Positions 1-64,000 of a stretch of DNA of 64,000 bases are shown here, in pieces. The DNA lies in the NCBI GenBank assembly GCA_016283575.1, contig JAEEND010000007.1, forward strand, positions 124,001-188,000, given 5' to 3'. The notes under the pieces are model-generated. The model searched no databases and had not been told where the DNA came from. It saw nothing but the letters and a program-made list of their open reading frames with translations. The DNA is from Lachnospiraceae bacterium (GTDB lineage Bacteria > Bacillota > Clostridia > Lachnospirales > Lachnospiraceae). Position 1 is the first letter of the stretch. The number at the start of each line of letters is the position of its first letter. Position numbers and translations under genes: made by a program.

Positions 1-115
1 AGACCTTCGTTCTAAGACACAGGGTCGTGGTAACTACTCAATGTTCTTTGAAAAGTATGAACCCGTTCCGAAGAATGTTTCCGAAAAGGTTCTTGCTGCA
101 AAGGCAAGTAAATAA
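1..115 (+). CDS. fusA: Elongation factor G, C-terminal end (partial)
   Basis: The frame starting at base 2 reads into the window and ends with TAA at 113-115. It encodes about 37 residues containing [20 protein letters not shown], the conserved last stretch of EF-G (domain V). EF-G is the GTPase that drives ribosomal translocation in the cytoplasm. The gene lies directly upstream of tuf in the same direction, as in the str operon (rpsL-rpsG-fusA-tuf), so the missing part and probably rpsG and rpsL lie to the left of the window. Confidence 0.93.
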
Positions 116-119
116 TCAC

Positions 120-148
120 TTGAAAAAGTGCACGTTCTCTAATATAAT
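120..148 (+). promoter_or_regulatory. tuf promoter in the fusA-tuf gap
   Basis: TTGAAA at 120-125 and TATAAT at 143-148 are separated by exactly 17 bp, a near-consensus sigma-A promoter. It starts five bases after the fusA stop codon. Transcription would begin near 155, giving a leader of about 70 nt that contains a short AU hairpin (149-171, TTAAAACA paired with TGTTTTAA). It should let tuf be expressed above the level of the upstream str genes. Confidence 0.75.
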
Positions 149-223
149 TTAAAACAGTGGTATTGTTTTAAGAAAATAAAAGAAAACAAATAACATATTA
201 AATTCACTAGGAGGAATTAAAAA

Positions 224-1411
224 ATGGCAAAAGCTCATTTTGACAGAACCAAGACCCATTGTAACATTGGTACAATCGGACACGTTGACCATGGTAAAAC
301 AACTCTTACAGCAGCAATCACAAAGGTACTTGCTGAAAGAGTAGCAGGTAACGAAAAGGTAGACTTCGAAAACATCGATAAGGCTCCCGAAGAAAGAGAA
401 AGAGGTATCACAATTTCTACAGCTCACGTAGAATATCAGACAGAAAAGCGTCACTACGCTCACGTAGACTGTCCCGGACACGCTGACTACGTAAAGAACA
501 TGATCACCGGTGCAGCTCAGATGGACGGTGCTATCCTTGTTGTAGCAGCAACTGACGGTGTTATGGCTCAGACCAAGGAACACATCCTTCTTTCCAGACA
601 GGTTGGCGTACCTTACATCGTAGTATTCCTTAACAAGTGCGATATGGTTGACGATCCTGAACTTATCGAATTAGTTGAAATGGAAGTAACCGAACAGCTT
701 GAAGAATATGGCTTCAATGATTGTCCTATCGTTAAGGGTTCCGCTCTTAAGGCTCTTGAAGATCCCAACAGCGAATGGGGCGACAAGATCATGGAACTCA
801 TGGCTACTGTTGATGAATATATTCCTGATCCTCAGAGAGATACAGATAAGCCTTTCCTTATGCCTGTAGAAGACGTATTCACAATCACAGGTCGTGGTAC
901 AGTTGCTACCGGACGTGTAGAACGTGGTACACTTCACATGTCTGATGAAGTAGAAATCATCGGTATCAAGGAAGAAACTCAGAAGTCCGTTGTAACCGGT
1001 ATCGAAATGTTCCGTAAGCTCCTTGACGAAGCTCAGGCTGGTGATAACATCGGTGTTCTTCTTCGTGGTATCAACAGAACTGACATCGAAAGAGGTCAGG
1101 TTCTTGCTAAGCCCGGTTCAGTAACTTGCCACAAGAAGTTTACTGCTCAGGTTTACGTTCTTACAAAGGATGAAGGTGGACGTCATACTCCTTTCTTCAA
1201 CAACTATCGTCCTCAGTTCTATTTCAGAACAACTGACGTAACAGGTGTTTGTAACCTTCCTGCAGGTACAGAAATGTGCATGCCTGGTGATAACGTAGAA
1301 ATGACTATCGAACTTATTCACCCCATCGCTATGGAACAGGGTCTTACCTTCGCTATCCGTGAAGGTGGTAGAACCGTAGGTTCAGGCCGTGTTGCTACGA
1401 TTATTGAGTAA
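224..1411 (+). CDS. tuf: Elongation factor Tu
   Basis: This is a full-length EF-Tu of 395 residues that delivers aminoacyl-tRNA to the ribosome in a GTP-dependent way. The G-domain motifs are all present: GHVDHGKT near residues 19-26, RGITI in switch I, DCPGH, NKCD, and SALK. Domains II and III follow to a C-terminus ending in [10 protein letters not shown]. The start is fixed by a perfect AGGAGG at 209-214, nine bases before the ATG. It has its own promoter in the fusA-tuf gap and a strong terminator directly after the gene, so tuf is not cotranscribed with ribosomal protein genes downstream. Confidence 0.99.
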
Positions 1412-1446
1412 TCGAAAGCGAACAGCCCAACCCAAATAGTAAAATT

Positions 1447-1479
1447 AAGGCTTCCGAGAGTTTTCTCGGGAGCCTTTTT
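1447..1479 (+). terminator. Rho-independent terminator after tuf
   Basis: AAGGCTTCCGAGA pairs with TCTCGGGAGCCTT (with one G-T pair) around a short loop, followed by a run of T. It closes the fusA-tuf unit. Confidence 0.9.
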
Positions 1480-1534
1480 ATGTTACAATATTTCAAGTGT
1501 TAGGCATTATTACAGTGTATGAGAGGGATATTAA

Positions 1535-3145
1535 ATGACTAAGGCGCAGAAGTTTACTTTTCTATATATCGTGCTGGTTGGCGCTTTCTATATTTATCTT
1601 GCATGGACTCTCTCCTGTGAGTTTGACGAAGCCTACACCGTCTCAATGATTTCCCATTCATTTAAAGAAATAATTGATATTACGTCCATGGATGTTCATT
1701 CACCCATGTACTATTTTATTGTAAAGATATTTGCTAACCTGCTTCCAATAGATTCAATTTACAGCGCTAAGCTTTTTTCTGCCATTTGCGCGATCGGTTT
1801 TCTGGGTGTGCTAAATACTGCTCTCCCTAAATATCTGGGGGAACGCACCACAGTTCTTACCGTGTTCATCAGTTCCATTGCGCCTGCCATGATCACTCAG
1901 GTGGGAAATGCAAGAATGTATACTCTGGGACTTTTACTTGTAACCTGCACTATTCTTGCGGGTTTCAAGATCTATTTTCTTCCCGACGATCAGTCATCAG
2001 ATATGAAGAAAAAGAATGACTTGCCTTACTTTACGGGCTTTACTGTTTTGGCGATCCTTACAATGTATGAACATGCCATATGTACCACCATGGTAATGTT
2101 TATTTACATATTCTTTTTCATAAAGCTCATACTGCACAGACGCTTTGCAAAAGCTCTAAAATTTATGGCTTCCGGAATTATTGCAGGAGTAAGCTTCATT
2201 CCCTGGTTAAGTATAATGCTTGCGCAGTTTAATGACCGTACATCCGTTGAGGGAGGCCTCATGTACCCTCTTTCAGATCATGAATTCTATATGGAGATTC
2301 TCCGCTCTTGGAAGTCATCCATTTTTGCGGGCGATATGCGTGATGACGGATGGGGAGTGCGATTCGGAATGTTAATTCTCTTTTTATCCTGCATCGTTCT
2401 TTTTATACAGGCACTCACAAAAGAAATCAGTAAAAAGAAAGAAAAGCCTCTTACACGACATGTGGATTTCTTGGTTGAAGAAAATAAGAGCGCAGTGGTA
2501 TTAGAGCTGCTTTTTCTTCTTCCCGCAACATATATATTTATAGGCGTACCACTCCTTATGTATACGGGTCAGTTCTATGGGCGCTACGGATTCCCGCTTT
2601 TTGTAGCAATCTGGCTTTGCGAAGCGCTTGCAATAAATATTCTAATTGAGAAGACAAAAGCTTTTTGCGGAAGGCTATCCTATGCCGGTAAAAAGAATAA
2701 AAGAATCATGATCAGATCTATTACCGGTCTTGTATGTTTCATCGTGATATCCGGTATGGTTATTTTCGGCGTAAGAGCTTATAGGGATTTTTATAAATAT
2801 CATGATGACAGCGGTTTGGAGATTCTCCGGGAAACCGTACCGGCAGAGCTTGAATCCGATGAGCGGATCATGTTCGGAGACCATTGGTCAGCTATCCTGT
2901 CGATTTATCGAGAGCCCGAGTCCTATATGATATATGGATACAAGATTCCGGGACTTCCCTTTTCTCTTGATGAGACCTTCACGGGATGGGATCAGCTCGA
3001 TCAGGTAAATACGGTATGGCTTATTTCCAATGACATAATCGAAGCACCGAAATTGAGTCCTGTTTTTGAAGCAGAAGATGGTATTTCTTTTTCCATAAAT
3101 CGTTATGAATTTACTGTCAGACGATGGGAAAGAGTGAGTGAATAA
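1535..3145 (+). CDS. GT39/PMT-like membrane glycosyltransferase
   Basis: This is a polytopic membrane protein of 536 residues with about 11-12 hydrophobic segments. Two features of lipid-linked sugar GT-C enzymes (ArnT/PMT superfamily) are visible: an acidic pair DE at residues 31-32 just after the first membrane segment, and the loop motif DVHSPMYY at residues 53-60, corresponding to the family's D-x-H-x-P-x-Y-Y. Such enzymes transfer a sugar from a polyprenyl-phosphate donor on the outer face of the membrane. The acceptor cannot be told from sequence. The start has GAGAGGG at 1521-1527. The gene appears monocistronic, between the tuf terminator and the flotillin gene. Confidence 0.75.
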   Translation: MTKAQKFTFLYIVLVGAFYIYLAWTLSCEFDEAYTVSMISHSFKEIIDITSMDVHSPMYYFIVKIFANLLPIDSIYSAKLFSAICAIGFLGVLNTALPKYLGERTTVLTVFISSIAPAMITQVGNARMYTLGLLLVTCTILAGFKIYFLPDDQSSDMKKKNDLPYFTGFTVLAILTMYEHAICTTMVMFIYIFFFIKLILHRRFAKALKFMASGIIAGVSFIPWLSIMLAQFNDRTSVEGGLMYPLSDHEFYMEILRSWKSSIFAGDMRDDGWGVRFGMLILFLSCIVLFIQALTKEISKKKEKPLTRHVDFLVEENKSAVVLELLFLLPATYIFIGVPLLMYTGQFYGRYGFPLFVAIWLCEALAINILIEKTKAFCGRLSYAGKKNKRIMIRSITGLVCFIVISGMVIFGVRAYRDFYKYHDDSGLEILRETVPAELESDERIMFGDHWSAILSIYREPESYMIYGYKIPGLPFSLDETFTGWDQLDQVNTVWLISNDIIEAPKLSPVFEAEDGISFSINRYEFTVRRWERVSE

Positions 3146-3295
3146 CAGTTGGAAAAATAAATAATCTATTTTGCCCGCGGGGTGCAAATATGAGTATTTA
3201 AGTTGCACTCATAGCTAAGGAAATCCATTGTATGGAATGATACATTAAATATATCAAAACAAGCGTTGCTACATAAGTAGCAGGAAGGGGTTAAT

Positions 3296-4795
3296 ATGGA
3301 ACACTTTGGATTTATCATTATTTTGGCAGTAGTTGCTTTACTTGGCATCTTAGCTGCAGGATATGTGAAGGCACCTCCGGATAAAGCATTCATTATTTCC
3401 GGTCTTCACAAAAAGCCTCGAATCTTGATTGGACGAGCAGGTATTAAGATTCCATTCCTTGAAAGAGTTGATAAACTTTATCTCGGACAGATGACTGTAG
3501 ATATCAAGACAGAGCAGTCAGTACCCACCAACGATTTCATTAACGTAAATGTTGATGCGGTAGCAAAGGTAAGGATCGGCACAAGTCCCGAAGCAATACA
3601 GCTTGCAGCCAAGAACTTCCTTAACAAGAGACCTGAACAGATTACTGATGACCTTCAGGATTCATTACAAGGTAACATGCGTGAGATCATCGGTACTCTT
3701 GCTTTAAAGGCGATCAACACGGACCGTGACAGTTTCTCGGATCAGGTTATGGAAAAGGCTTCCAAGGATATGTTTAAACTGGGTATCGAGATTCTTTCCT
3801 GTAACATCCAGAATGTTACCGACGAGAATGGTTTGATTTCCGACCTTGGTGCCGACAATACTTCAAAGATCAAGAAGGATGCTTCTATTGCCAAGGCAGT
3901 TGCGGAAAAAGAAGTTGCAATTGAAAAGGCAAAAGCTGATAAAGAAGCTAACGACGCAAGAATCGCAGCAGACCTTGAAATTGCTCAGAAGCAGCGTGAC
4001 CTTGCTATTAAAAAAGCAGAACTTAAAAAAGAAACAGACTCTGCGCAGGCAGTTGCAGATGCTGCTTACGAAATTCAGAAACAGGAACAGCAGAAAGCAA
4101 TTGAAACCAACACCGTAAATGCTCAGATCGCAAAGGCAGAAAGAGAAGCAATCCTTAAAGAGCAGGAAGTAAAGGTTCAGGAACAGCAGTTGTCCGCAAC
4201 CATCAGAAAACAGGCTGAAGCTACTAAGTATCAGAAGATCCAGGAAGCTGAGGCTGCATTCGAGCAGGAAAGAAAAGCTGCTGAAGCAAAGAAATATGCG
4301 ATGGAACAGGAAGCTGAAGGTATCAGAGCCAAGGGCGAAGCAGAAGCTGCTGCAAGTAAGGCAAAGGGTGAAGCTGAAGCCGCTGCTATCAGAGCCAAGG
4401 GTGAAGCTGAAGCTGCCGCAATGGAAAAGAAGGCTGAAGCCTACAAAAAGTATAACGGCGCTGCTATGGCAGAAATGATGATCAAGATCATGCCTCAGAT
4501 GGCTGCTGAAATCGCAAAGCCTCTTGGACAGATCGATAAGATCAATATCTACGGAACCGGCGATGGCAACAGTGGTGCGGGACAGATTTCCGGTAATCTT
4601 CCCATCGTCATGAAGCAGGTATTTGATACAATGTCAGAGGCAACAGGCGTTGATTTCACTGAAATCATGAGAGCCGGAACATATGATGCCAAGGTTAATA
4701 AGAATGTGAATCTTAACGGTGCAGCATTAAATATTAACGTAAATGACACAGAAAAGAAATCAAAAAAGGTTAAGGCTGAAGATACTGAAGTCTAA
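3296..4795 (+). CDS. Flotillin-like SPFH scaffold protein
   Basis: The 499-residue protein has an N-terminal hydrophobic hairpin (about residues 5-22), then an SPFH domain (about 23-190) that includes GRAGIKIPFLERVDKL. A long charged coiled coil follows (about 190-400) and then a globular tail. This is the layout of bacterial flotillins (YuaG/FloT family), which organise membrane microdomains and secretion or signalling complexes. Residues about 344-381 consist of three near-identical copies of an AKGEAEAAA unit, also visible as a direct repeat in the DNA. The RBS AGGAAGGGG lies just before the ATG. The downstream DUF975 membrane protein gene may be cotranscribed. Confidence 0.88.
   Translation: MEHFGFIIILAVVALLGILAAGYVKAPPDKAFIISGLHKKPRILIGRAGIKIPFLERVDKLYLGQMTVDIKTEQSVPTNDFINVNVDAVAKVRIGTSPEAIQLAAKNFLNKRPEQITDDLQDSLQGNMREIIGTLALKAINTDRDSFSDQVMEKASKDMFKLGIEILSCNIQNVTDENGLISDLGADNTSKIKKDASIAKAVAEKEVAIEKAKADKEANDARIAADLEIAQKQRDLAIKKAELKKETDSAQAVADAAYEIQKQEQQKAIETNTVNAQIAKAEREAILKEQEVKVQEQQLSATIRKQAEATKYQKIQEAEAAFEQERKAAEAKKYAMEQEAEGIRAKGEAEAAASKAKGEAEAAAIRAKGEAEAAAMEKKAEAYKKYNGAAMAEMMIKIMPQMAAEIAKPLGQIDKINIYGTGDGNSGAGQISGNLPIVMKQVFDTMSEATGVDFTEIMRAGTYDAKVNKNVNLNGAALNINVNDTEKKSKKVKAEDTEV
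4327..4422 (+). repeat. Three in-frame repeats in the flotillin coiled coil
   Basis: Consecutive units of about 33 bp encode AKGEAEAAA followed by two or three variable residues. They extend the charged, alanine-rich heptads typical of the flotillin stalk. Confidence 0.8.
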
Positions 4796-4802
4796 AAAGG
4801 AT

Positions 4803-4830
4803 CCGTGGGTCGCATTATTGCGGCCCGCGG
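4803..4830 (+). other. GC-rich hairpin between flotillin and DUF975 genes
   Basis: CCGTGGGTCGC at 4803-4813 pairs over all 11 positions (with G-T pairs) with GCGGCCCGCGG at 4820-4830 around an ATTATT loop. No T-run follows, so it is not a typical terminator. It could be an mRNA stabiliser or processing site between two cotranscribed genes. Confidence 0.6.
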
Positions 4831-4915
4831 TGTAAAATGGTGTTGAGCGTGAAGAACGCATAAGCATATATAAAGGAAAATTAATGCTGCAGAGCAGCGG
4901 AACAGGAGAAAAATT

Positions 4916-5554
4916 ATGTGGACTAGGGCAGAATTAAAACAAAGAGGTAAAGCTTCATTTTTTGGTAACTACTGGATTTCAGTGGGAGCATGGGTACTTT
5001 TCGGACTTATTGTTGGCTGTGCATCTTTTGTCGCAGGATTTATCCCTTTTGTGGGAAGTATTGCAGCAGCAGTATTTTTGGCAGGACCTTTAACTGTAGG
5101 TATCACAAGATTTACATTAAAGAATCGCAACAGTGAAGGAAAGATTGAAGATTTATTCTCAGTATTTGATTCAAATTACATGAATCTTGTTACGGTTGAA
5201 TTAATAAAGAACTTATTCATTATCCTTTGGTCATTGTTATTCATCATTCCCGGTATTATCAAATCATACGAATATCGCATGGTTGATTATCTTCTTGCTG
5301 AAAATCCTGAAATGGATTACAGAGAAGCACTTGATCGTTCAAGACAGATGATGGACGGCGAAAAGTGGAACGCATTTGTACTTGACCTTTCATTCTTGGG
5401 ATGGAACATTTTAAGCGCGTTTACATTTGGATTACTTGCACTCTTCTTTGTAACACCTTACATGGGCCAGACAAATGCAGAACTTTATGTAACACTTTCA
5501 AATAACAATCCTACAGTTGTTTATTCCAATGCTACAGAAGAAGATAACTTCTAA
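4916..5554 (+). CDS. DUF975 family integral membrane protein
   Basis: The 212-residue protein starts with the short basic motif RAELKQRGKASFFGNYW, then alternates long hydrophobic segments (about 22-60, 95-125, 155-185). It contains SYEYRMVDYLLAENPEMDYREAL, which is characteristic of DUF975 proteins. The function of this family is unknown. CAGGAG precedes the ATG. The gene follows the flotillin gene by 120 bp and may form an operon with it, so a role in membrane organisation is possible but unproven. Confidence 0.8.
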   Translation: MWTRAELKQRGKASFFGNYWISVGAWVLFGLIVGCASFVAGFIPFVGSIAAAVFLAGPLTVGITRFTLKNRNSEGKIEDLFSVFDSNYMNLVTVELIKNLFIILWSLLFIIPGIIKSYEYRMVDYLLAENPEMDYREALDRSRQMMDGEKWNAFVLDLSFLGWNILSAFTFGLLALFFVTPYMGQTNAELYVTLSNNNPTVVYSNATEEDNF

Positions 5555-5600
5555 GAACCGATCCCTTGATAATAAAGGGAAGCGGACATATTCAAAAAGG

Positions 5601-5627
5601 AACGGGAGCCTCAGGGCTCCCGTTTTT
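5601..5627. terminator. Bidirectional terminator between DUF975 and chemoreceptor genes
   Basis: AACGGGAGCC and GGCTCCCGTT form a perfect stem with a TCAG loop. It is flanked by A-rich sequence on the left and T-rich sequence on the right, between two convergent genes. Confidence 0.85.
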
Positions 5628-5647
5628 AAATTCTGTAAGACATTGCA

Positions 5648-7357
5648 TCAGGTATTGTAGCTGTTTACCATATCGCCGAGGTGGTCTGACATGGACTTAA
5701 TGCTGTCGGCTTTACCGGATACATCATTTATGATGTCGGTAATTTCTTTTACCGAGCCTGCTGTAGCCTCAGCAGAAGAAGCATTGGCTGCGGAAACTGA
5801 GGAGAGGCTTTCGATGGTTCCGTTAAGAGTATCGCAGGCTGTTCTGATATCGTCGGCATTGACTCTGATATCATTGAAGTTTTCTTTGGTATTTTCTATG
5901 TCATCAAAGAGGGTGGTTAAGAAGGTCTTTGAATCCTTACTGGAGGATTCCTGCTCATTCATTACTACATTCAGCTTGTTAACAAGATCAATGGCTGTGG
6001 TGGTCTGAACCTTTAATTCATCCATAACCTGCTTAATGGAAGCGGCGGATTCATCGGACTGCACGGCAAGTGAACCGATTTCCTGGGCAACAACCGCAAA
6101 GCCCTTTCCGGCTTCTCCCGCTCTGGCGGCTTCGATTGATGCGTTAAGAGAAAGAAGGTTTGTCTGGCTTGCTATATCGTTGATGATGTTGGCGGCTTCA
6201 ATAACTGTATCAACGGCTTCACCGACGGCACTCATTTCCTTTGTCACTTGTTCAAGTTCGCGCATGGAATCCTGAATGGAACGGATGAGGACATCAAAAC
6301 TATGGGATACCTCGCTGGAATTCTTACTCATGTTTCCGGTACATTCCGTAGCTTTTTCAATGGTCTCTTTCATGTCTGAAAGGCGGGAAACTATCATGGA
6401 TACATTTTCAGAGGCTCGCGATACATCACGTGCCTGCGAAACAGCACCCTCGGATACTTTATTAAAGGCCTCGGAAAGCTGCGTCATGGTGCCTGCAGCC
6501 TGCTCGGTGCCGGATGATAATTCATTTGATGCGGAAACTGAAACATCAACGGTTTCTTTTACCCCGGTTATAATTTCACGAATCTGACCGATAAAGGTAT
6601 TCATGTTTTTAGCGATGACCTCGAATTCATCGCCGGAGGTCATCTTGATTTCTTTTGTCAGGTCGCCTGAACCGTCCGCAATCTCAGCCATCTTATCATT
6701 AAGTGTCTTGAAGCCTTTGTTGAGCTTCGCACATATCAGAAGCATTGCCAGGATACTGACTGCAACGATGATTATAGACAAAAGAACAATTTTACGCACA
6801 TGCTCAGCAACTTGTTCATCAAACCATGCGGCGCTGAAGTCTACACCCACGATACAGGCTACGTTACCGGTATTATCAAGGATAGGGCTGTATGCACTGT
6901 AATGACGGCCCCATTCATCTTCGTAGGGCTCATTATCAACATCAGCAATCCCATTTCCCGCATTACCGAGAGCGTCGGTATATTCTACTTCATCACCGAA
7001 ATCAGCCGGGGCTTCCGGGTCGGCGTCAACGATATATTCGAACAGAGAACCGCTTACGGGTCGCATGACATAAATGTACTCAAGATCTGTGTTGTCGCGG
7101 AAAACGGAAATATATTTAAGCTGCGAGTTATATTTATCACTGCCCACATCGGCTTCAGTGATGTTGCTCAAGTATTCGCCGTCCAAACCTGCGGCAGCAG
7201 TATTTGAAAGATCAAGCATTCGATTTTCAATAAGTATTTTGATGCTCTTGGTGGATTGGTTGATGGAAACGATGCCGAGAATAATGATCGCGGCCAGTAA
7301 AACAATTACATTAACGATAATGATCTGAAAAGTAATTCTGAATTTTCTGACTTTCAT
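5648..7357 (-). CDS. Methyl-accepting chemotaxis protein
   Basis: The 569-residue transmembrane chemoreceptor has TM1 at about residues 10-32 and an extracellular Cache-like sensor at about 33-188. TM2 (about 189-211) and a HAMP segment follow, then the cytoplasmic signalling domain. The hairpin tip is intact, with [20 protein letters not shown], the region that contacts CheA and CheW. There is no C-terminal CheR-tethering pentapeptide (the protein ends VNSYNT). The start has a strong CAGGAGGGG site. It is a stand-alone gene with no che genes nearby. The ligand cannot be deduced. Confidence 0.93.
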
Positions 7358-7599
7358 GTCCCCCTCCTGTTTGCATGATGTCGTAAATTATTTGTGTTGT
7401 ATTGTTCCTTGCGGATTGATGAGAAATATAGAAAAATAAGAACGAAATAATTATAACACACTTTCGATTAAAAGAATATAAATGATACGCAATTCTGAAA
7501 ATTTCAGAGTGGGAGCAAAGTAAATAACGAGATGCATCTAAAAACCTTGCGCGGGGTCATGTACTGTAGGATAATGATTTCAAAATAACTGTAGACTAT

Positions 7600-7624
7600 G
7601 GGGACGGGGTTCCTGGTCCATTTT
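7600..7624 (+). repeat. Half copy of the GGGGACGGGGTTCCTGGTCC palindromic element
   Basis: GGGGACGGGGTTCCTGGTCC followed by ATTTT matches, base for base, one arm of the 71-bp palindrome at 47376-47446. Here the second arm is missing. It lies between the chemoreceptor promoter region and the aldehyde dehydrogenase gene, within a roughly 300-bp gap that otherwise shows only AT-rich promoter-like sequence. Confidence 0.75.
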
Positions 7625-7656
7625 TGGCACACAAAAAGTGAAGTAAGGAGTAGCTT

Positions 7657-9072
7657 ATGACAAAACAGGAAATTGAAGAAATCGTAGCAAAGCAACAGGA
7701 ATATTTTAGAACGGGAGAAACACTGGATGTAAATTTCAGGATTCGACAGCTTAAGAAGTTGAGGGAAGCGCTGATCCATTTTGAAAGTGAGATAGAAGAG
7801 GCTCTCCATGCAGATTTAGGCAGAAGCGCAGTGGAAGCAAATCTCTGCGATATTCTTCCTGTCATTATAGAGATCAATGAATCCATTAAAGGCACCCGAA
7901 AATGGGCAAGGCCTGAAAGGCATTTAAGCGGCATACTCAGCTTTCCAAGTGTAGTGACGCGCGTTAACAAGATGCCTTACGGAACAGCACTTATAATCGC
8001 GCCCTTCAATTTTCCCATCATGCTTTCAATCGGTGTGCTCCAGGCAGCTCTTTCCGCGGGAAACACCGCTGTTATCAAGGTTTCTTCAAAAGCGCCTGCC
8101 TGCGCGGATATCATAGAAAAAATCGTAGAATATGCTTTTGAAGAAAAATACGTAAAGGTAATAAAGGGCGGTCATGATGTTGCCGACTCCTGTCTCGAAA
8201 CGCGATTTGATAAGTTTTTCTATACCGGCAGTCCCCGCGTTGCCGTGCATGTAATGGAAATGGCGGCTAAGAATCTCACCCCCGTGGCGCTTGAACTTGG
8301 CGGCGAAACCGGAAACTGGTGCATCGTAAGAAAAGATGCAAACCTTCGGGATGCGGCCAGAAAAGTTGCTTTCTTTAAGATATTAAATTCGGGTCAGATT
8401 TGTATAAACATTAATCAGGTTGCTGTGGCAAAAGAAGTTGCTGATGAATTTCTTAAATGCCTTAAAGAAGAAATAGTAAGGCAGATTGGCGAAAATGCAG
8501 AGAACAATCCTGAGTATCCAAAGCTTATAACGGGAGCTGCTTATGAAAAGTGCGCTGCCGAAGCAAAAGAATATGAAGATCGTATAATATTTGGCGGAAC
8601 AGGAAATGCTGAAGCACACAAATATGCGCCTACAGTCATTTGCCCTGTGGAAATCGGCGAAAGGATCGTAAATCACGAGCTTTTCTGTCCACTCTTACCC
8701 GTGGTTCCGTTTGATGATGATAAGATTGACGATCTCATAAAGACCATAGAAAAACGTGAACACGGTCTTGCACTTTATGTATTCACCAAGAATAAGAAGT
8801 GGGCCCGTCGTACTATGCAGAAAATGCAGTTTGGTGGCGGATGCATTAATGAAGTGATAATGCATATAATGGTTAAGGGAGTTCCGTTTAACGGAACCGG
8901 TCACTCCGGTATGGGTGCTTACCACGGAATTTGGGGCTTCAGAGAATTTACCCACCCCACCACAGTCCTTGAAGGAAGCACTCACTTTAATCTAAGCTTG
9001 CGCGAACATCCATACTCCGGAAAAGCCGGCGAAAACAAAAAGAAGATGTTCAGCATGATAAGAAAGATGTAA
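7657..9072 (+). CDS. Aldehyde dehydrogenase (class 3/fatty aldehyde type)
   Basis: The 471-residue NAD(P)-dependent aldehyde dehydrogenase shows the fold's landmarks. These are the substrate/cofactor region PFNFPIMLSIGV with KVSSKAP, the general-base glutamate E213 in ALELGGE, and the catalytic cysteine C249 in NSGQICIN. The short length and lack of an N-terminal extension match class-3 and fatty-aldehyde enzymes. The usual LELGGKSP is LELGGETGNWC here, so the sequence is somewhat divergent around the active site. The start follows AAGTAAGGAG. The gene stands alone and ends at a strong bidirectional terminator. The physiological aldehyde is unknown. Confidence 0.88.
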   Translation: MTKQEIEEIVAKQQEYFRTGETLDVNFRIRQLKKLREALIHFESEIEEALHADLGRSAVEANLCDILPVIIEINESIKGTRKWARPERHLSGILSFPSVVTRVNKMPYGTALIIAPFNFPIMLSIGVLQAALSAGNTAVIKVSSKAPACADIIEKIVEYAFEEKYVKVIKGGHDVADSCLETRFDKFFYTGSPRVAVHVMEMAAKNLTPVALELGGETGNWCIVRKDANLRDAARKVAFFKILNSGQICININQVAVAKEVADEFLKCLKEEIVRQIGENAENNPEYPKLITGAAYEKCAAEAKEYEDRIIFGGTGNAEAHKYAPTVICPVEIGERIVNHELFCPLLPVVPFDDDKIDDLIKTIEKREHGLALYVFTKNKKWARRTMQKMQFGGGCINEVIMHIMVKGVPFNGTGHSGMGAYHGIWGFREFTHPTTVLEGSTHFNLSLREHPYSGKAGENKKKMFSMIRKM

Positions 9073-9111
9073 CTATCAAAAATAATGTAATGTACTTGCA
9101 GTATATGAGGT

Positions 9112-9153
9112 TTGTGAAAAAAAAGAGAGATGAATCTCTCTTTTTTTTCACAA
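9112..9153. terminator. Bidirectional terminator
   Basis: A 20-bp perfect inverted repeat (TTGTGAAAAAAAAGAGAGAT and its complement) with a GA loop lies between two convergent genes. A8 and T8 tracts on either side suit termination in both directions. Confidence 0.92.
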
Positions 9154-9200
9154 TTAAGTTATTCTAAGAACTTATATCCGGCCTGAGTTATAAAAAGACC

Positions 9201-10298
9201 TCATTTATTTACATATGCCTTAATGCCTTCGTAGATGGCGTCGGAGTCGGGAGGGCAGCCGGGAACGAAGTGCTTGAAGAGCCTTGTGCAGTTGCCGATT
9301 CCAAATTCGCCGGTCTTGCCGCGATAGCCCTGACCAATGCAGATTTTCTCGGTTAAATTGTCAAGGATTCCTTCTTCCTCCAGACGGGAGAGAGCTTCCA
9401 TAAGGCTTTCGTAACAAGCACTGCAGGTATCTACATCTTCAGCCTTATCTTTAAGCTTAAAGAGACTGTGTGTTCTTGGAAGGATTTCTTCTTTTTCAGT
9501 ACCGTCACCATCGATAGTGCGCATGCTGAGGGTTGAGAGGTCAGAACATCCGACGCCGGCTTCTGCCGCAAGCTTGATATAGGGTACATCATCAAGAGTG
9601 TAGCCCATGAGTTTGCAAAGATAGGAATCTATGAGGACCGGGTCGAGACCTGCCATAACACAGTTTGAGTAGTAGGGATTTCCGCCGCCTTCACTGACCA
9701 GGTCTCCGCATATGTGGTCAACCACAATAAAGTCCTGTTTGATTGCTGAATTCAGGATGGCAATGGGCTTGTGGAGTCCCATGGAGTGGAAGCGTCTCTT
9801 TTCAGAATTGGGAATGAGCCCCTTCATATTCTTGAGGGCACAGGTGATGTTGGTCTGGCAGTGGCCCTTTAGCACGGGAACATTGATCATGAAGTCCACA
9901 TCACGCACACAGTTACAGATATTTACGGAGATATCGCCATGGGGTACGGAGTAGGATTTTTCTTTTTGCGTATCTACAAGTGTGATACCGTACTTCTCTT
10001 TAAGAGCGTTGTAACCGCAGTATTCAAAAGAATCCTCGGTCTTATCACCTACCCAGGAGCCTTCGATAATACGAATATCGGTAAACCCGTGTTCCTTCAG
10101 GTGCTCGATTATACCGGCCACTACTTCGGGATGTGTTGTAGCGCCGAAATCTGCGGGCACGGGAGCTACAAGATTGGGCTTTATGCCGATGCGGGCGCCG
10201 GGAGTGATATGTGTATATAATTCTGCCTCATCAAGAAGGCGCTTTGTCATGTCTTTATAATCGGTTCCGTAAATACGGAGGATTTCATTCTTTTGCAT
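9201..10298 (-). CDS. DUF362 domain protein
   Basis: The 365-residue protein is a DUF362 family member, recognised from IKPNLVAP near residues 38-45, VPVLKGHCQTNITCALKNMKG in the middle, and a GGNPYYSNCVMAGLDPVLID segment. DUF362 proteins often carry Fe-S ferredoxin domains. Here there is no CxxCxxC cluster, only scattered cysteines in the C-terminal third (DTCSACYE and GNCTRLFKHFVPGCPP), so any metal binding is uncertain. The start has GGAGAAA. It lies downstream of the sugar isomerase-like gene in the same direction but has its own promoter and shares an operator-like palindrome with that gene. Confidence 0.82.
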   Translation of the reverse strand: MQKNEILRIYGTDYKDMTKRLLDEAELYTHITPGARIGIKPNLVAPVPADFGATTHPEVVAGIIEHLKEHGFTDIRIIEGSWVGDKTEDSFEYCGYNALKEKYGITLVDTQKEKSYSVPHGDISVNICNCVRDVDFMINVPVLKGHCQTNITCALKNMKGLIPNSEKRRFHSMGLHKPIAILNSAIKQDFIVVDHICGDLVSEGGGNPYYSNCVMAGLDPVLIDSYLCKLMGYTLDDVPYIKLAAEAGVGCSDLSTLSMRTIDGDGTEKEEILPRTHSLFKLKDKAEDVDTCSACYESLMEALSRLEEEGILDNLTEKICIGQGYRGKTGEFGIGNCTRLFKHFVPGCPPDSDAIYEGIKAYVNK

Positions 10299-10328
10299 AG
10301 GTTTTTCTCCATGTTGATTCTATCGCGT

Positions 10329-10371
10329 ATTATAGCATATTGTTGGAGGCCGGTCACTTTTCCGACCATCG
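10329..10371 (-). promoter_or_regulatory. Promoter with overlapping operator for the DUF362 gene
   Basis: On the minus strand, TATAAT (complement of 10329-10334) lies 17 bp from GTGACC (complement of 10352-10357). That GTGACC is one half of the imperfect palindrome GGTCGGAAAAGTGACC at 10352-10367. The minus-strand sequence GATGGTCGGAAAAGTGACC differs by one base from the palindrome upstream of the neighbouring sugar isomerase-like gene. An operator overlapping the -35 box would be suited to repression. Confidence 0.6.
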
Positions 10372-10456
10372 TATTTGTTTTGCGCTGATAGAAGGCATTG
10401 CCCACGATCAAAACATCGTTTCAACAGCATATAAGTGTGTGCATGTCAGAGCTGTA

Positions 10457-11329
10457 CTAAAGAAGCTTTTTCAGGTCAGCAAAGCATTCATTCAGCATAT
10501 GCACGTCTACGATGCCCTCTCTGTTAAAGGCCGTAGCCTCCACAGTGTAGTCTCCGTCGTAACCGCATTTTTTGAGCTCCCTGAAAAAAGATGTAAAATC
10601 CACGTGACCTTTGCCGATAGGAAGCACCTTAAAGTTGCTCCAATCCATGACGCCACCATCGTAGTCGTTGATGTGAAGGTGCTTAACGTGTCCCTTCTCA
10701 AACATCCACCGATGCTCCGGGCTGAAAACATCCATGGTCTGACCGTGAAACTCTGACATCTTTGTATCGTAGACAAATGAGATGTCAGGGTACTTCTTTG
10801 CAGCAGCCTCCATATTGGTGAGGGGATCAAAAGTGTTGCATATGACATTTTCAGCCATGAGCAGTACTCCGGCTTTCTCTGCCATTTCCCTGAAAATGCC
10901 AAAACGCTCTATGTTACGTTCTATATGCTTGTCTGATACAAGGCCGTTCCACATATGAAACACCATCTTGTGAGCTCCGAGTTCCTCTGCCAGGCGAAGG
11001 TTGATCTTGAATTCCTCAATGGCTTCCCCAAGGCTTTTTTCATCTTCTTCAGGTGTCATCTCCGCATGAGGATACTCCCCGTTTTCAAGCCAGACTCTGG
11101 CTCCTGCCAGCTTTTCTGAAAGTGCCTTTTCGCAGTGCACTACCGGAATCGACAGTTTCAGTCTTTTGATCGCAGCTATCAGATCGTCAGCCGCCGGATA
11201 CCAGGTGTCATACACCAGTAGCTCGTAGCCATCACAGTCAAGCTCCTTTGACAACACTTCAAGCAGATTGAAGTCTCTTTTATTGGGGCGCCCAAGCAAC
11301 GCCCCTGTGGAACAGTATATCTTATTCAT
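10457..11329 (-). CDS. Sugar phosphate isomerase/epimerase-like TIM barrel
   Basis: The 290-residue protein belongs to the xylose isomerase-like/AP endonuclease 2 superfamily. Putative metal and catalytic residues occur in the expected order along the barrel: H in KMVFHMWNG, E in LLMAENVI, D and H in YDTKMSEFHG, H in KHLHINDYDGG, and E in YTVEATAF. Such enzymes isomerise or epimerise sugars or inositols using a divalent metal. The exact substrate is unknown. AAAGGGA precedes the ATG. The DUF362 gene follows 158 bp downstream, and both genes are preceded by nearly the same palindrome, suggesting joint control. Confidence 0.83.
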   Translation of the reverse strand: MNKIYCSTGALLGRPNKRDFNLLEVLSKELDCDGYELLVYDTWYPAADDLIAAIKRLKLSIPVVHCEKALSEKLAGARVWLENGEYPHAEMTPEEDEKSLGEAIEEFKINLRLAEELGAHKMVFHMWNGLVSDKHIERNIERFGIFREMAEKAGVLLMAENVICNTFDPLTNMEAAAKKYPDISFVYDTKMSEFHGQTMDVFSPEHRWMFEKGHVKHLHINDYDGGVMDWSNFKVLPIGKGHVDFTSFFRELKKCGYDGDYTVEATAFNREGIVDVHMLNECFADLKKLL

Positions 11330-11359
11330 TTCAATGTATCCCTTTCAGTCTTCTTTTTG

Positions 11360-11393
11360 TTGCAAGATGGTCACTTTTCTGACCATCTTGCAA
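11360..11393 (-). promoter_or_regulatory. Operator-like perfect palindrome upstream of the sugar isomerase-like gene
   Basis: TTGCAAGATGGTCA at 11360-11373 and its exact complement at 11380-11393 enclose six bases. The core GATGGTCAGAAAAGTGACC (minus strand) recurs with one change at the DUF362 promoter. It lies 31 bp before the ATG. It is not followed by a T-run, so an operator is more likely than a terminator. Confidence 0.65.
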
Positions 11394-11421
11394 AAGCACC
11401 CTCGCTATGAGGATGCTTTTT
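11392..11421. terminator. Terminator-like hairpin after the minus-strand remnant
   Basis: AAAAGCAcCCTC and GAGGaTGCTTTT pair around GCTAT (one mismatch), with T tracts on both strands. On the minus strand it begins at the stop codon of the fragment at 11420-11626 and so would terminate that gene. Confidence 0.65.
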
Positions 11422-11626
11422 ATTCGTCAATTAAATCAAATCGACCCAACGCTCGTTTTACGTAAGTCGGACGTTGCTTTAATTCTTCTTCGTAATCATA
11501 CCACAAAAGCCGGTATTCTTGACTATGATAAAGGCTTGAAGTAATATGAAGATACAAAAAGGGTGTTGCCGTAGTTAACGGTTGACCCTCAAGATGTGGT
11601 CGAAAAGAAATAACCGCGATCTTTGG
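11420..11626 (-). pseudogene. Unidentified gene remnant (68 codons, no start codon)
   Basis: A 68-codon open stretch lies on the minus strand between an in-frame stop (complement of 11627-11629) and TAA at 11420-11422. It reads as convincing protein, for example RPHLEGQPLTTATPFLYLHI, then SLYHSQEYRLLWYDYEEELK and YVKRALGRFDLIDE. No ATG or well-placed alternative start is visible, and a terminator-like hairpin follows its stop. I do not recognise the family. The likeliest reading is the C-terminal end of a decayed gene. A small gene using a TTG codon inside the stretch is possible. Confidence 0.55.
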
Positions 11627-11647
11627 TTAGAGGCGGTTATTTCTTTT
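11603..11647 (+). terminator. Hairpin upstream of the DUF4298-GNAT gene
   Basis: AAAAGAAATAACCGC at 11603-11617 and GCGGTTATTTCTTTT at 11633-11647 form a perfect 15-bp stem with a T-rich 3' side. It lies about 70 bp before the next CDS on the plus strand and overlaps the 5' end of the minus-strand remnant. It could be a terminator or a leader attenuator. No gene that needs it is visible directly upstream on the plus strand. Confidence 0.6.
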
Positions 11648-11717
11648 TACTTCCGAACAAGTATCAGAGAAATCGAAACGCGGTCATGGAAGGTGAGAGT
11701 AACGAAAGGTTGGGGAT

Positions 11718-12452
11718 ATGAGTGAGAGTAGAATTGACAGAATAAAGACGATGGAAAACATCCTTGATGAGGCAAATCAGGCGATAAATGAAGCACCGGA
11801 TAAACTTTTCTGTTTGAAAGAGAAAATTGAGCAACTCGAAGCCTACTACACCGACGGGCAGTGGCTTAAGGACTACGAGTACGATGAAAATGGTAAGCTC
11901 CCCTCCGACTTAAAGCGGGGAGTTCTTTCGGAGGATGCCATTAGTGACTTGCTTGACAGATACAAAGAGGCACTGGAGCACATCGGACCTCAAGTTGAAT
12001 TGGTGACGCCAACTCTGGAAGAGTTATGTTTTAAAGAAAGCCTTATGGCCGATGAAGAGACAATGTCCTACAATCACGCCTGGGGAGGAACAATTCCTTT
12101 CCCTAAGGAAGACTGGCAGGATTGGTACGATTATTGGATTTTAAATCACGAAAATAAGCGCTATTACAGGTATCTTAAGGCCGAGAACGTCTTTGTGGGA
12201 GAGATCGCATATCACTACGATTTCAAGTACGACGGTTATGTTGTGGATGTTATTATTCATTCAAAATTCAGAGGTAAGGGGTACGGCGCCAAAGGGCTTG
12301 AACTTCTTTGTGGCGCAGCTAAAGAAAATGGTATTCGCATTCTTTTTGATGATATTGCCATAGACAATACTGCTGTGAAACTCTTCCTTAAGCAGGGTTT
12401 CTACGAAAAATATAGAACGGAAGACAGGATAATTTTGAAAAAAGAATTATAA
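11718..12452 (+). CDS. DUF4298-GNAT fusion protein
   Basis: The 244-residue protein has two parts. Residues 3-85 match the DUF4298 pattern, a helical domain of unknown function with YYTDGQWLKDYEYDENGKLP. Residues about 95-244 form a GNAT N-acetyltransferase domain with the acetyl-CoA loop RGKGYGAKG at 185-193 and the C-terminal signature IDNTAVKLFLKQGFYEKYRT. GNAT enzymes acetylate amines on small molecules or proteins. The substrate is unknown. The start ATG is preceded by GGTTGGGGAT. A truncated second GNAT gene follows immediately. Confidence 0.8.
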   Translation: MSESRIDRIKTMENILDEANQAINEAPDKLFCLKEKIEQLEAYYTDGQWLKDYEYDENGKLPSDLKRGVLSEDAISDLLDRYKEALEHIGPQVELVTPTLEELCFKESLMADEETMSYNHAWGGTIPFPKEDWQDWYDYWILNHENKRYYRYLKAENVFVGEIAYHYDFKYDGYVVDVIIHSKFRGKGYGAKGLELLCGAAKENGIRILFDDIAIDNTAVKLFLKQGFYEKYRTEDRIILKKEL

Positions 12453-12453
12453 A

Positions 12454-12813
12454 CGCTTTTGGAGGGAAACCGGACTTCCCGTCGGCAGCATCGGATTTCA
12501 CCACAACGATCTTGCGCCGGGGGATGACGAAGCGGAACTGGGCTATTGGATTGGGGTGCCGTTTTGGGGACGCGGACTTGTACCCGAGGCATCTAAAGAA
12601 ATGCTCAGACACGCATTTGAAGATTTGGAACTTGCGCGTGTTTGGTGCGGATACTATGAAGGTAACGAGAAGTCAAAGCGTGTCCAGGAGAAACTTGGAT
12701 TCAAGCATCAGTGGGTAAGTGAGAATGTGCCAGTTCCTCTGATGGGAGAAACAAGAACGGGGCACGTAAACCTTATGACAAGAGAAGATTGGGAAAAGAA
12801 AATGAATCTTTGA
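12454..12813 (+). pseudogene. 5'-truncated GNAT acetyltransferase (RimJ/RimL type)
   Basis: Directly after the stop of the fusion gene, another reading frame encodes the last two thirds of a RimL-like acetyltransferase: GLPVGSIGFHHNDL, ELGYWIGVPFWGRGLVPEA with the acetyl-CoA loop, and a SKRVQEKLGFKHQWV tail. The first 50-60 residues of the domain are missing and there is no start codon or RBS at the junction; the first in-frame ATG-like codons lie inside the domain. It is most likely a deletion remnant. An internal start near 12544-12556 would give only half a domain. Confidence 0.75.
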
Positions 12814-12879
12814 AACTGAGTAAAAGTCTAATTGTTTTTTTCTCTTTTCGAAGTGTAATTAAAGCATGGGGCATATAGA

Positions 12880-13962
12880 TTACTGCACTGCCCCATGAAG
12901 TTTGGCATATTCCCCGAATCTGGGAAGTTTTATCTTTAAAATGCCATATTCTTTTCCGTCAATAATTCCCTTGTCTATAAGTCTTTCGCGATATACCCCG
13001 AATTTTTGTGAATCCATATTTAATCTTTCGCGTACTTCTGAGACTTTTCCGCTTTCTGTACATGATAGCTCTATCACTGCTTTCTTTTCCGTAGGAGCAA
13101 GTTCAGCCCAGATTTTGTCGTACGAGAATTCTGCGAGATATTGATCGACTTCAGGAAGCAAATCCTCTATTTTTATTTCACTATTTTTCGTGAGGGCATT
13201 CCAGTAAATGTACCCAATCACCTGAAATGCAAAAGAATACCCTTTCGTAAGCCACGCCAACGTTTCGGCTACTTCCCTGCTTATATTAAACACCTTGCTG
13301 TAGGTTGCGATTATGGAAGTAATGTTTAGTGGTTCAAGTTCATGTTCTTTAGCTCTGTATAAAAATGTAAGTGATTTATCGTTTTTTATTGCCTTGATGT
13401 TTTCTTTTAACCCGGTCATGATAACGTATATTTCATATCCTGCTCTGGCATATGAAGATAAAGAATGGGAAAAACTTCCGATTTCATTGTTATATGTAAC
13501 TTCATCTATAGTTACAAGCACTCGCTTGTTCTTTTTTTTCAAAACCTTAAGCATTATATCAATGGCATCAAATCCGTTTGATGCGATATAGTCGGCTTTT
13601 TCGACGGAAAAATTAATTCCTAATACGCTGACATCTATCTTCGCCTCGGTGAAAAGCAATCTAAGTTCGGGAACTCGACACAGCCCTCTTGCGAGTGCGT
13701 CGATTATATTGTCTGTAGGATCCGGAATATCTACAACAATCCAACCATCTTTATTTTCCATCGTATTTGCTATTTCAGCCATTAAAACTGATTTTCCGCT
13801 TCCCCTTACGCCTGTGAGAAAATGGCACCTGAATGTCGGTACATTTCTTTCAAGGTCATTTACGATTTCCTCGGTAAGCGCTTTTCTGGTTATATATTGG
13901 GGTGGAATATAGCTGAATTGAAGAGTAAACGGATTGTCTTTTGCTGTAAAGTTTCTTTGCAT
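12880..13962 (-). CDS. AAA ATPase with winged-helix-like C-terminus
   Basis: The 360-residue protein has a Walker A motif GVRGSGKS at residues 51-58 and Walker B LVTIDE ending at D153-E154. An all-helical lid and a C-terminal region with a helix-turn-helix-like pattern (KVSEVRERLNMDSQKFGVYRERL, then KEYGILKIKLPRFGEYAKLH) follow. This matches the Cdc6/STAND-like 'archaeal ATPase' group found widely in bacterial accessory DNA, for which no general function is known. AAGGAGG precedes the ATG. Immediately upstream are six copies of a 10-bp repeat, which may be its own operator. Confidence 0.78.
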   Translation of the reverse strand: MQRNFTAKDNPFTLQFSYIPPQYITRKALTEEIVNDLERNVPTFRCHFLTGVRGSGKSVLMAEIANTMENKDGWIVVDIPDPTDNIIDALARGLCRVPELRLLFTEAKIDVSVLGINFSVEKADYIASNGFDAIDIMLKVLKKKNKRVLVTIDEVTYNNEIGSFSHSLSSYARAGYEIYVIMTGLKENIKAIKNDKSLTFLYRAKEHELEPLNITSIIATYSKVFNISREVAETLAWLTKGYSFAFQVIGYIYWNALTKNSEIKIEDLLPEVDQYLAEFSYDKIWAELAPTEKKAVIELSCTESGKVSEVRERLNMDSQKFGVYRERLIDKGIIDGKEYGILKIKLPRFGEYAKLHGAVQ

Positions 13963-14030
13963 ATCAAACCTCCTTGCATGCTTAGTTAGAGGGCGTTATC
14001 GTTCATCACATGAACCATTCTTTTTGCTTT

Positions 14031-14108
14031 GTTATATCTTGTTATATCTTTGGAATTTTGTTATATCTTGTTATATCTTTGATTTCATGTTATATCTTGT
14101 TATATCTT
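14031..14108. repeat. Six GTTATATCTT repeats in three evenly spaced pairs
   Basis: GTTATATCTT occurs at 14031, 14041, 14060, 14070, 14089 and 14099. Members of a pair are 10 bp apart and pairs repeat every 29 bp, with no exception. The 8-bp core GTTATATC is close to palindromic. The block sits between the divergent ATPase and XRE regulator genes, in a 372-bp gap. It resembles an iteron set or a cooperative operator. Confidence 0.9.
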
Positions 14109-14334
14109 TTGTCAACAAACCGAGGACTGGACCATCTTCTGAGCATTGTATTTGCTTAGCTATCTCCTTAGACGTTTCGCAAAAGTGCTGAGAAGTAGAA
14201 GGTCAATTATTGCTTGAGTGCCTTTTTATAAACTCAATTATCAATTGATATACTTTTTTCGGTTCTTGTCCTACAATTTAGTTGTGTTAAAACACCGGCC
14301 GATGATAATTACAAACTAAAAGGATGGTAAAAAT

Positions 14335-14970
14335 ATGTTAGATATGAAAAAGGTTGGTAAGAACATTAAGAATGCCAGAACTGAAAAGAACATGACCCAG
14401 CTTGAATTGGCGGATATATTGGGAGTCAGTTATCAGGCTGTGTCAAATTGGGAACGCGGAAACACAATGCCGGATATTGCTAAACTTCCTGATATTTCAA
14501 AGTTACTGGGAATAGAAATATCAAAACTGCTGGGCGATGATAACTGTGGCGATACGGTAAAGAAAGTTCTCGAAGAAAACCCGGAACCGCTTTCTGCAAA
14601 TGAGCTTACTGAAGTAGCGGCAATACTTCCGCCCAAAGAGTTTAAAAAGGAGCTGGAGAGAACAAATGAAAATGAGACTTTGAACATAAAAGCTATTGTT
14701 GGGTTGGCGCCGTTTCTTGATGATGAAACTCTTGATGACTTTGTCAGTAAAGTTGATGTTGCAAATATAAAGGATATAGTCCCTTTAGCACCATTTTTAT
14801 CGGACGAAACATTAGATCAAATTGCTGATAGAGCTATTGAAAATAATAAAGTATCGGAATTGTCATCTCTGGCATGTTTCTTGGGGAATGGGACACTGAA
14901 GAAAATTGCTAATCATTTGGTGTATTCGGGCGATAGCAAATCATTGTCAGAGTTTGCTATATTCTTATAA
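14335..14970 (+). CDS. XRE-family regulator with C-terminal repeats
   Basis: The 211-residue protein begins with a Cro/C1 helix-turn-helix (residues about 8-62; MTQLELADILGVSYQAVSNW), a DNA-binding domain. The C-terminal half contains three degenerate repeats of about 32 residues centred on LAPFLDDETLD, LAPFLSDETLD and LACFLGNGTLK. These form a helical repeat of unknown role that could sense a ligand or protein. An ATG three codons later (14344) is an alternative start; AAAGGATGG lies before both. The gene is divergent from the ATPase gene and shares the repeat-containing gap, so it may bind there. Confidence 0.82.
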   Translation: MLDMKKVGKNIKNARTEKNMTQLELADILGVSYQAVSNWERGNTMPDIAKLPDISKLLGIEISKLLGDDNCGDTVKKVLEENPEPLSANELTEVAAILPPKEFKKELERTNENETLNIKAIVGLAPFLDDETLDDFVSKVDVANIKDIVPLAPFLSDETLDQIADRAIENNKVSELSSLACFLGNGTLKKIANHLVYSGDSKSLSEFAIFL

Positions 14971-14985
14971 TTAATTTAAATACGA

Positions 14986-15019
14986 AAGCCATAGCGTGTC
15001 TGCTATGGCTTGTTTTTTT
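14986..15019 (+). terminator. Terminator after the XRE regulator
   Basis: AAGCCATAGC and GCTATGGCTT form a perfect stem with a GTGTCT loop, followed by G and seven T. Confidence 0.9.
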
Positions 15020-15061
15020 AATCTTTGAGATTGCAACTCATGTGTACATTAGGGCCCGTTT

Positions 15062-15658
15062 TCACCCGACAATACTTTTAATTTCCTTCCATCCCGGACA
15101 GCGGGTGTAGCTATCCCTTGGAAGGGTGCAGTCTTTATTCCATGGCCGGTCAAATACCAGTACTTTTAGATTCGGTAAATGCTCAAAAAACTTAAAGGCA
15201 TGGGGAGAATCTTCAATCGCATAATCAAAATGCATCTTGTAATAATCCTCAAGCTCCAGGTTGTGATCCTCCGACTTGTAAAATCCGTCACGTCCGTATT
15301 TATTGAGGCAATAAAGCTTTACATCGGAAAGCCCGTGTTCATCAAGCCACTTGCGTGAAGCCTTGTAAGCGCTGTACGGTCGCCCGGTTATCACTGACAC
15401 ATCAAATCCGCTTTGTATCCATCCGTTAATGGTTTCTCCGGCACCGGGAGTCTCAGCGTAAGAAAGTAAAATCTCAGGCTTATGAGCTTCAACCATCATT
15501 TCCTGATACTGCTGATCTGTTAGAGAAAATGACTTCTGCAGGTCAAAGAAATTTATATTTTCATAGGGTACATCTATGCCGAACATGTCCTTGACCAGTC
15601 CGGAAAAATGTCTTGCGGTTTCGCAGATACAGTCATCGAAATCTATATAAATATTCAT
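15062..15658 (-). CDS. HAD-family 5'(3')-nucleotidase-like protein
   Basis: The 198-residue protein has the HAD nucleophile motif DFD at residues 6-8 (YIDFDDCIC), motif II threonine in SVITGRP, and an acidic motif IEDSP near residue 150. The layout matches the NT5C deoxyribonucleotidase group, which removes phosphate from nucleoside monophosphates. Other HAD phosphatases cannot be excluded. AAGGAG lies before the ATG. The 5' flank runs straight into the first periodic array. Confidence 0.8.
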   Translation of the reverse strand: MNIYIDFDDCICETARHFSGLVKDMFGIDVPYENINFFDLQKSFSLTDQQYQEMMVEAHKPEILLSYAETPGAGETINGWIQSGFDVSVITGRPYSAYKASRKWLDEHGLSDVKLYCLNKYGRDGFYKSEDHNLELEDYYKMHFDYAIEDSPHAFKFFEHLPNLKVLVFDRPWNKDCTLPRDSYTRCPGWKEIKSIVG

Positions 15659-15768
15659 TGGTAATCTCCTTGGTGCTTATCCCGCCAATTCGGCTTGTGC
15701 TTATGCAATCAATTCCGTATTAAGCACTTCTGTTTGTGATTATATCATGAAACTCATGCTCCGGCCTG

Positions 15769-16068
15769 TATCGCAATTATGAAATCCAAGTCAAATTTGC
15801 GACAAATTATTGCGTGTATCTATATGACTTGTTTCTGTTGTATCGCTATACGAAATATGAGCTTACACTGCGATATAAATTTATACAATTTCATGGGTTT
15901 TTGATTTGATTTATCGCAATACGAAAAGCGGAACAATTCTGCGATAAGAATTCGCGGATTCTGTATCGCAATTCGTTACGAGAATCACATTGCGATAAAT
16001 GGTTTACATAACACAAAGAAAACCACTGTTCTGTATCGCAAATTCACGTGGTAATCTACAATGCGATA
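15769..16068. repeat. Periodic array 1: five inverted TATCGC...GCGATA blocks
   Basis: Framed blocks lie at 15769-15804, 15841-15875, 15912-15946, 15964-15997 and 16034-16068. Each starts with TATCGC and ends with GCGATA (GCGACA in the first), giving 34-36 bp per block. The unframed spacers are 36, 36, 17 and 36 bp. Block interiors are not conserved beyond the AT-rich bases next to the hexamers. Spacer four and the sequence after block five both carry GGTTTACATAAC-CAA. The array fills most of the roughly 500-bp gap between the HAD gene and the DUF218 gene. Confidence 0.9.
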
Positions 16069-16129
16069 CAACGGTTTACATAACTCAAAAAGGCAAGAAG
16101 TCAAAGCTCATGCCACCACCATAACTCAA

Positions 16130-16158
16130 TTGAGGCAGGAGTCAAATTGTGCTATTCT
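16130..16158 (+). promoter_or_regulatory. Predicted promoter of the DUF218 gene
   Basis: TTGAGG at 16130-16135 and TATTCT at 16153-16158 are 17 bp apart. They lie just upstream of the RBS and GTG start chosen for the DUF218 gene and just downstream of the array. Confidence 0.45.
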
Positions 16159-16183
16159 TGACTTAACTAAAAGGAGATTTGCC

Positions 16184-16942
16184 GTGAATTTATTTTTCTT
16201 ACTTCTTGGCATCGCAGGCGACGTCTGGTGCGTATTACCCATAATCAAATATGGAATCTTTAATATCGGAAACGCCACGGGAATTGTTGTATTTACTTGC
16301 TTTATTTTGCTTGGACTTTTCTGGAAGCGCTTTAAAGCCCTTATTATTAGATTCAGGAAAAAGAAACCCGGTCGCATCATTACCAACATTGCAGCGGTCA
16401 TTATCGCCTTTACAGTAATCCTTGTGATCATCGAAAGCATCTGCATGATCCGTGGCGCAATTAAGAAGCCTGACGGGACCGAAACAGTGGTGGTTCTCGG
16501 AAGCCGCGTCCATGCATCCGGCCCCAGCCTCATGACAAAAGCGCGACTTGATGCAGCCATTGAATTCATGAACAAATATCCTGATTCGAAATGCGTTCTT
16601 TCCGGCGGACAGGGACCGGATGAACCTTTCAGTGAAGCTGAGGGCATGTCCGAATATATGCTGGGAAAGGGCATTTCCCGAGACAGGCTTTTCCTTGAAG
16701 ATAAATCTCGCGACACATACGAAAATCTGCAGTTTTCCAAAGCTATCATAGAAAAAGAAGGCTTAAACCCTAAGATTTCCATTGTTTCAAATGAGTTTCA
16801 TCTTTACAGAGCGGGGCTCATCGCTAAGAAACTTGGACTTCAATATACAACCATTCCCGGAAAATCACTGGCGGTTCTTTTTCCTGCATATTATATACGT
16901 GAACTTTATGCGATTCTCGCCCAGTGGGTGTTGGGTTCGTAA
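16184..16942 (+). CDS. DUF218/YdcF-like (SanA/ElyC) membrane protein
   Basis: The 252-residue protein has two or three N-terminal membrane segments followed by a DUF218 domain: VVVLGSRV, a C-VLSGGQGPDEP loop, SEAEGMSEYML, SRDTYENL and VSNEFHLYRA. Members (YdcF, SanA, ElyC) act in envelope metabolism but have no settled reaction. I chose GTG at 16184 because AAGGAG lies eight bases before it and the membrane segment begins there. An in-frame ATG at 16061 lies inside the last array block and would add 41 non-membrane residues. Confidence 0.8.
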   Translation: MNLFFLLLGIAGDVWCVLPIIKYGIFNIGNATGIVVFTCFILLGLFWKRFKALIIRFRKKKPGRIITNIAAVIIAFTVILVIIESICMIRGAIKKPDGTETVVVLGSRVHASGPSLMTKARLDAAIEFMNKYPDSKCVLSGGQGPDEPFSEAEGMSEYMLGKGISRDRLFLEDKSRDTYENLQFSKAIIEKEGLNPKISIVSNEFHLYRAGLIAKKLGLQYTTIPGKSLAVLFPAYYIRELYAILAQWVLGS

Positions 16943-16992
16943 ATTCAGAGGAATGTGAGCAACAACTACGGGCATTACATTGGGAGGCATCA

Positions 16993-17559
16993 ATGAGTAA
17001 AGCAACAACAAAGATTGCAATTGCATATGCGTTGAAAGAATTATTATTAGAAAAACCCTTTAACAAAATCACGGTTGGGGATGTGGCGGAAAAATGCGAT
17101 ATCAACAGACAGACTTTTTATTATCATTTTCATGACATCCTGGAACTTGCCGAATGGATATGTGAGATGGATGCGGAAAAAGCATTGAAGGAGCACACAA
17201 CATATGACACCTGGCAGGAAGGGTTCTTAGCTATTTTCGAGATGATAAAGAAGGACAAAGCGTTTATCGTCAACATATATCGATACACACCAAGAGAGTA
17301 TATATACAATTACCTTTACAGAGTCACGTATCAGCTTCTTTATAATGTAATCGAAGAAAAGTCCCGGGGGATGTCGGTGCGTGATGAGGATAAGGCGTTC
17401 ATTGCCAATTTCTATAAATTCGGATTTGTAGGCATCGTTGTGGAATGGATTGATAAAGACATGCAGCAGGACCCGAAAGAAATAATGGACATGCTAAACG
17501 CCCTTATTGGCGGAACCTTTGAGCAGGCACTTAAAAATGCAAGCTTAAATACCTTATAA
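16993..17559 (+). CDS. TetR/AcrR-family regulator
   Basis: The 188-residue regulator has an N-terminal TetR helix-turn-helix at about residues 25-46 (KITVGDVAEKCDINRQTFYY) and a C-terminal ligand domain of the DhaS/YfiR-like type. GGGAGG lies directly before the ATG at 16993. An upstream in-frame start at 16924 overlaps the DUF218 gene and lacks a site. It sits just before the oleate hydratase gene in the same direction. TetR proteins next to oleate hydratases in Gram-positive bacteria sense fatty acids, so this one probably controls that gene. Confidence 0.85.
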   Translation: MSKATTKIAIAYALKELLLEKPFNKITVGDVAEKCDINRQTFYYHFHDILELAEWICEMDAEKALKEHTTYDTWQEGFLAIFEMIKKDKAFIVNIYRYTPREYIYNYLYRVTYQLLYNVIEEKSRGMSVRDEDKAFIANFYKFGFVGIVVEWIDKDMQQDPKEIMDMLNALIGGTFEQALKNASLNTL

Positions 17560-17700
17560 GACAAAAGAAAGAAAATGTCGTAAAGAGGGACTCTTATAAG
17601 TTCGTGTTGGATATTAGGACAAAGCGGCGACTTTCCATATTTTAAGCCTTTAAAAACCCGAATATACTGAAGCCATCAATAAAAAAGGAGCGTGATGGTT

Positions 17701-19494
17701 ATGTATTATTCTGCAGGAACTTATGAGGCATTTGCCCGTCCGGAGAAGCCGGAATATGCAGATCAGACTTCTGCATATATTATAGGAACGGGCCTTGCAG
17801 GTCTGTCAGCAGCATTTTATCTCGTAAGAGACGGTCAGGTGAAGGGCGAAAACATTCATCTGCTTGAAAAACTTGAGCTTGCAGGCGGAAGCTGTGACGG
17901 AAGGAAAGATGTACGAAAGGGATTCTACATGCGTGGCGGTCGAGAGATGGACAACCATTTTGAATGTATGTGGGATTTGTTCCGCGATGTGCCCTCCATT
18001 GAGACACCCGGTATTTCGGTGCTGGATGAATACTATTGGTTAAACAAGCATGATCCCAATTATTCTTTATGTCGAGCATCTGAGAAGCGCGGTCAGGACG
18101 CACATACCGACAGAAAGTTTGGACTTGATAAGGCTTCGGCTCTTGCTTTGTCCAAGCTCTTTATGACACCTGAAAAAGAACTTGAAAATAAAAAGATTTC
18201 AGAAGTGCTTCCCGATTCTTTCTGGAGCACCAATTTCTGGCTTTATTGGCAGACAATGTTTGCTTTCCAGAGATGGTCATCGGCACTTGAAATGAAAAGA
18301 TATCTGTGCAGATACTGTCATCATATTGATGGACTTCCCGATTTTTCAGCATTGAGATTCACTAAATACAATCAGTATGAGAGCATGATTCTTCCGTTAG
18401 TTAAGTATCTAGAAGCTCATGGTGTAAGGGTTGAATACGGCATAGATGTCAAGAACGTGCTGATTTCAGAACGTAACGGAAAGAAGCTTGCTGAAAAGAT
18501 TATTTATGAAAAAGAAGGAAAAGAAGAGAGTATCGACCTTGGCGAGCACGATCTTGTGTTCATTACCAACGGAAGCTGTACGGATACTTCCTGTTACGGA
18601 GATCAGACCACTGCGCCGGATCTTTCAAAAGTAAAGCCGGGATACGGAGAAGCCTGGGATCTTTGGAAGAATATCGCAAAGCAGGCAAAGCACGGTGAGT
18701 ACGGCCGTCCTGAAACCTTCTGTTCAGACCCCGAAGCAACCAACTGGATGAGCGCCACCATAGAAACATCCGACGAAGAGATTATTCAAAAGATTATCGG
18801 TGTATGTAAGCGTGATCCCAGAGACGGTAAAGTTACTACAGGCGGTATCGTAACGGTAAAGGACAGTACCGATAACTGGTATCTTTCCTGGACAATTAAT
18901 CGTCAGCCGCAGTTCAAGGCTCAGGATAAAAACACCGTTCTTGTGTGGGTTTATGCTTTAAGCACCAATAAGCCCGGAAATTTCGTGAAAAAGGCAATGC
19001 GTAATTGTACAGGCGAAGAAGTGTGTGAAGAGTGGCTCTATCACATTGGTGTGTCTTCAGATAAGATTGAAAATTATGCAAAGAATCGCTGCAATACCAC
19101 CACATGTTACATGCCCTATGTAAATGCTTTCTTCCAGCCGAGAAAAGAATCAGACCGACCTTTGGTTGTACCTAAGGGCTCTGCCAACTTCGCATTTATC
19201 GGTCAGTTCGCTGAAACACCGAGAGATACCATATTTACAACAGAGTATTCCATCCGTACCGGCATGGAAGCAGTCTACACCTTAATGAATGTGGACCGTG
19301 GCGTTCCTGAAGTATGGGGCTCTCAGTATGATGTGAGAGAGCTGCTTCGTGCCTGCTTCTACGCAGTTGATAAAAAGGATGTTTCCGAACTCCCTTTGAA
19401 CATGAAAGAAAAGTTCTTACTAAAGAAGGTCTTAAAAGCAGTTCAAGGAACAGATGTAGAGCTGTTACTTAAGAACAGTGGTTTAATAAAATAA
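17701..19494 (+). CDS. Oleate hydratase (myosin-cross-reactive antigen family)
   Basis: The protein (597 residues from the chosen start) is an FAD-dependent fatty acid hydratase. It adds water to the cis-9 double bond of unsaturated fatty acids to give 10-hydroxy acids, which detoxifies them. It starts MYYSAGTYEAFARPEKP, has the FAD motif GTGLAG at 29-34 and the family hallmark RGGREMDNHFECMWDLF. I chose ATG 17701, ten bases after AAAGGAG, because family members begin MYYS. GTG 17692 and ATG 17695 are too close to that site. The family is known from rumen and gut bacteria exposed to dietary fatty acids. Confidence 0.92.
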   Translation: MYYSAGTYEAFARPEKPEYADQTSAYIIGTGLAGLSAAFYLVRDGQVKGENIHLLEKLELAGGSCDGRKDVRKGFYMRGGREMDNHFECMWDLFRDVPSIETPGISVLDEYYWLNKHDPNYSLCRASEKRGQDAHTDRKFGLDKASALALSKLFMTPEKELENKKISEVLPDSFWSTNFWLYWQTMFAFQRWSSALEMKRYLCRYCHHIDGLPDFSALRFTKYNQYESMILPLVKYLEAHGVRVEYGIDVKNVLISERNGKKLAEKIIYEKEGKEESIDLGEHDLVFITNGSCTDTSCYGDQTTAPDLSKVKPGYGEAWDLWKNIAKQAKHGEYGRPETFCSDPEATNWMSATIETSDEEIIQKIIGVCKRDPRDGKVTTGGIVTVKDSTDNWYLSWTINRQPQFKAQDKNTVLVWVYALSTNKPGNFVKKAMRNCTGEEVCEEWLYHIGVSSDKIENYAKNRCNTTTCYMPYVNAFFQPRKESDRPLVVPKGSANFAFIGQFAETPRDTIFTTEYSIRTGMEAVYTLMNVDRGVPEVWGSQYDVRELLRACFYAVDKKDVSELPLNMKEKFLLKKVLKAVQGTDVELLLKNSGLIK

Positions 19495-19508
19495 TAGATT
19501 TCTGATGT

Positions 19509-19549
19509 GTATCCCAATATGAAGATTTGACTCATATTGGGATACTTTT
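19509..19549 (+). terminator. Hairpin of the array-2 type after oleate hydratase
   Basis: GTATCCCAATATGA at 19509-19522 and TCATATTGGGATAC at 19532-19545 form a perfect 14-bp stem with a 9-nt loop, followed by TTTTGTTT. It probably terminates the oleate hydratase transcript. Its ends, GTATCCC and GGGATAC, and its 37-nt length are those of the blocks in the array at 21731-22053. Confidence 0.85.
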
Positions 19550-19558
19550 GTTTGCGGT

Positions 19559-19587
19559 TTGTCCGGTGGCTTTTAATGTGATATTCT
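19559..19587 (+). promoter_or_regulatory. Predicted promoter of the ABC transporter operon
   Basis: TTGTCC at 19559-19564 and TATTCT at 19582-19587 are spaced by 17 bp, 30 bp upstream of the ATG. Confidence 0.45.
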
Positions 19588-19616
19588 GAAAATAATAAAG
19601 GGGAAAGGAGCTTTAT

Positions 19617-20318
19617 ATGCCGGATTCAAATACCAATGTCATTGAAATCAGAAATCTCACCAAGAGTTACGGTAAGAACAGAGGTGTGATCGATGTGTCC
19701 CTTGAGATAAAAGAAGGTGACATATTCGGTTTTATCGGTCCCAACGGGGCAGGGAAGTCTACTACTATTCGTTCGATGCTGGGCTTTTTGAAGATTGACT
19801 CGGGAAGCATCAGTATTCTTGGTATGGACAGTGTCAAAGATCACACAGAGATATTAAAGCATGTGGGCTATATGCCCTCCGAAGCCTGGTTCTATGGTGA
19901 CATGCGTGTTTCGGAAGTGATAAAATACGCGGCGGATGTACGAGGCCTTGACTGCAGTGAAGAAGCAAGAAAGCTTTGCGAGCGCCTTAAAGTTGATACC
20001 CATAAGAAGATAAAAGAGCTGTCTCTTGGTAATCGTAAAAAGGTAAGCATCGTATGCGCCATGCAGCATAAGCCTAAGCTTTTTATTTTTGACGAACCCA
20101 CAGGGGGACTTGATCCTCTGATGCAGAAGCGTTTCTTTGAATTAATAAACGAGTACGTGGCGGAGGGAGCTACATGTCTTCTTTCCACTCATGTGCTGTC
20201 TGAAGTTAACAAGTATTGTAAAAATGCGGCGATCATGCGTGAAGGAAGGCTCACCATGCTTGATTCTCCAAAGATTGACGATGAAACATTTTTGAGTTTT
20301 TATGATGACGAGGGGTAG
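19617..20318 (+). CDS. ABC transporter ATP-binding protein
   Basis: The 233-residue nucleotide-binding subunit has Walker A GPNGAGKS at residues 41-48, Walker B LFIFDEPTGGLDP, and an H-loop STHVLSEV. The signature is degenerate: LSLGNRKKV in place of LSGGQ. It belongs to the ABC-2/CcmA-like export group. AAAGGAG precedes the ATG. The permease gene begins two bases after the stop, so they form a two-gene operon and probably work as a homodimeric ATPase driving that permease. Confidence 0.92.
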   Translation: MPDSNTNVIEIRNLTKSYGKNRGVIDVSLEIKEGDIFGFIGPNGAGKSTTIRSMLGFLKIDSGSISILGMDSVKDHTEILKHVGYMPSEAWFYGDMRVSEVIKYAADVRGLDCSEEARKLCERLKVDTHKKIKELSLGNRKKVSIVCAMQHKPKLFIFDEPTGGLDPLMQKRFFELINEYVAEGATCLLSTHVLSEVNKYCKNAAIMREGRLTMLDSPKIDDETFLSFYDDEG

Positions 20319-20320
20319 CC

Positions 20321-21112
20321 ATGAAAACAATACTGACAAAAGAATTGAAACTTAATCTTAAAAACTTTTTGATCTGGAGCCTGGTAGTGGGCGGCATGGG
20401 CTTCGTCTGCATCCTTTTATATCAGAGTATGGAAACGGAGATGGCGGATATGGCGGATGCTTTTTCCAACATGGGCGCCTTTTCCGATGCATTCGGCATG
20501 AGCACACTAAGTATCGCGAGTCTCAAGGGGTTCTTTGCTACTGAAGTAGGAACGGTTCACGGACTTGGAAGTGCCATGTTTGCATCGATACTTGCTATCG
20601 GAATCCTGTCAAAAGAAGAGGAGCAGCATAGTGCAGAGTTTCTTCTGTCTCTGCCAGTATCAAGAAAGAAAGTGATAACAGCCAAGGGCCTTTGCGTATT
20701 GATAATGTTAGTGGCCTTCACTGCTATCTGTACGTTACTTTATTGCCTTGCTTTTTTGATCATGGGAGAAGGTATTGAAGCATCGCTATTCATTGCCTAC
20801 ATGTTGAGAGTACTTCTCATGAACATAGAGATCGCGGGAATATGTTTTTCTGTTTCCGCCTTTTCCGGCAAGAACCGAATGGGAACAGGCATCGGCATAG
20901 CCCTGATGTTTTATGTATTTGATCTGATGGGGCGTGTGGTGCCTGATTTGAAAGATTATCTTTTCATCGGCCCCTTTTCTTTTGCAAATGCATCCGAAAT
21001 AATGTCGGAAATTGAGCCTAAAGATTCCTCCTTCATAGTTGGAATCATACTTACGGTTCTCGGCGTGGCCACAGCCTATTGGATTTATGATAAAAGAGAT
21101 ATTTCAAGTTAG
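20321..21112 (+). CDS. ABC-2 type transporter permease
   Basis: The 263-residue integral membrane protein has about six hydrophobic segments and the short conserved loop EEEQHSAEFLLSLPVSRKKVITAK seen in ABC-2 permeases next to the first membrane block. It is translationally coupled to the ATPase gene (2-bp gap). It would form the membrane channel of the exporter. The substrate is not predictable; the neighbouring MATE and TetR genes suggest compound efflux. Confidence 0.88.
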   Translation: MKTILTKELKLNLKNFLIWSLVVGGMGFVCILLYQSMETEMADMADAFSNMGAFSDAFGMSTLSIASLKGFFATEVGTVHGLGSAMFASILAIGILSKEEEQHSAEFLLSLPVSRKKVITAKGLCVLIMLVAFTAICTLLYCLAFLIMGEGIEASLFIAYMLRVLLMNIEIAGICFSVSAFSGKNRMGTGIGIALMFYVFDLMGRVVPDLKDYLFIGPFSFANASEIMSEIEPKDSSFIVGIILTVLGVATAYWIYDKRDISS

Positions 21113-21155
21113 GAAAGAATGCAGACGCATACTTACAATCGATTTGTAAAATAAT

Positions 21156-21187
21156 ATAAGCCGGTCAATACAATGCGACCGGCTTAT
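21156..21187. terminator. Terminator shared by ABC operon and GNAT gene
   Basis: ATAAGCCGGTC and GACCGGCTTAT form a perfect stem with a 10-nt loop between convergent genes, flanked by A/T-rich sequence. Confidence 0.8.
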
Positions 21188-21191
21188 TTAT

Positions 21192-21644
21192 TCAAAGCTT
21201 ATACTGCATGAAGTTTCCGTTATGGGTAAATCCATAAGCGGTGTAGAGCTTAACGCCCATGTCGGAGGCTGTAATCTGAACTGCACCGCAACCGTAGTTT
21301 CTTGCTTCCGTGACTACTCTGTCAAGAAGTTCTTTTGCAATGCCTTGACGCCTGTATGCAGGATCCGTGAACATGCTTGAAAGGAGTCCTAATTTCCCGC
21401 TGGGGCATCCGAAATACGGTGGCTTCTCTACAAAGGACATTCCGCTTGTTCCGATAATTTTACCGTCGTCAAGCGCAAGCCAGGATACAAAGGTTCCATC
21501 AGCCATATGGCGCTCGTAATAGTCCTTAAGAGCAGGCGCAAGGTCAAAATCTTCCTTGGCTCCTTCTTCTCTAAGCTGATTTATCCGCATCTGTATGAAT
21601 GAGTCCAGATCTTCTTTAGTAAGTTTCCTATATGAAATATTCAC
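21192..21644 (-). CDS. GNAT family N-acetyltransferase
   Basis: The product has 150 residues from the chosen GTG start (NISYRKLTKEDLDSFIQMR). It has the GNAT acetyl-CoA loop in DPAYRRQGIAKELLDRV and the C-terminal VKLYTAYGFTHNGNFMQYKL. The substrate is unknown. I chose GTG at 21644-21642 because AGAGGAG lies eight bases before it. A longer in-frame ATG at 21722 adds 26 residues but has no site and runs to the edge of the periodic array. Confidence 0.83.
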   Translation of the reverse strand: MNISYRKLTKEDLDSFIQMRINQLREEGAKEDFDLAPALKDYYERHMADGTFVSWLALDDGKIIGTSGMSFVEKPPYFGCPSGKLGLLSSMFTDPAYRRQGIAKELLDRVVTEARNYGCGAVQITASDMGVKLYTAYGFTHNGNFMQYKL

Positions 21645-21730
21645 GCCGATTACTCCTCTTTTTATAATAGATGCCATAGCTGCAAAAAATGGTTCTATAT
21701 CCCGAATTGTTACTATAGACATGTTTGATT

Positions 21731-22053
21731 GTATCCCTATACGGAATTATATCATGAATTGGGATATGGTTAGTATCCTGATGGTGTAGAGAATTAAGAT
21801 ATGTATCCCTATAGGGAAAACAACTGGTATTGGGATACAATCGCAAGTAATAAAGAATGAAGAATCATGAATTCTATCCCAAAACAAGAAATTCGCTTAT
21901 ATTGGGATACAATCACAATATAAGCATCGAGTAGGCATGAGGAATCTATCCCAAAATAAGGTTTGAAATCATATAGGGATACGAAACCCGAAAAGCACAT
22001 GAAACCATGCAAAATACATATCCCAATTTCAAAGAAGTTCCATATAGGGATAC
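21731..22053. repeat. Periodic array 2: five inverted TATCCC...GGGATA blocks
   Basis: Framed blocks lie at 21731-21767, 21803-21838, 21875-21910, 21947-21982 and 22019-22053. Block starts are spaced exactly 72 bp apart four times. Each block begins with TATCCC (preceded by G in the first two) and ends with GGGATAC (GGGATAT in the first). The unframed spacers are 35-36 bp. Beyond the heptamers only AT-rich flanks are shared, with right flanks of the form AT-T-GGGATAC. The array occupies the gap between the GNAT gene (minus) and the MATE gene (plus). Confidence 0.95.
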
Positions 22054-22121
22054 GGGGCGCCGGGGGAAGCCATAATTCACTTGGAAAGTTTTAATTTAAT
22101 ATGAATATCCGCTTCGGACAA

Positions 22122-22150
22122 TTGCCTTTCCACAATCAAGAACATATAAT
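22122..22150 (+). promoter_or_regulatory. Promoter of the MATE exporter gene
   Basis: TTGCCT at 22122-22127 and TATAAT at 22145-22150 are separated by 17 bp. It lies about 70 bp downstream of the last array block and 31 bp before the ATG. Confidence 0.7.
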
Positions 22151-22180
22151 TACTATACCAAAAAGAAAAGTGTGTGATAT

Positions 22181-23527
22181 ATGCAAAGCTTCGAAGGTAA
22201 AATCTTAAAAGAAACTGTAAATATGGCTTGGCCTGCTGTGGTAGAGTCTTTTTTTGCTGCATTTGTTGCTCTTATTGATTCCTATATGGTAAGCGACCTC
22301 GGCAGTAATGCCGTAGCGGCGGTGGGTCTTACCACGCAGCCAAAGCTTATGGGCCTTTCGCTGTTCTTTGCGATAAATGTGGCGCTTTCCGCTCTTGTAG
22401 CAAGAAGAAAGGGTGAAGGCAACCGTGAAAATGCCAATAAGATTCTGGTGTCCGCCCTTCTTTTTATTGTATTGGCAGCAGCAACCATAAGCGTCCTGCT
22501 TGTGGTATTTGCAGGAGATGTTATCAGGTTCTGCGGATCCAATGCCGACACCCACGATGCTGCCACGGCGTATTTCAGGATCATCATGGGCGGAATGATC
22601 TTTAACTGTATCCAAATGGGGGTCAATGCTTCACAGCGCGGTGCGGGAAATACCAAGATCACCATGCGCACCAATGTGACTTCCAACATAGTTAATATCA
22701 TCTTTAACTATCTTCTCATCGGCGGTAAATTCGGATTTCCGGCTCTCGGCGTACGGGGCGCGGCTCTCGCAACAGTCCTTGGTACCGTTGTTGCCTGCGT
22801 CATGAGCATTCTTTCTCTTTTTGAAAAGAATTGTTTTGTGAGCATTCCGTTTATAATAAAGAATAAGATCCTTCCCTCCCTTGAATCCTTCAAGTCAATG
22901 GTAAGGGTCGGTTATTCCGTATTTTTTGAGCAGATCTTAATGCGTATCGGATTTATGGCGACGGCCATGATGGCGGCAGATATGGGTACAGCTCAGATGG
23001 CGGCCCATCAGGTGGGCATGAATATCATGAGCCTTTCTTTTTCCTTCGGTGACGGACTACAGTCAACTGCGGTTGCCCTGATCGGAAGGAGCCTCGGAGA
23101 AGGTGACGAGGATCTTGCAAAAGAATATGGACGCACCTGCAGAATGCTGGGAATGGTGATTTCGATATGTCTTGCCTTTCTATATTTCTTCGGAGGACGA
23201 CCTCTTATGTCGGCATTCTTTGAGGAGCGTAAGATCATAGAGATCGGCGTCGGCATAACCCGAATTATAATTCCGATCGTAATATTTCAGGTGTCACAGG
23301 TTATTTACATGGGATGCCTTCGAGGCGCCGGAGATACGGGATATACAGCCATGGCATCCATCATCAGTGTTACAATAATAAGAACCTTCTTTTCGTATCT
23401 TTGCGGTTACTGGCTGGGCTTTGGGATCAACGGTGTCTGGATGGGAATACTTGCCGATCAGATGTCGAGATTCTTTTTTGGCTCCATCAGATTTAAGCAG
23501 GGAAAATGGACGAAAATTAAGATATAA
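22181..23527 (+). CDS. MATE-family multidrug efflux transporter
   Basis: The 448-residue protein has twelve predicted membrane segments in two homologous halves. MATE landmarks are PAVVESFFAAFVALIDSYMVS near the N-terminus and QMGVNASQRGAGNTKITM at about 145-165, repeated in the second half as QVIYMGCLRGAGDTGYTAM. MATE pumps exchange cationic drugs or metabolites for Na+ or H+ across the membrane. No clear RBS is seen before the ATG. The periodic array lies in the upstream region, so array-dependent regulation of this gene is possible. Confidence 0.9.
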   Translation: MQSFEGKILKETVNMAWPAVVESFFAAFVALIDSYMVSDLGSNAVAAVGLTTQPKLMGLSLFFAINVALSALVARRKGEGNRENANKILVSALLFIVLAAATISVLLVVFAGDVIRFCGSNADTHDAATAYFRIIMGGMIFNCIQMGVNASQRGAGNTKITMRTNVTSNIVNIIFNYLLIGGKFGFPALGVRGAALATVLGTVVACVMSILSLFEKNCFVSIPFIIKNKILPSLESFKSMVRVGYSVFFEQILMRIGFMATAMMAADMGTAQMAAHQVGMNIMSLSFSFGDGLQSTAVALIGRSLGEGDEDLAKEYGRTCRMLGMVISICLAFLYFFGGRPLMSAFFEERKIIEIGVGITRIIIPIVIFQVSQVIYMGCLRGAGDTGYTAMASIISVTIIRTFFSYLCGYWLGFGINGVWMGILADQMSRFFFGSIRFKQGKWTKIKI

Positions 23528-23586
23528 TCGTGGTAATCACTTGTTTCGGATTTCTTTATGAATCAGTGATACATACAGGAGGGACC

Positions 23587-25518
23587 ATGTTTAAAAAGAT
23601 ATCAACAATCATCCTGATCGGATTAACAATCGCTACTCTTACAGGTTGTAACAAGAATGCGGAGGTGCCTGCGGAGAGCGTGACTCAGGATGTGGCAGAG
23701 TCCGTATCAAAAGAAGAAACCGTCTCAGAGGAAGCAAACGAACTGAATGAGATTTTCTACCTGACTCAGTATGATACCGCAAGCCTTATATATACGATCG
23801 ATGCCGACGGTAACTTAATCGATACTGTCGATAGACAGGAAATTTCCGACAACATTCCGGAAAGCGAGAGAGAAATCTATCGTGTATTCGATGAAGATTC
23901 TTTTTCCGGATGCCTTCTTTCTTCGGCAGGAGGAAGATTCTTGTTTTTTAATGACAGGGTCAATACATTAGGCGACGGCACCTACAATTATACAGTCTAT
24001 GCCGTAGGTATCGACGACCATAATATCTATCCCATCTGGCAGGGAACCTCCGGCGAATATGTAAATTCAGTCGATTGTTATGATGGCGAATTGGTAATTG
24101 ATATAAGCTATGGATACGATAGTGAAAAATATCCGGGAATGACCGAAAAAAGCTTTATCTATGATGCAGAAACAAATTCTTTTGTTGAAAAAGAAAATGA
24201 TATGGAAGCGATACTTGAAAGAGCACGCATCGAAAAGCTCAACATTTTCGGCTCAAGATTTCGCGGACCTTACAATCCTTTTTCTTTAAAAAGAACCATG
24301 GATGAATGCAAGTTTATCATCGGAACTCAGGATGACGGTCTTTCATTGATAGATGAAAGCGGGATCATTAAAAAACTCCCGGGTACATCTGATGTTTATA
24401 TGGCTTACTATAGTCCCGATGTGCTTCTTTATTCCAGAATAGATATGGAAGACGGCACCACCAAGGCCTTTGTCTATGATCTTCAATCGGAAACCGAGAA
24501 AGCGATCACCGGTCCCGCTGCAAGCTTTTCTTTCCTCGGCAGAGAGGACGACACATTTTATTATTATATTCAGGGAAAAGATCAGCAGGGTGTAACCTGC
24601 AACTCAATATATCGTTATGACGCCGTTAAAGATACCAACACCCTTCTTTATGAAAAAGAAAATATTCCCGGCGTAAGCATCGGTCCCGGTGTGGAAGGCT
24701 TTAAGATTTATGACGGAAATATTTATATGATCGATCTTGAAGGCTCAGAATTAAAATGGTTTAGGGGTGACGCAACAGGTGACGGTATTTCTTTTTCCGA
24801 TACGGGACTTAAGGTATCGGAAGTTGAAATCTTAAAATACGGACAGGTTTCTTATACTGCAAGCACTCATGCATGTCCTGACTGTGGAACTGTACTAAGC
24901 GATAAATATGCCGAGTACTTTATACTTGATTCCGGACTTTCCGGCTATGCCGATAAGATAAATGCTTATCTTAAGGAACAGGCTGAAAATATTGTGAATG
25001 CCGATCTTGAATCCGGTGAAGATTATTACGGAACTACCTGCGATGAGCACAGTATTCATCCCGCCTGGTATTGCATTACTGATGAGTGGTCGGTTACGGA
25101 TGTTTCTTTTATAAGAGATAACTGCATGACGGTTCAGATGGCAGGCTACTGGTACGGCGGCGGGGCTCACGGATATCCCGAAAGAAATCAGTATTTATTT
25201 GATCTGACAACCGGTGAAGTTCTTACGATAAGGGACTTCTTCGAAGGTACGGAAGAAGAATTTAAAGCATTGATCGCTGCAAAGACAAGGGAAGACTATG
25301 AGCACTATTTAGAGAGTAATCCCGATGAAATGCCTTATTTTGCATCTGATGAAGATACTGTCTATAATGATGCTTACGAATACACATCTCTTGATTCGGG
25401 CTGCATCGAGTTCCTGCAGGACGGCATTATTTACTACTATCCGCCCTATGATATGGGACCTTACGCCGCAGGCTATATCGAGATCTTCGTGCCATATGAG
25501 GAGCTTGGGAAGAAATAA
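23587..25518 (+). CDS. Lipoprotein with C-terminal DUF3298 domain
   Basis: The 643-residue protein begins with a lipoprotein signal peptide ending LTGC (C21), so it is anchored outside the membrane. After an acidic linker, residues about 60-430 look like a beta-propeller-like repeat region (AVGIDDHNIYPIWQG, YMAYYSPDVLLYSRIDMEDG). The last 170 residues match DUF3298, the extracellular domain known from RsiV, with YWYGGGAHGYPERNQYLFDL and YAAGYIEIFVPYEEL. RsiV-type domains bind ligands such as lysozyme; no anti-sigma part is present here. I chose ATG 23587 because CAGGAGG precedes it, not the earlier in-frame start at 23530. Confidence 0.78.
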   Translation: MFKKISTIILIGLTIATLTGCNKNAEVPAESVTQDVAESVSKEETVSEEANELNEIFYLTQYDTASLIYTIDADGNLIDTVDRQEISDNIPESEREIYRVFDEDSFSGCLLSSAGGRFLFFNDRVNTLGDGTYNYTVYAVGIDDHNIYPIWQGTSGEYVNSVDCYDGELVIDISYGYDSEKYPGMTEKSFIYDAETNSFVEKENDMEAILERARIEKLNIFGSRFRGPYNPFSLKRTMDECKFIIGTQDDGLSLIDESGIIKKLPGTSDVYMAYYSPDVLLYSRIDMEDGTTKAFVYDLQSETEKAITGPAASFSFLGREDDTFYYYIQGKDQQGVTCNSIYRYDAVKDTNTLLYEKENIPGVSIGPGVEGFKIYDGNIYMIDLEGSELKWFRGDATGDGISFSDTGLKVSEVEILKYGQVSYTASTHACPDCGTVLSDKYAEYFILDSGLSGYADKINAYLKEQAENIVNADLESGEDYYGTTCDEHSIHPAWYCITDEWSVTDVSFIRDNCMTVQMAGYWYGGGAHGYPERNQYLFDLTTGEVLTIRDFFEGTEEEFKALIAAKTREDYEHYLESNPDEMPYFASDEDTVYNDAYEYTSLDSGCIEFLQDGIIYYYPPYDMGPYAAGYIEIFVPYEELGKK

Positions 25519-25568
25519 AAGATTTTTTTTGCTCGCGTTGTCATGAAAATGCGGGAAAAGGTAACACT

Positions 25569-26438
25569 ATGAACGAAAGAACTAAATTTATTTTAAAACA
25601 AATACTTACTGAGATCGTGGGATCCTTTGTGATCGCCACGGGTATCTACAATTTTGCGGTGAATGCCAATTTCCCCGTGGCGGGGTTTTCAGGTATTGCC
25701 CTTATTCTTTATCAGCTATTCAGGATCCCCATGGGTCTTTCTACCATTATCATGAACATTCCGGTGGGGTTATTGTGCTATAAGCTTATCGGTAAGGGCT
25801 TTTTCATGGCATCCGTTCGATGCATGATCATATCGTCACTGGTTATTGACTATATTGCGCCGCTGTTTCCCACATATAACGGTGACAGACTCCTTGCGGC
25901 AATATGTACCGGAGTATTGTGCGGTCTCGGCTATACAATGATCTACATGGTAAATTCATCCACCGGCGGCGCCGATTTTATTTCTTTGGCATATAAGAAC
26001 CGTAACCCCCACGTATCCATCGGACGCATTATGTTTATTTTAGACACGACGATTATTCTTATTGGTGGCGTTCTTTTTTCCGATATTGACGGTATTATTT
26101 ACGGGATAATTCAGAGCTATATAATCGCTCTTGTTGCCAACAAGATGATGTACGGTGTTAATTCGGGCAAGATGACCATGATCGTCACCGACGATGGCAA
26201 AAGAATCTGCGATGTCATAGATGCGGTTTGTCAGCGTGGTTCCACAATTCTTCCGGCTTACGGCGGATTTCAGGAGGACGACCGCCAGGTTGTGATGTGC
26301 GCCTGCAGTGATAAGGAAATGTATGTGGTACAGAAGGCGGTAAAAGAAGCGGATCCCAAGGCATTTTTGATTGTACTTGAATCCAACGAAGTCCACGGAG
26401 AGGGCTTTAAGACCCTTAACCTTGGCGAAAAAGAATGA
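25569..26438 (+). CDS. YitT family membrane protein (DUF161 + DUF2179)
   Basis: The 289-residue protein has five or six membrane segments (residues about 10-200) with GIYNFAVNANFPVAGFSGIALILYQ, then a cytosolic DUF2179 domain (about 220-280; RGSTILPAYGGFQEDDRQVVMC). This is the usual YitT layout. The function is unknown in most species. AAAAGGT lies before the ATG. Confidence 0.88.
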   Translation: MNERTKFILKQILTEIVGSFVIATGIYNFAVNANFPVAGFSGIALILYQLFRIPMGLSTIIMNIPVGLLCYKLIGKGFFMASVRCMIISSLVIDYIAPLFPTYNGDRLLAAICTGVLCGLGYTMIYMVNSSTGGADFISLAYKNRNPHVSIGRIMFILDTTIILIGGVLFSDIDGIIYGIIQSYIIALVANKMMYGVNSGKMTMIVTDDGKRICDVIDAVCQRGSTILPAYGGFQEDDRQVVMCACSDKEMYVVQKAVKEADPKAFLIVLESNEVHGEGFKTLNLGEKE

Positions 26439-26463
26439 TACTATCGCATAAGTCAGAACTTTG

Positions 26464-26472
26464 TGATATAAT
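26464..26472 (+). promoter_or_regulatory. Extended -10 promoter element before the hydrogenase gene
   Basis: TGATATAAT is an extended -10 element (TGn plus TATAAT). No good -35 box is visible 17 bp upstream, as is common for extended -10 promoters. Confidence 0.4.
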
Positions 26473-26564
26473 TGGCAAAGAATGCGTAATAATGGTTTAA
26501 AGCAGTATGCACGCGATGTGCCGGGCTTTTGATCAAACGCATATATTGCTTTAGTGAGGGAACA

Positions 26565-28100
26565 ATGCGAGGTATCTATACATCAGTAACAGATTTAAGA
26601 AAGCGTGTTTATGCGGAAGTTGCGAGGCTTTCTTATGAATATAAAGACGGCGATCTCTCCAAGATGGAAGAGATTCCGTATAAAGTTATTCCGGGAGAGG
26701 TTTCCGTATACAGCGACAGTGTATTTCTGGAAAGAGCCATTGTAAGAGAAAAGATGCGAATGGCCATGGGCCTTCCCGCCAGAACTGCCGCCGAGCAGGC
26801 ACCGGTCACACAAGGTGCCGAAGAGTGTGTCAAACCGGAAAAATACTATCAGCCACCTTTAATAAGTGTCATCAAATTCGCATGTCATGCATGCCCCGAC
26901 AATAAGGTCATGGTGACGGATGCCTGCCAGGGCTGTCTTGCACATCCCTGTAAAGAGGTATGCCCTAAAGGTGCCATAACCATCAAAAACGGAAAATCCC
27001 ATATTGATGAAGAAAAGTGTATAAAATGCGGTAAATGTGTTTCCGTATGTCAGTACGGAGCCATTAATAAACTGGAGCGTCCCTGCGCAAGAGCCTGTGG
27101 TATGAATGCCATCGGTTCCGACGAGTACGGACGTGCTGAGATCAATGAAGAAAAATGTGTATCCTGTGGAATGTGTCTTGCAAACTGCCCCTTCGGAGCA
27201 ATAGAAGATAAGGCACAGATTTTCCAGGTCATTCAGGCAATTCGAGGAGAAGTGCCGGTTTATGCCGCCATTGCTCCCTCTGTTTCAGGCCAGTTTGGTC
27301 CTGATTTTACTCCGGAAAAGATGCGCCCCGCTTTCAAGGCATTGGGCTTTGAGGACGTGGTTGAGGTAGCCATCGGTGCTGACCTTTGTACCATCGAGGA
27401 GGCAAGAGACTTTGTTGAGGAAGTGCCCGATAAACTTCCCTTCATGGGAACATCATGCTGTCCCGCCTGGTCCGTCATGGCGAAAAAAATGTTTCCGGAA
27501 TATGCAAACTGTATTTCCATGGCTTTAACCCCCATGGTTCTTACGGGACGACTTATCAAAAAGAAACATCCCGGATGCCTGGTCGCATTTATAGGTCCCT
27601 GCGCTGCCAAGAAGCTTGAAGCAAGCCGCAGATCCATCCGAAGCGATGTGGATTTTGTCCTTACCTTCGAAGAAGTAATGGGAATGTTTGAAGCCAAAGA
27701 AGTGGACTTTAAATCATTGCCTGATGATGATACAATGCACGGTGCCAGTGGTGACGGAAGAGGTTTCGCCGTAAGCGGAGGTGTTGCCAATGCCGTTGTC
27801 AATTGCATCCATGAGATGTATCCTGATAAAGAAATAAAAGTTGAGCGTGCAGAAGGATTGCGTGACTGCATAAAGCTTATGCAGATGGCCAAGGCCGGTA
27901 AATATAACGGCTATCTTTTGGAAGGCATGGCATGTCCCGGAGGCTGTATTGCCGGCGCCGGTACCATTCAGCCCATCAATAAATCCGCCATGTCCATACA
28001 GGCGCACAAAAAGGCATCCACCAATGCCCATGCTACTCAAAGCCAATACAAGGAGCTTCTTGAAACACTGGAAGAAACCTTTAAGGATAAACCTGAATAG
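26565..28100 (+). CDS. Monomeric [FeFe]-hydrogenase with ferredoxin domain (group B-like)
   Basis: The 511-residue protein has an N-terminal cysteine-rich region (ACHACPDNK, ACQGCLAHPCKEVCPKG). Two 4Fe-4S motifs follow (CIKCGKCVSVCQYG and CVSCGMCLANCPFG) and then a catalytic domain with three H-cluster motifs: TSCCPAW, GPCAAKK and ACPGGC. It would make or use H2 with ferredoxin. GPC at the second motif, rather than MPC, fits group B enzymes. GAGGGA precedes ATG 26565; an earlier TTG (26529) is less likely. No maturation genes are in the window. Confidence 0.9.
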   Translation: MRGIYTSVTDLRKRVYAEVARLSYEYKDGDLSKMEEIPYKVIPGEVSVYSDSVFLERAIVREKMRMAMGLPARTAAEQAPVTQGAEECVKPEKYYQPPLISVIKFACHACPDNKVMVTDACQGCLAHPCKEVCPKGAITIKNGKSHIDEEKCIKCGKCVSVCQYGAINKLERPCARACGMNAIGSDEYGRAEINEEKCVSCGMCLANCPFGAIEDKAQIFQVIQAIRGEVPVYAAIAPSVSGQFGPDFTPEKMRPAFKALGFEDVVEVAIGADLCTIEEARDFVEEVPDKLPFMGTSCCPAWSVMAKKMFPEYANCISMALTPMVLTGRLIKKKHPGCLVAFIGPCAAKKLEASRRSIRSDVDFVLTFEEVMGMFEAKEVDFKSLPDDDTMHGASGDGRGFAVSGGVANAVVNCIHEMYPDKEIKVERAEGLRDCIKLMQMAKAGKYNGYLLEGMACPGGCIAGAGTIQPINKSAMSIQAHKKASTNAHATQSQYKELLETLEETFKDKPE

Positions 28101-28102
28101 TT

Positions 28103-28132
28103 TTTACTTTTTTTAATAATTAATGCTATAAT
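28103..28132 (+). promoter_or_regulatory. Predicted promoter of the HD-GYP regulator gene
   Basis: TTTACT at 28103-28108 and TATAAT at 28127-28132 are 18 bp apart, in the 70-bp gap after the hydrogenase gene. Confidence 0.5.
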
Positions 28133-28170
28133 TTATTTAACTAACGTTGTTACCTTTGTCGGGAGGGTAC

Positions 28171-29262
28171 ATGAAAAAAATACTGATAGTTGATGACATT
28201 GCATTAAACCACGCGGCGGCACGTGAAGTGCTTGAAGACACTTACGAGCTTTATGAAGCCATGTCCGCCAAAGAAGCTTTTGAAATCTTGAAGACCGTTA
28301 CACCGGATCTCATACTTCTTGACATCATAATGCCGGAAGTAAACGGCATGGAAATGCTTGAAGAATTAAAGAGCATTCCCGCCTACAAGGACATTCCCGT
28401 AATATTCTTAACGGCTGACACAAGCCCCGAAGCGGAAGTTGAAGGCTTCAACTTAGGAATCGTTGATTACATCACGAAGCCCTTTGTGCCCGTTGTCATG
28501 AAGAAGCGTATCGAAACTCAGATAAAGCTTGCCGAATATAACAGGAGCCTTGAAGCGGAAGTTGAGAAAAAGGTAAAAGAAACGGAAGACATGTATGATG
28601 TCATAACCGTAAGCTTTGCATGCCTCGTAGAATCCCGGGACGGTGTTACCGGAGGACATTTAAAGAACACTTCCATTTATTTTTCAGCATTTTTGGGCCA
28701 TTTAAAGACCCTTCCTCAATATAAGCACTTAATGCCTCCTTCATTTGTAAAGAGAGCCTGCAGAAGTGCGCCTTTGCATGACATCGGTAAAATCGCCGTA
28801 AGCGATGCGGTGCTTCAGAAGCCCGCAACACTTTCCGATACGGAGTTTTCACAGATGAAATATCACGCTATAATCGGTGGTGATATATTTGATTTCTTAA
28901 AAGAAAGGATTCCTGATAAGGAATTCGCTCATATTGCGGGACAGATGGCTCGTTACCATCATGAACGCTGGGACGGAAAAGGTTATCCCGACGGATTAAA
29001 GGGTGAAGAGATTCCCCTTGTTGCACGCATTATGAGTATTGTGGATGTTTACGATGCTCTTACATCTGAACGCCCCTACAAGGAGCCTTTTTCTCACGAG
29101 AAGGCCATGGCCATGATCGCAGAAGCCAGCGGAACTCAGTTCGATCCCGCCCTTGTGGACCAGTTCATAAGTATCAGCAATGTAATAAAACAGTGCCTTG
29201 AGACAAAAGAAGAGATGATTCAGCAAAAGAAATACTTCTCTGTAAAATACAAGTTTGATTAA
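28171..29262 (+). CDS. Response regulator with HD-GYP domain
   Basis: The 363-residue protein combines an N-terminal receiver domain (phosphoacceptor D51 in LLDIIMP, K in ITKPF) with a C-terminal HD-GYP phosphodiesterase domain. The latter has H203-D204 in HDIGKIA and HHERWDGKGYPDGL plus DVYDALTSERPYK. Intact HD-GYP enzymes break down cyclic-di-GMP, so this protein should lower c-di-GMP in response to an unknown kinase. GGGAGGG before ATG 28171 fixes the start. No kinase gene lies next to it; the hybrid kinase at 36.6 kb is the nearest candidate. Confidence 0.9.
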   Translation: MKKILIVDDIALNHAAAREVLEDTYELYEAMSAKEAFEILKTVTPDLILLDIIMPEVNGMEMLEELKSIPAYKDIPVIFLTADTSPEAEVEGFNLGIVDYITKPFVPVVMKKRIETQIKLAEYNRSLEAEVEKKVKETEDMYDVITVSFACLVESRDGVTGGHLKNTSIYFSAFLGHLKTLPQYKHLMPPSFVKRACRSAPLHDIGKIAVSDAVLQKPATLSDTEFSQMKYHAIIGGDIFDFLKERIPDKEFAHIAGQMARYHHERWDGKGYPDGLKGEEIPLVARIMSIVDVYDALTSERPYKEPFSHEKAMAMIAEASGTQFDPALVDQFISISNVIKQCLETKEEMIQQKKYFSVKYKFD

Positions 29263-29286
29263 GGCCGGAAATAAGGAGTAAATAAA

Positions 29287-30462
29287 GTGAAGAAATACCT
29301 TGCATTAATGATGGCAGTATGTCTTTCTTTTACCATGGTTGCATGTGGTAACGGAAAAGAAGCAGAAAGCTCTGCCAGCGACGAACTTCCCTTCGAGATC
29401 AGCGAAGAGCCCATCACCATCGGTGGAGAAGAATCCGCTGAAGCCGAAGAAGAGGAAGAAAACGTAGAAGGAAAATACAGATCCGAGCTTACCAACGAAT
29501 GGATCGATGAAGAATTAAAAGACCAGAGACCCGTAGCGGTTATGGTTGACAACGAGATCAAGGCTCTTCCCCACATGGGTGTTAACTCAGCCGATATCGT
29601 GTACGAAATGGTAAATTCAACTCTTAACGGACGTATCACCCGTATGATGTGTATCGTTAAGGATTACAACAACATTCAGTATATTGGTAACGTAAGAAGT
29701 GCGCGTCCCACCAATTTACTTATCACCCCTGAATACAATGCGATTCTTATTCATGACGGTGGCCCTTTCTACATCAATGATTTCCTTGCAAGAGACTGGA
29801 ATAACAACTTAAGCGGCGGTTTCGCCCGTATCTCTAACGGCAAGTCCTATGAATATACCGAATATGCAACAGCTGAGGACTATTCCGCAGGCGGAAAATC
29901 ATATAAGAGTATTTTAAACAGAATCAATGATGCCAAGATAGACGTAGAATACAACGAATACTATCCCGGAAAGCATTTTGAATTTAACAGTAAAGATACA
30001 GGCCTTGATGATGACAAGAAGGCAGTAACAGCAGAAACCATCAAGCTTCCCTTCCCCCACAACGAGTCAACTCTTTACTATAATGACGATACAAAGCTTT
30101 ATGAATATCATGAATATGCTCACAGAGCAGGTGACGGTTTCTCATCAAAGCAGACAGGACCTCACGTAGATCCTCTTGATGATGATAATGTACTTTCATT
30201 CAAGAACCTGATCATCTATTCAGCAGTCATGAATCAGCTTGATCAGAACGGTTACATGATCTACAACGTGATCGGTTCAGGTAACAACGGTTACTACATT
30301 ACAGACGGTAAGGCAGTTCCCATTACCTGGTCCAAGGCTTCCGAAAACGAGCTCACGGTTTTCAAGAACAAGGAAACCGGCGAGGATATCAAGCTCAACA
30401 CAGGTAAGACCTACATAGCTATCGTTCCCGAAGATGCTTGGGAAGAACTTATTATAGAATAA
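29287..30462 (+). CDS. DUF3048 lipoprotein
   Basis: The 391-residue protein starts at GTG with AAGGAG nine bases upstream. It has a lipoprotein signal ending VAC (C20) and an acidic linker. The DUF3048 domain follows, with RPVAVMVDNEIKALPHMGVN, YIGNVRSARPTNLLI and GYMIYNVIGSGNNGYYITDGK. The role of DUF3048 (YerB-like) proteins is unknown; they lie on the outer face of the membrane. The gene follows the HD-GYP gene by 24 bp and may be cotranscribed with it. Confidence 0.88.
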   Translation: MKKYLALMMAVCLSFTMVACGNGKEAESSASDELPFEISEEPITIGGEESAEAEEEEENVEGKYRSELTNEWIDEELKDQRPVAVMVDNEIKALPHMGVNSADIVYEMVNSTLNGRITRMMCIVKDYNNIQYIGNVRSARPTNLLITPEYNAILIHDGGPFYINDFLARDWNNNLSGGFARISNGKSYEYTEYATAEDYSAGGKSYKSILNRINDAKIDVEYNEYYPGKHFEFNSKDTGLDDDKKAVTAETIKLPFPHNESTLYYNDDTKLYEYHEYAHRAGDGFSSKQTGPHVDPLDDDNVLSFKNLIIYSAVMNQLDQNGYMIYNVIGSGNNGYYITDGKAVPITWSKASENELTVFKNKETGEDIKLNTGKTYIAIVPEDAWEELIIE

Positions 30463-30472
30463 TTGATCATAT

Positions 30473-30500
30473 GGGCAAAGGCGCTTCGGCGTTTTTGCCC
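30473..30500 (+). terminator. UUCG-capped hairpin after the DUF3048 gene
   Basis: GGGCAAAGGCGC and GCGTTTTTGCCC pair over all 12 positions (two G-T pairs) around TTCG. There is no T-run directly after it, so it is a weak terminator or a 3'-end stabiliser. Confidence 0.65.
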
Positions 30501-30527
30501 TAATACTCTTTAAGGATATTTTATCTT

Positions 30528-32132
30528 ATGAAATTTCTAAAGAACCACTGGTATGACCTGGTGCTTTTTTTTGCATGTGTGGTCCTGATACTCTTAAACG
30601 TGTTTTTCTTACAGAACTGGATAGATGCGGATATGTCCGCCGAGATGGTTTTTTCAAAGCTTCTTAGTGATGAAGGAGCCTTTTTAGCGTCTAAGAACTG
30701 GTTCTATTCTACGGAATTTCGTATTCTTTATTCTCAGATCGTAATGGTTCCGTTATTTAAATTCATAAGTAACTGGTATGCAGTCAGATTCATCATGAAC
30801 GTTGTTTTCTATGCGATCATGCTTTTCTCATACTTCTACATGATGAAGCCTCTTAATTTGCAGAGAAAGAATGTGGTGATCTCAGCCATTGTCTTAATGC
30901 TTCCTTTTTCGGAAACAGTCATGGCTCACGTATTTATGGGAAATACCTATATGTCCCATATAATTATCGTATTCTTATTAATGGGCTTATTCCTGCGACT
31001 TTCTTATGATGCGGGAAAAAGAAAGCCTGTTACGGACATTGTAAACTGGGCCTTCTTTGCACTTCTCTCAACTGTTGCAGGTATGTCGGGCGTGAGATAT
31101 TTCCTGGCGATCCTCGGACCGCTTGTGATCGCCGCATGTATATATGCGATCAAGAGTAAAGAATTTCAGGTCATGAGAGTCACTCCCGGTAAAGATACAT
31201 TTAAGACACTACTATCATCTGAATCCATGAATCCTTTCTACGTTTCCTTAGTTGGGGCAGTGCTCGGATTTTTGGGTTATGTCATAAATGTAGTTTACAT
31301 AAGTAAGACATTCCAATTCCAGACCTATGAAGGCATTAAGTTTATTTTAGTTTACGATGGCGTGCTCATGGACAGGATCCAGCGTACCATCGGAAGCTTC
31401 TTAATGCTTTTCGGATACATAGACAATAGATCGGTATTGTCCGTTCGCGGTGTTATAACGGTGATTTCTTTTGTTATTCCTGCGCTTTTGATATTGGCAG
31501 CAGTGCTTGTAAAGAAGACGGATAATAAAAAAGTTCTGATCCTCAGAACCTTTTTCTTTGTAACACTTTTCGTAAATACATTTGCTTTTGTATTTACGGA
31601 TTCAACGGTTGTTGCAAGATACTATATTACCGTAATGATATTTACGCTTCCTTTACTTGCGGCATTTCTTGAATACGGGCGCCTTTCTTTTGACAAAACG
31701 GCCCTTGTGACTGTGCTTCTTCTGTGCGCTTTGCTCGCATCCCTTAAGGAGATCGGCAGCATGGCGGGAAGTGATAAAAATGCCGGAAGACGTGAAGTAA
31801 GTGAGTTCCTTACGGAAGCAGGCTATAAGTTCGGCTTTGCAACATACTGGAACGCGGGAATCATGACGGAACTATCTGATGGAAAGCTTCAGGTTGCGGG
31901 AGTACATGAACCCGACATGACGGAGTTTAAGTGGTCGGCTCCGGCAAAATATTATAATGATGATTATTTCGAAGGCCCTGTTTTCTTTATCTTTTCTTTG
32001 GAGGAATCGGAAAAGACAAGTAACAGCGCTTTAATCTCGGCAGGTGATCTTGTATTTACAAATGCTGAATTCAAGGTTTACCGCTATGAAAACAGAAAAG
32101 CAGTAACGGATTTATTAAATGAACAGAATTAA
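30528..32132 (+). CDS. Polytopic membrane protein, possible GT-C glycosyltransferase
   Basis: The 534-residue protein has about 11-12 hydrophobic segments. After the first segment comes an acidic motif, NWIDADMSAEM (D33, D35, E39), like the acidic loop of GT-C sugar transferases, and the last 100 residues form an outside domain. No family is certain. Its gene overlaps the next by 14 bp, and the operon also includes GtrA and a GH3 glycosidase, which supports a role in sugar transfer at the cell surface. Confidence 0.6.
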   Translation: MKFLKNHWYDLVLFFACVVLILLNVFFLQNWIDADMSAEMVFSKLLSDEGAFLASKNWFYSTEFRILYSQIVMVPLFKFISNWYAVRFIMNVVFYAIMLFSYFYMMKPLNLQRKNVVISAIVLMLPFSETVMAHVFMGNTYMSHIIIVFLLMGLFLRLSYDAGKRKPVTDIVNWAFFALLSTVAGMSGVRYFLAILGPLVIAACIYAIKSKEFQVMRVTPGKDTFKTLLSSESMNPFYVSLVGAVLGFLGYVINVVYISKTFQFQTYEGIKFILVYDGVLMDRIQRTIGSFLMLFGYIDNRSVLSVRGVITVISFVIPALLILAAVLVKKTDNKKVLILRTFFFVTLFVNTFAFVFTDSTVVARYYITVMIFTLPLLAAFLEYGRLSFDKTALVTVLLLCALLASLKEIGSMAGSDKNAGRREVSEFLTEAGYKFGFATYWNAGIMTELSDGKLQVAGVHEPDMTEFKWSAPAKYYNDDYFEGPVFFIFSLEESEKTSNSALISAGDLVFTNAEFKVYRYENRKAVTDLLNEQN

Positions 32133-33324
32133 AGAATTTGTAAAAAAAGAAGCAGTACTTACGGTGGCAATCTTTCTTGCCGTAATATCAATGTTTTTTG
32201 TGCACCCTGACAAAGAATATATAGGATATATAGATTTCCGTACTCTCGGAATCCTCTTTATGCTTATGGTGGTTGTGGCGGGATTTTCAAAGCTCGGAAT
32301 TTTTGAAAAGCTTGCAAAGCTTATGTTAGCTAGAGTGAACAGAGTGAGCGGAGTGGTATTTACTCTCACCATTTTATGTTTTCTCTCTTCCATGTTCATT
32401 ACTAACGATGTGGCGCTTATCACCTTCGTGCCCTTTGCTTTTACCACATTTAAGCTTCTTGATGAGGATGTTAAAAAGAAATATATGATCCCTACGGTTG
32501 TATTTGAAACGGTGGCAGCCAATCTCGGAAGCATGTTGACACCCGTCGGTAACCCGCAGAATCTTTATTTATACGGAAAAGCGGAGATCGGTATAGGTGA
32601 ATTTACGGCTATCACTGCGCCTTACACCTTAATGTCCTTTGTGCTTATTGCTTTGGGCCTTACGGTTTTGATTATTCGAAACGGAAATGCTCGTATAAAA
32701 AGTGAAGATGAAGATCTGACATCATTGAATGCTTCTCAAAACACTCCCAGGCAGGGTGTATTCAATGTGACTCTCACGGAGCTTTTTATGAAGAGCCGGA
32801 CAAGATATCATGTGAATCTCATTCTTTATATCATGTTATTTATTGTGGCGCTCCTTTCCGTACTCAGGATATTTCCCTGGCATATGAGCTTTTTCATAAC
32901 CTTAATAATTGTTTTATTTGCAGACCATGAAAATTTAAAAAACGTGGACTATTCTTTGCTTATGACCTTCGTGGCGTTCTTTATATTTATAGGTAACATG
33001 GGACGGATCCCCGCTTTCAGCACTTTTTTAAGCAGGATGGTGTCGGGAAAAGAAGTTATCACAGCCGTATTATCGAGCCAGGTTGTAAGTAATGTTCCTG
33101 CAGCCCTTCTTTTATCGGGCTTTACGGATAATTATAAGGCTCTGATAATCGGCACTGATTTAGGCGGCCTCGGCACTCTCATCGCTTCCATGGCAAGCCT
33201 CATATCCTATAAGATTGCCGCTCAGTCCAAGGAAATTAAAATGGGAAAGTACTTATTATATTTCACCATGGTAAATGTGGTATTTTTAATAATTCTTTTT
33301 CTTTTCCATATCATAATTGCATAA
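32119..33324 (+). CDS. SLC13/DASS-type anion permease
   Basis: The 401-residue transporter has about 11 membrane segments and the ion-transporter motif SSMFITNDVALITFVPF near residue 90. LGSMLTPVGNPQNLYLYG follows near residue 137, as in the SLC13/CitMHS/ArsB superfamily. It probably moves carboxylates or other anions. It overlaps the upstream gene by 14 bp and the downstream gene follows closely, pointing to translational coupling. There is no strong RBS before its ATG, which also suits coupling. Confidence 0.82.
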   Translation: MNRIKEFVKKEAVLTVAIFLAVISMFFVHPDKEYIGYIDFRTLGILFMLMVVVAGFSKLGIFEKLAKLMLARVNRVSGVVFTLTILCFLSSMFITNDVALITFVPFAFTTFKLLDEDVKKKYMIPTVVFETVAANLGSMLTPVGNPQNLYLYGKAEIGIGEFTAITAPYTLMSFVLIALGLTVLIIRNGNARIKSEDEDLTSLNASQNTPRQGVFNVTLTELFMKSRTRYHVNLILYIMLFIVALLSVLRIFPWHMSFFITLIIVLFADHENLKNVDYSLLMTFVAFFIFIGNMGRIPAFSTFLSRMVSGKEVITAVLSSQVVSNVPAALLLSGFTDNYKALIIGTDLGGLGTLIASMASLISYKIAAQSKEIKMGKYLLYFTMVNVVFLIILFLFHIIIA

Positions 33325-33340
33325 GGAGTACTGTTTAGTA

Positions 33341-33871
33341 ATGCGAGGATTAATTGATAAAATAAAGGATCTCTTTAAAAAATACGAAGAAATCATAACC
33401 TACCTGATCGTAGGTGTGTTAACAACCATTGTATCCTGGGTTGCAGCCTGGGTAGCTACATTGTTTTTGGATTCGACCGTAGCGATACAGAATAATATCA
33501 TCAATACCATCAGCTGGATCGCCGGCGTTCTTTTTGCATATCCACTGTCAAGAGTGTGGGTATTTAAGAGTAAAAACCCCCATATCGTAAGAGAGTTCTT
33601 CGGATTTGCGGGTTCCCGTATATCAACATGGGTGCTTGACGTATTTATCATGTGGATATTTGTTAATGTAATACCATTTACCAACGGACTTAAGAATCTT
33701 GCTACACGCTTGGGACGCGAGTACACCCAGGACCAGCTTGATACCATGAATTACTGGATAGCTAAAATTTTCATTTCTTCAGTGCTTGTAATGGTAGGAA
33801 ATTACGTATTCAGCAAAGTGCTTATCTTTAGAAAGAAAAACACAGAGGAGGAGAAGCGGGTTGAAGATTAA
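33341..33871 (+). CDS. GtrA-family flippase-like membrane protein
   Basis: The 176-residue protein has four predicted membrane segments and GtrA landmarks: EIITYLIVGVLTTIVSWVA near the N-terminus, NTISWIAGVLFAYPLSRVWVF in the middle, and VGNYVFSKVLIFRKK at the end. GtrA proteins are thought to flip polyprenyl-linked sugars. AAGGAG at 33323-33328 precedes ATG 33341. An earlier in-frame TTG (33317) would overlap the permease gene. The following GH3 gene overlaps this one by 11 bp. Confidence 0.88.
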   Translation: MRGLIDKIKDLFKKYEEIITYLIVGVLTTIVSWVAAWVATLFLDSTVAIQNNIINTISWIAGVLFAYPLSRVWVFKSKNPHIVREFFGFAGSRISTWVLDVFIMWIFVNVIPFTNGLKNLATRLGREYTQDQLDTMNYWIAKIFISSVLVMVGNYVFSKVLIFRKKNTEEEKRVED

Positions 33872-36599
33872 ATTAGATTGGAAAAAATATGCAGAGACCT
33901 TACGCCTTGCAGGCGCGGAAGGGATCGTTTTACTTAAAAATGACGGAAATGTGCTTCCGCTTGATCCAAAAGAAAAGGTTGCCTTATACGGAAGAGCTCA
34001 GTTTGATTATATTAAGAGCGGCTCCGGTTCCGGCGGTCTTGTTAATGTGCCCTATGTGGTAAATGTTTACGATGGCTTAAAGAACAGCGGAAGAGTAGCG
34101 GTGGACGAAAGCATTGCGGAAAGATATCGCACATGGCTTGTTGATAATCCCTACGACAGAGGTATCGGCTGGGCAGGAGAACCCTGGAGCCAGGTGGAAA
34201 TGCCTCTTGATGAAGCGATTGTTAAGGAGGATGCAAAAAGAAATACTGCCGCCATTGTTGTGGTAGGACGTCTTGCGGGCGAAGATAAGGATAATTCCGA
34301 AAGTGAAGGCAGCTACTTATTAAGAAGTGATGAGCGCGCCATGATCGAAACCGTATGTAAGAATTACGCAAAAAGCGTGATCGTGCTTAATTCCGGTAAT
34401 GTTATGGATATGAAGTGGGTTAAGGAATTTAATCCTTCTTCAGTGCTTTATGTATGGCAGGGAGGCGCCGAAGGCGGTAATTCCATCGCCGATATTTTGA
34501 CAGGTGTACTTTCACCATCCGGTCGTCTTGTTGATACCATCGCAGAAAATATCAGCGACTACCCCTGCATGGAAGACTTTGGAAACAAAGAAAAGCTTGT
34601 ATATACCGATGATATTTTTGTCGGTTACAGATATTTTGAAACCTTTGCAAAAGAAAAGGTTTTATATCCTTTCGGTTTCGGACTCTCCTATACGGAATTT
34701 GAACATAAAGCCGTACTGGGTCATGAAGAAGACAAGGTATGCGTTGTGGTAGAAGTGAAGAATACCGGCGCTTTTCCTGCAAAAGAAGTGTGTCAGGTTT
34801 ATGTTAAGGCACCGAAGGGAAAACTTTCAAAGCCCGCAAGAGAGCTTAAGGGATTTGCAAAGACCAAGGAAATAAAGCCCGGAAAGAAAGTAACCGTAGA
34901 GATAACATTTCCTTTTTCCGCAATGGCTTCTTTTGATGACGGCGGATACACGGGAAATCTTAATTCATATGTTCTTGAGCCCGGTGAATATGAAATCTAC
35001 GAAGGTAAGAATGTTCGCGAAGCAACCTGCGTAGGAAAGATAAATATTCCGGAGCTTATAGTTACTGAAACCGTAAGCGAAGCACTTGGACCGCATGAAA
35101 GCTTTAAGAGACTTGCGGTGGGAGCAGACGGCGAAAAGATTTACGAAGATGTGCCTTTGCGTGTTTCTTCTCAGAAAGAGCATTGCGAAGAAGCAAGAAA
35201 GGCCTTAAAGGATATTCCCTACGAAGCAGGCCTTAATTATAAATTCAAGGATGTTTACGATAAGAAGATCACTCTCGATGAATTTATTTCTTCATTAAAG
35301 GATGAAGATCTGATCGAGTTATGCCAGGGCGAAGGTATGTGTTCGGGAAGAGCCACTCCCGGTACAGCAGGCGCGTACATCGCTTCAACTGATGAACTTG
35401 AAAAGCATGGTCTTCCCACCATGTGCTGTTCCGACGGACCCAGCGGTATCCGTATGGATACGGGCGGTGTGGCAATGCAGACATCAAACGGTGTATCCCT
35501 TGCCTGCACCTTTAATAAGGAGCTGGTGGAAGAAGTATTTACATACATCGGTATGGAGCTTCGAATTGACGAAATCGACACCTTACTGGGCCCCGGCATC
35601 AATATTCACAGATGCCCTCTTAACGGACGTAATTTTGAGTACTTCAGCGAAGATCCCTTTGTTTCAGGCACCATGACCGTGGCAGAATTAAAGGGTATGC
35701 ATAAATACAATGTAACAGGAACCATCAAGCATTTCTGCTGTAACAACCAGGAAACAGGACGATTCACGGAAGATACCGTGATTTCTAAGAGAGCTTTAAG
35801 AGAGATCTATTTAAAGAGCTTTGAAATGGCAGTTAAGGAAGCGGGCGCTTACAGCATCATGACAAGCTACAACCTTGTTAACGGTGTTCATACCGCATCT
35901 TCTTTTGACTTGAATCAGATAGTCTTAAGAAAGGACTGGGGCTTCACCGGCATCACCATGACTGACTGGTGGTCACCTCTTAATCTTGAAGGCGGCGAAA
36001 GCATTCGTGACGGTCTTGGATACATGATTTTGGCCGGCGGTGATGTATATATGGTTAATCCCAATGTGGCAGAATCAGAAAACAGTAAGCATGCCAAGGA
36101 ATCTCTTAAGAACGGCCTTATCGAAAGAAAAGATCTGGTAAGAAATGCCGAGGAACTTTTATCAAATGCATTAAAGTCCAATGCTATGGCGCGTCTTGCA
36201 GGAAAGAAGGATAAGGTTGTACACATAAATCCTTTTGAATCAAATTCCGAAAAGGTTAATGTGATAGAAGTAAAGGTTATGGATGAAACCCCTATTGATG
36301 TTTCAAGACTTGATATGTCAAAGGGCGTAAAGAATCAGATTCAGATTACCAGCGATAAAGCATCTTCCTATGACCTGATACTTGAAACGGAGATCGAAGG
36401 CACGGAAATGGCTCAGATAAATCTTTCCGTAAGCGTGAATATGTCTCCCAAGGGAGCCATTGCCCGTAACGGATCGGATAAGAGCTTAAAGACCGATGTT
36501 ATTGAACTTGGTCTTATCAGAAATCCTTTGTTTAACGTAAACCTTGTGGCCAGTCAGGACGGATTGACAGTTAAGAGCCTGATCATCAAGCGGAAATAA
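33861..36599 (+). CDS. GH3 beta-glucosidase with inverted domain order
   Basis: The 912-residue enzyme has the usual GH3 domains in reverse. Residues about 10-260 are the GH3 C-domain (IVLLKNDGNVLPL, GEDKDNSESEG at 140-150 with candidate acid/base glutamates, YPFGFGLSY). A fibronectin-III-like domain follows (about 285-370). The TIM-barrel N-domain comes last (about 440-760), with CCSDGPSGIR, GPGINIHRCPLNGRNFEYFSEDP and nucleophile D702 in MTDWW. Ruminococcus albus and Butyrivibrio beta-glucosidases share this order. There is no signal peptide, so it acts in the cytoplasm. The start is TTG after GAGGAG. Confidence 0.92.
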   Translation: MKIKLDWKKYAETLRLAGAEGIVLLKNDGNVLPLDPKEKVALYGRAQFDYIKSGSGSGGLVNVPYVVNVYDGLKNSGRVAVDESIAERYRTWLVDNPYDRGIGWAGEPWSQVEMPLDEAIVKEDAKRNTAAIVVVGRLAGEDKDNSESEGSYLLRSDERAMIETVCKNYAKSVIVLNSGNVMDMKWVKEFNPSSVLYVWQGGAEGGNSIADILTGVLSPSGRLVDTIAENISDYPCMEDFGNKEKLVYTDDIFVGYRYFETFAKEKVLYPFGFGLSYTEFEHKAVLGHEEDKVCVVVEVKNTGAFPAKEVCQVYVKAPKGKLSKPARELKGFAKTKEIKPGKKVTVEITFPFSAMASFDDGGYTGNLNSYVLEPGEYEIYEGKNVREATCVGKINIPELIVTETVSEALGPHESFKRLAVGADGEKIYEDVPLRVSSQKEHCEEARKALKDIPYEAGLNYKFKDVYDKKITLDEFISSLKDEDLIELCQGEGMCSGRATPGTAGAYIASTDELEKHGLPTMCCSDGPSGIRMDTGGVAMQTSNGVSLACTFNKELVEEVFTYIGMELRIDEIDTLLGPGINIHRCPLNGRNFEYFSEDPFVSGTMTVAELKGMHKYNVTGTIKHFCCNNQETGRFTEDTVISKRALREIYLKSFEMAVKEAGAYSIMTSYNLVNGVHTASSFDLNQIVLRKDWGFTGITMTDWWSPLNLEGGESIRDGLGYMILAGGDVYMVNPNVAESENSKHAKESLKNGLIERKDLVRNAEELLSNALKSNAMARLAGKKDKVVHINPFESNSEKVNVIEVKVMDETPIDVSRLDMSKGVKNQIQITSDKASSYDLILETEIEGTEMAQINLSVSVNMSPKGAIARNGSDKSLKTDVIELGLIRNPLFNVNLVASQDGLTVKSLIIKRK

Positions 36600-36613
36600 T
36601 TCCGGGAAAACCC

Positions 36614-39208
36614 ATGAACTTCCAATACTTAAACTTCAGAGTATATAAAAAATATAAAAATACGATCAACAGGGAGAATTATAAAGGCTTCATGCTTGGC
36701 GGAGGCCTTTTTCTCCTGTGTCTTTCCATAGACCTGTTTGCAAGGTTTATAATTTCTCCCAAGGAGTTTCCCTGGTACTACATTGTCTTTGAGGTGATCT
36801 ATGCATTTCTTATAGCGTCAACGGCCATCTTCAAGGATTTTGTTAAGGAACACAGCTACGTTTCAGCCATTGTATGGCTTTTTGTAGGCGGACTGTTTCT
36901 TTTATCTGCGGCATATGTGTACAGGATCAAATATGTATTTGCTCTGTATGCAATACTTTCTCTTGCCTATTCACTGTATCTCATTTTAAATCCTTTATAC
37001 CATGTCATAAGCCAGGTGTTCTTTTGCTTTCTTCTAAGCATTATAAGTTATTGCACTGAGGAAGTCATGGACCCCGGAATGTGGATGCGTAACATCCTTA
37101 CTGCCTTCGTAGTCATGGTTGTGGGCATTTCCGCATCCAATGTGCGTCTTGAGAATCTTCTTTGTAAAAATGAATTAGTAAGGATCGCCGGCGGATCCCT
37201 TGAATATTTTGATTCCGACAGTGATGAAGCATGGGAAACGGGACGAAGAGTAAGCATGTTCGGTGGTAAAGCCGAAAATACCAGAAAGTATTTTTCTTTT
37301 GCCATGGACATTGATGACGGAAAGATCATTCATGTCCGGAAAAATAATATTCTCGGACTTTATACCGACATGAGCTATACCCTTGCGATCGGCGAAATTG
37401 CAGAGCGTATCGAAGGCGAAGGGCAGAGAGCCAGGTTTAAGCGTTTCTTCAGCAAAGATAATCTGAGAAAGGCATACAAGGAAAAGGTTGAGAATATGTC
37501 CATTCTTTTTCCCTTTAATGCTCAAGACGGAGAGCTTTACTGGATAGTAATGGATATTTCGCTCTTACGTGATCCCATGTCAGGGAACTTAAACTGCGCG
37601 GTTATGTGTGAAGATTATACCAATGACCGTATGCTTACGGATATTTTAAGCGCTTTCATTAAGGAGCCTTATGAATCTGCCTACGTATTTGACCCCGCCG
37701 ACGGAAACTGTGTTCAGTTTACGGCAAACAGCGACGGCATTGTGCAGAAATTCAGTGACAGTTATGAAGAAACAAGACTTGCTTATATAAGAAACAATCT
37801 GGCTCGGTATGATGTAGAAAGAGCCATGGAGCTTTCTTCTTATGATAATATATCGGAGCACCTGATGTCCGACGGTTATTTCCAGTACACGGTGGATGAG
37901 ATCGCGGAAAACGGAAGCGTCCTTAAAAAGCTCTTTAAACATTCATATCTTAATGAGCTTAAAAACAGGATCCTTATTACCAAGCAGGATATTACCGATG
38001 TTATCAACAAGGATAACGCGGCAAGACTTAAGATAGAAAAAGCGCTTATAGAAAAAGAAACCGCCATGAAGGCGAAAGAAGATTTCTTAACAAGAATGAG
38101 CCATGAGATGCGTACTCCCATGAATGCGATCCTCGGTCTTTCCACATTGATGAAGGACGAGATCAACAATCCCAAGGCCTTAAGCGGTTATCTTGAAAAG
38201 ATAAAATATTCCGGAGATTTTCTTTTGCAGCTGATCAACGATATGCTGGATATCAGCAAGATGGCTGCGGACCAGATCGAACTTGTAAAAGAACCCTTCG
38301 TCATGGATCAGCTTTGGGAAACCGTCAATATGATGATCGTTCCTTTGGCTAAAAACAAGGGCGTGGATCTTTCCATGGAAAACAGTATTCCTTCGGACCT
38401 TGTGATCTTAACGGATAAATTAAGATTCAATCAGATCATGATCAATCTTTTAAACAATTCCATTAAGTACACTCCCGAGGGAGGAAGTGTGGTATTTAAG
38501 TGCCGCGAGATAGAGAGAAAAGACGGAAATGTTCTTTTGGAATTTATCATAAAGGATAACGGCGTTGGCATGAGCGAAGAATTCATGCAGCATATGTTTG
38601 AACCTTTCACTCAGGAAGTGAGCACGGTGGAAGCCACACTTGCGGGAACCGGCCTGGGGCTCTCCATTGTAAAGGGTCTTATGGATGCATTTAACGGCGA
38701 CATAAAGATAAAGAGTAAAAAAGGAAAGGGTTCCGAATTTAATCTGAAGATTCCTTTTGAAATAGGTGAAGCAAGAAAGTCCGTCGAAAGAAAGTCGGAA
38801 GAGATCGATTTAAGCGGTATCAAGGCTTTGCTTGTGGAAGATAATGATATAAACCGGATGATCGCAACGGAGCTTCTTGAAAAGAAGGACATATTTGTTA
38901 CTACAGCCAATAACGGCGCGGAAGCCATAGAATACTTCAACAATTCCGAGGAAGGTTACTTTGATGTGATCCTTATGGATATAAGAATGCCGGTCATGAA
39001 CGGACTTAAGGCAACAAGAGCCATTAGATCCATGAACAGAGCCGATGCAAAGACCGTTCCGATCATAGCAATGACAGCCAACGCCTTTGAATCGGATATA
39101 CAGGCCTCCTGGGAAGCGGGGCTTGATTACCATCTTTCAAAGCCCATAGACCCCCATAAACTTTACGAGGTAATTGATGAATTTGTATGTGGAAGTCGCG
39201 AAAAATAG
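36614..39208 (+). CDS. Hybrid sensor histidine kinase
   Basis: The 864-residue protein has six to seven N-terminal membrane segments (residues about 20-190) and a linker of about 270 residues. The HisKA domain carries phosphorylatable H497 in SHEMRTPMNAI. A HATPase domain (NQIMINLLNNSIKYTPEGG, DNGVGMSEEFM, GTGLGLSIVK) follows, then a C-terminal receiver with D789 in LMDIRMPVMNG. It senses an unknown signal and may relay phosphate through a partner such as the HD-GYP regulator at 28.2 kb. It lies 14 bp after the GH3 gene and directly before rpoB, where rplJ-rplL would be expected. Confidence 0.9.
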   Translation: MNFQYLNFRVYKKYKNTINRENYKGFMLGGGLFLLCLSIDLFARFIISPKEFPWYYIVFEVIYAFLIASTAIFKDFVKEHSYVSAIVWLFVGGLFLLSAAYVYRIKYVFALYAILSLAYSLYLILNPLYHVISQVFFCFLLSIISYCTEEVMDPGMWMRNILTAFVVMVVGISASNVRLENLLCKNELVRIAGGSLEYFDSDSDEAWETGRRVSMFGGKAENTRKYFSFAMDIDDGKIIHVRKNNILGLYTDMSYTLAIGEIAERIEGEGQRARFKRFFSKDNLRKAYKEKVENMSILFPFNAQDGELYWIVMDISLLRDPMSGNLNCAVMCEDYTNDRMLTDILSAFIKEPYESAYVFDPADGNCVQFTANSDGIVQKFSDSYEETRLAYIRNNLARYDVERAMELSSYDNISEHLMSDGYFQYTVDEIAENGSVLKKLFKHSYLNELKNRILITKQDITDVINKDNAARLKIEKALIEKETAMKAKEDFLTRMSHEMRTPMNAILGLSTLMKDEINNPKALSGYLEKIKYSGDFLLQLINDMLDISKMAADQIELVKEPFVMDQLWETVNMMIVPLAKNKGVDLSMENSIPSDLVILTDKLRFNQIMINLLNNSIKYTPEGGSVVFKCREIERKDGNVLLEFIIKDNGVGMSEEFMQHMFEPFTQEVSTVEATLAGTGLGLSIVKGLMDAFNGDIKIKSKKGKGSEFNLKIPFEIGEARKSVERKSEEIDLSGIKALLVEDNDINRMIATELLEKKDIFVTTANNGAEAIEYFNNSEEGYFDVILMDIRMPVMNGLKATRAIRSMNRADAKTVPIIAMTANAFESDIQASWEAGLDYHLSKPIDPHKLYEVIDEFVCGSREK

Positions 39209-39215
39209 CAAAAAA

Positions 39216-39254
39216 CAAAGCTTTCAAAAAAATTTGAAAGCTTTGCTTTTTTTT
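39216..39254 (+). terminator. Terminator before rpoB
   Basis: CAAAGCTTTCAAA and TTTGAAAGCTTTG form a perfect stem with an AAAA loop, followed by C and an eight-T run. The T-run ends two bases before the -35 box of the rpoB promoter. Confidence 0.9.
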
Positions 39255-39255
39255 G

Positions 39256-39284
39256 TTGACTTGCATTTTGATTTGTAATATACT
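39256..39284 (+). promoter_or_regulatory. rpoBC promoter
   Basis: TTGACT at 39256-39261 and TATACT at 39279-39284 are 17 bp apart, a strong sigma-A promoter. It gives rpoBC transcription independent of ribosomal protein genes, with a leader of roughly 80 nt. Confidence 0.8.
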
Positions 39285-39368
39285 GTATGTTGCTCTATTG
39301 TGGAGTGCTATGTTTTTTTATGGCTTTTTTTACGAATAAATAAAGGCTAAATCATAAGAACGGGGTGC

Positions 39369-42300
39369 ATGTCAATGGAAAAAAACAGAATACGTTCAGT
39401 TGCCGCAGGCAAAAATATACGTATGAGTTATCAAAGACAAAAAGAAGTTTTGGAAATGCCCAACCTTATTGAAGTCCAGAAGGATTCCTACGAGTGGTTC
39501 CTTACAGACGGATTACAGGAAGTATTTGACGACATTTCTCCTATTGAAGACTTCGGCGGACGTTTAAGTCTCGAATTTGTAAGCGCAGAGCTTTGCAAGG
39601 ATGATGCCAAGTATACAATAGAAAAATGTAAAGAACGTGATGCGACTTTCGCAGCACCTTTAAAGGTCAAAGTACGTCTTTGCAATAAGGAAACCGGAGC
39701 TATTATCGAACATGATATATTCATGGGCGATTTACCGTTAATGACCGATACAGGTACATTTGTAATAAACGGTGCAGAAAGAGTTATCGTAAGCCAGATG
39801 GTTCGTTCTCCCGGTATCTATTACAATATTGAACACGATAAGATCGGTAAGAGACTGTATTATTCAACCGTAATCCCTAACAGAGGTGCATGGCTTGAAT
39901 ACGAAACAGACTCCAACGATGTTTTTTACGTGCGCGTTGACAGAACCAGAAAGGTTCCCATCACCGTGCTCCTTCGTGCACTGGGACTCGGCACCAATGA
40001 CGAGATTCGTGAAGTGTTCGGAGACGAAGCTAAGATTGAAGCTTCATTCACCAAAGATACAGCCACCAATTATCAGGATGGTCTTCTTGAATTATATAAG
40101 AAGATTCGTCCCGGAGAACCCCTTTCCGTTGACAACGCTAAGAGCTTAATCGAAGGCATGTTCTTTGATCCCAAGCGTTATGACTTGGCCAGAGTCGGAA
40201 GATATAAATTTAATAAGAAGCTTTCTTTCAGATCAAGATTAAAGAACCAGGTACTTGCAGAGGATGTAGTTTCTCCCATTACCGGTGAAGTGATCGCTGA
40301 AAGAGGCACAAAGATCACACTTGAACTTGCAGATGTAATGCAGAATTCCGCAGTTCCTTATGTATATATTCAGACCGAAGAAAAGATTGAAAAAGTTATC
40401 TCCAATCTTATGGTAAGAATTGAGAACTTCGTGGATTGCGATCCCGAAGAACTCGGCATTCAGGAAGCTGTTCATTATCCTACTCTTGCAGCAATCCTTG
40501 AAGAGTACGCTGATGACAATGATGCTTTATTTGAAGCAATCAGAAAGAATGTCCACAACCTTGTTCCCAAGCATATTACCAAGGAAGATATTTTTGCTTC
40601 CATCAACTACAATATGCATCTTGAATACGGCATCGGACATGATGACGATATCGACCACTTAGGAAACAGACGTATCCGTGCAGTGGGCGAATTATTACAG
40701 AACCAGTATCGTATCGGTCTTTCCAGACTTGAAAGAGTTGTAAGAGAAAGAATGCAGACACACGATACCGAGGAAGTTACTCCTCAGGCTCTTATCAACA
40801 TTAAGCCCGTACAGGCAGCTGTTAAGGAATTCTTCGGTTCCTCACAGTTATCCCAGTTCATGGATCAGAACAACCCTCTTGGTGAGCTGACTCACAAGAG
40901 ACGTTTATCTGCCCTTGGTCCCGGCGGTCTTTCAAGAGAAAGAGCATCCTTTGAAGTTCGAGACGTACACTATTCGCACTACGGTCGTATGTGTCCTATC
41001 GAAACACCCGAAGGTCCCAACATCGGTCTTATCAACTCTCTTGCATCCTATGCTAGAATCAATACATACGGATTTATCGAAGCTCCTTATCGTAAGATCG
41101 ATAAGACAGATCCCGAAAATCCTCGTGTTACCGACGAAGTAGTTTACATGACAGCTGATGAAGAAGATAACTATCATGTAGCTCAGGCTAACGTAGCACT
41201 TAACCCCGACGGAACATTCGTTAAGAAGTCCGTTTCCGGTCGTTACAGAGAAGAGACTCAGGAATACCCCATCACCATGTTCGATTACATGGACGTATCT
41301 CCTAAGATGGTATTCTCAGTTGCTACAGCACTTATTCCTTTCTTACAGAACGACGATGCTAACCGTGCCCTCATGGGTTCAAACATGCAGCGTCAGGCAG
41401 TGCCTCTTATGGTGACCGAAGCTCCCGTAGTAGGAACCGGTATGGAACCCAAGGCAGCCGTTGACGCAGGTGTTTGTGTGGTTGCAAAAGAAAGCGGTAC
41501 AGTAGAATATGTATCTTCAAACCTTATCCGTGTTGCACAGGATAACGGCGAAGTTGTAGATTACAAGCTTGCAAAGTTCCAGAGAAGTAACCAGAGTAAC
41601 TGCTACAACCAGAGACCCATCGTATTCAAGGGTAACAGAGTAGCAAAGGGCGAAGTTATCGCTGACGGTGCTTCCACCTCCGGCGGAGAACTTGCACTTG
41701 GTAAGAACCCTCTTATCGGTTTCATGACCTGGGAAGGTTACAACTACGAAGATGCTGTTCTTCTTAGTGAAAGACTTGTACAGGATGATGTTTACACATC
41801 CATCCATATTGAAGAATATGAAGCAGAAGCACGTGACACCAAGTTAGGACCCGAAGAGATTACTCGCGATGTTCCCGGTGTCGGTGAAGAAGCTCTTAAG
41901 GATCTTGATGACCGCGGCGTGATCAGAATCGGTGCGGAAGTAAGAGCCGGAGATATCCTTGTAGGTAAGGTTACACCTAAGGGTGAAACAGAACTTACAG
42001 CAGAAGAAAGACTCCTTCGTGCAATCTTCGGTGAAAAGGCAAGAGAAGTAAGAGATACTTCCCTTAAGGTGCCTCACGGCGAATACGGTATCGTAGTTGA
42101 TGCCAAGGTATTTACAAGAGAAAACGGCGATGAGTTATCACCCGGTGTTAACCAGTCCGTTCGCGTATATATTGCTCAGAAACGTAAGATCAGCGTCGGT
42201 GATAAGATGGCCGGTCGTCACGGTAACAAGGGTGTCGTTTCAAGAGTTCTTCCTGTAGAAGATATGCCTTATCTTCCTAACGGTCGTCCTCTTGATATCG

Positions 42301-43283
42301 TACTTAACCCTCTGGGCGTACCTTCCCGTATGAATATCGGTCAGGTCCTTGAAATTCACTTATCTCTTGCTGCCAAGGCTCTTGGCTTCAACGTTGCAAC
42401 ACCTGTATTTGACGGTGCTAACGAGCGAGATATTATGGACACACTGGATCTTGCCAACGACTATGTAAACCTTCCTTTCGATGAAGCTGAAGCTAAGGCT
42501 CAGGCTGAAAAAGAAGGAACGAAATATGATAAGAACGCGGATACATTTACAAGTAAGCATGGCGAAGAATTACTTCCCGAAGTACTTCAGTACTTATCCG
42601 ACAACAGAGAACACAGAAGCCTTTGGAAGGGCGTGCCCATCTCCAGAGACGGTAAGGTAAGACTCCGTGACGGTAGAACAGGTGAATACTTCGACGGCCC
42701 TGTAACCATCGGTCACATGCATTACTTAAAGCTCCACCACTTGGTAGACGATAAGATCCACGCACGTTCAACCGGTCCTTACTCCCTCGTAACTCAGCAG
42801 CCCCTCGGTGGTAAAGCTCAGTTCGGTGGACAGCGTTTCGGTGAAATGGAAGTTTGGGCTCTTGAAGCGTACGGTGCATCTTACACCCTTCAGGAAATCC
42901 TTACAGTTAAGTCCGATGATGTTATCGGCCGTGTAAAGACTTACGAAGCAATTATCAAGGGCGAAAACATTCCTAAGCCCGGTATACCTGAATCCTTCAA
43001 GGTATTACTTAAGGAATTACAGTCCCTTGGTCTTGACATTAAAGTATTACGTGATGATATGACTGAAATTGAAATTTCAGAGTCTATCGATTATGGCGAT
43101 ACCGATTATCGCACAGATCTCGAAGGCGAAGACAGAAGAAACGATGGAGATCGTGAATCCTTTGCTAAGAGCGGTTATCAGGTTCAGGAATTCAGCGATG
43201 AAGGTGAACTGGTAGAAGCAGAAGACGATTTCGCAGACGTTGATGATGACTTAGGCGATTTCGACGACGATTTCAATGAATAA
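39369..43283 (+). CDS. rpoB: RNA polymerase beta subunit
   Basis: This is full-length RpoB of 1304 residues, the catalytic beta subunit of RNA polymerase and target of rifampicin. The Rif-pocket segment [31 protein letters not shown] and the C-terminal [24 protein letters not shown] are intact. A Lachnospiraceae-type acidic C-terminal tail rich in D and E follows ([17 protein letters not shown]). A second ATG (39375) two codons in could also be the start. It shares an operon with rpoC. Confidence 0.98.
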
Positions 43284-43318
43284 GCGGTACCGAAAAAAAC
43301 AGTAAAGGAGCGCCATAA

Positions 43319-46300
43319 ATGCCGGATATAAATAATAACACATATCAACCTATGACATTTGATGCCATTCAGATAGGTTTGGCTTCACCTGAGAAGATCA
43401 GACAGTGGTCAAGACGTGGAGATGATCCCGATTTTGGTATTGTTACGAAGCCTGAAACAATAAACTACAGAACTCTTAAGCCCGAAAAGGACGGTCTGTT
43501 CTGTGAAAAGATTTTCGGACCCAGCAAAGACTGGGAATGCCATTGCGGTAAGTACAAGAAGATTCGCTATAAAGGCGTTATCTGCGACCGTTGTGGTGTA
43601 GAAGTTACCAAATCCAACGTACGTCGTGAACGTATGGGCCGTATCGAACTTGCTGCTCCCGTTTCACATATTTGGTACTTCAAGGGAATTCCTTCCCGTA
43701 TGGGACTTATACTTGATATATCTCCCAGAGTACTTGAAAAAGTATTATATTTCGCTTCCTACATCGTACTTGATAAGGGTGAAACCAATCTTGATTACAT
43801 GCAGGTTCTTTCTGAAAAAGAATATCAGGAAGCAGTTGAAACTTACGGCTCCAATAAATTCCGTGTAGGAATGGGTGCCGAAGCCATCAAAGAATTATTA
43901 CAGGCGATCGACCTTGACAAAGAAGCAGTAGCTTTAAAAGAAGAGCTCATGGAATCCACAGGTCAGAAGAGAGCAAGGATCGTAAAGAGACTTGAAGTAG
44001 TGGAAGCATTCCGTGAATCCAAGAACAAGCCCGAATGGATGATCATGGACGTTGTTCCCGTAATCCCTCCGGATCTTCGTCCTATGGTACAGCTTGACGG
44101 TGGTCGTTTTGCTACATCTGACTTAAACGATCTTTACAGACGTATCATTAACCGTAACAACCGTCTCCAGAGACTTCTTGAACTCGGCGCTCCCGATATC
44201 ATCGTGAGAAACGAAAAGAGAATGCTTCAGGAAGCTGTTGATGCTCTTATTGATAACGGCCGTAGAGGCAGACCCGTAACAGGCCCCGGTAACAGACCTC
44301 TTAAGTCTCTTTCCGATATGTTAAAGGGTAAGAGCGGACGTTTCCGTCAGAACCTCCTTGGTAAGCGTGTAGACTACTCAGGACGTTCCGTTATCGTAGT
44401 AGGACCCGAACTTAAGATTTATCAGTGCGGTCTTCCTAAGGAAATGGCCATTGAATTGTTTAAACCCTTCGTTATGAAGGAACTTGTGGGCAGAGGAATC
44501 TCCCAGAATATTAAGAATGCCAAGAAGCTTGTAGAACGTCTTGATCCTCAGGTTTGGGATGTACTTGAAGAAGTTATCGCAGAGCACCCTGTAATGCTTA
44601 ACCGTGCTCCTACACTTCACAGACTTGGTATTCAGGCTTTCGAGCCCATCCTTGTAGAAGGTAAGGCTATTAAGCTTCATCCCCTTGTATGTACCGCTTT
44701 CAACGCCGACTTCGACGGTGACCAGATGGCTGTACACCTTCCTTTAAGTGTTGAAGCTCAGGCAGAATGCAGATTCTTACTGCTTTCTCCCAATAACCTT
44801 CTTAAGCCTTCAGACGGTGGCCCCGTTGCCGTTCCTTCACAGGATATGGTCCTTGGTATCTACTACTTAACCATGAAGAAGTATGCAGATTTCTCATCTG
44901 ATGCTGAATTCGTTAAGGATGTGGTAGCAGAATTTGCTTCCATCGACGAAGCTAAGGCTGCTTACAATGATTACCAGGATAAGGTAGCAAAGGCTGTTAA
45001 GGGTAAAGAAGGCGATGCTGCAAAGGCTGCAGTTGAAGCCATCAAGGGACCCAAGCTTGATGCAGAAGCTCATATCAAGGTATGTGTTGACCCCGAAAGA
45101 AATCGTGTGGTTGCTTGCCGCATGATCGATATTCTTGGCAGATACTACAATTCTACCAACGAGGCAATGCTTGCCTACGAAAATAAAGAAATCTCCCTCC
45201 ATCAGACTATTTTCGTAAAGAGAACAGCTGAATTTAACGGAGAAACAGTAGAAGGTGTAATCGAGACAACCCTCGGTAGATTACTCTTCAACGAAATCCT
45301 TCCTCAGGATTTAGGCTATGTGGAAAGAGACAGTGCTGAAAACGCACTTAAGCTTGAAGTTGATTTCCATGTAGGTAGAAAGCAGTTAAAGCAGATCCTT
45401 GAAAAGGTTATCAATATTCACGGTGCTTCAGTTACCGCTGAAACCCTCGACCTTATCAAGGCTACAGGTTACAAGTATTCAACAAGAGCAGCTATGACCG
45501 TATCAATTTCCGATATGACCGTACCTGCATCCAAGCCTGAGATTCTTGAAGAAGCTCAGCAGACCATCGATAAGATTACAAGAAACTTCAGACGTGGTCT
45601 TGTAACAGATGAAGAAAGATATCGTTCAGTTGTTGAAACCTGGACCGCTGCAGATAACAGACTTACCAAAGACCTTCTTGATGGTCTTGATAAATACAAC
45701 AACATCTTCATGATGGCTGACTCCGGTGCCCGTGGTAGTAACCAGCAGATCAAGCAGCTTGCAGGTATGCGTGGACTTATGGCGGATACAACCGGTCGTA
45801 CCATTGAATTGCCTATTAAATCAAACTTCCGTGAAGGTCTTGACGTACTCGAATACTTCATGTCCGCTCACGGTGCTCGTAAGGGTCTTTCCGATACAGC
45901 TATCAGAACAGCTGACTCCGGTTACCTTACACGTCGAATGGTTGACGTATCACAGGAACTTATTATCCGTGAACTTGACTGTTCATTAGGCAGAGATGAG
46001 ATCCCCGGTTCCGAAGTTTATGCTTTCATGGATGGTAAAGAAACCATCGAAGGCTTAAAGGATCGTATCCAGGGAAGATACGTATGTGAAGATATTAAGT
46101 CCGTAAAGGGCGATGTGATCGTTAAGAAGAATCACATGATCACTCCTTCAAGAGCTGCAAGGATCTTAAAGGAAGGTATCGATTCTCACGGACAGCCCGT
46201 AGCAGACAATCCTAACGCACGTATCAAGGTTCGTAACATCCTTTGCTGCCGTTCACACAACGGTATCTGTGCTAAGTGTTACGGTGCCAACATGGCAACA

Positions 46301-47275
46301 GGTGAAGAGGTACAGGTAGGTGAAGCAGTTGGTATTATCGCTGCTCAGTCCATCGGTGAACCCGGTACACAGCTTACCATGAGAACCTTCCATACCGGTG
46401 GTGTTGCCGGCGGCGATATCACACAGGGTCTTCCCCGTGTAGAAGAATTGTTCGAAGCACGTAAGCCTAAGGGTCTTGCAATCATTGCCGAATTCGGCGG
46501 TGTTGCAAAGATCAGTGATAATAAAAAGAAACGTGAAGTTATCATTACCAATGAAGAAACCAAGGAATCCAAGGCATACTTAATTCCTTACGGTTCACGT
46601 ATCAAAGTTCAGGACGACCAGGTACTTGAAGCAGGTGACGAACTTACAGAAGGTTCCGTAAATCCTCACGATCTCCTTAAGATTAAGGGAATCGGCGCAG
46701 TTCAGGATTACATGTTACGTGAAGTACAGCGTGTATACAGACTTCAGGGTGTTGATATCAACGATAAGCATATCGAAGTTATCGTACGTCAGATGCTTAA
46801 GAAGGTTAGAATCGAAGAGAAGGGTGATTCCGAATTCTTACCCGGTTCTACAGTAGATTTCCTTGACTTTGATGAAGCTAACGAAGAACTTGTTAAAGAA
46901 GGCAAAGAGCCTGCAACAGCTACAAGAATTATCCTTGGTATTACCAAGTCTGCTCTTGCAACTAACTCCTTCTTATCAGCAGCTTCCTTCCAGGAAACAA
47001 CCAAGGTTCTTACAGAAGCAGCTATCAAGGGCAAGATCGATCCACTTATCGGTCTTAAGGAAAATGTTATCTTAGGTAAGCTCATTCCTGCCGGTACAGG
47101 TATGAAGCGTTACAGAGACGTAGAATTAAGTTCCGACAGCCGTTACAACGACCTTATGGAAAGCTTAAGAAGAGCTGAAGCAGCTCCCAAGGAAGAAACT
47201 CCTGTTGAAGATGTAATGGATGCAGAAACAGTTTACGAAGCAGAAGCAGAAACAACTTCTGAAGATGCTGAATAA
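43319..47275 (+). CDS. rpoC: RNA polymerase beta' subunit
   Basis: This is full-length RpoC of 1318 residues. It has the N-terminal zinc-binding motif [20 protein letters not shown], the active-site [12 protein letters not shown] that holds the catalytic Mg2+, and the trigger loop region ([19 protein letters not shown]). An acidic C-terminal tail follows. It begins 35 bp after rpoB with AAAGGAG and ends at a strong terminator. No rpsL follows, unlike the usual rpoBC-rpsL-rpsG-fusA-tuf order. Confidence 0.98.
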
Positions 47276-47285
47276 TACCAAACAT

Positions 47286-47318
47286 AAAAGCCTGTGGCAA
47301 TTGCCACAGGCTTTTTTT
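47286..47318 (+). terminator. Terminator after rpoC
   Basis: AAAAGCCTGTGGCAA and TTGCCACAGGCTTTT form a perfect stem with almost no loop, followed by a T-run. Confidence 0.92.
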
Positions 47319-47350
47319 GTTCAGGGTTTTGGCTGTTCCAAGGGCTTTGG

Positions 47351-47378
47351 CCGGCGGGGGTGTGTGCCGGCGGGGGTG
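47351..47378 (+). repeat. Two CCGGCGGGGGTG direct repeats
   Basis: CCGGCGGGGGTG occurs at 47351-47362 and 47367-47378, a 16-bp period. This very GC-rich stretch contrasts with the surrounding genome and abuts the 71-bp palindrome. Confidence 0.7.
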
Positions 47379-47446
47379 GACCTAGGGGACGGGGTTCCTG
47401 GTCCATTTTCGAAAAATGGACCAGGAACCCCGTCCCCTAGGTCCAC
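47376..47446. repeat. 71-bp near-perfect palindrome
   Basis: GTGGACCTAGGGGACGGGGT at its left end continues through TCCTGGTCCATTTT and is repeated as the exact complement on the right, around a three-base centre. The right end overlaps the stop codon of the minus-strand pilin-like gene by one base. The same arm recurs once near 7600. It resembles an intergenic REP-type mobile palindrome. It lies between convergent genes and could also act as a terminator. Confidence 0.92.
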
Positions 47447-47883
47447 TACCGGAATACGTGGAGGGATTCATCATACTCGAGATTTCCCACCGTCTCTATC
47501 CTGAATTCTGTTATGTCATAGAAGGTATTCTTTGCCTCATCCGGATAATTTATATCAATTGAAACGGACAATACCTGTATATCGGAAACAGGTATCGAGA
47601 AGGACATCTTTTTACCGACCTTATCAAAATAACCTGCTCTGGATATACCCGTGTCATATAAGCTTTGCAGGGTTAACTCTATGTCCTCTAACTGTTCCTC
47701 TGCCTGTGCGCAGGCATTGTAATAGCTTTCCGTGTTACTTATCACTCTTTTGCTTAAGGACAGATCCGAAAGACCGCTTGACAGTGACAATATCGCAAAA
47801 GAAACAAGGCACAGCATTACAAATATAAGAAGTATGGAGGATGTACCGACATTTAAGGAAAATTCCGATCTCTTTCTTTTCAT
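47446..47883 (-). CDS. Pilin-like/minor pseudopilin operon protein
   Basis: The 145-residue protein has one N-terminal membrane segment (residues about 15-38) followed by a helical stretch and a beta-rich C-terminus. This is the shape of minor pilins or PilX-like accessory proteins. The segment NVGTSSILLIFVMLCLVSFA lacks the usual G|xxxxE cleavage motif. It is the last gene of the minus-strand operon, 3 bp after the preceding gene. Function is inferred from position. Confidence 0.6.
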   Translation of the reverse strand: MKRKRSEFSLNVGTSSILLIFVMLCLVSFAILSLSSGLSDLSLSKRVISNTESYYNACAQAEEQLEDIELTLQSLYDTGISRAGYFDKVGKKMSFSIPVSDIQVLSVSIDINYPDEAKNTFYDITEFRIETVGNLEYDESLHVFR

Positions 47884-47886
47884 GGA

Positions 47887-48249
47887 TTAATCCAAAACCT
47901 CTTGCTTGTATTTTTTGAATGTATAGTCGTAAATCAGTTTATGATCCCCTGCTTTGAAACAGGCAAAATCAAGATAAGTGTATTTATCATCTTCCCTGAG
48001 CTTCAGTTCAATATCATATTCGCTGCTTTCAGGAAGATACTGTCTGATGGAATCAATATCATCCGCATATTCATAGAAAAGTTCACCGGCGTTGGTAACC
48101 TGAGAATTGGCATAGTTTAAATCCCTGGCTTCTTCCATGGCAAAATGCGCCCTTACAAAGATCTGAATACAGACTGCACTTGTAAGCGCGAAAAAGAAGA
48201 TCACTATGATAAGTTCCATAAGGAACAGGCCTGAAGATGATTTGCGCAT
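47887..48249 (-). CDS. Type IV prepilin-like protein
   Basis: The 120-residue protein carries a type III-like prepilin signal: a short basic leader ending in G7, then LFLME with the glutamate at +5 and a hydrophobic helix (LIIVIFFFALTSAV). Prepilin peptidase would cleave after G7. The rest is a small soluble domain typical of minor pseudopilins. It is linked to the GspF-like gene in one operon. Confidence 0.75.
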   Translation of the reverse strand: MRKSSSGLFLMELIIVIFFFALTSAVCIQIFVRAHFAMEEARDLNYANSQVTNAGELFYEYADDIDSIRQYLPESSEYDIELKLREDDKYTYLDFACFKAGDHKLIYDYTFKKYKQEVLD

Positions 48250-48735
48250 TTATTTGCTGCTCCTGACATGTACAAATAGTTTCTCTTCCTTGCCGTTTTC
48301 CGTAAGGATGGTAAAAGAATACAGAGTATCGCTTATTTGCTCCATGGAAAATCCTTTGGCAGGAATAATATTATCACCGAGGTCCGGGTCGAAATCCAGT
48401 GACTGTCTTGTGTAAAGCTCCTTTATGAAGCCATCGTCGTAATATAAATAAGTGGAAAAAATAATGTTATCCACTTCTTCTTCAATGATCACGGCATTTA
48501 GATCATGAAACTTTCCAATCTTGATATTGCCGCCTACATCTCCCTGTCGAAGCTTGTTTATGATATAAGCTTCAGATGTTCTCTCGTCGTAATTCACGCC
48601 GATATTATTTACTATATTTTTGTAAACATTGGAGCCTGTGGCCAGTAAGAACACCATGGAAATGGCGAATACCGAGAAGAGGGTCAAAACAAATAATATA
48701 TCTACCACAAAGCGTTTGCTGTCTTTTCTGATCAA
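48250..48735 (-). CDS. DUF4860-like pilus operon protein
   Basis: The 161-residue protein has one N-terminal membrane helix (residues about 9-32) and a soluble domain with SEAYIINKLRQGD and IIFSTYLYYDDGFIKELY. I associate this pattern with DUF4860, found in Firmicute pilus-like operons. The gene overlaps its upstream neighbour by 4 bp and is adjacent to the prepilin gene, so it is probably an assembly or minor subunit. Confidence 0.6.
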   Translation of the reverse strand: MIRKDSKRFVVDILFVLTLFSVFAISMVFLLATGSNVYKNIVNNIGVNYDERTSEAYIINKLRQGDVGGNIKIGKFHDLNAVIIEEEVDNIIFSTYLYYDDGFIKELYTRQSLDFDPDLGDNIIPAKGFSMEQISDTLYSFTILTENGKEEKLFVHVRSSK

Positions 48736-49067
48736 TTATTTTCCCTCCTTATAACCGTCACGTCGGGGAAAATATTGGCGCCTATGGATTGATAGTCCAC
48801 AAAGAAAGCATTCTCATCATAGGTAAGACCATAATGCTCTTTAAGATACATGAGACTGGGAGGATAGGTGCCCTCAATAGAATAGCAGCTTACAATCCCT
48901 CTGTTTAAAGCTTCTCTTAAAGCTTCTTCTTTTCTGTCAAGAGTATCGCCGGACAGATTGGTGACACCATACATAAGAAGCACAAGAAGGCCCAAAAACA
49001 AAGCGATTGAAAAGTGCAGACCGTTTATTCTTTTTAGCAGGGATTTCTTTTTGATAAAACGTGCCAT
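48732..49067 (-). CDS. Small membrane protein of the pilus-like operon
   Basis: The 111-residue protein has a basic N-terminus, one membrane helix (about 17-38), then REALNRGIVSCYSIEGTYPPSLMYLKEHYGL. The GTYPPSL-YLKEHYGL pattern is typical of small pseudopilin-like proteins in Firmicutes. It overlaps the following gene by 4 bp. Its role is inferred from the operon. Confidence 0.55.
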   Translation of the reverse strand: MARFIKKKSLLKRINGLHFSIALFLGLLVLLMYGVTNLSGDTLDRKEEALREALNRGIVSCYSIEGTYPPSLMYLKEHYGLTYDENAFFVDYQSIGANIFPDVTVIRRENN

Positions 49068-49071
49068 ACTG

Positions 49072-50115
49072 TTATCCTAAATTTGCCATAATGCCCATCA
49101 AGGGGAGAATTACCGATAAAAGAATGAGACCCACGATAACTGAAAGCACGATTACAAGAGTGGGTTCGATTACCGATACGATATCACCCATTTTCTTTTC
49201 GCTGCGCTTTTCATATTCGTCGGCTATCTTCTTCATTATCACATCTGTTTCGCCGGTCTTAACGCCGACAGCGATCATACGATTGTTGACATTACTGAAA
49301 ATACCGGCTTCTTTTAAGCCTTCTGCAAGACTGTCGCCCTTTTCGATGGCCTTTCTGCAGATATCGATCTTGGCGGAAATGTTCTTGTTTTCAACAAGCC
49401 CCTTAGCGAGATCGAGGCCTGAAAATGTATCAAGTCCGGTTGATATTGCTAAAGCCATGCCTCCCGCGAATCTTCCTATGGCAATTTCCTCATTGAATTT
49501 TCTTGTTAAAAAGAAATTGGCTGAGAATTTATGCCAGGACTTTCGACCCACTTCGGTCTTTGAAAAGAAGATATATATAAGGAAGAGAACAACCAGAATA
49601 CCGCCAAAAAGAATGGAATAGTTGTTAATGGTCGTTCCAAGCTGCATGAGGGATGCGGCAAAGCCGGTGATCTCAGAACCGAGCTGAGTAAATACCTGAT
49701 TAAATATGGGAAGTACTTTGGTGATCAGGATTATTATGATTATGAACATCATGCCGATCATAATAAGAGGATAGGTGATGGCGCTTTTAATGCTGTCTGC
49801 AATTTCCGTTTCGCGCTCATAATAATCCGCAAGAGAACTCATGACATCGTCGATGGAGCCTGCTTCTTCTCCGAGTTTTATGGTGCTGAGTAAATAAGGA
49901 GGGAAGACTCCCACTATTTCAAGGCTTTCGGAAAAGTTGTGACCCTTTGATATCTCATCCATGATTCCCTGTAAGAGCTTCTTGGAATCCGGGTCCTCGG
50001 TATCCGACAGAAGTATGCGGATGCCTTCAACAGGCGTAATACCCGCGTGGAGCAGGATAGAGATCTGTGAGCAAAAAGAAGCAAGTTCTTCAGATGATAG
50101 AGTATGATTTTTCAT
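49072..50115 (-). CDS. GspF/PilC-type inner membrane platform protein
   Basis: The 347-residue protein has two tandem T2SSF domains (residues about 10-130 and 210-335) and three membrane segments. Key stretches are CSQISILLHAGITPVEGI, STIKLGEEAGSIDDVM and a second-copy GRFAGGMALAISTGLDTF with VGVKTGETDVIM. It forms the platform on which pseudopilins are assembled. I chose ATG 50115; upstream in-frame codons to 50274 overlap the transglutaminase gene. No GspE-type ATPase is in this operon. Confidence 0.88.
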   Translation of the reverse strand: MKNHTLSSEELASFCSQISILLHAGITPVEGIRILLSDTEDPDSKKLLQGIMDEISKGHNFSESLEIVGVFPPYLLSTIKLGEEAGSIDDVMSSLADYYERETEIADSIKSAITYPLIMIGMMFIIIIILITKVLPIFNQVFTQLGSEITGFAASLMQLGTTINNYSILFGGILVVLFLIYIFFSKTEVGRKSWHKFSANFFLTRKFNEEIAIGRFAGGMALAISTGLDTFSGLDLAKGLVENKNISAKIDICRKAIEKGDSLAEGLKEAGIFSNVNNRMIAVGVKTGETDVIMKKIADEYEKRSEKKMGDIVSVIEPTLVIVLSVIVGLILLSVILPLMGIMANLG

Positions 50116-50146
50116 AATAATCCCCGTGCGTTTTAGATTAGAAATA

Positions 50147-51142
50147 CTAGTAAATATATTTAACGGAATAATTGGTACCTTCACCGATATATTCCTTAAG
50201 AACCTTCTCGTTGGTGCTTGCGCCGAAGGTAGGATCCACAAGTGACCATTCTTCGCCGTTAAACTGAATAACACCGTTTAACCAGCCTATGTCTTCAATG
50301 TAGACACTTATCCATGCGTGGTATACCATATCAACGCCGACATATCCCACTTCAAGACGAGTGGGAATTCCCTGGCTGCGAAGCATGCTTGTCATGACAG
50401 CTGAATAGTCAAGACATATGCCGGTGCCGGATTCAAGTATCTCATCAACATTAGATATATATCCGCTCTGAACAGTGTCAGCTTTTTCATAGTCATAGGT
50501 GATATTTTTGGTGATGTAATTGTAGACATTGGTTACAACATCAAGGTCGTTGGAGCAGTATGCTGCGAGATTGGCGCCCTTGGTGATAACCTTATTGCTT
50601 TCTTCGAAATAAACATACTGGTTGGGATATAAATATGGCCCAAATTCGGAAACATCGGTAAAAGAAAGAGTCTCTCTGTAAGAAAGAGAGTATTTATTAC
50701 CGGATATATTTTCACATACGCTTATTTCATAATCCCCGTCACCGCTTGTCAAAGGAAATGCAGCAAATCCGTTCTTAAGATTATATGTATAAGTAACGCC
50801 GTTGGGACCCGTGATCTGGAGCTTTACCTTCGCACAGGAACCTAAATAGTTAACCATGATATAGCCTTCGGTGGCATTGGAATAATCCACGATGGCATAC
50901 TCATTACCCGTGGTAAGAGTTCCGGGTGCGGTGGTCTTTAAGCACACAGGGGTATTGTCACGACCGGTTTTTGTATCAATGACCACTGAGGAATTCGAAA
51001 GGGCAGTATCTACTTCGGGATTTGAGATAGTCACCTCATGTAAATTAAGCGAAGAGGGGGTATTCTTACCCGTACCGCCGCAGGCCGTTATGAAAAGCAT
51101 CGATGCAGTTATAAATACAAGGATTTTCTTCTTTAAAGACAT
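50147..51142 (-). CDS. Transglutaminase-like lipoprotein
   Basis: The 331-residue protein has a lipoprotein signal ending ITAC (C21), a middle beta domain, and a C-terminal transglutaminase fold. The triad is complete: Cys in GICLDYSAVMTSMLRSQGIPTR, His in YHAWISVYI, and Asp in LVDPTFGAS. Such proteins may cross-link or cleave proteins outside the cell. It precedes the GspF gene by 31 bp. It could modify pilus or surface proteins, though this is inference. Confidence 0.82.
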   Translation of the reverse strand: MSLKKKILVFITASMLFITACGGTGKNTPSSLNLHEVTISNPEVDTALSNSSVVIDTKTGRDNTPVCLKTTAPGTLTTGNEYAIVDYSNATEGYIMVNYLGSCAKVKLQITGPNGVTYTYNLKNGFAAFPLTSGDGDYEISVCENISGNKYSLSYRETLSFTDVSEFGPYLYPNQYVYFEESNKVITKGANLAAYCSNDLDVVTNVYNYITKNITYDYEKADTVQSGYISNVDEILESGTGICLDYSAVMTSMLRSQGIPTRLEVGYVGVDMVYHAWISVYIEDIGWLNGVIQFNGEEWSLVDPTFGASTNEKVLKEYIGEGTNYSVKYIY

Positions 51143-51155
51143 GTAGATACTCCTA

Positions 51156-51656
51156 TTATCGAGAGTTAGGCGTCAATAATAAGTGTATACTGCGGCCATT
51201 AACGTCATATATAAAAATGTTGTATTCCACCATCTCATCAAAGGGGAAAAGAATGGTATTTTTTTCCTCTATATAAGCTGAGGGTCCTATGATCCTGTCA
51301 CGTCCATCAGTCATGAAGCAAGCGCTTACATCAAGAAGGTTACCGTCAAAGCTCAGACTGAACTCGTTGTCCCTGATATCAAGAGATGTGACTGTTAAGG
51401 GTCTGTCCGAATCATGAGATACGGAAATAAAGAAATCCTCATGAGGAAATGTGGTGGGAATCAAAAGCGTAAAAGCCAAAAGAAGTCCCGCCAGTATGAT
51501 AAGTAAGTTATCAGATACAAGGTTCAATTTTGTCCTTTTTAAAATCTTATCAAGCGGTATGGTATTGGGCGATACGTCACAGGCGGCAAAGACGTTCTGT
51601 AACACATCGTCAGCTGTTTTAACATCAAGTTTGTAATTGTTTCGTTTACTAAACAT
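51156..51656 (-). CDS. Single-pass membrane protein, possible anti-sigma factor
   Basis: The 166-residue protein has about 45 cytosolic residues, one membrane helix (about 50-70; LLIILAGLLLAFTLLIP) and an extracytoplasmic beta domain. It directly follows the ECF sigma gene (11-bp gap), the usual position and shape of an anti-sigma factor. There is no zinc motif (HxxxCxxC), so this is inference only. Confidence 0.5.
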   Translation of the reverse strand: MFSKRNNYKLDVKTADDVLQNVFAACDVSPNTIPLDKILKRTKLNLVSDNLLIILAGLLLAFTLLIPTTFPHEDFFISVSHDSDRPLTVTSLDIRDNEFSLSFDGNLLDVSACFMTDGRDRIIGPSAYIEEKNTILFPFDEMVEYNIFIYDVNGRSIHLLLTPNSR

Positions 51657-51667
51657 CCTTCCACCTC

Positions 51668-52222
51668 CTATCCGTTCATCTTTGTTTTTAGTAAGTTAAT
51701 TGAAGTAATGAGTCTTCGCTTAACGGTACTTTTCGAGAGCCCCGTAAGAGAGGCTATGTCGTCTATCTTCATACCTTTATAAAAGCGAAGGTTGATGATT
51801 TCCTGCTCCGTGGCAGGAAGGGTGCCGATGGCTGTGAGGAGCCTGTTGTGCTCATCCTTGGAGAAGGTTGAGGCTTCGGGGTTTGATGAAAGAGATGTGT
51901 CTGATATTTCCTCCATCAGCTCCTGATCAAGTAAACCGGTATCACCCTGGATCTTCTTGGAGATATCGTAGCAGGCATTGAAAGAAATGCGCTTAAGCCA
52001 CGCCACAAGAAGGGTTGGATCGTTTATTTTGTTGATGTTTTTAAGTGCACTTATATATACTTCCTGGACGGCGTCCTGGGCTAAGTATTCATCCTTTAAA
52101 TAATTTCTGCAGTAGTTATAAACCTTAGGATAAGTAAGGGAATACAATTCCGCAAAAGCATCGGAATCCCCCGAACGGGTTCTGCCTACAAGAGCCGCCA
52201 GATATTCATGTGATAGTTCCAT
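51668..52222 (-). CDS. ECF-type sigma-70 factor
   Basis: The 184-residue protein has sigma region 2 (SDAFAELYSLTYPKVYNYCRNYL, with QDAVQEVYISAL) and region 4 (LPATEQEIINLRFYKGMKIDDIASLTGLSKSTVKRRL). It would direct RNA polymerase to its own regulon, possibly this operon. The start at 52222 is chosen by its position after GAGAG, 4 bp from the GGDEF gene stop; an upstream in-frame ATG (52291) would overlap that gene. Confidence 0.85.
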   Translation of the reverse strand: MELSHEYLAALVGRTRSGDSDAFAELYSLTYPKVYNYCRNYLKDEYLAQDAVQEVYISALKNINKINDPTLLVAWLKRISFNACYDISKKIQGDTGLLDQELMEEISDTSLSSNPEASTFSKDEHNRLLTAIGTLPATEQEIINLRFYKGMKIDDIASLTGLSKSTVKRRLITSINLLKTKMNG

Positions 52223-52226
52223 ATTT

Positions 52227-52925
52227 TTACTCTCTAAGCAATTTGTAGGCAGCAGCAAGCATCTCGGAAAGGGTATTGTATTCCGAGTCACGATTAATTA
52301 CATATTTAAATCCGAGTGCAATTCCCACTTCTTTTTCAGAGAGGGTATTGTAATCGGTTATTCTCTTATTTAATGCAGTCAGGAACTCATGCATTCTTGC
52401 TTCGCTGCAGTTTTTAAGAAGAGCTATGAATTCATTACCGCCGTTACGTCCGGCAAAGCCGTAGAGCTTTGAAACATCCTCAAACATTTTTGAAAAATCA
52501 AAGATTATCTTGTCGCCGTAGACTTTTCCGTACTTTTCATTAATGGCTCTGATATTGGAAATTTCTGACACAACACATCCCATATCCTTAATATCTTCGG
52601 GACTCTTAAATGTATCAAAAAGAATATCCACACCCGAACGGTTGGGAATACCGGTCTTTTCATCGAGATAGATAAGATTTTCCAGCTGATGATTTTGAAC
52701 CTTTAATTCGCGTAATTTCACGAAGTCATAAAGAATAAAAAGAAAATTCATAACCATGGCGATCCACATCATGACACATAATGTAAAAATGGTTTTGTCG
52801 CTGTAGATACTGGAGCGCATTACATGATTAGAAAGAAGAATGGTCAAAAACAAAACTTCAAGAACAACCAAAGAAGCCATCTCTATTATTTTGATGACCT
52901 TGTAAGAATGAATGTTTTTTTTCAT
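52227..52925 (-). CDS. Membrane GGDEF protein with degenerate active site
   Basis: The 232-residue protein has two N-terminal membrane helices (about 15-35 and 48-68) and a GGDEF-like domain. The signature reads GGNEF at 162-166 instead of GGDEF or GGEEF, and the usual metal-binding DxDxFK is ISNIR preceded by SE. Diguanylate cyclase activity is therefore unlikely; it may sense or bind c-di-GMP or GTP instead. It is the first gene of the operon. GGGGAAGGAA precedes ATG 52925; an ATG at 52943 is possible. Confidence 0.8.
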   Translation of the reverse strand: MKKNIHSYKVIKIIEMASLVVLEVLFLTILLSNHVMRSSIYSDKTIFTLCVMMWIAMVMNFLFILYDFVKLRELKVQNHQLENLIYLDEKTGIPNRSGVDILFDTFKSPEDIKDMGCVVSEISNIRAINEKYGKVYGDKIIFDFSKMFEDVSKLYGFAGRNGGNEFIALLKNCSEARMHEFLTALNKRITDYNTLSEKEVGIALGFKYVINRDSEYNTLSEMLAAAYKLLRE

Positions 52926-53076
52926 AGTAAATTCCTTCCCCATATGTTTTACACAATCATTACCTATTTATTATATATAAAAGGTTTTTTTTCTACAAGG
53001 TTTACATTAAAGAAACTCTATTGTAAGATTTGAATACAAGCCTTTATATAGGTAAAAAGCAGAAAGGGAAGTTACA

Positions 53077-53397
53077 ATGAACGAGAGAAGAAAAATAAAC
53101 CGTGTTAAATATGAAGCTAAAAGTGTAATGGTGGTATGCGACAGCCTCAATAAGATCTATGCAGACGTGCTTAACTTAAGCCCTCTTGGAGTTGCGGTCA
53201 AGGTTTCCGGAGACACCGAGGATTTACTTGGGAAGGATATAATCATCGTAGCCGAAACTCTTATAATGTACGCTGAAGTTGTTCGTGAAGACAAACAGGA
53301 AGACGGCACCAAAGTTGTGGCATTAAATGCCAAGAAGTTTACACAGGATGTGTTAAGTTACCTGTTTGAACATATCGCACTTGATGAAGATAAATAA
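53077..53397 (+). CDS. PilZ-domain protein
   Basis: The 106-residue protein consists almost only of a PilZ domain. It keeps both c-di-GMP binding elements: the N-terminal RxxxR (R5-R9) and NLSPLG (N33, S35, G38; NxSxxG). It would bind c-di-GMP in the cytoplasm. It is divergent from the GGDEF/pilus operon and followed by a terminator, so it is a single gene. Confidence 0.82.
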   Translation: MNERRKINRVKYEAKSVMVVCDSLNKIYADVLNLSPLGVAVKVSGDTEDLLGKDIIIVAETLIMYAEVVREDKQEDGTKVVALNAKKFTQDVLSYLFEHIALDEDK

Positions 53398-53414
53398 AGA
53401 TTAATAATATGTAC

Positions 53415-53446
53415 AAAGACCCCTCATTTTTGGAGGGGTCTTTTGT
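53415..53446 (+). terminator. Terminator after the PilZ gene
   Basis: AAAGACCCCTC and GAGGGGTCTTT form a perfect stem with a short loop, followed by T-rich sequence. Confidence 0.9.
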
Positions 53447-53591
53447 GTATAATCCCAAGATTTAAAAATAAAAAAATATTTTTTGAAATTAGTGAACCTT
53501 TTTTCTGAATGTCAAAGTCTTTATTAGTGTAAAACAAAAACGACACTGATTCTTAATTTATTAGGGGAATTAAGAACGGAAAGGGAAAAAA

Positions 53592-56500
53592 ATGAAAAAG
53601 AACTTAAACAAAAACGTGATTAAGGCAATTTCCATCGGTCTCAGCGCAACAATGATGATGCAGCCTATCGCAGCTCTCGCTGATGAACTTGATGAAAATG
53701 TTACTCCTGTAACAGAAGAATTGCCTGGCGAAGAAGTAGCTGAAGACGAAACAGCTGAAGAAGAAAACATCATGGATCAGATTTCTGATGCCAAGGATGC
53801 TTTAGACGAAGCTGAAGCAAAAGAAGGAAAGGTAGCTAAGGAAGCACTTGTTATTATCGGTTCCGGTATCGTTACCGATGAAACACTTGCTATTATCGCT
53901 GACACAAAGGCTGAAAACCATGTTGAAAATGGTAAGCAGGATATCATCGAAGGTGAGCAGAACGTAGCAGATCAGCTCTCCGATTATTATGAAAATAAGG
54001 ATTCGGTTGATGCAGAATCAGCTGATCTTGATAATGTTGTAGACAGAGCAGTTGCACTTTTTGACAATGCTTCTTTCTATGCAGAAGCCGGTAAGTCTGA
54101 AAACTGGCAGTCAGGCACAGCAAATATGTATGCAGACCAGGCTCTTCCTTCAGTAGAAGCTCTTGAATCACTTGCAGCTACAGCAGGTAAGGATGCTAAA
54201 GAAGCAGCTGACGCTTATGCAGAATTAAAGGCTCAGTACGAAGAAGCAGTTAGACTTGCTAATGAAGCTACAGAAGCAGCTAATGAAGAGTTCGCTAAGG
54301 GCGGAGCTAATGCAGATTGGGCAGTTAAGGAAGCAAGAGATGCAGTAGCTAAGGCTAACGCATTAAGAATTGCCACATGGACAACAGCTCAGGCAGCAGG
54401 CTGGAACTTAAGCCTTGCACAGTTCATTTACGACGGCGCAAAAGATAACCTTGAAGAAGCTACCAAGAATCTCGTTGCAGCAACAGGTGATGTAATCGAC
54501 GAAGCAGGCGACGTTATGGTTGCTAAGGCAGCACTTGATACCGTAGGCGAATTACTTGATGCAGCTTATGATTTAAAAGATCTCGCAGAAGACAATGTTG
54601 AAGCAAAAGAAGCGGTAATTACAAACCTTGAAACCAAAAAGGCAGCTGCAGATACCAGAATGACTGAACTTTCACAGCAGATTGCTACATTGGAAAGAGA
54701 GATTTCTGATTACGAAAATCAGGTTGGATATGATTATTACGTATGGTTCCAGAAAAAGCATTACTTGGGAACACTTGAGAAAGCTTTAAATGATGCTAAG
54801 GGTGCATACAATGAAGCAAAGAACCTTCTTGAGACCTATCAGCGTCAGCAGCCCGGATTAGACAGAAAGGAAGGCCAGGCAGAAGCTGCATTTAACACCA
54901 GCGGATCTAAGGAACTTAGAGAGCTTGAAGTTGAATTAAGAGGAGCAAAAACTGACGAAGAAAAGAGCGAAACAATCGATAAGATTATCGCTCAGGTTAT
55001 TTCCGAAAATACCGAAGGCGAAGTAGCAAAGGTTGACGGCCAGGCAGATGTATTCTCAGTAACCAAGGATGGCGAAACCAAGTTTTATATTGCTGAATTC
55101 ACCGAAGATGGTGTTGTAAAAGTATTCGAAGCTACTTCTGAAAGAAAGCGCGGCGACCAGAAGGGTGATTCAGAAAACTTAGCAACTCTTGATGGTGTTG
55201 AAGGAACAGAGGGTATTGATTATACAGCAGTATATCATGAAGCAGTTGCAGGAACTCCTGCTCAGGAAGCTACATATGAAATCACATATGGAACAGCTGC
55301 TGCTGATACTGTTTATACCGGTCATAATTTCATGAAGAATGTAAAACCCAGTGATTATGCTGCTGGTACTACCTTCTATTTTGTTGATTCATATAATCAA
55401 AAGTACAATATAACTAAGTGGAATGGAGCCTGGTATTATTCAGGAACAGTTATTAAGGTAAGCGGTAACTCTTTCGGTAACAGAACCTACCACATCGTTA
55501 CTCCCGGTTCAACGGATACTAAAGTAGTTAAAGAATCTGAACTTAAGAATTACACGAATATTACTTCACAGGTTAAGAAGACTGATGCTGTAGCAGCAGT
55601 ACCTGCTACTCCTGCGTACTACACAGTAACTTACTATAATTCATATGTTGAATATGATTATGCTGATAAGATTGCAGATGCTGACAACTCTAATGTTGTA
55701 AACAAATACAACAGCTATGAAGAAGCAAAGGCTGCAGCAGATGCAAATGCACAGAATATTGAAACTCAGCAGGGCGTTGTATCAGAGAAAGAACAGGATA
55801 AGATTAATGCTAAGAGCAATCTTGAAGAAGCAAAGCGTCAGAAAGCTCTTAAAGAAGCAGAACTTGCTGAAGCTGAACGTGAATACAACAGATTAAAGGA
55901 TTACTACGAAACTAAAAAACTTCAGGTAGTTGGACTCTTCGACTATGAATGGGAAACCGACTATCAGAAAGATTTAGATATTGCTAAGGGCAGACTTGCT
56001 TTAGCTAAGGAAGGTCTTGAAGCAGCAGAAGCAAATGTAAGCTTCTGGGAAGGCAAGTACTCAGCAGCTGAAAGAGAATACAAAAAGCAGGTTAACGAAC
56101 TTAAGGCAGCTGTTAACGATTGGATTGATGCAGTAGCAGCTGAAGGAAAAGCAGCAGCAATCTTTGCAGGTGCTTCCATCAACCTTGCTGATGCAAAGGC
56201 TAAGTACGCAGCAGCTATGGCAGCTGACCAGTATGCAGCACTTCTTCAGGAAGATGCAATTGCAGCTAAGAAAGCAGCCAAGGAAGCAAGAGATCTCGTT
56301 AAGAAGTTAAAGGCTGATGTTGCAGCAGGCTCTCTCGCAGAAGCACTTGCAGCATTAGAGGATGCAGAAGCTAAGCTGAAGACAGCTCAGGAAGCAGCAG
56401 CTGCAGCAGCTAAGTATGCTAAGGATGCTCGTACAGCTTATGAAGAAGCAAGATCAAAGGCTAGATGGCTTGCAATTCAGGAATACTACAACCAGCCCGC

Positions 56501-56816
56501 TGAAGAAGAAACTGTTGAAGAATTAACAGTAGTTACTCCCGCAGTTAGAAGAGTAGCAGCTGCAGCAGCTCCCGTAGTTGAAGAAGTTGAAGAAGCTGAG
56601 GAAGAGGAAGTTGTTGAAGTAGTTGAAGAAGAAGAAACTCCTCTTGAAGAAGAACCCGTTGTAATCGAAGAAGAAGAAACTCCTCTTGCTACAATGGAAG
56701 AACAGGCTAAGATGTCCTGGTGGTGGATGCTCATCGTACTCGCTTTCGGTGGTGCAGGCGCAGAAATCTACAGACGTCATCTTGTTAAGAAGAATGCTGA
56801 TAAGCTTGGCAAATAA
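53592..56816 (+). CDS. Large coiled-coil surface protein with C-terminal membrane anchor
   Basis: The 1074-residue protein has a signal peptide with a cleavage site after A30 (PIAALA). Long A/E/K-rich coiled coils follow (about 75-440 and 715-965), interrupted by a beta-rich, tyrosine-rich domain (about 551-693). Next come an acidic E/V tail with TPL repeats and a membrane helix near the end (about 1042-1060; WWWMLIVLAFGG) with a basic tail. It is a wall-spanning or fibrous envelope protein of no known family. A 110-residue membrane protein with the same TPLA element follows 18 bp later, so the two probably work together. Confidence 0.75.
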   Translation: MKKNLNKNVIKAISIGLSATMMMQPIAALADELDENVTPVTEELPGEEVAEDETAEEENIMDQISDAKDALDEAEAKEGKVAKEALVIIGSGIVTDETLAIIADTKAENHVENGKQDIIEGEQNVADQLSDYYENKDSVDAESADLDNVVDRAVALFDNASFYAEAGKSENWQSGTANMYADQALPSVEALESLAATAGKDAKEAADAYAELKAQYEEAVRLANEATEAANEEFAKGGANADWAVKEARDAVAKANALRIATWTTAQAAGWNLSLAQFIYDGAKDNLEEATKNLVAATGDVIDEAGDVMVAKAALDTVGELLDAAYDLKDLAEDNVEAKEAVITNLETKKAAADTRMTELSQQIATLEREISDYENQVGYDYYVWFQKKHYLGTLEKALNDAKGAYNEAKNLLETYQRQQPGLDRKEGQAEAAFNTSGSKELRELEVELRGAKTDEEKSETIDKIIAQVISENTEGEVAKVDGQADVFSVTKDGETKFYIAEFTEDGVVKVFEATSERKRGDQKGDSENLATLDGVEGTEGIDYTAVYHEAVAGTPAQEATYEITYGTAAADTVYTGHNFMKNVKPSDYAAGTTFYFVDSYNQKYNITKWNGAWYYSGTVIKVSGNSFGNRTYHIVTPGSTDTKVVKESELKNYTNITSQVKKTDAVAAVPATPAYYTVTYYNSYVEYDYADKIADADNSNVVNKYNSYEEAKAAADANAQNIETQQGVVSEKEQDKINAKSNLEEAKRQKALKEAELAEAEREYNRLKDYYETKKLQVVGLFDYEWETDYQKDLDIAKGRLALAKEGLEAAEANVSFWEGKYSAAEREYKKQVNELKAAVNDWIDAVAAEGKAAAIFAGASINLADAKAKYAAAMAADQYAALLQEDAIAAKKAAKEARDLVKKLKADVAAGSLAEALAALEDAEAKLKTAQEAAAAAAKYAKDARTAYEEARSKARWLAIQEYYNQPAEEETVEELTVVTPAVRRVAAAAAPVVEEVEEAEEEEVVEVVEEEETPLEEEPVVIEEEETPLATMEEQAKMSWWWMLIVLAFGGAGAEIYRRHLVKKNADKLGK

Positions 56817-56834
56817 TAATAAGCAGGTAAAGAA

Positions 56835-57167
56835 ATGTTAAAGATGTTTCTGAGAGTTGCAGGGCAGGTTTCCTGCTCTGCGGCTCTAACCTATGATTAT
56901 GTGGTAATCGAAGACGAAAAAACTCCATTGGCAGATATACCCGCTCGCGGAAATTATTATGCCATAGGTGTTATGGTATTCTTGATTGTAACTATTTGCG
57001 TTTTGACGCTCATTTGGTTCCTAAAGTGGAACAAATTAAGAGAAAGGTTGTTGTCCCTTAGACTTCAGGCAGAGAACGACAAGAAAAAAGTCTCATTATC
57101 CATAAGGAATGTAAAAGATGAAATTGCTTCCCTGGAAGCAGAGCTTTCATCCAGATTGATTGATTAG
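56835..57167 (+). CDS. Small membrane protein with TPLA motif and coiled coil
   Basis: The 110-residue protein has a short N-terminal region with EDEKTPLADIP (residues 26-36), a membrane helix (about 42-64) and a C-terminal coiled coil (about 70-105). It matches the EETPLA element in the tail of the preceding surface protein, suggesting a shared anchoring or processing partner. Unknown family. Confidence 0.65.
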   Translation: MLKMFLRVAGQVSCSAALTYDYVVIEDEKTPLADIPARGNYYAIGVMVFLIVTICVLTLIWFLKWNKLRERLLSLRLQAENDKKKVSLSIRNVKDEIASLEAELSSRLID

Positions 57168-57204
57168 AAAAAGAGTTCGTGGTATATTTCCGGACTCTTT
57201 TTTT
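57168..57204 (+). terminator. Terminator after the surface protein pair
   Basis: AAAAAGAGTTCG pairs with CGGACTCTTTTT (one mismatch) around a roughly 11-nt loop, followed by more T. Confidence 0.8.
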
Positions 57205-57298
57205 GTGCCCTTTTAAGCAAAAACATGGGTTCTTATAATGGACTTTATCGCATAAATAACTTAAAATAATAATAAGGCAACTGTATATTGGAGGGTTT

Positions 57299-58753
57299 AT
57301 GAATTACGATTGTGTTATTATCGGCGCAGGTGTTGTGGGCTCATCAATTGCAAGGGAATTATCCCGGTATGACTTAAAGGTGCTGGTGCTTGAAAAAGCC
57401 TCAGATGTATGCGAAGGCACGTCCAAAGCCAACAGCGGGATCGTGCATGCGGGTTTTGATGCTAAACCGGGCACTAAGAAAGCCTATTTTAATGTTCTTG
57501 GCTCCAAAAAAATGGAAGCCCTGTCTCAGGAACTGGATTTTCCATATAAAAGAAACGGTTCCATTGTCTTATGTTTCAATGAAGAAGAAATTCCCAAATT
57601 AGAAGAATTAAAGGCTCGCGGAGAGAAAAACGGTGTAGTGGGTATCACGATACTTACTAAAGATAAACTTCTTGAAAAAGAGCCAAATATCAATAAGGAT
57701 GCCGTGGCAGCACTTTTTGCCCCCACAGGAGCCATTGTATGTCCCTTTGGATTAACTATTGCCATGGCGGAAAACGCCGCCGTAAATGGCGTAGAATTTA
57801 AGTTTAATGAGGCTGTTAAGGAAATAAGGCCACTTACTTCAAAGCAGTCCGATACCGGTGAAGTAAGAGGATTCGAGATAATAACAGATACCTGTACATA
57901 TACCGCAGAAACTGTGGTAAATGCGGCCGGAGTCTATTCGGATACATTCCATAACATGATATGCGAAGATAAGATCAAAATTACCGCAAGAAAGGGCGAG
58001 TACCAGCTCTTCGATAAAAAGGTGGGAAATATGGTTTCATCCACTGTATTCAGGCTTCCGGGCCCCTTAGGCAAGGGTGTGCTGGTAACTCCTACTGTTC
58101 ATGGCAATTTACTAATGGGTCCCACAGCTCTCGATACCGATGACAAGGAAGATGTTTCCACTACAGGAAAGGGATTGGCAGAAGTAAGCGACAAGGCGGC
58201 TGAAAGCATCATATCCGTTCCGGGCAAGTTCGTGATCACTTCTTTTGCCGGGTTAAGAGCTCACAGTGATGCGGATGATTTCCTCGTTGGAAAAACCGCG
58301 GAAGGCTTCTATGAAGCTGCAGGGATCGAATCTCCGGGGCTGTCTGCCGCTCCCGCAATAGGCGAATATCTTGCCAATATGATCGCTTATGATCTTCATG
58401 CAGTGAAAAAAGCCGATTTTAAAGCTAAGCGCGTTGGCATAAAGAGCATGGCCCTTAGCAGCGCAGAAGAAAAAGCAGAATTAATTAAGAAAAATCCTTT
58501 GTACGGAAATGTTATCTGCAGATGTGAGCTTGTAACGGAAGGTGAGATCGTGGATGCAATAAAGCGTCCCCTTGGTGCAAGAACCGTGGATGGCATAAAG
58601 AGACGTGTCAGAGCCGGCATGGGAAGGTGTCAGGCAGGTTTCTGCTTACCCAGGACCATTGAAATACTGGCTCGTGAATTAGAAGTGGATGTTAATGATA
58701 TTACCAAGAGAAATCCTGACTCAAAGTATACTTATCCTCATAAGGATAAATAA
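57299..58753 (+). CDS. FAD-dependent glycerol-3-phosphate dehydrogenase (GlpA/GlpO-like)
   Basis: The 484-residue flavoprotein has an N-terminal FAD motif GAGVVGSSIAREL and an FAD-binding core (SGIVHAGFD, AGVYSDTFHN). A C-terminal BFD-like [2Fe-2S] region follows, with C407, C409, C444 and C449 (CRC and CQAGFC). It would oxidise glycerol-3-phosphate to dihydroxyacetone phosphate. GGAGGG precedes the ATG. With the next three genes it forms a glycerol operon. Confidence 0.88.
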   Translation: MNYDCVIIGAGVVGSSIARELSRYDLKVLVLEKASDVCEGTSKANSGIVHAGFDAKPGTKKAYFNVLGSKKMEALSQELDFPYKRNGSIVLCFNEEEIPKLEELKARGEKNGVVGITILTKDKLLEKEPNINKDAVAALFAPTGAIVCPFGLTIAMAENAAVNGVEFKFNEAVKEIRPLTSKQSDTGEVRGFEIITDTCTYTAETVVNAAGVYSDTFHNMICEDKIKITARKGEYQLFDKKVGNMVSSTVFRLPGPLGKGVLVTPTVHGNLLMGPTALDTDDKEDVSTTGKGLAEVSDKAAESIISVPGKFVITSFAGLRAHSDADDFLVGKTAEGFYEAAGIESPGLSAAPAIGEYLANMIAYDLHAVKKADFKAKRVGIKSMALSSAEEKAELIKKNPLYGNVICRCELVTEGEIVDAIKRPLGARTVDGIKRRVRAGMGRCQAGFCLPRTIEILARELEVDVNDITKRNPDSKYTYPHKDK

Positions 58754-58800
58754 ACCGGTGAAAAGGTTTACATAACACAACACTCGAATAGGTGAAAATT

Positions 58801-60072
58801 ATGACAAAAGATATTGTAATAATCGGTGGAGGCCCTGCGGGTCTTGCGGCTGCGGTGGCAGCAAGGGATGCGGGTGCCAAAGAAATACTGGTGATCGAGC
58901 GTGACGAAATTCTCGGAGGAATACTTAATCAGTGTATCCATAACGGATTCGGATTACATACCTTCAAAGAAGAGTTGACCGGCCCCGAATATGCATCACG
59001 ATTCATAAAACAGGTGGAGGAGCGTAGAGACGGCATTGACACGCTTCTTAAGACCATCGTGATCGATGTACGGGCTGAAGGCGATACAAAGACTGTTACC
59101 TGCATGAGTAAAGAGCAGGGAATATTTACAGTAGATTGTAAGAGCGTGATCCTTGCCATGGGTTGCAGGGAGCGTCCGAGAGGGGCTCTCAATATTCCCG
59201 GCCTCAGACCTGCAGGAGTATATTCGGCAGGTACAGCTCAGAGAATAGTAAATATCGAAGGAAGACTCCCGGGTAAAAATGTTGTGATCCTGGGATCCGG
59301 TGATATCGGTCTTATAATGGCCAGGCGTATGACCCTTGAAGGTGCCAAAGTTCATGCAGTGCTTGAACTCATGCCATATTCCGGCGGCCTAAAAAGAAAT
59401 ATAGTGCAGTGTCTGAACGATTTTGACATACCATTAAGGCTATCCACAACAGTAATTGATATAGGCGGTCGCGAAAGACTTGAATATGTGGTAACGGCAG
59501 AGGTAGATAAAAATCTTAAGCCCATCCCCGGCACTGAAGAAAAAATAGAATGCGATACCTTGCTTCTAAGCTGCGGTCTCCTTCCTGAAAACGAACTTAC
59601 GGAAGCTATGGGAGTTAAGATAAATCCCAAAACCGGCGGCGCAGAGGTGGACGAAAGCTTTGAAACCTCGATTTCAGGTGTATTCTCCTGTGGTAATGTA
59701 CTTCATGTCCACGATCTGGTGGATTTTGTATCTGAAGAAGCAAAAGAAGCGGGAAAGCGTGCCGCAGCATATGTTTTAAATACAGTACCAGCTCGGTCAA
59801 CAAATGAGATCAGGCTTGTTCCCGGTGCCGGTGTAAGATATACGATCCCTGTAAGCATCAGAAAAGAACGCTTAGAAGACCTCTTAACCATCAGATTCCG
59901 TGTAACGGATGTTTATAAGGATCCTGAAATATGCGTATATTTTGATGATAAGTGCATCAGGCGGCAAAAGAAGAAAATCGTGGCGCCCGGTGAAATGGAA
60001 CAGGTTATTCTAAGAAGACAGGATATATGCGCTGAAGAGAATATAAAAGAAATAAAGATTCAGCTTGAATAG
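58801..60072 (+). CDS. FAD/NAD(P)-dependent oxidoreductase of the glycerol cluster
   Basis: The 423-residue protein has an N-terminal FAD motif (IVIIGGGPAGLAAA), a redox-like loop GGILNQCIHNGFG and a second nucleotide motif (VVILGSGDIGLIMAR). It resembles the GlpB-like or NADH:acceptor partner in Firmicute glycerol clusters and may pass electrons from the flavoprotein to NAD or ferredoxin. I chose ATG 58801; a GTG three codons earlier is possible. Confidence 0.82.
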   Translation: MTKDIVIIGGGPAGLAAAVAARDAGAKEILVIERDEILGGILNQCIHNGFGLHTFKEELTGPEYASRFIKQVEERRDGIDTLLKTIVIDVRAEGDTKTVTCMSKEQGIFTVDCKSVILAMGCRERPRGALNIPGLRPAGVYSAGTAQRIVNIEGRLPGKNVVILGSGDIGLIMARRMTLEGAKVHAVLELMPYSGGLKRNIVQCLNDFDIPLRLSTTVIDIGGRERLEYVVTAEVDKNLKPIPGTEEKIECDTLLLSCGLLPENELTEAMGVKINPKTGGAEVDESFETSISGVFSCGNVLHVHDLVDFVSEEAKEAGKRAAAYVLNTVPARSTNEIRLVPGAGVRYTIPVSIRKERLEDLLTIRFRVTDVYKDPEICVYFDDKCIRRQKKKIVAPGEMEQVILRRQDICAEENIKEIKIQLE

Positions 60073-60151
60073 GCAGGATAAATTTAAGTGTACTTTAAAT
60101 GTGAACTTGCAGTAAAGGTGCTCAGTCGGAGTTTTTTAAACAGGAGGGCTT

Positions 60152-60517
60152 ATGGCAGAGAAAATACTTACATGTATCGGATGTCCCATGGGATGTGAGC
60201 TTACGGTAAATTATACCGAAGGCGATGCGGATTCCGTGGTTGTTACGGGTAATACCTGCGAGAAGGGCAGAATATATGGAACTAATGAAGTGATAAGCCC
60301 CAAAAGAACTGTGACCGGAACGGTCAATGTAGTAAACAGGGAAGGAACGGTGGTATCTGTCAAGACAGTTCCCGAAATACCAAAGGACATGGTGATACCC
60401 GTTTCCGAGGAGCTTAATAATCTCTATGTTGAAGCTCCCACTCATATAGGTGATGTGGTAGTGAGAGATATTCTCGGCACCGGTTCAGATCTTCTTATAA
60501 CCAAAAACATAATATAA
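60152..60517 (+). CDS. DUF1667 iron-sulfur-like protein
   Basis: The 121-residue protein has the DUF1667 cysteine motif CIGCPMGC (C8, C11, C15) with a fourth cysteine near residue 36 (NTCEKG). It probably carries an Fe-S cluster and completes the three-part G3P dehydrogenase-like complex, similar to GlpC. AGGAGGG precedes the ATG. Confidence 0.85.
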   Translation: MAEKILTCIGCPMGCELTVNYTEGDADSVVVTGNTCEKGRIYGTNEVISPKRTVTGTVNVVNREGTVVSVKTVPEIPKDMVIPVSEELNNLYVEAPTHIGDVVVRDILGTGSDLLITKNII

Positions 60518-60574
60518 TTTTTAAGGGATCGGGACAGAAACTCCCGGACTACATAAAATTAAAGGGGTTACAGC

Positions 60575-62083
60575 ATGAAAAAATATGTAATGGCAATCGA
60601 TCAGGGAACCACCAGTTCCCGATGCATTCTTTTTGATAAAGAAGGCAATATAGTAAATATGGCGCAGCGTGAATTTACGCAGATTTATCCTAATCCCGGA
60701 TGGGTTGAACATAATGCCATGGAAATCTGGTCTTCACAGCTTGCGGTATGTCTTGAAGCAATGGCACTTGTCAATGCAACCGCAGCGGATATCGCAACCA
60801 TCGGCATCACCAATCAGCGAGAAACTACCATTGTATGGAATAAGAATACCGGCGAACCCGTGTATAATGCTATAGTCTGGCAGTGCAGGCGTACGGCGGA
60901 TTTTATAGAAGAAGTTAAGAAAGATCCCATAGCCGAAAAGATACATGAAAAAACCGGCCTTATTCCCGATGCCTATTTCAGCGCCACCAAAATAAAATGG
61001 ATCCTCGACAATGTGGAGGGTGCAAGAAGCCTTGCGGAAGCGGGAGACCTTCTTTTTGGAACCGTGGACACATGGCTTATATGGAATCTTACTAAGGGGC
61101 GGGTTCATGCGACGGATTATACCAACGCTTCCAGAACCATGCTTTATAATATAAATACCCTTGAATGGGATAAAGAACTCTGTGATTATTTCAAGATCCC
61201 CATGTCCATGCTTCCCAAGGTACAGCCTTCAAGCTCGGATTTCGGCACGACGGATCCTTATGTGCTCCAGGGTGAGATTCCCATCGGAGGCGTTGCGGGA
61301 GACCAGCAGGCCGCTCTTTTCGGGCAGTGCTGCTTTAATGAAGGAGATGCCAAATGTACCTATGGAACCGGCGTATTCTTTATGATGAATACCAAAGATA
61401 CTCCGAGATTTTCAAAAAACGGTCTTATTACAACAATAGCCGCTTCCACGGGAGATAAGCCTGAATATGCCATTGAAGGCTCCGTATTTGTGGGAGGAGC
61501 AGCGGTGCAGTGGCTTAGGGATGAAATGCGCATGGTGGAATCTGCCCGCCAGACGGAAGAATTTGCGACTCTTGTACCCAATACCGCAGGATGCTATATA
61601 GTGCCTGCCTTTGTGGGTCTCGGTGCTCCCTACTGGGATCAGTACGCTCGTGGTATGGCAGTGGGCCTTACAAGAGGCTGTAAGAAAGAACATTTTATAA
61701 GGGCAACTCTTGAATCCATTGACTATCAGGTCTATGACGTATTAAAGGCAATGGAAGAGGAAACCGGCATAAGCCTGAATGCCCTCAAGGTGGACGGCGG
61801 AGCAAGCGCCAACAATTTCTTAATGAAGTTCCAGTCTGATATATTAAATAAATCGGTGCTGAGACCTAAATGCATCGAGACCACTGCTCTCGGTGCCGCA
61901 TATCTTGCAGGACTCGCACTGGGCTTCTGGAAGTCAAAAGAAGAGATCAGAGAAAACTGGAATCTCGGCCGTGAATTCACTCCCACAATGGAGGATAAAG
62001 AGCGAGCCAAACTCCTAAAGGGATGGCATACAGCCATAAAATGTGTTAAACTTTACGGAGAATTAATGTGTGAACCGGATTAA
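60575..62083 (+). CDS. glpK: Glycerol kinase
   Basis: The 502-residue FGGY-family kinase converts glycerol and ATP to glycerol-3-phosphate. It has the phosphate-binding loop [13 protein letters not shown], the substrate region [23 protein letters not shown], and the C-terminal [18 protein letters not shown]. It closes the glycerol cluster, and its product feeds the GlpA-like enzyme. AAAGGGG lies before the ATG. Confidence 0.97.
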
Positions 62084-62117
62084 GCCGGGATTGTAAAGAT
62101 ATATTATAAACAAAAAG

Positions 62118-62145
62118 AAATGCCTCATGAAAATGAGGCATTTTT
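62118..62145 (+). terminator. Terminator after glpK
   Basis: AAATGCCTCAT and ATGAGGCATTT form a perfect stem capped by a GAAA tetraloop, followed by T. Confidence 0.92.
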
Positions 62146-62162
62146 AGAGAGAGGTACAAGGG

Positions 62163-64000
62163 ATGATTTCTTATTTGTGTAAGGGTAAAAAGAAACCGGA
62201 ATTCACTGTGATCGTGGTTATATTACTGATCTTACTTTGCGTCGGTTTTATAAGTATCTTCGATACACCCGATTATGAAAGCGTCGGATTCTTTTCGGAA
62301 TATAAGAATGTCAAGAAATTAAGCGACGGCTGGACCATGTGGACAGGCGCCGAATATGTTGAAACAAGCCTCCCTAATTATAAAAATATAGAAGTTACGG
62401 GGAATGCGGTGGTGCTTACCAATACCATTCCCGAAGATTTCCCCGATAACGGTTCTTTTATGTTCAGATCCGCGCTGCAGATAGTTGATGTATATGTGGA
62501 TGATGAGCTTGTCTATCAATACGGACACAATAAAAATGCAGCCTTCGGTAATTATCCCGGGTCCATATGGAACTTCATACATATAAAAAGTGAAGATGTG
62601 GGTAAAACCATAACGGTTCGCTTAGAGTGCCCCTATGATGCCTATAAGAACTTCTTTAATTCTTTTTATTACGGAACTCCCAAGGAGCTTGCGGGTCATT
62701 TGTATCATAAGTATATAGTGAGCCTTTCCATCATCTGTGTTTCCATGATAATCGGACTTACACTTTTATTATATGTGGGCGCTATGCTGATATTACGGTC
62801 CGGATTCATTAAAAAAGCTTTCTATGCAGGTTTATCCGCCTTTACCATAGGTTTTTATCAATATACGGAATGTAAGATGACACAGATCACAGTTGATAAT
62901 ATTGCAGGCTTTGCCGCAGCCAACTTCCTGTCACTTGCCCTTGTTCCCGTAGTGATCCTTCTTTATCTTGATACGGTGGAAAAAGAACGTTACACCAAAC
63001 TGATAAAGCCCTTTGCCTATATTCTTATGGGCAATATCGTAGTGCAGATCGTACTTCAGTTTTTTAACATCGGAAACTTTTATAACATGGTATGGGTAAC
63101 TCACGGATTCGTGGTGGTTGCGAGCCTTGTGGCATTGGTCACAGCCATTCTTTTTGCAATCCATGGCCGGGGTCAGGAAAGAGTCACTGTTATTGTATTC
63201 AGCGGAACATTGGCATTTTTCGGTATTGTTGAAGTGTTCCTCTATTATAAGACCACAGCTTTAAATGCGGACCTTCTTAACGGAGGAATGCTTCTTGTTA
63301 TCCTGATCGCCGCTACAGACTCAATTCTCACAGCCTACAAAATGGCCATGGAAAACAGGGCGGCAAGAGAAGAAAACGAAGCAAAGAGTACCTTTCTTGC
63401 CAATATGTCCCATGAAATACGTACTCCCATGAACGCAATCTGCGCCATGTCGGAGCTTCTCATGGAATCGGATGAAATATCAAAGGGCGACAGGGATTTT
63501 GCGGAAACCATCAATTCATCTGCCAATAACCTTCTGGAGATCATAAATGACGTGCTGGATTTTTCAAAGATCACAGCCAACAGATATGACATTCTTCCCG
63601 AAGAATATGAACTTCAGAAGCTTATATATGATGTAAAAGAAATTATCGCGGTGCGTGCCGAGGAAAAGAATCTTGAGTTTTCAATAACCGTGGATCCCTG
63701 GCTTCCACATGCTCTGATCGGTGATATGGGCCGTATCAGACAGATTCTTTTGAATGTATTAAATAATGCCGTTAAATATACAAAAGAAGGCAGTGTTTCC
63801 CTGAAAGTAAAGGGCGAGTATACGGAAAACGGCAAGATGTATCTCATAATGGAGGTTGCGGATACAGGTATCGGTATTAAGCAGGAGGATCTGGATACAC
63901 TTTTCGAAGCCTTTGTACAGGTTGATAAGAGGCGTAATCGTGAAAAAGAAGGAACCGGTCTTGGGCTTGCGATCTCACAGGCTCTTGCTCACTTGATGGA
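62163..64000 (+). CDS. Sensor histidine kinase (partial, runs off the window)
   Basis: Over 612 codons are open to the window end. The protein has one N-terminal membrane helix, an extracellular 7TMR-DISM-like sensor domain (about 35-180) and six more membrane segments (about 185-390). HisKA follows with H417 in NMSHEIRTPMNAICAMSEL, then the start of HATPase (DMGRIRQILLNVLNNAVKYT, GTGLGLAIS). The rest, possibly with a receiver domain, lies to the right. AGAGAGG precedes the ATG. Confidence 0.88.
   Translation, partial: MISYLCKGKKKPEFTVIVVILLILLCVGFISIFDTPDYESVGFFSEYKNVKKLSDGWTMWTGAEYVETSLPNYKNIEVTGNAVVLTNTIPEDFPDNGSFMFRSALQIVDVYVDDELVYQYGHNKNAAFGNYPGSIWNFIHIKSEDVGKTITVRLECPYDAYKNFFNSFYYGTPKELAGHLYHKYIVSLSIICVSMIIGLTLLLYVGAMLILRSGFIKKAFYAGLSAFTIGFYQYTECKMTQITVDNIAGFAAANFLSLALVPVVILLYLDTVEKERYTKLIKPFAYILMGNIVVQIVLQFFNIGNFYNMVWVTHGFVVVASLVALVTAILFAIHGRGQERVTVIVFSGTLAFFGIVEVFLYYKTTALNADLLNGGMLLVILIAATDSILTAYKMAMENRAAREENEAKSTFLANMSHEIRTPMNAICAMSELLMESDEISKGDRDFAETINSSANNLLEIINDVLDFSKITANRYDILPEEYELQKLIYDVKEIIAVRAEEKNLEFSITVDPWLPHALIGDMGRIRQILLNVLNNAVKYTKEGSVSLKVKGEYTENGKMYLIMEVADTGIGIKQEDLDTLFEAFVQVDKRRNREKEGTGLGLAISQALAHLM

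Follow-up and report, generated by a model that had tools for sequence, protein, structure and literature searches.

Among short repeats within a genome that are served by an enzyme of their own, the REP and REPIN sequences are the best known, and the enzymes are HUH transposases. In the NIME/dRS3 repeats of Neisseria and the BOX elements of pneumococcus, short inverted repeats frame variable spacers and the copy number is modular, and the BIMEs of E. coli and its relatives are bound by gyrase or IHF. According to the published description, RAYT genes invariably lie between two inverted REPs, co-evolve with them and evolve fast (PMC2817692). REPINs were characterized as REP doublets that are linked to RAYTs (PMC3116915), and the TnpA-REP proteins as HuH enzymes processing single-stranded REP sequences (PMC8266576). 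GTAG- and CGTC-tagged repeats have been surveyed, and the main text of that survey contains neither Firmicutes nor the stems Clostridi- and Lachnospir- (PMC3733652). A literature search with half-site strings, BIME/gyrase, Lachnospiraceae repeats, REPIN/RAYT and endonuclease-linked repeats as topics showed that, among the matches listed, the elements reported here were undescribed.

The locus under study lies in a stretch of 64,000 nt from a Lachnospiraceae genome, which was analyzed as a whole and is called the window. The original prediction had described a strictly periodic array of inverted TATCCC and GGGATA half-sites in this window, directly upstream of a MATE exporter gene. The array, named C-class after its half-sites TATCCC/GGGATA, and its surroundings are as follows.

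21732..22052, no strand: C-class array of five blocks of 34-35 bp (21732-21766, 21804-21837, 21875-21909, 21947-21981, 22019-22052) with 37-bp spacers
19510..19544, no strand: lone C-class block, just past an ORF ending at 19494
21192..21722, minus strand: GNAT-family ORF, leftward neighbor, given as context; its true start is probably further in
22181..23527, plus strand: MATE-family gene, rightward neighbor, given as context, with no functional tie to the array shown

The periodic array is real. The pattern TATCCC-N22-24-GGGATA matched six times in the window, five times in the array and once in the lone block, compared with 0.00 matches in 100 dinucleotide shuffles. The distances from block start to block start are 72, 71, 72 and 72 bp, so that the spacing is nearly regular, but not exactly 72 bp as predicted. 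The number of five blocks was correct, whereas the predicted sizes of 35-37 bp for the blocks and 35-36 bp for the spacers had to be revised to the values above. The half-sites alternate in orientation, as had been claimed, but the whole blocks do not; they converge on the center, with the polarity > (ambiguous) < < <. Only the half-sites are conserved in this array, and the interiors of the blocks differ.

The array is flanked by the GNAT-family gene and the MATE gene, and 128 bp separate its last block from the MATE ORF. The predicted position upstream of the MATE gene was thus correct, but a link to this gene is unsupported because no array precedes its orthologues in the genomes G007 and G015 within 520 nt (170 nt only are available in G006) and because other arrays adjoin many different genes. 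The gene across the array site from the MATE gene differs between G007/G015 and the genome of the window, G000, and therefore these loci do not offer a clean empty site. The original prediction overlooked the convergent polarity, the genome-wide family, a second class of element within the window and a linked gene.

In the whole G000 genome (2.21 Mb, 31 contigs), the TATCCC/GGGATA pattern (N20-26) was found 67 times and the reversed-pattern control 0 times, showing that the array belongs to an interspersed family and is no local oddity. A few of the 67 single matches, e.g., C15:47320, look like chance. Among 18 genomes of the genus, the pattern is also abundant in G015 (39 matches), G006 (31) and G007 (15), and the remaining 14 genomes contain 0 to 5 matches, with controls of 0 to 1. 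A stricter two-block pattern was matched in 9 of 396 sampled genomes of the family, with forward/reverse counts of 47/49 in G000, 30/28 in G015 and 1 or 2 in each of the other seven; the reversed control matched once each in 2 genomes. A scan of GTDB contigs retrieved seven stretches. Five are from the sheep-rumen MAG Lachnospiraceae RGIG6987, which we take to be G006. The others, from Lachnoclostridium sp. An196 and a Rhodobacteraceae MAG, contain a single exact block apiece and are probably chance matches. With the queries used, no array was matched in phages and viral contigs. Several contigs of G000 break in or beside arrays (the end of C16 and the starts of C20 and C27), and the true copy number in G000 is therefore probably higher.

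Some further repeats and positions were recorded on the way. In L010 (G000:C20), the tmRNA gene is about 240 bp away from an array (positions 159-348 and 585-922). G011 contains another regularly spaced array (C88, about 14200; L145), whose longer units end in TTACGGAA/TTCCGTAA and which perhaps represents a further class. In the window, a tandem repeat of about 8 copies of TTGTTATATC occupies positions 14028-14109, upstream of a helix-turn-helix-like ORF.

The canonical element, the form of nearly all those seen in G006, G007 and G015, consists of four blocks and spans about 226 bp, and its block starts are 70-72, 51-52 and 70-72 bp apart. Exceptions are L063 with two blocks, L072 with three found, L162 with five, and elements with shortened spacers. 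The blocks are directional, with an outer half TATCCC[A/T]ATAYG... and an inner half ...TTGGGATA, and they converge on the center of the element (> > < <). This polarity was shared by 107 of the 113 decisive blocks of 32 four-block elements; 15 blocks were ties and 6 had the contrary polarity (one each in L053, L057, L061 and L071, two in L162). The arrays of G000 vary in block number, with up to 11 exact blocks. The array of C10 has 4 right-facing blocks followed by 7 left-facing blocks, that of C16 has 7 followed by 1, and the order of > before < is kept in 11 of 11 G000 arrays when blocks with two mismatches are set aside. Adjacent units are nearly identical in some of them, which indicates tandem growth.

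The 157 inter-block distances below 95 bp fell into four types, i.e., 51/52 bp (35 times), 61 bp (4 times), 70-73 bp (116 times) and 82/83 bp (twice), with none between. This count excludes longer distances (161 bp in L007, for example) as well as C-class blocks that have two mismatches. The 61-bp cases result from spacers that are about ten bases shorter and apparently represent three separate events (L063; the paralogues L160 and L164; L165). All four types fit a period of about 10.2-10.5 bp; a p-value for the phasing is not given because the types number only four and the sequences that supply most of the distances are related. Spacing steps of about one helical turn would place the blocks on one face of the duplex and favor binding by a protein over an RNA structure. 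Half-sites and spacing persist in the orthologous elements of G006, G007 and G015, and the spacers and flanks drift. In a pair of paralogous G007 elements, the similarity covers the stretch bounded by the outer blocks and ends there. Neither a target-site duplication nor a clean empty site was resolved in the loci compared.

The second class was found by tracking a motif, here called X motif (GTTATGTMAACC), which led to elements with TATCGC/GCGATA half-sites and identical geometry. One complete element of this G-class lies in the window itself.

15841..16068, no strand: four-block G-class element, blocks at 15841-15875, 15912-15946, 15964-15997 and 16034-16068, distances 71, 52 and 70 bp
16001..16012, minus strand: X motif GGTTTACATAAC (GTTATGTAAACC on the minus strand) in a spacer of the element
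16073..16084, minus strand: second X motif, 72 bp from the first and just outside the last block

A decayed extra block appears, by eye, just upstream of this element near 15769. The X motif or a near variant occurs in an outer spacer of 28 of the 32 four-block elements, exactly in 16, and 32 of 34 copies lie 4-6 bases from the inner block. The four elements that lack it are all G-class; motifs of this type are also present in the elements of G005, and the exact motif is absent from the C-class arrays of G000. Six genomes contain 15-23 matches each, with reversed-pattern controls of 0-1, and as many of these look coding, matches outside elements were not counted as evidence. The motif resembles a Firmicutes dif arm. 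Its interpretation as a XerD arm was dropped since a full dif-like site, TAANNNNNNTTATGTWAACT (XerC arm, 6-bp center and XerD arm; 28 bp), was found 0 times in G000, G006, G007, G015 and G011 and once in G005, i.e., is absent from five of six genomes. A likeness to a DnaA box, which TTATCCCAAT may have, was also considered. GTTWACATAAC-like motifs are tightly clustered before a gene in L153, L154 and L155 (G006, G007 and G015); they resemble a cluster of operators, a hint that a regulator acts at the X motif. Several elements (e.g., L053, L065 and L073) have a GGCAAAAGAAAG-like motif close to one end, and it is also found at the element-free L100.

Each of the 32 four-block elements is uniform in class (21 C-class, 11 G-class), with at most one mismatch per block to its own class, compared with the two expected of a block from the other class. 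Of the 33 loci submitted to this test, L072 yielded no four-block set and was not kept; the two-block remnant L063 was not submitted. The TATCGCA pattern was found 35 times in G007, 6 times in G000, 4 times each in G006 and G015, once in G009 and 0 times in the other 13 genomes. Both classes are present in G007 and G000, and G006 and G015 have one G-class element each. G005 has no TATCCC arrays; its elements have TACTCC or GCTCCC half-sites, and the ACTCC pattern occurs 13 times in this genome versus 0 to 2 times in the other 17. In L136 of G005, the outer and inner half-sites appear unlike by eye.

At four orthologous loci the class differs between two sister species.

Locus A: G-class in G007 (L114), C-class in G015 (L073), also C-class in G006 (L053)
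Locus D: G-class in G007 (L161), C-class in G015 (L072)
Locus E: G-class in G007 (L163), C-class in G015 (L067), also C-class in G006 (L055)
Locus F: G-class in G007 (L159), C-class in G015 (L074)

Spacers and blocks were compared across classes at loci A, E and F in five comparisons; locus D was unscored as L072 has no four-block set. The spacer scores were 0.26-0.50, and 3 of the 5 exceeded the 95th percentile (0.315) of 226 non-orthologous cross-class pairs (mean 0.136, sd 0.103, maximum 0.406). For the block interiors the scores were 0.22-0.38 versus a mean of 0.261 (sd 0.070), and 1 of 5 exceeded the 95th percentile of 0.369. The spacers at switched loci thus tend to look homologous in place while the blocks differ, although spacer similarity can also be absent in an orthologous pair of the same class (L162/L166, 0.05). 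Flank identity over 600 bp was 93.8 and 93.1% on one side of loci A and D, 79.5 and 88.2% on the two sides of E, and 67.1% on one side of F, which is the side of the gene described below; a contig end truncates F on its opposite side. The remaining flanks of switched loci gave 72.9% over 59 columns and 89.2% over 287, and three unswitched loci had 89.3-97.5% over about 600 columns. This pattern of spacers, blocks and flanks in a small sample suggests that the class would switch through exchange of divergent alleles by recombination, and not through eight half-sites mutating in step.

A gene family adjoining the elements encodes proteins of about 256 amino acids, for which we coined the label BAP. 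In the stretches fetched around elements, the gene lies 32-121 bp from an element in all six close homologues from five genomes, measured from its last or first codon to the nearest block. The gap is 32-33 bp at locus A (L053 of G006, L114 of G007) and locus F (L074 of G015, L159 of G007), 58 bp in G005 (L172) and 121 bp in G000 (L009). That loci A and F share the gap of 32-33 bp is consistent with transmission as a cassette. In 5 of 6 cases the element lies 3' of the gene; the G000 gene lies between two arrays, with 121 bp to that on the 5' side and about 1.06 kb to that on the 3' side. Three ORF families within 2.5 kb of arrays recur in three of 30 locus groups, and the median distance to the array is 34 bp for BAP and about 1.2 and 1.0 kb for the two others. 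No homologue (E<=1e-3) was found in the window plus 400 kb of element-blind control, which was taken from G000 only, and none in the G011 stretches L117 and L173. A distant homologue with 28% identity lies 3.7 kb from the element in L160. The adjacency suggests that the BAP gene and the sites form one system.

No Pfam or NCBIfam profile matched the BAP family above cut-off. The C-terminal half matches PDC-S68, a PADLOC candidate comprising large proteins, in all six members (best 1.2e-31). The alignment pairs residues 127-249 with the C-terminal end of this model, whose N-terminal part of about 1000 residues is missing in BAP. The HEAT_CxxC_PDDEXK profile matches 3 of 6 members. Invariant residues include E150, P179-D180, E190 and W194-E195-H196, and the lysine of the E-x-K motif is not conserved. 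A single-sequence AF2 model was confident for residues 1-94 only (a helix, two strands and a long helix) and unusable beyond; Foldseek with this model gave no meaningful match (best E 0.09), and a sequence search of the PDB gave none. BAP is predicted to consist of an N-terminal helix/beta-hairpin/helix domain and a PD-(D/E)XK-like C-terminal domain. Weak relatives of the C-terminal part are present in 6 plasmid records, 3 phage records and 3 viral contigs. A link of the elements to a RAYT in G000 was considered and rejected, as the sole Y1_Tnp match adjoins a different, unrelated repeat. This Y1_Tnp/RAYT-like gene, in L014 (G000:C25 around 104300), lies amid copies of a repeat of about GGGGACGGGGTTCCTGGTCC, probably an ordinary REPtron.

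The BAP proteins follow element class in part, as judged from four sequences of G006, G007 and G015. The two proteins next to C-class elements (G006 locus A, G015 locus F) are 76% identical and the two G007 copies next to G-class elements 79%, whereas identities across classes at the same locus are 66-70%. The G007 pair had tree support of 98/97 and the C pair 91/89, the latter under the starred level of the tool. Grouping by locus was rejected for A (p-AU 6.7e-8) and F (1.4e-8), while a species-tree-like grouping of G015 with both G007 copies was only just rejected (p-AU 0.046); the identities were already known when these groupings were put to the test. Homogenization of the two G007 copies is therefore an alternative that would account for some of the pattern. 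The protein of G000 departs from the grouping, as it lies beside C-class arrays but falls outside both pairs, with 45.7% identity to the G-class versus 41-43% to the C-class proteins. One BAP type was seen per genome, though G007 and G000 carry both classes. The four BAP genes are 68-75% identical in DNA, compared with 97.3% (G015-G007) and 90.9-92.1% (with G006) for PurF, and BAP thus diverges or is exchanged faster than PurF.

We lean, by a small measure, toward reading these results as a system akin to REPINs and BIMEs whose partner, BAP, is unrelated and non-HUH, and consider this the best reading. Four dyad-symmetric blocks of about 34 bp, all facing the same side of the helix, would form a platform for an oligomeric, sequence-specific protein. 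The protein on the blocks would most likely be BAP, and the class of the element (TATCCC, TATCGC or the half-sites of G005) would then reflect BAP specificity. Similarly to RAYTs and REPINs, one or two BAP genes with a neighboring element would coexist with solo elements, which may duplicate as units of about 220-230 bp into intergenic DNA and then be kept. Element-plus-BAP units and solo elements could both spread as units, and in G000 copies have additionally been lengthened by tandem duplication, in units of 72-73 bp. Binding by BAP, its identity as the binding protein, catalysis and mobility are what we infer from the comparisons above. More tentative, and in our view falling somewhat short of an even chance, is the full proposal of a system independent of RAYT/REP, in which a PD-(D/E)XK-fold protein recognizes helically phased duplex sites of the four-block dyad element and both spreads and maintains tens of solo elements, and in which specificity classes replace each other at orthologous loci of sister species, gene and elements together.

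Among the three natures offered in the original prediction, the phased protein-binding array is best supported; a recombination or transposition array is a possible but less supported option, and a set of structured RNA elements is disfavored. Binding could also be due to a host chromosome protein, e.g., a nucleoid, segregation or supercoiling factor, in which case the adjacency of BAP would be incidental. The dyad symmetry, the spacing steps and the half-sites conserved at orthologous sites speak for such a platform, as does the X motif, which most four-block elements share with those of G005. However, class abundance differs between sister species and the classes coexist in one genome, which is not readily explained by a conserved host factor, and BAP adjoins an element in five genomes. 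We regard a host protein as unlikely, if worth keeping in view. The elements might instead be MITE-like and moved by an ordinary IS transposase, with the blocks as terminal or subterminal transposase sites. They are short, intergenic and dyad-symmetric, the paralogous pair is alike only within the element, and the G000 array next to the MATE gene has no counterpart within 520 nt in front of the G007 and G015 MATE genes. Unlike in decaying MITEs, however, half-sites are conserved in old orthologous copies, a transposase-bearing copy with a split array was absent from the loci fetched, and target-site duplications were not identified, making this explanation improbable.

If each block were a hairpin in a transcribed element, strong folding would be expected, and it is indeed predicted, with z of -4.2 and -7.0 for the two strands. 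This folding on both strands follows from the inverted half-sites, and the pairing of positions 7-10 in 361 of 512 cells is likewise expected of arms that share a half-site. One arm was changed in 8 of 128 blocks of the 32 elements, and 0 of 8 changes were compensated, pointing to recognition by a protein rather than base-pairing. The apparently unlike half-sites of L136 and the spacing steps of about 10 bp also argue against RNA, as does the position of several elements just after terminator-like hairpins (by eye). The arrays of the window and of L005-L010 had no Rfam match, the single hit being the tmRNA beside the L010 array. A role as structured RNA is thus very improbable. The least credible explanation, to which we attach next to no weight, is a degenerate CRISPR or plain minisatellite. 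It would account for a repeat-plus-spacer length near 72 bp and for the near-identical tandem units of some G000 arrays, but near-identical direct repeats are absent from the window array, where half-sites alone are conserved, the polarity flips once per array, and the dyad architecture and the canonical four-block form in other species contradict it.

In comparison with the known systems, the logic is shared with REP/REPIN-RAYT: tens of short repeats lie between genes, one copy has a linked gene for a nuclease-like protein as its neighbor, there are signs of joint change in repeat and protein, and the protein gene diverges faster than the sequence around it. The present system differs in the REP tag, in the HUH partner and in two-sided flanking. 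GTAG or CGTC was found within 8 nt outside only 8 of 256 block ends on either strand. The partner of REPs is an HUH transposase, whereas BAP is PD-(D/E)XK-like and has no Y1_Tnp (PF01797) match in Pfam. RAYTs are flanked on both sides, but blocks of the same class (at most 1 mismatch, within 900 bp) were present on one side only of 6 of 6 BAP genes. TnpA-REP recognizes single strands, while recognition of the duplex seems to operate here. With BIMEs the elements share regularly spaced, opposed units (palindromic in BIMEs), tandem growth and an intergenic location, but they differ by the convergent polarity around a single center, the spacing steps of about 10 bp and the lack of REP sequence. 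NIME/dRS3 and BOX repeats are similar in their inverted short repeats, variable spacers and modular copies; we know of no four-block dyad form or comparable linked gene in either of them. If our reading is true, the matched C and G site classes, which differ by one base pair per half-site and in the block interiors, would suit studies of recognition, and the purpose of such repeats would become testable via deletion of one gene. The elements would then represent a second, unrelated solution, with duplex recognition, fixed helical geometry and specificity switches, and the lifestyle of REPs and REPINs would have evolved more than once.
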